A stretch of 33,062 nucleotides of DNA from Deltaproteobacteria bacterium (GTDB lineage: Archaea; Thermoplasmatota; Poseidoniia; Poseidoniales; Poseidoniaceae): NCBI GenBank assembly GCA_028344335.1, contig JAOMAZ010000015.1, positions 1-33,062 of the forward strand. The letters run 5' to 3'. The position numbers and the translations under genes were made by a program. The notes beneath the pieces were generated by a model. It saw nothing but the letters and a program-made list of their open reading frames with translations. It was not told the origin of the DNA and did not search any database. Positions 1 through 33,062 of this stretch are shown in pieces (the first letter of the stretch is position 1; each line of letters starts with the position of its first letter).

Positions 1-56
1 TTTTCATCCACCATCTCTTCATCGCCAAAGGCGAGGAGAGGTGCTCTCCTCTTCAT
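1..56 (-). CDS. Possible divergent gene, N-terminal fragment only (MKRRAPLLAFGDEEMVDEK...), runs off left edge
   Basis: Open frame from ATG at 56 (minus) to the window edge; too short to identify. Confidence 0.3.
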   Translation of the reverse strand, partial: MKRRAPLLAFGDEEMVDE

Positions 57-137
57 TCTTCTTCAACCTTAACCAGTTTAATCTTCTAATCCAAGAGTCG
101 GTTAAATTGATATCATACTTCATTCTGATTACTTTTA

Positions 138-632
138 ATGCGTAGCATATTACTGTCAATTGCACTTTGCCTAATGCTTGTCTTACCCGGCTGTCTTGGT
201 GACGGTGATGTAGAAGATGGAGAACCTTTTCCAGATTTCAGTTTGACTGGGGATGACGGTAAAGAATACTCCAAAGATAGCCTTGAAGGTGAAAAATATA
301 TTGTCCACATATCTGCAAGTTGGTGCCCTCGATGTTTCAAGACAATGCATAATATCAGTGCTGCACTCGATGGAGAGATTTATCTGATTATCAGCAACGA
401 TGAGAATGATGAGGGTAATATTCAGTCATGGCATAATAAGGTAAATGAATCCAATAATAGCAATAATATCGAGGCACCATTCGCAGTTCTACCTGATTTA
501 GCAACCACCCTCGAAATAGATGCAATACCAACAATTTACCTCATCAGCGAGAAAGGCAATATCATTGCCAAACATGAGGGGGATCTGACCATCCATTCTG
601 AAATCTTAGAATTTTACAATCAAGAATTGTGA
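138..632 (+). CDS. Thioredoxin-like (TlpA/redoxin-type) lipoprotein
   Basis: Signal peptide with lipobox (LVLPGC), CPRC active-site motif in ASWCPRCFKT, IPT cis-Pro motif (AIPTIYLI). Confidence 0.8.
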   Translation: MRSILLSIALCLMLVLPGCLGDGDVEDGEPFPDFSLTGDDGKEYSKDSLEGEKYIVHISASWCPRCFKTMHNISAALDGEIYLIISNDENDEGNIQSWHNKVNESNNSNNIEAPFAVLPDLATTLEIDAIPTIYLISEKGNIIAKHEGDLTIHSEILEFYNQEL

Positions 633-830
633 CTTTACATAGAACAGACATCTTCAAAGCGGCTGGAAGATGGGGTTGAGACTGATGCGTTAATCGACGG
701 AGGAGCCTTTGCTTCATTTGGTCATGTTACCACTTACTACAATGGCGTCCTCCACACCTCACCATATGAGATTGGAGGATTCCACTATACCGGTGCTCGA
801 GTCTGGACAAACAAGCCTGCAAGTGGAGCT

Positions 831-2366
831 ATGCGTGGCCATGGTGCAGTTAACAGTCGCTGTGCAGTTGAGGTTGGAATCGATGCTGTTTCAGAGCAAT
901 TAGGTGTTGACCCGATGACCTTCCGGCTTGCAAACCTTTTACCCCCACATTCACGAACAATTACGGGATTCAGGATAACCTCCACTGGAATGAGGGAATG
1001 TCTTGCCAAGGTTAGAGAACAATCTGGGTGGGATGAGAAATTCCGTAAGATGCCATTTGGCAGAGGAATCGGAGTCGGCTGTGGTTTCTTCATTTCAGGT
1101 TCAGGTCTACCAATCCATTGGGACCCTGAGAACTTTCCACATGCAACCGTTCATTTACAATGTGACATGGATGGTGGAGTTACCGTTCATACCGGTGCCG
1201 CTGAAATCGGTCAAGGTTCCGATACTGCAGTTGCTCAAGCCGTTAGTGAAGTTCTAGCCCTACCATTGGATATGATTAGAGTTCGTTCAAAGGAAAGTGA
1301 TACCTCACCAGTTGACCTAGGCTCATATTCCTCTCGAGTTACTTTCATGAATGCCAATGCAGCCATTCGTGCAGCCATTGATTTACGTGATCAAATCCTC
1401 AAGGCTGCATGGGACTTGACGGGTTACCACCCCGACCAATTGGTATTGGGAGACCGTCGCGTTTACTACAAACACGACCCTGCAATAGGTGTTTCTTGGC
1501 TACAAGCCTGTCATAAGGCGCAGGCAGATTCAGGTTCGCTAATCGCCACCGGCTCTTACCGTACCTCTCCAATGGGTGGAGTTCACAAAGGTGCTGCCGC
1601 AGGTTTAGCCCCAGCATATTCATTCTCTGCTTATGTTGCAGAAGTCGAGGTTGATGCTGAAACAGGATTCACCAAAGTGATCAAAGCTTGGGCTGCTCAT
1701 GATTGTGGAAAGGCCCTCAATCCGCTCGCAGTAGAAGGCCAAATCATCGGCTCTTGCCATATGGGAATGGGTCAGGTTCTATCTGAAGAAATGAAGTATG
1801 GACGGGGTGGAAACCTGCTGAACCCTGATTTATTAGATTACAAGATAATGAGCGTTCACGAAATGCCTGAAGTTATTCCAATAATTGTTGAGAGCAACGA
1901 CCCAGAAGGTCCCTTTGGAGCCAAAGAAGCAGGTGAAGGACCCCTTTTACCAATTCTTCCTGCAGTTTGTAATGCCGTCTACGATGCAATCGGAATCCGC
2001 CCCAGTGAATTACCACTAACTCCCGATAGAGTTCACAAGTTAATCGAAAAGAAATGTAAGGCAATGGGAATTGATGAGCCGATGGACTTACCAAATCCAA
2101 GTTTTACTCCTTCTCCTCTTCAGGATATTATCGCTCAACGAGCCGATGACCACGCCCAGCGTGACCTTGAGAGAGACTTACTCAAGGACCGTTCTTCCTA
2201 TGTTAATGGAGTATTATTCGGCTTTGATCCTGACCGCCCCATTTCTGAACAAGATGATGGTTGGAGAGAGGCAATAACTCCCACGCAAGAGGATTTAGTC
2301 GATGATAACAAGCGTGCTGCTAAGGCATGGAAGCATGTTGAACGGCGCTATCGAGGTGATGCTTAG
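831..2366 (+). CDS. Molybdenum hydroxylase large (molybdopterin-binding) subunit, xanthine dehydrogenase / 4-hydroxybenzoyl-CoA reductase alpha family, 5'-truncated
   Basis: Motifs ASGAMRGHGAVNSRCAVE, GAAEIGQGSDTAVAQ, DCGKALNPLAVEGQI, GPFGAKEAGEGP. Recognisable homology continues upstream in the same frame to about nt 680 (ETDALIDGGAFASFGHVTTYYNG) with no ATG/GTG/TTG before 831. Confidence 0.8.
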   Translation: MRGHGAVNSRCAVEVGIDAVSEQLGVDPMTFRLANLLPPHSRTITGFRITSTGMRECLAKVREQSGWDEKFRKMPFGRGIGVGCGFFISGSGLPIHWDPENFPHATVHLQCDMDGGVTVHTGAAEIGQGSDTAVAQAVSEVLALPLDMIRVRSKESDTSPVDLGSYSSRVTFMNANAAIRAAIDLRDQILKAAWDLTGYHPDQLVLGDRRVYYKHDPAIGVSWLQACHKAQADSGSLIATGSYRTSPMGGVHKGAAAGLAPAYSFSAYVAEVEVDAETGFTKVIKAWAAHDCGKALNPLAVEGQIIGSCHMGMGQVLSEEMKYGRGGNLLNPDLLDYKIMSVHEMPEVIPIIVESNDPEGPFGAKEAGEGPLLPILPAVCNAVYDAIGIRPSELPLTPDRVHKLIEKKCKAMGIDEPMDLPNPSFTPSPLQDIIAQRADDHAQRDLERDLLKDRSSYVNGVLFGFDPDRPISEQDDGWREAITPTQEDLVDDNKRAAKAWKHVERRYRGDA

Positions 2367-3346
2367 TGCGCGTACCTCCATTCATCTTGCACACTCCAAC
2401 TAGTATTGAGGAAGCAATGGATACTGCGGGAACTTTGCAAGCAGATGGCAAGGAATTTGATTGGATTGCCGGCGGCACAGATTTACTACCAAATTACAAA
2501 TGGCACCTAAACACTCAGAATGATGTCATTTCATTGGCCTCAATCAAGGAAATGAGAACTCTCTCACCAACTCATATCGGCGCCATGGTCAAGTTGCATG
2601 ACTTGGTTGAGGGTACTAATTCACACCCCCTCTTGCGGCAAACTGCAGGTAGTATTGCCTCTGTGTTAATTCGCAGACAAGGCACAGTTGGAGGGAACAT
2701 TTGCCTTGATACCCGTTGCTTTTGGTTTAACCAAAGTGAAGAATGGCGCCGCTCTATTGAATGGTGCCACAAGTGTGATTGTGATACAGGTGCAGATTGC
2801 CGAGTTATTCCAAATCAAAATACTCTATGTGTTGCAACTTATCAGGCCGACTTAGCACCTGCTTTCATGTGTCTCGATGCAAGTATACACCTCATTTCAC
2901 CTTCCGGCCAGAGGTCGATGCCATTGAATGAATTCTTTGAGTTGGATGGAATGAAACGCAATGTCCTTGAGGAAGGGGAAATAGTCAGCCACTTGACGCT
3001 TCCAGATGATGCTGCAGATTGGCATGGTAAATATGAGAAATTATGTTTGAGAGAATCTTGGGATTTCCCTGAAGCAGGTGTTGCTATAGCATGGAAAGGA
3101 GCCGGTAATGAATTACAAGGCTTGAGAATAGCCACAACAGGTTGCGAATCCATTCCAGGATTCCATCAAGAACAAGCCGAAGATGCCTTGGAAAACTGGC
3201 AAGGGAAGGACAGTGTCAAGGCATTGGGTCAAGCCATCAGAAAAGAGGTAAAGCCAGTAAACAACACATATTTCCCACCGGCATACCGTCGTAAAATGTT
3301 ATCAGTGCTAGTAAAGAGAGCAATAGCCCCGTTATTTGAGGAGTAA
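2366..3346 (+). CDS. Molybdenum hydroxylase FAD-binding subunit with Cys-rich insert, 4-hydroxybenzoyl-CoA reductase beta (HcrB)-like
   Basis: IAGGTDLLPNYK and RRQGTVGGNICLDTRC FAD-domain motifs; insert CFWFNQSEEWRRSIEWCHKCDCDTGADCRVIPNQNTLC; GTG start overlaps the upstream stop (TAGTG). Confidence 0.8.
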   Translation: MRVPPFILHTPTSIEEAMDTAGTLQADGKEFDWIAGGTDLLPNYKWHLNTQNDVISLASIKEMRTLSPTHIGAMVKLHDLVEGTNSHPLLRQTAGSIASVLIRRQGTVGGNICLDTRCFWFNQSEEWRRSIEWCHKCDCDTGADCRVIPNQNTLCVATYQADLAPAFMCLDASIHLISPSGQRSMPLNEFFELDGMKRNVLEEGEIVSHLTLPDDAADWHGKYEKLCLRESWDFPEAGVAIAWKGAGNELQGLRIATTGCESIPGFHQEQAEDALENWQGKDSVKALGQAIRKEVKPVNNTYFPPAYRRKMLSVLVKRAIAPLFEE

Positions 3347-3351
3347 TTAAA

Positions 3352-4341
3352 ATGAAAAACAAAATATTCCTAATAGTTTTGATGTTAATTGGAGTTTTTA
3401 TTCCGGCATCTAGTGCCCAAGTTCCTGAAGCTCCAAATTGGACTATCGACTGGGTAGAAGATTTATCATCTGCCACTTTGCTTGATGCCATAGACGACAA
3501 AAACTCCTCTGATTGGTGGGATAAAGGAGGCATTATAACTTTTGAATTCTATATTGAAAATACCAGACCAACTGAACTAAACATAGTTCTTCAGTTTGAG
3601 GCTGACCACGAAGGGGAATTCAATTGGGTTGAAGTTGATTTAGATGAATCAGTCAAAGTGGCAGGCGCTAGCAACAAGACCTTCGAAGTCACCTTAGAAG
3701 TGGGTTCATTGAATGATGTCGACGAAGGCATAATACATGGCTTCAGTATTATCGCCGAAGAAGATTTGCAATTACCAACTAATCCACAAATCATAGAAGC
3801 TGACACAAAAGTTCCACGGATTGCAATAATGATGGCAGATATAATCGATAAGGATATACCATTATTGGCAGGTACAGAAACTGAAATCAAAGTTGAATTG
3901 ACAAACTTTGGAAATAAGAATGACAAATTGAAGTTGACAGAAACGGAAAACCCCTTTACGATAGATGGATGCCCACAATTATCAATTCAGGTTGATGATA
4001 GTCTCTCCCAAGCAGTACTACCTGGCTCTTCTGCAGAAGGGATGTTTGTAGCCAAAGCATCTTCCAGCCATCCTACAACTGAATGTATTATTACTTTGAA
4101 ATCAATAAGTGATGGGGGAGCGAGTGTGAGTGATAGTTTGTCGTTAGAAGTAAGTTCATCATCAAGTTCGAATGGTGGCTCTTCATCTAGTTCTGGAAAT
4201 AATGATACTACGCCTTCAGATGATGATAGTTCAAATGATGATGGATTAAACGGTAATTTCCTTCCTTCAATTTCTGCATGGTTAACAATCTTCATTATTG
4301 GTTGGGTAGCAATAATCAGACGTGATGATATCCTCGCATGA
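3352..4341 (+). CDS. Secreted, C-terminally membrane-anchored protein with Ser/Asp-rich linker
   Basis: N-terminal signal peptide, beta-rich middle, SSSSSSNGGSSSSSGNNDTTPSDDDSSNDD linker, C-terminal TM then RRDD. Confidence 0.6.
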   Translation: MKNKIFLIVLMLIGVFIPASSAQVPEAPNWTIDWVEDLSSATLLDAIDDKNSSDWWDKGGIITFEFYIENTRPTELNIVLQFEADHEGEFNWVEVDLDESVKVAGASNKTFEVTLEVGSLNDVDEGIIHGFSIIAEEDLQLPTNPQIIEADTKVPRIAIMMADIIDKDIPLLAGTETEIKVELTNFGNKNDKLKLTETENPFTIDGCPQLSIQVDDSLSQAVLPGSSAEGMFVAKASSSHPTTECIITLKSISDGGASVSDSLSLEVSSSSSSNGGSSSSSGNNDTTPSDDDSSNDDGLNGNFLPSISAWLTIFIIGWVAIIRRDDILA

Positions 4342-4437
4342 TGTTTGATACATTATTTTCTACGCGACCATTGATGGGCAACCTATTTGAGTGCTATTTC
4401 ACTCGGCGGAGCAGCAAGGTGTAATTTGTTGTTGTAG

Positions 4438-4447
4438 AAGGAGGTGA
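4438..4447 (+). promoter_or_regulatory. Shine-Dalgarno AAGGAGGTGA
   Basis: Full SD match 7 nt before ATG at 4455. Confidence 0.75.
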
Positions 4448-4454
4448 AATAAAC

Positions 4455-6053
4455 ATGTCAGAAGAAAAGCAAGGTATTCGTCTTGAGACTTGGTTGGCTG
4501 TTGGATTAGTTGTTTCAATCTTACTTTCTACATCTCTAATCTTATTTGCTAGCAGCGATAAGCAGACTGTTTACAGTGCCTATGTCGGAAACGAGGCTGA
4601 TGGTGATTACCAATATCAACAACTTGGGTTAATGCGCGATTCTTTAGGTAAATACACAATTGCCAATACAATGTCCACTCCAATGTTAGTCAATGATTGG
4701 AGAGAGCCTCACCGAACTACTTTGGTCATCGTTGCTCCAGAGAAGCCCTTTGATCAAGCAGAAGCGGAAGCGATTCACGATTTCGTAACCAACAAGGGAG
4801 GCAAGGTCATCTTAGCAGCCGATTCCAGTAATGCCCAGCAAGTTGCAGACCAGTTCGGGGTACAGTTCTTCGAATCCCCGATAATGGATATGCGCCATTA
4901 CTATGAAGTCAATCACTACAATGGACCAATGGCCGGCACACAGGCTCCTCAAAATGAACAGAATGTATGGACAGTTGCCAGTATTAATCAAGATGTGGCT
5001 GAAATGAATCCTTTAGCAATGGCTACGGGTTGCTCATCTAAGGACCTACTCAATCACTCCACCGATAACTGCCGAATGCCAGTTTTGATGCGCAGCCCAA
5101 CTGCGATTCAGGTATTAGGTCCTGGAATTGGAGAGGATGAAGATATAAACAGAGATGTAAAGGTCTTAGCAACCGCTTCTAATGAGGCTTATGCTGATAG
5201 AACTGGCACAGGAGATTTGAGTAGCGGTCTTAACATTCAACTTGGAGCAGGACAAACTGGATTAATTATCAGAATTGATTACCCCGGTATTGAGGCCATG
5301 GATGCAATCCCTGGTGGTGGACCAGAGCAGGCTTACAAGATTTCAGTCACTGGTAGTATTGTTTTTGTCTCCAATGATGATGCATTTGCAGACCACCTAT
5401 GGGATCAAGCAACCGCCAAGAACACTGGAAAGGATCAGTGCCAAGCAATGGTTTATGTTAACCACACTTGTTGGAATTCGGAGTTAAGTAATGGTGAATC
5501 TACATGGAGGGGTAATGGTGCTTATTTTGCTGAATTGATTCATGATATGAGTGAGCAGGAGAATGATGAACTTTCGGCTCTGATTAAACTCCATCCAGAA
5601 AAATTCTATGTCGTTTTCGATGAATCAAGGCACGTTTCAAGTACCTTAACCGCTCCATTTACTGAGGCGATGGGAGCTATTGTCTTACTAACTTCAGATG
5701 CATGGTTGAAATGGTTAATTGTACTCAACCTATTAGCACTGTTATCAATCGCTATTATGGTGGTTCCAGAAAAAGAAAATTGGCGCCACGTCTTTGATTT
5801 AACGCGCTTCAGGGAAAGGCCAGAGAAGATAGATCCAAATAAATATCAACTGAGAGTGCGTCAAGCACTGATGGAAAAGGTTAGAATTTTCCATGATTTG
5901 ACAAAGGACCAAATGGCAGTCAAAGCACCTGCTGAAGTGCAGGCATTAATTCGTGACCCACGCTTGGTCGAATTGGCGTATAGCCAGAACCGTATATTTA
6001 CCCCAGATGAACTTCGTCAGCATTTGCAGGCGATTCGACGTTGGGGTAAGTGA
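4455..6053 (+). CDS. DUF4350-like membrane protein (MoxR/DUF58 operon partner)
   Basis: N-terminal TM, VIVAPEKPFDQAEAEAIHDFVTNKGGKVILAADSS (DUF4350-like core), C-terminal TM; directly upstream of moxR. Confidence 0.6.
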   Translation: MSEEKQGIRLETWLAVGLVVSILLSTSLILFASSDKQTVYSAYVGNEADGDYQYQQLGLMRDSLGKYTIANTMSTPMLVNDWREPHRTTLVIVAPEKPFDQAEAEAIHDFVTNKGGKVILAADSSNAQQVADQFGVQFFESPIMDMRHYYEVNHYNGPMAGTQAPQNEQNVWTVASINQDVAEMNPLAMATGCSSKDLLNHSTDNCRMPVLMRSPTAIQVLGPGIGEDEDINRDVKVLATASNEAYADRTGTGDLSSGLNIQLGAGQTGLIIRIDYPGIEAMDAIPGGGPEQAYKISVTGSIVFVSNDDAFADHLWDQATAKNTGKDQCQAMVYVNHTCWNSELSNGESTWRGNGAYFAELIHDMSEQENDELSALIKLHPEKFYVVFDESRHVSSTLTAPFTEAMGAIVLLTSDAWLKWLIVLNLLALLSIAIMVVPEKENWRHVFDLTRFRERPEKIDPNKYQLRVRQALMEKVRIFHDLTKDQMAVKAPAEVQALIRDPRLVELAYSQNRIFTPDELRQHLQAIRRWGK

Positions 6054-6062
6054 AAATAAAAC

Positions 6063-6070
6063 AAGGAGGA
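6063..6070 (+). promoter_or_regulatory. Shine-Dalgarno AAGGAGGA
   Basis: 7 nt before ATG at 6078. Confidence 0.65.
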
Positions 6071-6077
6071 AATAAAA

Positions 6078-7220
6078 ATGCAACCCCCACCAGCCCCACA
6101 GCCGAACGCCCCAGCCCCGCCAGTACCGGCGCCAGCAGCACCAATGCCAGCAGCGCCTATGCCAGCAGCGCCTATGCCTGCAGCACCAGTCGCAGCAGCA
6201 CCAGTCGCAGCAGCACCAGTACAGGCTCAGGCTCCAGCCCAACAGAAACACCAAAGTACACCAGAAGTGCGAGAGCGCTTAGCAGCAGTCGGTGCAATCG
6301 GCCAAGCAATAAGTGCTGAAGTACAGAAAGTAATTATTGGAAAAGCTCACGTGATTGACAATGTTTTGGTCAACATCTTATCCAATGGAAACCTACTGTT
6401 CGAAGATTACCCCGGTCTTGCAAAGACCTTGATGACCAACACCTTCGCTGACGCATTAGGTTGTGACTTCAAGCGTGTTCAATTCACCCCAGATTTGCTA
6501 CCAGCAGATATTACTGGAACCAACATCTACGACGCCAAGAAGGGAGAATTTACCTTCAAACCAGGACCGCTGTTCTGTAATCTACTATTGGCTGACGAAA
6601 TTAACCGTGCACCACCAAAGACCCAAGCGGCTCTTTTGGAGGCTATGCAAGAGAAGCAAGTCACCATCGGTACAGTAACTCACAAGTTGCCAGCACCATT
6701 CATCGTTATGGCAACTCAGAACCCAGTCGAGCAAGAGGGTACTTACCCACTTCCTGAAGCTCAGTTGGACCGTTTCATGTTCAAGATGAGTGTTGGCTAC
6801 CCAGATCGAGCGGATGAGGACGAAATTCTCTCTCGTCGTATTGCTCGAAGGAAGGACGCAGTAGATGTCGATGTTATCACCGACCCACAGCGTGTTATCG
6901 CTATGCAGCAAGCCTGTGAAGATGTTTATGTTGACCCTGCCATCCGTATGTACATGGTAGAATGTGTTGCAAGAACTCGTGAAGACCCAAGAGTGCTCGT
7001 TGGAGCATCTCCTCGTGGTTCACAAGCACTTCTCAAGACCAGCCGTGCAGCAGCCGCAATGCGCGGTCGTGATTTCGTCACACCAGACGACATCAAGTCC
7101 ATCGCTGAGCTGGCAGTCGCGCACAGACTAATCCTCAAGCCAGAACACCAGATTAAGGGTCTGGAGCCTGGAGAGGTAGTTCAAGCAATCTTGCGCGAAG
7201 TTCCAGTACCAACTGTCTGA
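6078..7220 (+). CDS. MoxR-family AAA+ ATPase with Pro/Ala-rich N-terminal extension
   Basis: LLFEDYPGLAKTLMTNTFA (Walker A region), LLLADEINRAPPKTQAALLEAMQEKQVTIG, ATQNPVEQEGTYPLPEAQLDRF. Confidence 0.95.
   Translation: MQPPPAPQPNAPAPPVPAPAAPMPAAPMPAAPMPAAPVAAAPVAAAPVQAQAPAQQKHQSTPEVRERLAAVGAIGQAISAEVQKVIIGKAHVIDNVLVNILSNGNLLFEDYPGLAKTLMTNTFADALGCDFKRVQFTPDLLPADITGTNIYDAKKGEFTFKPGPLFCNLLLADEINRAPPKTQAALLEAMQEKQVTIGTVTHKLPAPFIVMATQNPVEQEGTYPLPEAQLDRFMFKMSVGYPDRADEDEILSRRIARRKDAVDVDVITDPQRVIAMQQACEDVYVDPAIRMYMVECVARTREDPRVLVGASPRGSQALLKTSRAAAAMRGRDFVTPDDIKSIAELAVAHRLILKPEHQIKGLEPGEVVQAILREVPVPTV
6144..6218 (+). repeat. Tandem 15-bp in-frame repeat (MPAAP/VAAAP x5)
   Basis: atgccagcagcgcct x2, atgcctgcagcacca, gtcgcagcagcacca x2. 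Confidence 0.9.
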
Positions 7221-7245
7221 GTAGAGTAAGTTTAGACTCAAAACG

Positions 7246-7255
7246 AAGGAGGTGA
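7246..7255 (+). promoter_or_regulatory. Shine-Dalgarno AAGGAGGTGA
   Basis: 6 nt before ATG at 7262. Confidence 0.75.
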
Positions 7256-7261
7256 AACACG

Positions 7262-8575
7262 ATGTGGTCCCGCAAGTCAGCCCTATTGGGAAGTCTGGCG
7301 GTCAGCATGTATCTACTTGGACTGACTTTGCGTAATTCACAGTTAGTTACCGTTGCAGTCGTGATATTTGTCTTCTTGACGTATGCTGCACTATTTGCTG
7401 GACACGCAGATGTCGCTGCTAGTGGTCGACGTATGGATGAATGGACGGGAGAGGAAGGGGTTGCTCTCTCTAACGTTTCAGCCATGCGAAAACTCTCGGC
7501 GGCACGGGTGTTTGAGGATGGTGAGGTTGAAATCACTTTACGAATGCAAAACCATTCAGCATTACCTAAGATTCTAGAAGTACGTGACCGAGTCCCTGAA
7601 GTTATGCGCATCAAGAAAGGCGCAAATTACATTTTAATGGAACTCGGACCACGCCGTGAAACTTTCATTGAATACACCGTAGAATGCCCATTACGTGGTT
7701 TCTACAGTATCGGACCAGTGGCAATTAGAATTCAGGATACCTTTGGTCTATTCCACAAAGAAAAAGAGTTACATGTTTACGATGATTTCTTGGTTTTCCC
7801 AAAGATGGAAGACCTGAAGGATACTTTCGTCAAGAGCAAGGTACCAAAGATTTTCACTGGTGCTGTTAACATCCGCCAACCAGGTCCAGGTTCAGAGTTC
7901 TACAGTCTTCGTGAGTACTTCGATGGCGATTCATTCAGGTCCATCAACTGGAATGCCTATGCACGCAGTGGCAAGTTAATGGTAAATGAAAGAGAAAGAG
8001 ACGCAGTATCGGATATTATCCTGATAGTCGATGGTAGGGCGGTTTCAGAAACCGGACCTGTTAGCCGAAATGCGTTAGTTTACTCTACAAGAGCATCTGC
8101 TTCATTGGCACGCTACTTCTTATCGAGAAGAGATTCAGTGGGCCTTATTGTCTATGGAGATGAAGTGGTTTCAGTAGACCGAGATACCGGCAAGAAGCAA
8201 TTATATGTCATTTTGACAAAACTCGCTGGGGCAATGGCTCGAGGAAATACACCATTGCAGGTTGTAGTAAACCGTATCCTCCCTCATATCAATAAAGGCA
8301 GTCCAATTATCGTCATGTCAAACCTCGAATCTGATCCAACTATCGTTAGTGCTTTGAGAGATTTCAGAGCCCGCGACTTCGATGTAACTGTACTTTCACC
8401 TTCAAGCCTTGAGTTTGAATTTGACGCCAAGCGCCTAGACCGTACCGGCTTTGAGGTAATGAAGACCGAGCGAGATATTCTGATAAGTGAATTACGAGGT
8501 ATGGGCGTAAATATCATGGATTGGGAGCCTGATATGCTTTTATCGACCGCACTGGCCGGAGCCAGAGGATTCTGA
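7262..8575 (+). CDS. DUF58 domain protein
   Basis: GSEFYSLREYFDGDSFRSINWNAYARSGKLMVNERERD is the DUF58 signature; two N-terminal TMs; follows moxR. Confidence 0.92.
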   Translation: MWSRKSALLGSLAVSMYLLGLTLRNSQLVTVAVVIFVFLTYAALFAGHADVAASGRRMDEWTGEEGVALSNVSAMRKLSAARVFEDGEVEITLRMQNHSALPKILEVRDRVPEVMRIKKGANYILMELGPRRETFIEYTVECPLRGFYSIGPVAIRIQDTFGLFHKEKELHVYDDFLVFPKMEDLKDTFVKSKVPKIFTGAVNIRQPGPGSEFYSLREYFDGDSFRSINWNAYARSGKLMVNERERDAVSDIILIVDGRAVSETGPVSRNALVYSTRASASLARYFLSRRDSVGLIVYGDEVVSVDRDTGKKQLYVILTKLAGAMARGNTPLQVVVNRILPHINKGSPIIVMSNLESDPTIVSALRDFRARDFDVTVLSPSSLEFEFDAKRLDRTGFEVMKTERDILISELRGMGVNIMDWEPDMLLSTALAGARGF

Positions 8576-8587
8576 GGAGGGAGAAGA

Positions 8588-9523
8588 ATGGCCGCACCAG
8601 CACCGCCACCGCAACAACAGCGTTCAGATACTGCTCATCTATATGATGGGAAAGTTGTTCGTTCCTCTGCACCAAGTAGAAAGAAGGCAGCCGGTCAAAT
8701 GAAGTCAGGTTCTGAAGTTCCAGATGATGCTATCCCTGAAGTCCACATTCCTGGATTCATCGAGGCATTACTAGGAGGGCCAATCGTTCCCAAGCACAAG
8801 TTCCTTCCAGCCGATAAGATGGTTCAAACCCTCCAACTAGGGGCATATGCAATGTTAGTGGCATTGGGATTAATCACTTGGATTGTAACTCCTCCTCAAG
8901 GTACCATCTGGTACTTGGTTTTCGGAAGCGTCGGCGGTGCAACCTTGCTACATTCGGTAATTATCTTGGCAGCAACTGGAACTGGGCTCTGGGGTACAAT
9001 GTCAAGAGATCCACGTTGGTTATTGGCTTCTTATTCCCTTTTCATACTCTCAGCAATGCGTTTTGCCTCCAGTAAATTAACTCTTACCAATGAATGGTTT
9101 GACTTGGCGACATATCCTTGGTTGGCAACAGTCTTAGTTGTCGTTTATGCAGTTCTTCTTGTCATGTATTTTGAATTAACAAATGGAGTCATCCGCTTCA
9201 GCATGCTAGATACAAGTATTCGCACAAATGAAGTATATGTCATGAATGTCAAGAGAATCATCAGCAAATATCACCGCAGTCTATTGATTAATCCAGCGAT
9301 TGCTGGAGGTTTAGCGGCTGCAGTATTGTCAATCAATACGATTATTCCTGCAGTTGTCAGATTATTTTCATCTGAAACTGCAGTTAGGATGGAAGAAAGT
9401 GTGGAACTTATTTCAGTTTATGGGGTTGCTTTGGGTAGTCTCTTTGTTTTCCTTTTGGTTGGTCTAATGTTTGCAGTTAACCTTCCACGTCGCCTTCAGA
9501 AGTGGAGAGAGAGCCGCGATTGA
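8588..9523 (+). CDS. Multi-TM membrane protein of unknown function, same operon
   Basis: SD GGAGG just upstream, several hydrophobic segments; 12 nt after the DUF58 ORF. Confidence 0.65.
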   Translation: MAAPAPPPQQQRSDTAHLYDGKVVRSSAPSRKKAAGQMKSGSEVPDDAIPEVHIPGFIEALLGGPIVPKHKFLPADKMVQTLQLGAYAMLVALGLITWIVTPPQGTIWYLVFGSVGGATLLHSVIILAATGTGLWGTMSRDPRWLLASYSLFILSAMRFASSKLTLTNEWFDLATYPWLATVLVVVYAVLLVMYFELTNGVIRFSMLDTSIRTNEVYVMNVKRIISKYHRSLLINPAIAGGLAAAVLSINTIIPAVVRLFSSETAVRMEESVELISVYGVALGSLFVFLLVGLMFAVNLPRRLQKWRESRD

Positions 9524-9525
9524 AT

Positions 9526-10785
9526 TCAAGGCAAGAGTTTGAATTTTTTGCTCAGCCTTAGCATTAGCCCTCGAAGGTCTTCTTCATCAGTTAATATATG
9601 CAATGCACATTCTTCTTGGATGTAGTGTAGTGAGTTTTCAATTTCTATTTCAATCGAACGTCCAATGAGAGAAATCAAAGATGCAGTCTCACTTTTATGC
9701 CATTTGACTTCAATAGATCCCATCGTCTTCTCCAAAACATTAGCCATCGAAGATGGAATGAACATCGTTATGTGCCCTTCACCGGCTGAGAGTGTCCACA
9801 CTTTGACCGCTTCGCCCTTCAATAGGTTGAGCATGGAATCTAATATCGAAGCGGTTCGATGTCCATCTACGTTGATGGAATAATGAATCATTCCAGGCAC
9901 ACATGAAATCGCAGTTACTCCTTTGTTTTTAGTTTCCATGTCAGGTCCAATCACAGTCTTTGCAGAATCGTCATGTAATGAGCGAATTATACAAGGGATA
10001 CCTGTACCTTTTAGTGGTTCGATACAGGATGCATGCAGGATAATTCCACCTGCTCTTGCTAATGCCAATGCCTCTTCATGACCCAAATATGGAATAGTAG
10101 TGGATTCGATTCCCCAACGAGGACTGATTGAGAGAACCCCAGGGACATCTTTCCACAGGACAACTTGTTTTGCATCTAGTATTCTTGCAAGAGCTGCGGC
10201 TGAGAGGTCACTTCCTCCCCGATCTAAGACTTTTATTTCCCCTTTCGTATTTCTGCCAAACCAACCGCTGATTACTGGGATTCCTTCCTTTAGTTTTTCT
10301 ATATTCAGCAATTCACTTGTTGCTTCGATGTTGATCGCTGCGCCATTTTCTGCGATAATGATTCCTAATTCATCTGCGGCTATTGACTTGCAATCAATCC
10401 CTTTTTTTTGTAATGCAGTTGAGAGAGTAATACTGGCAAGCCTTTCACCACTTGCAAGTACCGAGGCTTTTACAGCATCATTCATTGGTTCATGGCAGAG
10501 TGATAATAGGTCTCCTGCAAGGTCTTTGAGAACTTCTTCAAACAATGGTTCATGCACAACTTGAGGAATGAACCTAGAATGTTGTCTCCGTAAGTCATTG
10601 ACCAACCCTGACCATTGCCAAGGCTCCCTTGTTGCCCTCAATAACCGGTCAGTTACTCCCCATAGCGCAGATACAACTACGATTGGTTTGCCGAGAGATT
10701 CATGAATCCGTTGCTCTATTTTGATGATATCGCCAGGGATTCTGAGGCAAGAGCCCCCGAATTTATGAATAACCCAATCACTCAT
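9526..10785 (-). CDS. Aspartokinase
   Basis: VIHKFGGSCL, KPIVVVSALWGVTDRLL, DRGGSDLSAAALARILDAKQVVLWKDVPGV; likely start MSDWVIHKFGGS overlaps the aroC stop by 8 nt. Confidence 0.88.
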   Translation of the reverse strand: MSDWVIHKFGGSCLRIPGDIIKIEQRIHESLGKPIVVVSALWGVTDRLLRATREPWQWSGLVNDLRRQHSRFIPQVVHEPLFEEVLKDLAGDLLSLCHEPMNDAVKASVLASGERLASITLSTALQKKGIDCKSIAADELGIIIAENGAAINIEATSELLNIEKLKEGIPVISGWFGRNTKGEIKVLDRGGSDLSAAALARILDAKQVVLWKDVPGVLSISPRWGIESTTIPYLGHEEALALARAGGIILHASCIEPLKGTGIPCIIRSLHDDSAKTVIGPDMETKNKGVTAISCVPGMIHYSINVDGHRTASILDSMLNLLKGEAVKVWTLSAGEGHITMFIPSSMANVLEKTMGSIEVKWHKSETASLISLIGRSIEIEIENSLHYIQEECALHILTDEEDLRGLMLRLSKKFKLLP

Positions 10786-11842
10786 CCTTTGTGCACCTCT
10801 GGAGCATATCACTGATGACTAATTTTACCGTTGCTTCTGCTATTGGTACAGCTCTGGGGCCAAGAACAGGGTCATGCCTACCCTTCACATTCAATGAACT
10901 CTGTTCGCCAGTTGAGAGATTTAGGGTGATTTGTTCCTTTGCAATACTGCTCGGTGGTTTCAAAGTTAGCCGAATTATCAATGGCGCACCGGTTGCCATT
11001 CCTCCTAATGCTCCATCTCCATCAGTTGTTGGTTCTCCATCTTTGAGGTACCATGGTGAATTGTATTCGCTGCCATATGCTTCAGCGGTCTTTGTTCCCA
11101 CCCCGAATTCCACTGCTCTAGCTCCAGGTATAGCCATCAAGGCATGAGCAAGAAGAGGTTCAAGTCCTCTGTACCATCCAGCTCCAAAGCCAAGGGCAAG
11201 TCCTTTGATTTCAATATCCACTCTCGAGCCTATTGAATCCCCTAATTTTCTAGTTTCTAATACCAATTCAAACATTTTTTTTGCTGCTTTTTGATCTGAG
11301 CAACGGACTCTTTGGCTTGCTTCATCATCCTTCAAAATACTTGGGCCTTTGTCTGATACAATCCTACCAATGGCTGCTACATGGGCAATTATTGAGATAT
11401 TCTGTTCATCTAGAAGGGCTTGGCATAGACTAGCTGAAGCAACCAATCCTGCCGTTAGTCTTGCACTATTGGCCCCTCCACCCCGTGGGTCAGCAAAACC
11501 GTCACTGTTGAGCATGGCAGGTAAGTCGGCATGCCCCGGTCGAGGTTGATCAGGTAAAAATGAGTAATCTGATGAGCGACTATCTGAATTTCTTATCAAT
11601 AATAGAATTGGACCTCCTGTTGCCTTTCCTTGGTGAACTCCAGAGAGAATTTCACAGGCATCGCATTCTTTTCTCAAGGAGGATATCCCTGAACCAGGTC
11701 TTCGCCGCTCTAATTCACTTTTGAGATAGTCTTCATCGATGAGAGTTCCGATTGGTATACCCTCAAGCAAAGCACCGACTGCGGGCCCATGGCTCTCCCC
11801 AAAGAGAGTGGTCCTGATTCTTTCACCCAGTCTCATCGCCAT
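10778..11842 (-). CDS. aroC: Chorismate synthase
   Basis: GERIRTTLFGESHGPAVGALLEGIP, RRRPGSG, RPGHADLPAM, GGGANSARLTAG, GRHDP. Confidence 0.96.
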   Translation of the reverse strand: MAMRLGERIRTTLFGESHGPAVGALLEGIPIGTLIDEDYLKSELERRRPGSGISSLRKECDACEILSGVHQGKATGGPILLLIRNSDSRSSDYSFLPDQPRPGHADLPAMLNSDGFADPRGGGANSARLTAGLVASASLCQALLDEQNISIIAHVAAIGRIVSDKGPSILKDDEASQRVRCSDQKAAKKMFELVLETRKLGDSIGSRVDIEIKGLALGFGAGWYRGLEPLLAHALMAIPGARAVEFGVGTKTAEAYGSEYNSPWYLKDGEPTTDGDGALGGMATGAPLIIRLTLKPPSSIAKEQITLNLSTGEQSSLNVKGRHDPVLGPRAVPIAEATVKLVISDMLQRCTKDE

Positions 11843-11886
11843 GCTGATTCAGGGTTGGGAAATGATTCTTGGATTCAATCATTTGC

Positions 11887-12774
11887 TTACACGGCTTCTT
11901 CGTTTTCAACAATAATTGTATTGAGAATTTTCACTTCACGCACTTCAACATCTTTCTGTCGGGATACGTACCATTGTTTTAGTCGGCCCAAAGTTGGTTT
12001 CGAAACTGCAGGGCTGAATATTACGATTGCAGGCCCTGAGCCACTGATTCCAGCCGCTCTTGCACCGTTAACAAAGGCATCATTTGTCAGTCTCCTTCCA
12101 TTCATATCATTGAGAACAGAGACCATCGAGCGGCCATTCCAAGTGATTGCCACCAGTGCATCACCTTTTTCCAAGGCTCCCAATGATTGCTGGAATCCTT
12201 GTTGATGCCAAGCGAAAGTTTCGGGGTCGGGCCTTTCTTTTCTATCACCCCTTAGAATTAGCAATAGGTCCCAATCTTCTGCCGCTGGCCCTGGGCTTTC
12301 TAGTAGAACCCCTTCGGCAGCGGGAAGGCTTGTATCGACTAATTTCCAACCTCCTTCAGTAGCAGCCCATGCATCATCGATACTACCTGTTATAGAGACG
12401 CCGGCTCGTATTTGTGAGTCTGCAGCCATGTCAACCAAATCAGAATTAATCAATGTTTTTTCGGTTGCTTGGCACAAGGCCCGAAGGGCAGCAACTGCTA
12501 CTGCAGCTGAAGATTTCAGACCTTGGCGTGGTGGAATATCGCTATTTACACTCCAATGTAACTCGCCCGCTGGCAGTTGATGTCCTGCAGCAGTCCAAGA
12601 TTCCAAAACCGCGGCAAGTAAGTTATCAGGATCATCTAATTCACGCCTACTTTTTTTGTCAAGTAAAGTGACTACTACTGGTAAATCAAGGGCAAGACTG
12701 GCTCCATATCCAAGCCCAGCGGCATGAAGTAGGCTACAAGCACCGTTAGCAGTACCCTTTCCTAGCCTTGCCAT
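11887..12774 (-). CDS. Shikimate kinase, archaeal GHMP type
   Basis: GHMP motifs (DIPPRQGLKSSAAVAVAALRAL, AAGISGSGPAIVIF); position between DHQ synthase II and aroC. Confidence 0.88.
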   Translation of the reverse strand: MARLGKGTANGACSLLHAAGLGYGASLALDLPVVVTLLDKKSRRELDDPDNLLAAVLESWTAAGHQLPAGELHWSVNSDIPPRQGLKSSAAVAVAALRALCQATEKTLINSDLVDMAADSQIRAGVSITGSIDDAWAATEGGWKLVDTSLPAAEGVLLESPGPAAEDWDLLLILRGDRKERPDPETFAWHQQGFQQSLGALEKGDALVAITWNGRSMVSVLNDMNGRRLTNDAFVNGARAAGISGSGPAIVIFSPAVSKPTLGRLKQWYVSRQKDVEVREVKILNTIIVENEEAV

Positions 12775-12779
12775 TCATC

Positions 12780-13745
12780 TCACCTTTCCTCAATTTCCAT
12801 ATTTACTTTAATGCCGATATGTCTTGCACCTTGTTCACTCCAAGCCAATAACTTCTCTCCAACTGCGATATCTGTTATTGATTTCGGCAGGGACGATGTA
12901 TCGACCAAACGGACCGTTTCCGCTTGCTGGAAGAGCGCTTGTGCTTCATTATCATTTTCATCTATCCACCTCAATAATATTAGTGGACGTCTTTCAATTT
13001 TCAATCTCCCAAGGCTAGCTGAGCGCCATTTACCATTTGCAGACTGTACTCTGAGCAAGTCTCCAGCCTTTAATTCAGAGAGATACTGAGTACTCCCATC
13101 AGCCATCAAAACATAGCCATGTACAGCACCAGCATTGACTCTAAATGGTCTAGTAGGAACAAACTCACTTTGCAAAGTCTCTCCATGAACCAACACCATA
13201 GAGGCAGAACTTGAACCAATCAACAAACCTTCACTAATTTCAAGTAGCGATGTCAAATCAAGGCAAACCCTGTCTCCAAGTCCACCATTTTTCACTTCAG
13301 TGATTTTGATTTTTATCAATTCTCCATGATTCTTGTTTATCGGTTGAGATTCACTAATTGAGTTTTCAAGCCTTTGAGATTTTGCTATCAATGCTGCGTC
13401 TACCATATCCTTTTGGTTTTTCACAATCAGGGCATCTACGCCTATTTGCAGGGCATGTGCAGCACCTTGGGCCTGTTCAATTGAATTGATGCAAGCGGCA
13501 ATTTTTGTGGGTCCACCATCAGCAGCAGCCACTAAGTTTTCTAGTGGAATCATCACCCAATCTGCCATTTCAATGATTAGCCAGGCTGCTGAACCGATTA
13601 GGGCTCGGGCTTGGTTTTGGCCTTCTTGGTTGTCAACATTGATGAGAGGTCCAGGAGAATTATCTTGGCTCAGATGGAAGTCAATTCCATCTAACTTGGA
13701 GGTTGGTTCGTTTTGATGACGACAATCAATCCAAACTTGCATCAC
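12780..13745 (-). CDS. 3-dehydroquinate synthase II (archaeal AroB')
   Basis: NAGAVHGYVLMADGSTQYLSELKAGDLLRV...GRLKIERRPLILLRW; ATGA overlap with the upstream gene. Confidence 0.92.
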   Translation of the reverse strand: MMQVWIDCRHQNEPTSKLDGIDFHLSQDNSPGPLINVDNQEGQNQARALIGSAAWLIIEMADWVMIPLENLVAAADGGPTKIAACINSIEQAQGAAHALQIGVDALIVKNQKDMVDAALIAKSQRLENSISESQPINKNHGELIKIKITEVKNGGLGDRVCLDLTSLLEISEGLLIGSSSASMVLVHGETLQSEFVPTRPFRVNAGAVHGYVLMADGSTQYLSELKAGDLLRVQSANGKWRSASLGRLKIERRPLILLRWIDENDNEAQALFQQAETVRLVDTSSLPKSITDIAVGEKLLAWSEQGARHIGIKVNMEIEER

Positions 13746-14524
13746 AAGACCTCACATGCTTGCTCAAATGATGCGCCATCATGAATCAACATTTTCAGGG
13801 CGCGAATACAATTCCTTGGATTTTTATTGCCAAAAACTTGCCTACCCATACAAACACCGGCTCCACCTTGTGAAATTGCATCTTCAACAGTTCTGAGAAC
13901 TTGTTTGAAGTCGCCTTCTGCTTCACCGCCAGCGATTAACACTGGTATTGGTGCCGCTTTGACCATCTCTGCGAATGCATCTTTGTCACCTGGCCAAGAG
14001 GTCTTTACCGCATCACAGCCTAATTCCCACGCCAATCTGACCGCATGAGCAGCTCCTGCAGTGGCATCTCCTTCGATTTGCAAGCCTGAGCCACGCGGGT
14101 AAATCATCCCCAATAATGGCAGCCCGAGTCTGTGACAGTCCTCAGAGACTTTGCCTAATCTTTCCAACATCTTATATTCGTATTCATCACCAAGGTTTAC
14201 TTGTACACTAACGCCAATAGCCCCTCTTGATAGTGCTTCTTCAGCACTTCCAACTAGTACTTTATCAGCAGAGTGTTTCCCTCCGTGAACTGTAGAAGCA
14301 GAAATATGCATCATCATTGGAACCTCTCCATTATGAGCACTGACAATCGCCTTATGAGCGATAACTGCATCAACTCCACCGGATTTTAAATCGGAAATTA
14401 ATTCTCCAACACCTTCTAATCCCAGCACCGGCCAAGATGATACCCCATGATCTATAGGTATCCAGATTGCCTTGCCTTTTGGAAGAAGGAGGTCTAATCT
14501 CTGGGCGTGCATAGAAATCCCCAT
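13742..14524 (-). CDS. 2-amino-3,7-dideoxy-D-threo-hept-6-ulosonate (ADTH) synthase, class I aldolase-like
   Basis: IPIDHGVSSWPVLGLEGVGELI, GCDAVKTSWPGD, PVLIAGGEAEGDFKQVLRTVEDAISQGGAGVCMGRQVFG. Confidence 0.92.
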   Translation of the reverse strand: MGISMHAQRLDLLLPKGKAIWIPIDHGVSSWPVLGLEGVGELISDLKSGGVDAVIAHKAIVSAHNGEVPMMMHISASTVHGGKHSADKVLVGSAEEALSRGAIGVSVQVNLGDEYEYKMLERLGKVSEDCHRLGLPLLGMIYPRGSGLQIEGDATAGAAHAVRLAWELGCDAVKTSWPGDKDAFAEMVKAAPIPVLIAGGEAEGDFKQVLRTVEDAISQGGAGVCMGRQVFGNKNPRNCIRALKMLIHDGASFEQACEVL

Positions 14525-14550
14525 GGGCTTCGTCTTTCAATACCTGTGCA

Positions 14551-15207
14551 TCATACTTGTTGGCTTCCAACCAACCATTTCATGGTGATGGAAGTGGCTT
14601 TTTCAAGGTGCTCTCCCAAGGTACTTTTTGAGATTCCAGTTAGTTCTGATAGTTCTTTGAGGCTGATTTTACGAGGTACTTCAAACCATCCAGCTGACAC
14701 TGCAGTCTTTAATGCCAGCCGCTGTTTGTCAGTTAGGATATTTGTCAAGCCTTCTTCAACTTCTTCTCCAGCAGTTACTGCGATACCATCTGGGGGCAGA
14801 ATTTCTCGCGCTAATTTGACAAATGTCGAGACTCCAGAGGGTAGGCCCCGTACATTGATGACCATTCCTTCTCTTCCCAACTTGTAGGGGGGAAGTACAG
14901 TGATATCATCCATTAATATAGCATTAGTAGATAATGGATGATTATTGGTAATGACAATGTACCCTTCACCTCCAACACTTGGATATTGATGAGGTGGAAG
15001 TGGACTTTCTACTGTGATGTAATCTAGAGCATCAAGGTCATCAATTCCTTTGCCATCAATAAATCTCACTTTGACTAATTGACGAATCCCATCATTGGCT
15101 ACATCTAAATGCCCAAGAACTTCCAAATATTCACAGGCTTGGCAGATTCCTGCGAATTCCGTTTCCGCTAAATTTTCAGGTGACCAAGTCAGACGAACTT
15201 CACGCAT
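14551..15207 (-). CDS. HTH_10 (bacterio-opsin activator-type) transcriptional regulator
   Basis: C-terminal LTDKQRLALKTAVSAGWFEVPRKISLKELSELTGISKSTLGEHLEKA. Confidence 0.85.
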   Translation of the reverse strand: MREVRLTWSPENLAETEFAGICQACEYLEVLGHLDVANDGIRQLVKVRFIDGKGIDDLDALDYITVESPLPPHQYPSVGGEGYIVITNNHPLSTNAILMDDITVLPPYKLGREGMVINVRGLPSGVSTFVKLAREILPPDGIAVTAGEEVEEGLTNILTDKQRLALKTAVSAGWFEVPRKISLKELSELTGISKSTLGEHLEKATSITMKWLVGSQQV

Positions 15208-15303
15208 ACCCCCTAATGAGAGCCACTGTTATTCAAGGCTACTACTCACCTTTCCCAATAAGTTCATTGCTCCCTCTCTTCACAATTGACTTGAGGGGCA
15301 GTA

Positions 15304-16116
15304 ATGGAATTGATTCGGATGAAAAGTCTGAGCCGATATTTTGGTCAAGGAGAACATGAGGTCAAGGCCCTTGATAATATTGATTTATCCGTCAAAGAAG
15401 GTGAAATTATCGCAATGCTCGGGCCCTCTGGTTCTGGAAAAACTACTCTTCTAAATTGTATTTCAGCACTTGACAAACCCACTTCTGGTGAATATCATTT
15501 CAGGGAACAAAACGTCCCTCGTGAAAAATCAGAGGAGATGACCACCTTCAGAAGAGAAAACATCGGCTATATTTTCCAATTCTTCAATCTATTATCAGAC
15601 TTGACAGCCTTAGAGTATGTCTTATTATTACAACAAATTTCGGGCCAACCCAATGAAGAAGAAGCCCGTTCAATTCTGGCATCAGTAGGCCTTGAGGGAA
15701 TGGAAGATCGCTTTCCAAGTGAATTATCGGGAGGCCAACAACAGCGCGTAGCAATCGCCGGAAATCTAGCGAAAAAACCCCACCTCTTGCTCGGAGATGA
15801 GTTAACAGGTAATTTGGATTCAGAAACAACTCGCCAAATAATGAAAGTTCTATCTAAGGCTTGCAAAGAATATGGGATAACCGCCATCTTTGTAACCCAC
15901 GATCGAAGTTTGTGTAAGTATGCAACACGGGTTCTCAAGCTTGATAGTGGCTGTTTAATTTCTGATGAAGTAGGAGAAATGGCCACCGCCTCAGGGGTAG
16001 TTAAGTCAGCAGTCGGAGATGCAACCGAGTTAGTGAAGGATGGAATATCCAAAGCGGAAAAAATGTTTTCTAATGTGGTCAATAAAGTAAAGGATACAAT
16101 TTCAGAAAAGGAGTGA
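15304..16116 (+). CDS. ABC transporter ATP-binding protein (MacB/LolD type)
   Basis: GPSGSGKTTLLNCISALDKPTSG, LSGGQQQRVAIAGNLAKKPHLLLGDELTGNLD. Confidence 0.96.
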   Translation: MELIRMKSLSRYFGQGEHEVKALDNIDLSVKEGEIIAMLGPSGSGKTTLLNCISALDKPTSGEYHFREQNVPREKSEEMTTFRRENIGYIFQFFNLLSDLTALEYVLLLQQISGQPNEEEARSILASVGLEGMEDRFPSELSGGQQQRVAIAGNLAKKPHLLLGDELTGNLDSETTRQIMKVLSKACKEYGITAIFVTHDRSLCKYATRVLKLDSGCLISDEVGEMATASGVVKSAVGDATELVKDGISKAEKMFSNVVNKVKDTISEKE

Positions 16117-18521
16117 TTTCTGTGAGAAACTTGCTCTTCAAGCGGCTTCGTCGCAGCTTATGGAGAATCAAATTACGCGTAATCATGGTTCTCTTTTTGA
16201 TAACCTTGGCAACTTGGCTATCCATAAGTATGGCTGAACATACGAGAAATGCCGATAATGTCTATCAGGACATGTATACAAAAACTAACCTTGGTGATTT
16301 ATTTGCCGATTCAAGAGGGACTTTCTATCCGGCTTCATCTTTCGATTCTGCTTGTTCAAACCTTAGTTCGTTTGCTTCTCAGCAGGGATTGCCAATCAAT
16401 TCTTGCGAAACAAGGCTGAGTATGTCAGCCTTTTTTCTAGATGAAGATTCAAACTGGTCATCGGCAAAATTACATGGTTTTGGAACAGGCCAAGTCAACA
16501 AGTTGTATTACACCTCAGGCCATTGGCCTGAGAGAGCAGGAGAAGTGGTACTAGATGACCATCTAGCAGAGTACATGGACCTTGAAGTCGGCGACACCTT
16601 CCCCATTTTAATTGGAGACGGTCAACATAACTTGACTCTATCTGGAATTGCAGTTAGCCCAGAACATCTATTCTACGTACCAGATGGAGGATTATTTCCT
16701 AGTAAAGGAGGTTATGCAGTACTGTATTTGCCGGTTGAAGAGTTGACATCAATGGCTGGCATTGATGTTAATTCAAGAAATAGATTACTAATCGACATTG
16801 AAGGTGAGCCTGATTATGATTTACAGGACACAAGTGAAGATGAGGGTGTGGCACTTTCACCACTGAAGGCTGAATTATTGCAGCAATTATCAATTTCAGG
16901 AATTGAGATTGTTCAGGTTGGTGATAGAGGTTCAATTTATTCCGTTGAAATACTGCGCCAAGACCTTGAAGGGTCAAAGAAATCACTGCCGCTAATCACC
17001 CTCGTCTTAACGGTAGTTTCGGGCCTTGTTATTGCTATCAGCATGGACCGAATGGTACGCAGTCAATCGCGTGAAATTGCTGTTTTGAGGACGCTAGGAG
17101 TCCCCAGTAATCAAATTCTATTGGATTACATGATGGTTCCATTATTACTTGGAGTAATTGGTTCCTCACTCGGCTTACTACTTGCCATTAGCCCATTGGG
17201 ATCAGAAGCTTTAACCTCATGGTACTTCAGTTTCTTTGGCATTCCAATAGTCAAAATAAATCATTACCCAGACCTCTTGTTGAAAATTTGTTCAGCAGTT
17301 CTTATCATTGTCTTATTATTTGGAATACGGCCGGCCTTGAAGGCCAGCCGATTGATGCCCTTGGATGTGATGCGCCAAGGAAGTGGAAAAAAACCAGCAA
17401 AGTGGTTGACGAAATTAACAAACTCATTACCTTCAACAATAGGCCTAGGGGTGCGTTCAACTTTCCGTAAACCACAGAGATTGGCAGTGACTGTTATCGC
17501 CCTTGGATTGTCCTTGATTCTAACTGGAAGTTCAATGTTAATGATGTCAGTAATGGAAACCACCTTCAAGGATGCAAATAGTGCCCAAAATAAGTGGAAT
17601 TCCGAAATTTCATATCCGCCTTGGAATAATGACTCCATTTCTGCTTGGATAGACTCAAATGAAATTGAAGGATCTCAATTTGTAGCAAGATATTTTGCCA
17701 ATGCTAGTGGTGATGAAAGGCCATTCATGATTCTTGCAATGGGGGATCTTTCTACCTCAAAAGATGCCTTGAGAACAACTGACTTGGTCTCTGGAAAATT
17801 GCCAATAGTAGGTGCAAACCCCACTCAAGTCTTAATTGATGAAGGAATGGCTTTGCATCTGAATTGGAAAATTGGAGAAAAACAAGATGTTGTTTTCGGC
17901 GCCTCAACCATAAAAGTTGAAATCGTTGGTACAACTTATGATCTGATACGAACAATGAGTTTCCACCTTAGGGATTTTGAAGCCGCTACTGAAATGGGTG
18001 CGAATCTGATTTGGCTACAGCATGAAGAAGGGATTATCGATGATGATTTGCGAGGTCTTTCTTGGTCGATAACAAGTAGCTTTGAAATGCAGAAATCAAT
18101 AGATGAGTTGATGGAGGTTCAATCTGGAGTCATGGCTGTAATGTTATTCGTTGGATGGTCTATTGCCTTGGCTATATTACTCAATACATTATTGATCAAT
18201 TTGAGTGAACGTGATACCGAATTCGCAACATTGAGAATCTTGGGTGCATCTCGAGTTACACTCACTAAAATCTTACTTGTAGAGCATGCTATTATTGGAT
18301 TATTTGGTGGCTTAGTTGGTGCATTTTCCTCTTATTTTTTGGCCTCGGTGTTATCTGCAGAGTTTTCAACTTGGGCTTTCCATCTTCCACTATTAGTTAA
18401 CTGGTGGATTATTGGCCAAATCATCCTATACGTGTTTATTGCGGCAATTTTAACCACCCCAATCGGAATTTGGAGAATAAATAAAATGGATTTAATTGAA
18501 CAATCCAAGGATATTTCATAA
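16113..18521 (+). CDS. FtsX/MacB-like ABC transporter permease
   Basis: Two FtsX-type TM blocks (SQSREIAVLRTLGVPSNQILLDYM; ERDTEFATLRILGASRVTLTKILL); overlaps the ATPase stop. Confidence 0.92.
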   Translation: MISVRNLLFKRLRRSLWRIKLRVIMVLFLITLATWLSISMAEHTRNADNVYQDMYTKTNLGDLFADSRGTFYPASSFDSACSNLSSFASQQGLPINSCETRLSMSAFFLDEDSNWSSAKLHGFGTGQVNKLYYTSGHWPERAGEVVLDDHLAEYMDLEVGDTFPILIGDGQHNLTLSGIAVSPEHLFYVPDGGLFPSKGGYAVLYLPVEELTSMAGIDVNSRNRLLIDIEGEPDYDLQDTSEDEGVALSPLKAELLQQLSISGIEIVQVGDRGSIYSVEILRQDLEGSKKSLPLITLVLTVVSGLVIAISMDRMVRSQSREIAVLRTLGVPSNQILLDYMMVPLLLGVIGSSLGLLLAISPLGSEALTSWYFSFFGIPIVKINHYPDLLLKICSAVLIIVLLFGIRPALKASRLMPLDVMRQGSGKKPAKWLTKLTNSLPSTIGLGVRSTFRKPQRLAVTVIALGLSLILTGSSMLMMSVMETTFKDANSAQNKWNSEISYPPWNNDSISAWIDSNEIEGSQFVARYFANASGDERPFMILAMGDLSTSKDALRTTDLVSGKLPIVGANPTQVLIDEGMALHLNWKIGEKQDVVFGASTIKVEIVGTTYDLIRTMSFHLRDFEAATEMGANLIWLQHEEGIIDDDLRGLSWSITSSFEMQKSIDELMEVQSGVMAVMLFVGWSIALAILLNTLLINLSERDTEFATLRILGASRVTLTKILLVEHAIIGLFGGLVGAFSSYFLASVLSAEFSTWAFHLPLLVNWWIIGQIILYVFIAAILTTPIGIWRINKMDLIEQSKDIS

Positions 18522-18570
18522 TTTTCTGCTGGCGCAGGTTTATTGTGCCATGCCCCCCCTAAGGGGGGTC

Positions 18571-21444
18571 ATGCCTTGGGTGGATTGGACTCTTCTTGGA
18601 GTCTTGGCTGGTGGTTTTGCCTATGGTGTTGCCACCATAGCAATCCGCGATAGGTCATTGCCATTCATTATCCGTCAGCGTGAAGAATCGATGGATTTCT
18701 CTTTGCATGAGGAGGAAGAAAAAGAGGAAGTGGAATTAACCTTCACAGACGCTCGACACGAATTCAACAAAATATTGATGGAATTAATGGAAAAACGCGA
18801 GGCATTACTCGAAAAATTACGATTAAAAGAGGAAAAAGAAGCTGCTGAAGAAGAGGCCAAGGCTGTTAAAAGAAAGCTAATGATAATGGAAAGCATCAGG
18901 GATGCCGCTGAAAAAGAAGCATTACAGCAAAAGAAGGAAGCCGAGGAGTATGCAGCAAGAAAAGAGAAAGAGCGTGTTGAGTTAGAGACTTTCAAAAAGC
19001 GGATGGAAACCAAGAGAAAGGAAGAAGAAGAGCGCTTGCGATTACTAGAGGAGGAAGAGGATTCTGCCCGAATTGCCGATGAAGAAGTTCGTCAGGAAAA
19101 TATGCTAGCGATGGAGGCTCAACGAAATTTCGAAGTCCAAAGCCAATCAAAAACTGAAACTGAAACTGAAAGTGAAGGTTCTGAAGCGGACGATAAAACC
19201 CAAAAAGAACTCGAACAAAGACTCGATCGTGAAGGTGCAAAAGCAGGAGAAGTACAAATTTCATTGATGTGGAATGACCGTAATGACCTTGATTTGCATG
19301 TCTTATGTCCAAGTGGCGAGAGAATTCACGGTGGGAATAGAGATTCAAAGTGTGGTGGAGAACTCGATGTTGACATGAATGTCCGTGCTGAATCAAAACG
19401 TCCTGTTGAGAATGTTGTTTGGGGTGAGAGAGCGCCCCCTGGAATCTACAAGGCATATGTCCATTTTTACAAGCATCACCCAAAAAGGAGAACCAAAAAA
19501 CATTCTCGCTTTACGGTTATCGTGAATGCTGGTGGTGAGATAAAAGAATACACTGATTCTCTATCTCTAGGGGATCCAATCAAACATATTGCACAATTCA
19601 CTATGCCTGAATTAAATCAGCGTGTAGGATATGAAGCTGAAACCTCTCTTGAGCGAGTTAAAGTAGACATTGCAAACGCTTCTACTATTGAAGAATATCA
19701 GGAGATTAATCTTGAGGGAATTCCAGCAGGACTGAAGCAGGTTTGGGAGGAGAACATACAAAGAAATATCGAAGATTTAGAAAAACTTGCTGAACAAGAA
19801 GCAAAAGAAGCCCGTTTTGAGGATGTGAAACAGATGCTAATTCTTGCAACTTCTCCAGAAGAACTTGAAGACCTAGACTTTACTGGCTTTGATGAAAATG
19901 AAACTCTGCGGTTGAATGAAATATTGGAGTCCAACATAGATGTTCAACAAGTAATGAAATATAATGAATTGATGGAAAAAATCACGATTTCCTCACGGAC
20001 TACAGAAATTCAAGACATCATTATTTCAGGTGTTAATGAAGAACAAAGAGCAACATTGCAAGCAGCCAAGGATGAAGCGTTAGAGAGATTCAGTGCAAGC
20101 TCATATTCCGAAATATTGGCACTCATCGATTCAGCATCAACGTCTGATGAACTTGATGAAATAGAACTTGTAGGAATTAGCGAAGAACAAATGAAGAGTT
20201 TAATAGAACATATGCAAGGACGTTTCCTTGAACTCCAAAATATTGAATCATTTGATGATATAATAAGAGAGTCTGATATTGATGATGAGAATGAGATTTC
20301 ACTAACTGATGATTTCAAAGAAGTTTTGTCAGAGACTCTAGTAGGTGAAGAAAATTTAGAAGAAGCAGCTGATATGGCAAAGGAATTACATACGGTTATA
20401 GAAGCAGAAACTATTGAGGAATCGATAACCGAAGAATCCCTTAGAGGAGCTATTGAGGAACCGACAACCGAAGAGCCCCTTGGAGAAGTTCTTGAGGAAT
20501 CACTTCAGTCAGAAGAGGACGAATCAAATGTAGAATCATTTGATGATTTACTTAGGGAGTTAGGAGAGGAGTCTGATACCCCTGAAGTGGAAACCCCTGA
20601 AGCGGAGTTAGAAACCCCTGAAGCGGAACTAGATGCTCCTGAAGCTGAAACCCCTGCAGTGGAGTTAGAAACCCCTGAAGCGGAACTAGATGCTCCCGAA
20701 GTGGAATTAGAAACCCCTGAAGCGGAACTAGATACTCCTGAAGCTGAAACCCCTGAAGCGGAACTAGATACTCCTGAAGCTGAAACCCCTCTTGAGAGAA
20801 TCAAAAATGAAATTGCAAATGCTTCTACTATTGAAGAATACCAGGAGATTAATCTTGAGGGAATTCCAGCAGGCCTGAAGCAGGTTTGGAAGGAAAACAT
20901 ACAAAGAAATATTGAAGATTTAGAAGAAAACCAATCTTCCATCGTAGAACCCTCAACTGTGCCATCCGAAGATGAAACTGAAAAATTTGACCTTTTACCA
21001 ATCGGTTCTGAAATGAAACTTAGTTCTGAATTGTTGGAAGAACTAGATAAGCGCTTAAAGTACCAAGGTACAGAGAGAGCGGATTGGGAAGTTAGTCTTA
21101 TTTGGAATAATAAAAATGACTTGGATCTGCATCTAAGCACACCTGCCGGAAACACCATCAATGTAGATTCTCAATTTTCTCCATGTGGTGGACAATTAGT
21201 TGCTGCAATGAATTCAAAGAGCGCCTCAAAGAGGCCTATTGAGCATCTCATTTGGCACTCAAAACCACCCACTGGAACATATGAAGTTAGTGTTGATCAC
21301 TTCCGAAAGAGATTTGGATTCGGGACTCGTGACCCAACTCCATTCTTTGTAGTTTTGAATAAAAAGGGAAGCCTATCTGGTTGGGAAGGTAAAATAAGTT
21401 CTTCAGAACCAATTAGGTCTGTTTTTGAGTTTGAAATCCATTGA
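18571..21444 (+). CDS. TM-anchored coiled-coil protein with two DUF2135/YfaP-like domains, helical repeats and an acidic TPEAE linker
   Basis: N-terminal TM; E/K-rich coiled coil; SLMWNDRNDLDLHVLCPSGERI and SLIWNNKNDLDLHLSTPAGNTI domains; the TTG start at 18496 seems less likely than ATG 18550 or 18571. Confidence 0.75.
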   Translation: MPWVDWTLLGVLAGGFAYGVATIAIRDRSLPFIIRQREESMDFSLHEEEEKEEVELTFTDARHEFNKILMELMEKREALLEKLRLKEEKEAAEEEAKAVKRKLMIMESIRDAAEKEALQQKKEAEEYAARKEKERVELETFKKRMETKRKEEEERLRLLEEEEDSARIADEEVRQENMLAMEAQRNFEVQSQSKTETETESEGSEADDKTQKELEQRLDREGAKAGEVQISLMWNDRNDLDLHVLCPSGERIHGGNRDSKCGGELDVDMNVRAESKRPVENVVWGERAPPGIYKAYVHFYKHHPKRRTKKHSRFTVIVNAGGEIKEYTDSLSLGDPIKHIAQFTMPELNQRVGYEAETSLERVKVDIANASTIEEYQEINLEGIPAGLKQVWEENIQRNIEDLEKLAEQEAKEARFEDVKQMLILATSPEELEDLDFTGFDENETLRLNEILESNIDVQQVMKYNELMEKITISSRTTEIQDIIISGVNEEQRATLQAAKDEALERFSASSYSEILALIDSASTSDELDEIELVGISEEQMKSLIEHMQGRFLELQNIESFDDIIRESDIDDENEISLTDDFKEVLSETLVGEENLEEAADMAKELHTVIEAETIEESITEESLRGAIEEPTTEEPLGEVLEESLQSEEDESNVESFDDLLRELGEESDTPEVETPEAELETPEAELDAPEAETPAVELETPEAELDAPEVELETPEAELDTPEAETPEAELDTPEAETPLERIKNEIANASTIEEYQEINLEGIPAGLKQVWKENIQRNIEDLEENQSSIVEPSTVPSEDETEKFDLLPIGSEMKLSSELLEELDKRLKYQGTERADWEVSLIWNNKNDLDLHLSTPAGNTINVDSQFSPCGGQLVAAMNSKSASKRPIEHLIWHSKPPTGTYEVSVDHFRKRFGFGTRDPTPFFVVLNKKGSLSGWEGKISSSEPIRSVFEFEIH
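19633..19783 (+). repeat. Direct repeat copy 1 (151 bp, in-frame)
   Basis: Encodes EAETSLERVKVDIANASTIEEYQEINLEGIPAGLKQVWEENIQRNIEDLE; near-identical to 20776..20926 at offset 1143 bp. Confidence 0.92.
20576..20790 (+). repeat. Minisatellite encoding TPEAE(T/L)x(T/A) repeats
   Basis: Repeated gaagcggaactagatgctcct / gaagctgaaacccct units. Confidence 0.9.
20776..20926 (+). repeat. Direct repeat copy 2
   Basis: Encodes EAETPLERIKNEIANASTIEEYQEINLEGIPAGLKQVWKENIQRNIEDLE; see copy 1. Confidence 0.92.
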
Positions 21445-21530
21445 GTAGCAGTTTTAAGAACTCAATAATATAATGAGAACTCAAGGCTTTGCATCGCAAC
21501 CGTATTAGAGCGAATACGGAAGCCGGCTAT

Positions 21531-22643
21531 ATGGGAATAGCCCAAGATGAGCTGGCGGCTTGGCTTGCGGGCTATGATTCGACCTCCATAACTATTGGAG
21601 TTGTAGCCTCTCACTCCTCTCTTCAGATACTCCATGGGGCCCGCGCAGAGGGCTTTAGGACACTTGGAATTGCAGTAGGTGAAAACCGTCGTCGATACTA
21701 CAAGGCTTTCCCTGGAGCTGAACCCGATGAATGGTTGATGCTTGAGGATTATAGAGAATTACTAGATCAAGCCGAATGGCTACGACAACGCAATGTCATT
21801 ATTATTCCACATGGTTCATTAGTTGAATATCTCGGAGCTGAAAACTTTAGAAATTTAGAAGTGCCAACATTTGGAAACCGTGGGATCCTCAAGCACGAAT
21901 CGAGTCGCCAATCTCAGAGGGCTTGGTTGGAGGCAGGTGGATGTACCATGCCCAAGTTAATCGTTGACCCTCATGATATTGATGGACCTGTTATCATCAA
22001 ATACGCTGGCGCCAAAGGAGGTCGCGGATATTTTATCGCAAGAGATTACCGAGATTTCAGAAGAAATGCCCTTCTAGAAGAAGAGTTCACAATTCAGGAA
22101 TATGTGCTTGGTTGCCGTTATTATCTGCATTTCTTTTTCGACCCAACCGCTGAAGATGGATTTCAAGTTCAAGGAGTCGGAAGCCATGCTGGAATGAACC
22201 TTGGTAGATTGGAATTAATGTCAATGGATAGGCGTGATGAAAGCAATGTTGATGAGTTTTACAAACTCGGTTCCTTACGCGATTTAAGAGAGATGGAATT
22301 AGAGCCATCTTTTGTAGTAACTGGTAACCAACCTGTTGTACTAAGAGAAAGTCTACTGCCTGAATCATTTAGATTAGCAGAAGGAGTTGTCGCCTCTTCT
22401 TTTGAATTAGAAGAAGGTGCAAGAGGGATGCTTGGACCATTTTGCCTTGAGACAATTGTTACAGATCAATTGGAATTCAAAGTCTTCGAAATCAGCGCTC
22501 GAATTGTTGCAGGTTCGAACCCCTTCGTTGGTGGTTCACCCTATTCCGATATCAATGAATGGCGAATGTCTACCGGCCGCAGAATAGCTCGTTCAATCAA
22601 GCGAGCAATGGAAAAAGGAGTATTGACAGACATACTATCCTAA
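21531..22643 (+). CDS. purP: 5-formaminoimidazole-4-carboxamide ribonucleotide synthetase (PurP family)
   Basis: VVASHSSLQILHGARAEGFRTLGI, FGNRGILKHESSRQ, PVIIKYAGAKGGRGYFIA, FEISARIVAGSNPFVGGSPYS; ATG at 21531 preferred over the upstream TTG. Confidence 0.88.
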   Translation: MGIAQDELAAWLAGYDSTSITIGVVASHSSLQILHGARAEGFRTLGIAVGENRRRYYKAFPGAEPDEWLMLEDYRELLDQAEWLRQRNVIIIPHGSLVEYLGAENFRNLEVPTFGNRGILKHESSRQSQRAWLEAGGCTMPKLIVDPHDIDGPVIIKYAGAKGGRGYFIARDYRDFRRNALLEEEFTIQEYVLGCRYYLHFFFDPTAEDGFQVQGVGSHAGMNLGRLELMSMDRRDESNVDEFYKLGSLRDLREMELEPSFVVTGNQPVVLRESLLPESFRLAEGVVASSFELEEGARGMLGPFCLETIVTDQLEFKVFEISARIVAGSNPFVGGSPYSDINEWRMSTGRRIARSIKRAMEKGVLTDILS

Positions 22644-22702
22644 GCCTTCTTCCATACATGTTTGTGAAAAGGCTCATGTCCTCTCATCATTAGCCGCATC
22701 AC

Positions 22703-23776
22703 ATGGCGGAGCAACGCATCACCTATTCTGAGTATCTGCACCTGCATCAGATTCTTGCCCTACAAGATGGTGGAACCGCATCTGGGCGAGAAATAACCCA
22801 TGATGAAATGCATTTCATAATCGTCCATCAGTCCTTTGAATTATGGTTTAAACTAATCATAAATGAGTTGACTACGGCCAAGTCCATACTCTCTAAAGAA
22901 CAAGTCCCTGAAAGTGATATTCCAATAGTTGTTCATCATTTCAGAAGAACTATTGAAATTCTCAAATTGATGCAATCTCAATGGAGGGTCATGGAAACTC
23001 TCAGCCCTCAAGGTTTCTTGGCATTCCGAGATGACCTAGGCACAGCATCTGGATTCGAATCTTTCCAGATGCGTCATCTAGAAATAATTCTTGGTCTCGA
23101 TAAGAAAAACCGCCCAGGTGGTATGGACCCTCTTGCACATTTTAAGAAGCTAGCAAGTGAATCTGAAGATGGGGAAAAAGCATGGCAACAGTTGTTGAAG
23201 GTTAGTTCTGAAGATACCTTAGTGGACGTCCTAACTAGTTGGTTGGCAAGAACACCGATCAATGGTTCAGTTCCAAGTGATGAAGGAGATGAGGAAGTAG
23301 TCTCTACTTTCATAGGTAGTCACCTAGAATCGATGGCTAAACATGATGCTGATTCATTGGCTAGGCACATCAGCCTTGGTACTCCAAATATCGAAAAGGT
23401 AGAAGAGGGATTCTCAAATTCTCAACAAGCAGCGGCAGACTTCCTAATTCCTGAAGGCAGCATTAGTAGACATAGAGCAGGGCTATTATTCATCGAATCC
23501 TATCGTGAATTACCACTACTGGCTTGGCCAAGAGCCCTGATAGATTGTATCGTAGAATTAGAACAACAATTACTTCTCTTTAGACATCATCATGCACGTA
23601 TGGTAGAACGCATGATTGGCCGTAGAGTTGGCACTGGAGGCTCATCTGGGGTAGACTACCTTGATATGACAACAAAGCCTAGAATATTCACTGACCTTTG
23701 GGAGGTACGCACTCTTCTTGTGAAAAGAAGTGGTATTTCAGATGTAGAAAACCCCGATTTTTACGGATTTGCATAA
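22703..23776 (+). CDS. kynA: Tryptophan 2,3-dioxygenase
   Basis: YSEYLHLHQILALQ, HDEMHFIIVHQSFELWFKLIINEL, FRDDLGTASGFESFQMRHLEIILG, GRRVGTGGSSGVDYLDMT. Confidence 0.95.
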   Translation: MAEQRITYSEYLHLHQILALQDGGTASGREITHDEMHFIIVHQSFELWFKLIINELTTAKSILSKEQVPESDIPIVVHHFRRTIEILKLMQSQWRVMETLSPQGFLAFRDDLGTASGFESFQMRHLEIILGLDKKNRPGGMDPLAHFKKLASESEDGEKAWQQLLKVSSEDTLVDVLTSWLARTPINGSVPSDEGDEEVVSTFIGSHLESMAKHDADSLARHISLGTPNIEKVEEGFSNSQQAAADFLIPEGSISRHRAGLLFIESYRELPLLAWPRALIDCIVELEQQLLLFRHHHARMVERMIGRRVGTGGSSGVDYLDMTTKPRIFTDLWEVRTLLVKRSGISDVENPDFYGFA

Positions 23777-23777
23777 C

Positions 23778-24758
23778 TCATAGCCAAGGTTGAGCAGCCA
23801 CAATAACCACTCCAAAAAACATCAGTGCCAGATATTTTAAACTGGCCATGAAAGAATGGAATGCTTTTGGCATTCTTTGATTTTCATCCAATGCTTCATC
23901 AGCATCAATAGCCCAAACAGTAGACGCATACCAAATCCCCAAGCCTGCAATCACCACAGAAAGAGGCCACCCAATACCATAACCAGACCAGATAATCGGA
24001 ATTGCTGCCAGTAGAATCAACAGCACACAATATATTTTTGATTCTAACAAAGTTCGATGTGGACCTTTAGCATCAGGCATCATCGGAACACCAACCTTTC
24101 CATATTCCCCATGGCGATAAAGAGCCAAGGCCCAGAAATGAGGTGGAGTCCAAAGGAAAATCAACAAGAAAAGCATCCATGGCACAGGAGAGCCAAGGTC
24201 AAAGGGATTACTTCCTGAAAGTGTTGTAGATGCAGCCGCAGCCCAAGCAATCAGAGGAGGGGTTGCTCCTGCAATGCCCCCGATGACGATATTGTATGGG
24301 CTTCTACGCTTAAGCCAAATTGTATAGATCAAAACATAAAATAAAACTGAAAATCCGGTCCAAAATCCAGCTTTCCAATGAACTTGCCAAAGAACTATGG
24401 TTCCAAGAATAGCAATGATTATTCCAAACACTAGAGCATGCACTCGTGATATCCAACCCATTGGAACGGGGCGGGTATTGGTCCGGCGCATTCCTGCATC
24501 GATATCGTGATCAAACCACATGTTGATAGAATTAGAACCTCCGGCAGAAAGCGTCCCTCCAAGGAATACCCAAAAACTAGTTTCAAGAGTATCCAACCAA
24601 GTACGTCCACCACCATCGATGACACCTTTACGATCTAGTAAATCGTGAACTAATACAGCACAAATTGCAGTTATCTGCAAAAGAACGATGACTCTCAACT
24701 TCATCAAACGAATCCAAATTATCGGCAGGGGAGGCCTTGGTTCAGCATCAGAGGTCAT
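23778..24758 (-). CDS. ctaB: Protoheme IX farnesyltransferase (heme O synthase)
   Basis: NMWFDHDIDAGMRRTNTRPVP, YTIWLKRRSPYNIVIGGIAGATPPLIAW, WTPPHFWALALYR. Confidence 0.95.
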   Translation of the reverse strand: MTSDAEPRPPLPIIWIRLMKLRVIVLLQITAICAVLVHDLLDRKGVIDGGGRTWLDTLETSFWVFLGGTLSAGGSNSINMWFDHDIDAGMRRTNTRPVPMGWISRVHALVFGIIIAILGTIVLWQVHWKAGFWTGFSVLFYVLIYTIWLKRRSPYNIVIGGIAGATPPLIAWAAAASTTLSGSNPFDLGSPVPWMLFLLIFLWTPPHFWALALYRHGEYGKVGVPMMPDAKGPHRTLLESKIYCVLLILLAAIPIIWSGYGIGWPLSVVIAGLGIWYASTVWAIDADEALDENQRMPKAFHSFMASLKYLALMFFGVVIVAAQPWL

Positions 24759-24759
24759 A

Positions 24760-25869
24760 TTATTCCTCCTCTGATGTTATTGGCTCCATCACAGCTACTC
24801 TACAAATCAATAGTGCAGTCATTACGGCAAGGAAAGAACTGACACCAAATATCAAGTGCAATAGTGATAATATCTCAACAAATCCATCGGCTCCTGCTGT
24901 AATTATGTAGACTCCTCCAATCATAACATTGAGTAACCACAGTGCAGTACCTGCTTCAACACAGCGGGCTAGAACATCTCCGGTGCCATGTTCCCTCACT
25001 TTTTCGCGTAGGCGAACTGCCCCCCACATCAGAGTTCCACCAATCACTAAGGCTCCTATTCGGTGAAACATTTGGACGATGATACCCATGTTGGAAAATG
25101 GCGGAAACCACATATCGAAACATTTTGGCCAACCAGAGGAAAAGCCAGTACTGCATCCCGAATTATAATTGCCACCCGCAGTCGAAGCAACCCAAGCTCC
25201 TAACACGAGAAGTAGTAGAACTGCACCTGTAAGTTGGCGAAGGAGCGGAATTGATTTGAGTGCGAATTCCGCAGAGACGTCATTGATTTTATCTTTACTT
25301 CCAGTCCTTGCTCTCCACAATAGCCATTGCCAAATGAAGATAGAAATCCAACAAACTGCCAATACCAAGTGAAGAGCCACAGACCAATCTACATTATCGA
25401 ACTTAACGGTCATATACCCTACAACTGCCTGTAATATCAGCAAAACACCGCCTGCAAAGGCGATTCCAACCATGTCATCTCCCAATTCTTCTCTTCTAGA
25501 ACGAACATGAAGATAGTTCCATAGAACTGGAATAGCAACAATCCCTACCACCAATCTATGTAACCATTCAGAGAGGATTTGCATCGTATCATAGGTAAAA
25601 TCAGGATTAAGGTCGTGTCGGGAATCAGCCTCCTCTGGATTATTTGCCCACCACTGTTGTTGTTCTTCACCTGAAACAAAAGGGTGGATTTCTCCAAAAC
25701 ATGTTGGCCAATCTGGACAACTTTCACCTGCATCACTGATGCGAATATAGCCGCCAATGACGAGGATTAGTAATCCTGCAACCATCAAGCCCAAAGGCAG
25801 GCGCGACATCTTGTCGCAGTCACCATTACCCCTCATTACCCATCGCTCCTCTATTCCGTTCATCAACAT
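24760..25869 (-). CDS. ctaA: Heme A synthase (CtaA/COX15)
   Basis: GGYIRISDAGESCPDWPTCFG, LSEWLHRLVVG, VALHLVLAV, MFHRIGALVIGG; start position uncertain. Confidence 0.9.
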   Translation of the reverse strand: MLMNGIEERWVMRGNGDCDKMSRLPLGLMVAGLLILVIGGYIRISDAGESCPDWPTCFGEIHPFVSGEEQQQWWANNPEEADSRHDLNPDFTYDTMQILSEWLHRLVVGIVAIPVLWNYLHVRSRREELGDDMVGIAFAGGVLLILQAVVGYMTVKFDNVDWSVALHLVLAVCWISIFIWQWLLWRARTGSKDKINDVSAEFALKSIPLLRQLTGAVLLLLVLGAWVASTAGGNYNSGCSTGFSSGWPKCFDMWFPPFSNMGIIVQMFHRIGALVIGGTLMWGAVRLREKVREHGTGDVLARCVEAGTALWLLNVMIGGVYIITAGADGFVEILSLLHLIFGVSSFLAVMTALLICRVAVMEPITSEEE

Positions 25870-25915
25870 ATGCCAAGCAACCTACGTTCTCTTCTTAGCG
25901 ATGGTTTCAATAGAG

Positions 25916-25951
25916 GGCCGCCGGTCGGCCGGATTGCCTTCCTTCGGGAAG
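25916..25951 (+). promoter_or_regulatory. Two adjacent GC-rich hairpins in the rpoK leader
   Basis: GGCCG-CCGGT-CGGCC (25916-25930) and CTTCC-TTCG-GGAAG (25938-25951). Confidence 0.55.
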
Positions 25952-25964
25952 ACAGGTGAGCCCC

Positions 25965-26219
25965 ATGGTCAAGCCAGCAAAACCACACACCCGCTTTGAG
26001 AGAGCCCGTATCATCGGTGCAAGAGCACTACAAATTGGAATGGGGGCTCCTCTCAACGTTTCTGAAGACCTTCTTCGCGAGGCATTCAAGTCAGAATTAA
26101 TTTCACTTTACGGTGTTGAAGAGGCAAACTTACGCTTTGTTTTGGACCCACTGAAGATTGCTCTTTACGAGTATGAGAATCATTTGATTCCAATTGATGT
26201 TGACCCTCATTTATCTTGA
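25965..26219 (+). CDS. rpoK: DNA-directed RNA polymerase subunit K (Rpb6)
   Basis: [21 protein letters not shown]...[27 protein letters not shown] before ATG 25965. Confidence 0.85.
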
Positions 26220-26312
26220 GTTTTAACGTCAAAACGCCACTCAGTAACCATTCCCGGTGCCCGAATGCACCCTTTGCAAACTTATTTCAGTATCATTTAT
26301 CGAGGTGGTAAT

Positions 26313-26840
26313 ATGCAGGCTCGTGCACTCATTTTAGCCTTGTCAGGGGTACTTACAATTTTGTCAACCCCATTAGTTTCTGCCCATGGTGGCGAAAGCA
26401 CTGATGGCTTCACGAATTTTCAAATCATGCTAATTTCGATTGGAATTTCAGCATCCATATATTTTCTAATCACTAGAGTCCTTGAAACTCAAACATATCT
26501 CTCAAGCCCATTGGTCTTAACACTTGTAACATTCACAGGATCTGTACATATCTTGTTGGGTTTGAGTGATAATCTTCTACTGTTAGGTGGAGTTGGGGTT
26601 ATTGGAATTCTGGTCTTATCCTTATTCGTTAATTTTAGTCAATGGCAGGAGAAAATCGCGAGGTTAGGATTAGGGTTGGTTGTTACAATCATGCTCGTCG
26701 CATATTTTGTTTCCAATCATGATTTACACTACATTACCGAAGATTACCTAGGTATTACAACGAAATTAGCCGAATTATCCATCATCATTTTGCTTAACAA
26801 AGAGCGAAAACAAGATACAAGTGATTCTGAAGAAGAATGA
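26313..26840 (+). CDS. Multi-TM membrane protein with signal peptide, unknown function
   Basis: ATG 26313 preceded by GAGGTGG; MQARALILALSGVLTILSTPLVSAHGGES then several TMs. Confidence 0.6.
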   Translation: MQARALILALSGVLTILSTPLVSAHGGESTDGFTNFQIMLISIGISASIYFLITRVLETQTYLSSPLVLTLVTFTGSVHILLGLSDNLLLLGGVGVIGILVLSLFVNFSQWQEKIARLGLGLVVTIMLVAYFVSNHDLHYITEDYLGITTKLAELSIIILLNKERKQDTSDSEEE

Positions 26841-26883
26841 GTATTTCTTCGACATCACCAACCCATCGGTGTGGTACCGCAAA

Positions 26884-26901
26884 GGGGTTATCCGAAACCC
26901 C
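26884..26901 (+). repeat. Hairpin GGGGTT-ATCCGA-AACCCC
   Basis: Perfect 6-bp stem, 6-nt loop. Confidence 0.7.
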
Positions 26902-26914
26902 ATCCAACAAGAAG

Positions 26915-26977
26915 AAGCCCTTTGAAATTGTAAATCCGTTTCAATGGGTATTCGGATGAACCCATTCAATACATCCG
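26915..26977 (+). repeat. 63-nt leader element, copy 1
   Basis: 48/63 ungapped identity with the reverse complement of 27651..27713, including a 15-nt perfect match at the outer end. Confidence 0.8.
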
Positions 26978-27025
26978 GGACAGTTTGGAGATGGATTGAA
27001 AAGTGTGAGACCACTTTGATTGTCT

Positions 27026-27175
27026 ATGAAGAGTGGCAAGTGTCCAAAATGTGGCGGCGAGAATATTACTATACCTAAGAGGCGGAAAAGGACTGTACGA
27101 CATCAGGCGTGGAAGTCAGATGAATATTTATGCGGAAATTGTGGATACGTTGAAGCATATCGAAGAATGAGTTAA
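27026..27175 (+). CDS. 49-aa zinc-ribbon protein
   Basis: MKSGKCPKCGGENITIPKRRKRTVRHQAWKSDEYLCGNCGYVEAYRRMS; CPKC...CGNC pair; not in the supplied ORF track because of its length. Confidence 0.6.
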   Translation: MKSGKCPKCGGENITIPKRRKRTVRHQAWKSDEYLCGNCGYVEAYRRMS

Positions 27176-27182
27176 TTGGTGC

Positions 27183-27255
27183 GTTTCAAAGGGTTCCCCT
27201 CTGAAACACCCGCATTGTATAGGGTATCCATCTGAATGCCCCCGTTTACGAGGGG
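27183..27255 (+). repeat. Three imperfect ~30-bp palindromic repeats between convergent ORFs
   Basis: AAGGGTTCCCCTCTGAAACACCCG / TAGGGTATCCATCTGAATGCCCCCG / GAGGGGTCCCCTTGCAATTT; GTTTCAAAGGGTTCCCCTCTGAAAC is a 10/11-bp stem with a 3-nt loop. Confidence 0.6.
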
Positions 27256-27267
27256 TCCCCTTGCAAT

Positions 27268-27606
27268 TTACTCTTCACCTGAAAGTTCATCTTGAGGTTG
27301 AATTAACATTCTGTAGTATTCAAATAGGTAGAAAATTAGTGACAGCAAGATCAATATTGCAGAAATAATCAAGCAAACAAGCAATGCCATTCCTTGACCA
27401 AAGCCACAATAAAATTGTCCATAGCATGGATTGAAATGGAAGTATATTTCATACCCAACAATCGAAATTAGTGATAATTCAGCACCAGCAAAAAAAGTCC
27501 AAAATGCATATTTGAAATTTCTTTTCTCACGAGTATAATCCTGTATCATTTTTATTAGAACTAATTGGATAAGAATACCAATTATCACATAACCAGAAGT
27601 TTGCAC
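27268..27606 (-). CDS. Small three-TM membrane protein, unknown function
   Basis: 112-aa ORF with strong hydrophobic segments and charged tail; GTG start. Confidence 0.5.
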   Translation of the reverse strand: MQTSGYVIIGILIQLVLIKMIQDYTREKRNFKYAFWTFFAGAELSLISIVGYEIYFHFNPCYGQFYCGFGQGMALLVCLIISAILILLSLIFYLFEYYRMLIQPQDELSGEE

Positions 27607-27650
27607 AATTGATGTTTCAACACTACGGAGATAAACATGCCTCCGTTATT

Positions 27651-27713
27651 CGGATGAATTACAAGGTTATATCCAATTACTCATTAAAACGGAAATTGAA
27701 TTTCAAAGGGCTT
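27651..27713 (-). repeat. 63-nt leader element, copy 2 (inverted)
   Basis: See 26915..26977. Confidence 0.8.
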
Positions 27714-27764
27714 TGCGTGGGTCATTTTAGACGCTACCCTTCCAACTGAAGGTTCTGGAACTGA

Positions 27765-28718
27765 TTATTCCAAACCTTCCAATTCATTGATGGCTTTAGC
27801 AGCTGCAACGACATCACCGTCTTCCCACCAATCAACAGCGATGAAGGTAGGGCGCTTGCCGTGTTGTTGCCAGCATTCAGTAGAACGTTGAATAAGGAAA
27901 TCAACGTTGTTGGCTTCTTCTCCTCGTGAGGGGTCAGAAAGGCCTGCGGGGCCTCTTAACCAATTGTTCATGTGAAATACTTCTTGTTGGATATCACCGC
28001 GTAAAAGATCGCAATTCATGTCCTCAGTGTTTTCTTCTGCAAAATTTGTTGTCCAACTGTGAGTAAGGAAATCATGAATCCAAGGGTGCGATGCATCCTC
28101 GCCCTGCTCCCAAAAGACAACTAAAGTGGTATTCTGGTCAATCATTTCCTGCAGAGTTGGCCAAGGAGAGTTCATTTCATGGAATAACACTTTATCGTAC
28201 AGGTTGGATTGTTCAAAAACCGCGAGTAAATGGTCCGGTTGCACATAGTTTTCAACCAAGAGGGTCACAATATCTCGTGGACTCTGTTCCATTTTTTGGT
28301 GCAAACTCGACAACCAAGCAATTGAATTCACGTTCCCATAGGTGCAAGGACTGAATCCACGGTCATCGTCTCCGTGGCAAAGACGTACGGTTTCAATTCG
28401 TTCATCGCCTAGTATTTCGTAATGTGTGTCAATCATGAATGCACGCATTCCAGCATCCCATTGGGCATCAAGTCCTGTACGATGGTTACTGGCTGGATAA
28501 TAGATTCCGTCTTGATGGGTAGAAAAGGCGTTATGCGTTTCAGGGAACGTGACGTTGTCGTAAGTTCTCAAGCATAGAATCAACAAACCGTTGCATGCTT
28601 CTGTTGGTACTTCTGCCTCTTGGTCTTGGACCATTGAAGGCGTGTCTACGGTTGGTGCTAGACAGCCTGAACACAGCATGACGAGAGACAAAATCACGGC
28701 TGAGAGTCCACCTCGCAT
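27765..28718 (-). CDS. PI-PLC-like phosphodiesterase lipoprotein
   Basis: Lipobox LVMLCSGC; FPETHNAFS...GLDAQWDAGMRAFMIDTHYE...ETVRLCHG matches the PI-PLC X-domain pattern. Confidence 0.75.
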   Translation of the reverse strand: MRGGLSAVILSLVMLCSGCLAPTVDTPSMVQDQEAEVPTEACNGLLILCLRTYDNVTFPETHNAFSTHQDGIYYPASNHRTGLDAQWDAGMRAFMIDTHYEILGDERIETVRLCHGDDDRGFSPCTYGNVNSIAWLSSLHQKMEQSPRDIVTLLVENYVQPDHLLAVFEQSNLYDKVLFHEMNSPWPTLQEMIDQNTTLVVFWEQGEDASHPWIHDFLTHSWTTNFAEENTEDMNCDLLRGDIQQEVFHMNNWLRGPAGLSDPSRGEEANNVDFLIQRSTECWQQHGKRPTFIAVDWWEDGDVVAAAKAINELEGLE

Positions 28719-28803
28719 GGAATTACCAAGATAAGAGAGAGTATCAAAGCGTCGGTAATAATATTAGAAAGTTGGGAATATTGACTCATTCGGTAAGTAA
28801 GAT

Positions 28804-30228
28804 TCAACTAACTCGATGCCCTGCTTCCCCACTCTCTGAATCTCCAGTGAATGCAGTTTGCCATTCAGCATCAATAGAGCCACCAGACCATTCTCCCTCT
28901 AGTGAGATTTCGTCTACCTCTATTTCCTCTCTCCAAACTGGCTCATCAGTACTTCCTGAAATAATGAACATATTATTTTCATCTAATTGACTTCTAATCA
29001 AATCAACGTGTTTTGAAAGAGGCAAAAAATGACCAACTGGTGTGCCTGCAGATACGTGCGGGTTAGTAGCTGTACAAATCATCAATCCATCTCCAGGAGC
29101 GATGATATCCACTGTTAAACCGGGGTGGGCAGGGTCCGAAATAGTAGCCACGATTTCACCTTCTTCAACAACACTGGATGGTCCTACCCACATATCGAGT
29201 AAACCACCTTCTCCAGCCCTTAACCAATTTGAACCTTGAGCCAATAATCTAAATCTTGGACGTGTTGGGTTTCCAGGGATGACATGAAGTGATTTTAACA
29301 CATTTAGAACACCATTAACAGCAACTTGTGTTGATTCATGATCAATATTATCAGCACCTCCACCTTCATAGGTCATGCAACCAATTCCCGCCTTTATTGC
29401 TGTTCTTCGTAGTGAACCCTTGGGAGGTTTGGAATCAAGGATGACCTCTATTCCAAAGGCCTTTGCTACAATATTTGAATGTGGGTCGGCAAGGTTTGCC
29501 CTAACTTGGGGCATGTTTATTCTACCCTTAGCAGCACTATGAAGGTCGATTAGATAATCTGAACCCTTGATGATATCATGCCATAATCGATAAGCTACCC
29601 TAGAAGTTGTATTGCCTTTTATTCGTCCAGGAAATTCTCTATTTAAATCTCGCCCATCGGGGAAATACCTAGACTTATTCCGATATCCAGGGAGATTGAT
29701 AACCGGAATAATTTGAATTGTTCCAGCGATATGTGATGGGTCCAATTGGCGTTCTGGATCTGTCATTGATGTTGATAATAAATGGGTACAAGCACTAGGT
29801 CCGGTCAATTCATCACCATGTATTCCTCCTGTAATTGTAACTACTGGCCCCGGTCTTGAGCCATGAATAACGGTGATTGGAATTGGCCAAGCATCGCCAA
29901 TTTCAACGTCTAATAGATTTACCATTAATGTCCTCATTTGGCCTGGCTTTACTCTTTTTCGCATAATCACATGGCTCTTTTGGCCAGAAGAGCGGTCCCA
30001 TTCATCGCGGTGTTCTGATTCATGTTCTTTCAATGCCAATTTGATTTCCTTTCGCCTATCAGCAGGCATTTCATGAGCTACACGAATTGTTCTTTTGATT
30101 TTCTTAGCTTTATTCTGAGGCCTTTTTTGAGGTTTTTTGTTCTTAGGTTCTGGCTTCGTTTTCACAACTTTACCCACGTCTGCAACTGCCTCCTCGGCCG
30201 CTTCCTCAACCGGCTCATCATCAGGCAT
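28804..30228 (-). CDS. Succinylglutamate desuccinylase/aspartoacylase family protein with basic N-terminal extension
   Basis: TITGGIHGDELTGP, RDLNREFPG, DYLIDLHSAAKG zinc-carboxypeptidase-like motifs. Confidence 0.85.
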   Translation of the reverse strand: MPDDEPVEEAAEEAVADVGKVVKTKPEPKNKKPQKRPQNKAKKIKRTIRVAHEMPADRRKEIKLALKEHESEHRDEWDRSSGQKSHVIMRKRVKPGQMRTLMVNLLDVEIGDAWPIPITVIHGSRPGPVVTITGGIHGDELTGPSACTHLLSTSMTDPERQLDPSHIAGTIQIIPVINLPGYRNKSRYFPDGRDLNREFPGRIKGNTTSRVAYRLWHDIIKGSDYLIDLHSAAKGRINMPQVRANLADPHSNIVAKAFGIEVILDSKPPKGSLRRTAIKAGIGCMTYEGGGADNIDHESTQVAVNGVLNVLKSLHVIPGNPTRPRFRLLAQGSNWLRAGEGGLLDMWVGPSSVVEEGEIVATISDPAHPGLTVDIIAPGDGLMICTATNPHVSAGTPVGHFLPLSKHVDLIRSQLDENNMFIISGSTDEPVWREEIEVDEISLEGEWSGGSIDAEWQTAFTGDSESGEAGHRVS

Positions 30229-30283
30229 ATCCCTTTGGGGTTGTCAATCTGCCATCAAGTCTTTGACTTAGTAATGTCACAGA

Positions 30284-30769
30284 ATGGCTACGGTGAGTGC
30301 GATGAACGACAACGGTGTGCAGCAACAATACGCCCCAACTTCAATTTGTTTTGGTTGTGGACCTGCAAATGAGAAAGGGTTGCAAATTGCTTCTCATCGA
30401 ATTGAAAATGGTTTGGAATTAGAATTTTTACCAAGCGAAGAACATCAGGCATTCCCAGGAATGATTAATGGTGGAATTATTGGCACATTGCTTGATTGTC
30501 ATGGCAATTGGACCGCCGCTATTGCAATCATGGATGAACAAGGATTAGATGAGCCTCCTTGCACAGTTACTGCCAATTATTCAATCAAATTACGCCGCCC
30601 AACTCCCCTAGGGGTTCTCCTAATCGTACGCAGCCAAATTAGCAAGATAGATGGAAGCCGAGTTGAAGTTGAGATGACTTTAGAAGCTGATGGCAAGGTA
30701 TGTGCAAGCGGCAATGGCTTATTCGTTGCAGTCGAAGAAGGACATCCTGCTTACCACCGTTGGTCTTGA
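30284..30769 (+). CDS. PaaI-like hotdog thioesterase
   Basis: CFGCGPANEKGLQI; HQAFPGMINGGIIGTLLDCHGNWTAA; VTANYSIKLRRPTPLG. Confidence 0.82.
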   Translation: MATVSAMNDNGVQQQYAPTSICFGCGPANEKGLQIASHRIENGLELEFLPSEEHQAFPGMINGGIIGTLLDCHGNWTAAIAIMDEQGLDEPPCTVTANYSIKLRRPTPLGVLLIVRSQISKIDGSRVEVEMTLEADGKVCASGNGLFVAVEEGHPAYHRWS

Positions 30770-30803
30770 ATCGATGCTAAAAATACGACAACACTGGTGA
30801 ATT

Positions 30804-31334
30804 ATGATGCAACCAACTCTTGAATCAATGAAATCAGAGGTCTTACATTGGATGTCTTCCAAGCCATTCTTTACAAACAAAGAAATTCAATCCCTCAATA
30901 CAATTGACTTAGGTTTTCTCCGCAGAAATTCAACCCAAAAGCATGGAGTCTGCCGCTTTCACAAAGGAACAGATGTACACTCCGCAACCCTTGGGCCAAA
31001 TGATGTGAAATGCATTGATTTGCATCCTCACCTACTAACTGAAGATTGGCAAGAATATGGGAAAACGGTCCTCTACCATGAGTTTATTCATGCCTTAGGA
31101 AATTTTGCACATGATGCCAATTTTAGAAGGTTGGAAGGGTGTTGGGAAAAGGAAATTAGCGATGCAGGTAAAACATTTACAGAATTAATGCGGAGAGAAA
31201 ATGCCACTTGGTTGTGGGTCTGCTCCTCCTGTGAGAAGGAGTACCCACGAAGGAAAAAAGGGGCAGGAAAATACCGCTGCAGGAATTGTAATGTCATCCT
31301 TAAGGACATTAAATTTAATCAGAGCACCGTATAA
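30804..31334 (+). CDS. SprT-like zinc metalloprotease
   Basis: LYHEFIHALGNFAHDANFRRL (HExxH); C-terminal zinc ribbon CSSCEKEY...YRCRNCN. Confidence 0.82.
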   Translation: MMQPTLESMKSEVLHWMSSKPFFTNKEIQSLNTIDLGFLRRNSTQKHGVCRFHKGTDVHSATLGPNDVKCIDLHPHLLTEDWQEYGKTVLYHEFIHALGNFAHDANFRRLEGCWEKEISDAGKTFTELMRRENATWLWVCSSCEKEYPRRKKGAGKYRCRNCNVILKDIKFNQSTV

Positions 31335-31363
31335 CATATCATTGAAACGGTTGAGCCAAGGTC

Positions 31364-33062
31364 ATGCAACGTAGTGTCAGCATCATATTGATGCTGGTAT
31401 TGCTACCTTTCTTAGCAATCTCTACTGAAGCTGAATTAGGTATGGAAGAAGCTGAAAAATCTCTAAATTTAATTTGTGATTCTGATGATGATTGCTTTCT
31501 ATCGAATGGTGTTTCTGGAGAAGAGATGAGTTCTGGGCAAGAAAATGATGCAAACCCCCTTACGCCAAAGGTAGTTTCACTGGAGTTCAATATGCAACCA
31601 AGTCAAAATCAATTATCTTTACTTCCTGAAAACCTGAAAAGTCTTACAATTGATCTAAAGATTAGGGAGGATTTGGGTGGATGGGCCCAGCCAGACCTTG
31701 AAGTTGAATTGAAATTAGGAGCCTCTGAAAATTCTTGGACAATAGACGGAGCTGGCCCCGAATTAAATGCACAACCCCAACCGTATGAATTAGAAGATGA
31801 GCCCCTCGATATGAGTAATGGAAGAATGCTCTTACCTGGTGAAATTATTCGCCTCAGGATTTCATTCCAATTAGAACGCCCAAGTAATTGGGAATTGGGC
31901 TTGAGGGGTCTTAGCAATCTAGAGTTGGACATAGATTGGTCAGTGGATCCAGCCCAAGCAGATGTCGATGAACCTTCTTCGAGACAGCAACCACGCCAAT
32001 CGAGTGAAGTTGAAATCTGGCATGATGGAGCACTTGTTGGAGATGATAGCGATTGTTTTGAATTTGATTTAGAAGAAAATGAACTATTCAATATCATAAT
32101 TATTTGGGAACAAGTGCCGATTGAAGTGGAGCAGCCTCACCAAACTCCTGATCTAATTGGCCCTGGAAACAGGAATACCCCCACTCCAAATGTGAAGACT
32201 ACCAATGATGGTGAAATAGAGACAAAAACATATCAATATCGAGGTTTGGAAAGCGGTGACTACAGGCTTTGCTTTGATGGAAGAGATGACAAATTTCAAC
32301 CATATTCTTGGCTTGGAAGGATAACTTATGAAGGAATTGGGCCAAATTCTCCTGCTCAATTCGAAGGAGATGGAAGTTGGAAATCCGGCACTACAATTAT
32401 GGGTGATTCAAGTCAAAGTGAAATTATCGAGGCGAGTGGTTTTTTCTCTTTAGCCTTCGGGTTCTTGATGCTTTTCGGAGTCATCGGGGCAGCAGCAGTT
32501 CAGCCAACTTGGAAGTGGACTCGCCGTCTGATGCTACCACTTTCAGGTGTTCTCATCATTTTCGGTGGCATCGCCCATCCGCTAACGATGTGGGGGGAAT
32601 CACTCCCTGAGGAGGATTCGGTGAATATCGAAAGGTTACTTGAGAATCGCCTAGAACAGATATGGCAAGTCCTAGAACCTGGAACCCCTCAAAATACCAT
32701 TGCAGAGCATTTGGGCTCGACATTCGGAATCTTGGTAGGAGAACATTTATTGATGAATATAGAAGTATCTGAAGCCATTCAAATGGAAGATGGAAGATAC
32801 CAATTACAATCTCCTGAAATGGAAAATATAAGGATTGACAGACTAATTTTCAATTTCTTAAATGAGGCCGGAGCTGGTCATGGCGGTGATGGTCTACTTC
32901 CTGAACGCTCAGTGAATTTTGTGCTACAAGCTGGTAGGGCTTTGACCCTCGACTTGTTGATTTTAGAGGCATTAATGGTGGTTGAAGAAGTTCCTCAAAA
33001 CTCCAATATCCAAATCGATTGGACGATGACCAATGCAGGAGCATCTGGGAGTATTCTCAATC
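31364..33062 (+). CDS. Signal-peptide-bearing multi-TM membrane protein, 3'-truncated by window
   Basis: Open frame from ATG 31364 (MQRSVSIILMLVLLPFLAISTEAE...) to the window edge; absent from the supplied track, which lists only antisense ORFs here. Confidence 0.75.
   Translation, partial: MQRSVSIILMLVLLPFLAISTEAELGMEEAEKSLNLICDSDDDCFLSNGVSGEEMSSGQENDANPLTPKVVSLEFNMQPSQNQLSLLPENLKSLTIDLKIREDLGGWAQPDLEVELKLGASENSWTIDGAGPELNAQPQPYELEDEPLDMSNGRMLLPGEIIRLRISFQLERPSNWELGLRGLSNLELDIDWSVDPAQADVDEPSSRQQPRQSSEVEIWHDGALVGDDSDCFEFDLEENELFNIIIIWEQVPIEVEQPHQTPDLIGPGNRNTPTPNVKTTNDGEIETKTYQYRGLESGDYRLCFDGRDDKFQPYSWLGRITYEGIGPNSPAQFEGDGSWKSGTTIMGDSSQSEIIEASGFFSLAFGFLMLFGVIGAAAVQPTWKWTRRLMLPLSGVLIIFGGIAHPLTMWGESLPEEDSVNIERLLENRLEQIWQVLEPGTPQNTIAEHLGSTFGILVGEHLLMNIEVSEAIQMEDGRYQLQSPEMENIRIDRLIFNFLNEAGAGHGGDGLLPERSVNFVLQAGRALTLDLLILEALMVVEEVPQNSNIQIDWTMTNAGASGSILN

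Follow-up and report, generated by a model that had tools for sequence, protein, structure and literature searches.

Two inverted copies of a structured element in the window, as we call the whole 33,062-nucleotide stretch of DNA analysed here, are very likely the two ends (W1 and W2) of a small mobile cassette unit carrying a zinc-ribbon ORF and a membrane-protein ORF. Read from sequence, such ends bound one- to two-gene cassettes that appear to circulate between genera of marine archaea, and the family they form seems to be previously unrecognised; a literature search, most subscription papers lying outside its reach, found no published description of the cassette system. All genomes compared are MAGs, and genomes, contigs and loci are cited by our own G, C and L numbers.

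The first-pass annotation of this DNA had reported that positions 26915-26977 match the reverse complement of 27651-27713 at 48 of 63 positions without gaps and with a perfect start, each copy at a similar distance before a small ORF. Realignment returned the same 48 identities, the first 15 bases being identical, and a random-window control supports the match: the best match of the same 63-mer in random windows had a mean of 32 and a maximum of 37 identities (n = 200, first-order Markov), and BLAST within the genome gave E = 7.7e-7. The spacing also held, at 48 nt from the W1 copy to the ATG at 27026 and 44 nt from the W2 copy to the GTG at 27606. The pair is real but was incompletely delimited: the minus-strand copy is longer than 63 nt and extends to a TA at 27735-27736 (GGG-TA-GCGTCTAAAATGACCCACGCAAAGCCC...), and the plus-strand copy is missing ~30 nt at its outer side, where a minus-strand fragment of another copy (26879-26918) is joined to it head to head. 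A covariance model, R1, built from other copies together with W2, scores W2, which was in its training set, at 84 bits and W1, which was outside it, at 53.5 bits. The features of the unit are as follows.

26873..26878, no strand: GGTACC, resembling the centre of an unoccupied target (sequence compared with empty sites)
26879..26918, minus strand: fragment of another end copy (3' arm of hairpin 1 plus hairpin 2; AACAAACAG-type), from comparison with the copies in L110 and L113
26915..26990, plus strand: W1, truncated unit end, R1 model positions 31-106 (53.5 bits)
27026..27175, plus strand: cargo ORF, 49-aa zinc-ribbon protein
27185..27265, no strand: palindromes (GGGTTCCCC and GGGGTCCCC types) between the two convergent stop codons
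27268..27606, minus strand: cargo ORF, 112-aa membrane protein
27638..27736, minus strand: W2, intact unit end (attachment arm or terminal inverted repeat), made up of TA-GCGTCTAAAATGACCCACGCAAAGCCC, hairpin 1 and a TTGGAT...ATCCGAA hairpin (R1, 84 bits; sequence)
27735..27736, no strand: TA dinucleotide, putative crossover point and duplicated target dinucleotide, where homology with genome G002 ends
27737..27756, minus strand: chromosomal half-site (B-type arm), AGAACCTTCAGTTGGAAGGG-TA, 3' of a 317-aa gene, assigned from the B-arm consensus

The unit is best read as decayed, with one good end (W2). Model positions 1-30 of W1, the outer ~30 nt that include TA-GCG, are missing, and with this outer end lost the whole unit has probably ceased to be mobile. 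The search match to the minus-strand fragment beside W1 spans 26879-26903, and the GGTACC that adjoins this truncated fragment looks like an unoccupied target centre. An ortholog of the zinc-ribbon protein in L008 is 74% identical, and the end upstream of it keeps its outer part (33 bits). A Pfam scan of the 112-aa membrane protein returned no family over the cut-off. The palindromes at 27185..27265 resemble those found upstream of TA cores elsewhere.

A genus-wide DNA search found further copies of the element beside other genes. R1 matches 62 of 76 genomes of the family, in 11 of the 11 genera sampled; across the phylum 84 of 392 sampled genomes match, 83 of them in the order Poseidoniales. 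Ends are ~100 nt long and are laid out as TA-GCG...GACCCACTGAAAGCCC, a hairpin, and TTCGGAT...ATCCGAA, which in aligned copies resolves into TA-GCG, a subtype-specific spacer of 9-11 nt, GACCCAC(T/G)(G/C)(A/C)AA, hairpin 1 and then TTCGGAT...ATCCGAA. Hairpin 1 has a fixed length of 33 nt and the form CCC-N-stem...stem-N-GGG, and its pairing is kept via two-sided (compensatory) changes, as at column pair 43/55 (AU 5, CG 4, UA 2). The covariation score of the hairpin structure is 0.226, compared with 0.128 +/- 0.023 for shuffles and at most 0.079 for slid controls. Energy-based folding of individual copies yielded only weak z-scores (-0.1 to -2.5), and the evidence for structure is accordingly the covariation rather than the energy; a structural role of the conserved hairpin, as DNA or as RNA, is possible. 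An Rfam search of the element gave no match near threshold, and a search of viral contigs with one exact 19-base core pattern found 0 carrying it.

We also noticed a second class of ends (TAGGAACGAATAGGACGGACTGCAAACCC; TAGGCAGTGTACTGGGGGACTGAACACCC) at L008:3355, L008:6863, L035:941, L234:3940 and L236:2813. Its types, TAGGAACGAATAGG... and TAGGCAGTGTACTGGGGGACTG..., are hardly detected by R1, and our unit counts are accordingly lower bounds. Palindromes of the AAGGGnCCCTT type, with a CCC...GGG hairpin following them, occur 3' of cassette genes, immediately ahead of the TA that comes next, and such palindromes also stand upstream of TA in L095, L110, L112, L121 and L126.

The arrangement of ends and genes was read in regions from 20 places. 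Single genes and ends take turns in L112, L113, L126, L117 and L118, and in L108, L111 and L116 inverted ends enclose one or two genes; clustered ends are spaced 0.46-2.3 kb apart, the two ends of one unit can differ in subtype, and joined end-to-end copies sharing a TA occur at L119:5513, L237:5491 and L293:200. Transfer between genera is seen in cassettes that genomes of different genera or species share. One, shared by G002 and G015 (different genera), is 94.4% identical over 657 bp, beginning at the T of TAGCG, and another is 99.4% identical over 1602 bp between G071 and G059; further shared cassettes were found in the pairs G006/G016 and G008/G071. In each case the match runs rightwards from the TA, or from within 4 nt of it, and the left flanks are unrelated. 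The G002 contig that carries the G015-shared cassette (C66) is, elsewhere along its length, 92% identical over 1373 bp to G003, of the same genus as G002, which argues against mis-binning. Within L008, two copies of another cassette start matching exactly at TGG[C/G]TAG.

The boundary of the window unit was located by comparison with G002, a genome of the same genus. Identity between the two is 94% across the 317-aa gene (27765-28718 of the window, minus strand), and homology continues for 22 nt past its stop codon, including the B-type arm (94% identical up to the core), before diverging at GGG-TA-GCG. What G002 has at that TA is a different end with a RibD-like gene (RibD_C in the domain scan); the window has W2, the membrane ORF, the zinc-ribbon ORF and W1, after which homology to G002 resumes beside an Rpb6-like gene.

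An empty site was sought with a joined-flank query run in 143 genomes, which returned one locus that is filled in G045 and empty or different in most genomes. The neighbours of the G045 insertion are, we presume from reading their translations, DsrE-like and aminotransferase/desulfurase-like genes. The empty site in G065, the closest species to G045, reads AAGCAGAGGG-TA-CCCATTGATTAG, and the filled site in G045 reads AAGCAAAGGG-TA-GCGATGAAACTGACCCAC...CAATGCTAACGC-TA-CCCATTGATTAG. The G045 unit measures 1773 bp from TA to TA, begins GCG and finishes CGC, and has inverted ends; the TA equivalent to window 27735-27736 is doubled in the filled site. G045/G065 is the only pair informative on both sides, the spacer in other genomes being shorter or carrying other sequence. 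Between the same two genes in three more distant genomes (L177, L178, L179) there is ~210-230 nt of extra sequence in place of the unit; it is unrelated to the ends and holds a small ORF that, by reading of its translation, we take to resemble an Smr-like domain.

Left-flank queries, run in 171 genomes, extended the TA boundary to many sites. In six further ortholog pairs flank homology stops at the TA (+0-4 nt), making seven one-sided cases with G002/window. Palindromic sites were seen in two genomes without the unit, ACAAAGGG-TA-CCCTTTGT in G128 and AGACGG-TA-CCGTTTG in G136; for the G060 and G013:C28 units only one flank was read, their contigs ending inside the unit. The target consensus, CARNGGG-TA-CCCNYTG, is itself palindromic and ~14-16 bp long. 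Individual palindromic targets include CAGAGGG-TA-CCCATTG and GCAACGG..CCGTTGC. The base before the TA is G in 38 of 51 ends, and the B-type arm approximates C..w...(A/C)A(T/A)GGG. Another recurrent arm before the TA, GTATACCCTTnCGTGAGnAACTCACGCGT(C/G)GG, was noted in L083, L088 and L110.

The window unit itself encodes no recombinase. Serine recombinases (PF00239) are present in 12 of 73 family genomes, and members of one clade of ~262-aa proteins are encoded within end-bounded units, or immediately after an end, in G020, G013 and G037. Across the order, with diverged relatives counted, 33 of 320 genomes carry the ~262-aa recombinase, and they span 13 of the 22 genera and both families. In a core clade of 14 loci (at least 54% identity and at least 200 residues), 11, drawn from two families of the order, have an upstream end that points the same way as the gene, with ~210-750 nt between the end and the catalytic motif. 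Chance placement was estimated at ~0.2-0.3% per gene, with as many as ~16 ends detected per ~1.9 Mb. At the remaining three core loci the gene is at a contig end, the contig is 1.7 kb long, or a joined end pair lies ~1.5 kb away. Two recombinase genes sit behind second-class ends. In G158 the arrangement is complete: a 2568-bp unit with two inverted ends carries the recombinase 157 nt inside, between palindromic flanks, TCATAGGG-TA and TA-GCCTATGA. No R1 end was found near the diverged recombinases of G319, G236, G277:C4, G216, G065 and G163. Inside the unit on G013:C28, L114:967-1173 encodes a remnant of the recombinase N-terminus, with the frame lost after QVDEGV, that appears to be a decayed autonomous copy.

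The recombinase contains the catalytic domain (PF00239, 111 bits) and the first half of PF07508 (3-53 of 102), and the catalytic motifs YxRVS, DRxFR and EMERG are invariant in 6 recombinase proteins. It ends after ~72 residues of recombinase-like domain, and the C-terminal zinc-ribbon and coiled-coil part is absent. The best NCBIfam match is to the N-terminal half of CcrB, far below the cut-off; the best PDB match is the TP901-1 catalytic domain, and the best hits are serine integrases. An AlphaFold model is weak (mean pLDDT 62.5), its better stretches being confined to parts of the catalytic and winged-helix domains; its Foldseek matches are likewise serine integrases, which agrees with the sequence and adds little.

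Enzymes of the serine integrase family cleave DNA at a central dinucleotide. They join a palindromic attB to an attP that is longer and pseudo-palindromic, and the two attP halves come to lie on either side of the insert (PMC3783163). There is a strong case that the units integrate by a serine-recombinase-type reaction of this kind at the palindromic TA site, leaving TA at both ends. The two inverted ends would be equivalent to attP half-sites, and CARNGGG-TA-CCCNYTG would act as attB. A unit would be excised as a circle with joined ends of the form ...GGGCTTTCAGTGGGTC...CGC-TA-GCG...GACCCACTGAAAGCCC...; the recombinase would pair this junction with a chromosomal palindrome (..AGCAAWGGG-TA-CCCWTTGCT..), cut with a 2-base TA stagger and rejoin, and single-site recombination at the central TA would place a TA at each end of the unit. 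The enzyme is most likely the ~262-aa serine recombinase acting in trans, encoded by some units (autonomous) and not by most. The circle, the reaction itself and use in trans we infer from the arrangement of sequences; genomes with the recombinase (33/320) are far fewer than genomes carrying ends, so that one has to suppose that the enzyme acts in trans or was active in the past. In same-orientation arrays the ends lack an inverted partner, and each cassette seems to extend from a P-type arm as far as a B-type one; such arrays do not follow from simple attP x attB integration. A broader proposal, drawn by analogy, is possible but somewhat doubtful: that this is a second, independently evolved integron-like cassette system, in which single genes with a structured recombination site at their boundary would accumulate in arrays, circulate between Poseidoniales genera and depend for their movement on a small serine recombinase that is supplied in trans and crosses over at TA, the hairpins contributing to the choice of site as those of attC do.

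For the inverted pair the first-pass annotation had preferred a shared promoter, leader or ncRNA element pairing the two genes, and had offered terminal inverted repeats of a small mobile unit as the alternative, to be recognised by an empty-site alignment; it is the alternative that stands. In that alignment, G045/G065, the unit is inserted with its TA doubled, and the breaks of flank homology at TA and the inter-genus cassettes that begin there point the same way. That the copies are promoters, leaders, cis-acting elements or small RNAs, the synteny breaks being merely intergenic, would suit the fixed distance to both window ORFs and the compensatory changes in hairpin 1. We consider it very unlikely and reject a promoter or leader on two grounds, gene orientation and the clean empty site: the nearest downstream ORF has the same orientation as the element in 28 cases and the opposite in 21. 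Copies also lie in many genera beside unrelated genes, synteny breaks at them, Rfam holds no match, and cassettes 94-99% identical in different contexts start at, or at most 4 nt from, the TA.

Doubling of TA, inverted ends and hairpin-rich ends are also what non-autonomous DNA transposons of the Tc1/mariner/IS630 type (DDE) would show, inserting at and duplicating TA with terminal inverted repeats. This explanation is unlikely, if less so than a promoter: no DDE family was among the matches listed for 36 cargo proteins (25 of 28 matched families), the enzyme repeatedly found inside units is a serine recombinase, and the units target a palindrome of ~14-16 bp, not TA in general, with ends that may differ in subtype within one unit. 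The least probable of the three, to which we give very little weight, is that the ends are integron attC sites or those of a diverged integron, the arrays being CALINs without an integrase. Integrons are present in other archaea (PMC9668308), and one-gene arrays with hairpin sites between the genes recall them, but the integron integrase IntI (TIGR02249) is over the cut-off in 0 of 57 genomes, inspection of a set of element sequences by eye showed no RYYYAAC/GTTRRRY pair, crossover is at TA, and unit ends are inverted on both sides where attC stands on one side only. Integration of the units by a serine recombinase is the preferred reading.

Poseidoniales, which are uncultured, rank with the most abundant archaea in the surface ocean. 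A family-wide cassette system whose ends, target and candidate enzyme are mapped would provide a tangible route by which genes move and strains come to differ among them. Many contigs carrying ends stop within or close to those ends, and for many ends the contig finishes no more than ~250 nt away (e.g. the L102 5' end, L099, L094), which suggests that strain-level variation at end sites breaks assemblies. If active, the enzyme would be a serine integrase of unusually small size whose palindromic target is defined, and its size would bear on how much of the large C-terminal part integration needs.

In large serine integrases this C-terminal part, a zinc ribbon and coiled coil, sets site choice and directionality (PMC3783163). 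The recombinase matches TP901-1, A118, Bxb1, phiC31, the enzymes of staphylococcal Ccr cassettes and Tn4451/TnpX in its catalytic domain and the start of its recombinase domain, and the units share with elements moved by large serine integrases a dinucleotide crossover, a palindromic attB and inverted attP halves as ends. They differ in the ~262-aa enzyme, which has neither zinc ribbon nor coiled coil, in a crossover TA that is itself palindromic, in a cargo of one or two genes mostly without recombinase, and in many scattered sites and arrays per genome; the ends, moreover, are ~100 nt long with conserved hairpins, and known serine integrases need neither a hairpin nor upstream palindromes. 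IS607 has a small serine transposase with a 2-bp crossover, and the units would likewise pair a serine recombinase with a 2-bp crossover. Unlike IS607, they have a palindromic target and long inverted ends, no N-terminal MerR-type domain was seen in the recombinase, and the NCBIfam IS607 model matches its catalytic part only, at 24-31 bits against a cut-off of 110. IS200/IS605 and REP/RAYT elements also have hairpins with a mismatch near the foot and a GTAG-containing motif, scattered intergenically; we rejected HUH/RAYT ends because the Y1 transposase (PF01797) is found in 0 of 73 family genomes, with 5 of 14 control genomes positive, and the doubling of TA on insertion is a further difference. 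The Charybdis elements of Poseidoniales are ~4.6 kb circles of ~10 genes, of which several integrated copies lie next to tRNA genes (PMC12324425); they are mobile elements of the same archaeal order, and tRNA-targeted islands of this kind were rejected since size and site differ. From integrons the units differ in their core, in probably using a serine rather than a tyrosine recombinase and in having ends on both sides, and it is integrons and archaeal CALINs that they resemble in their arrays of one-gene cassettes, short foldable hairpin sites, broad unrelated cargo and sharing between genera.
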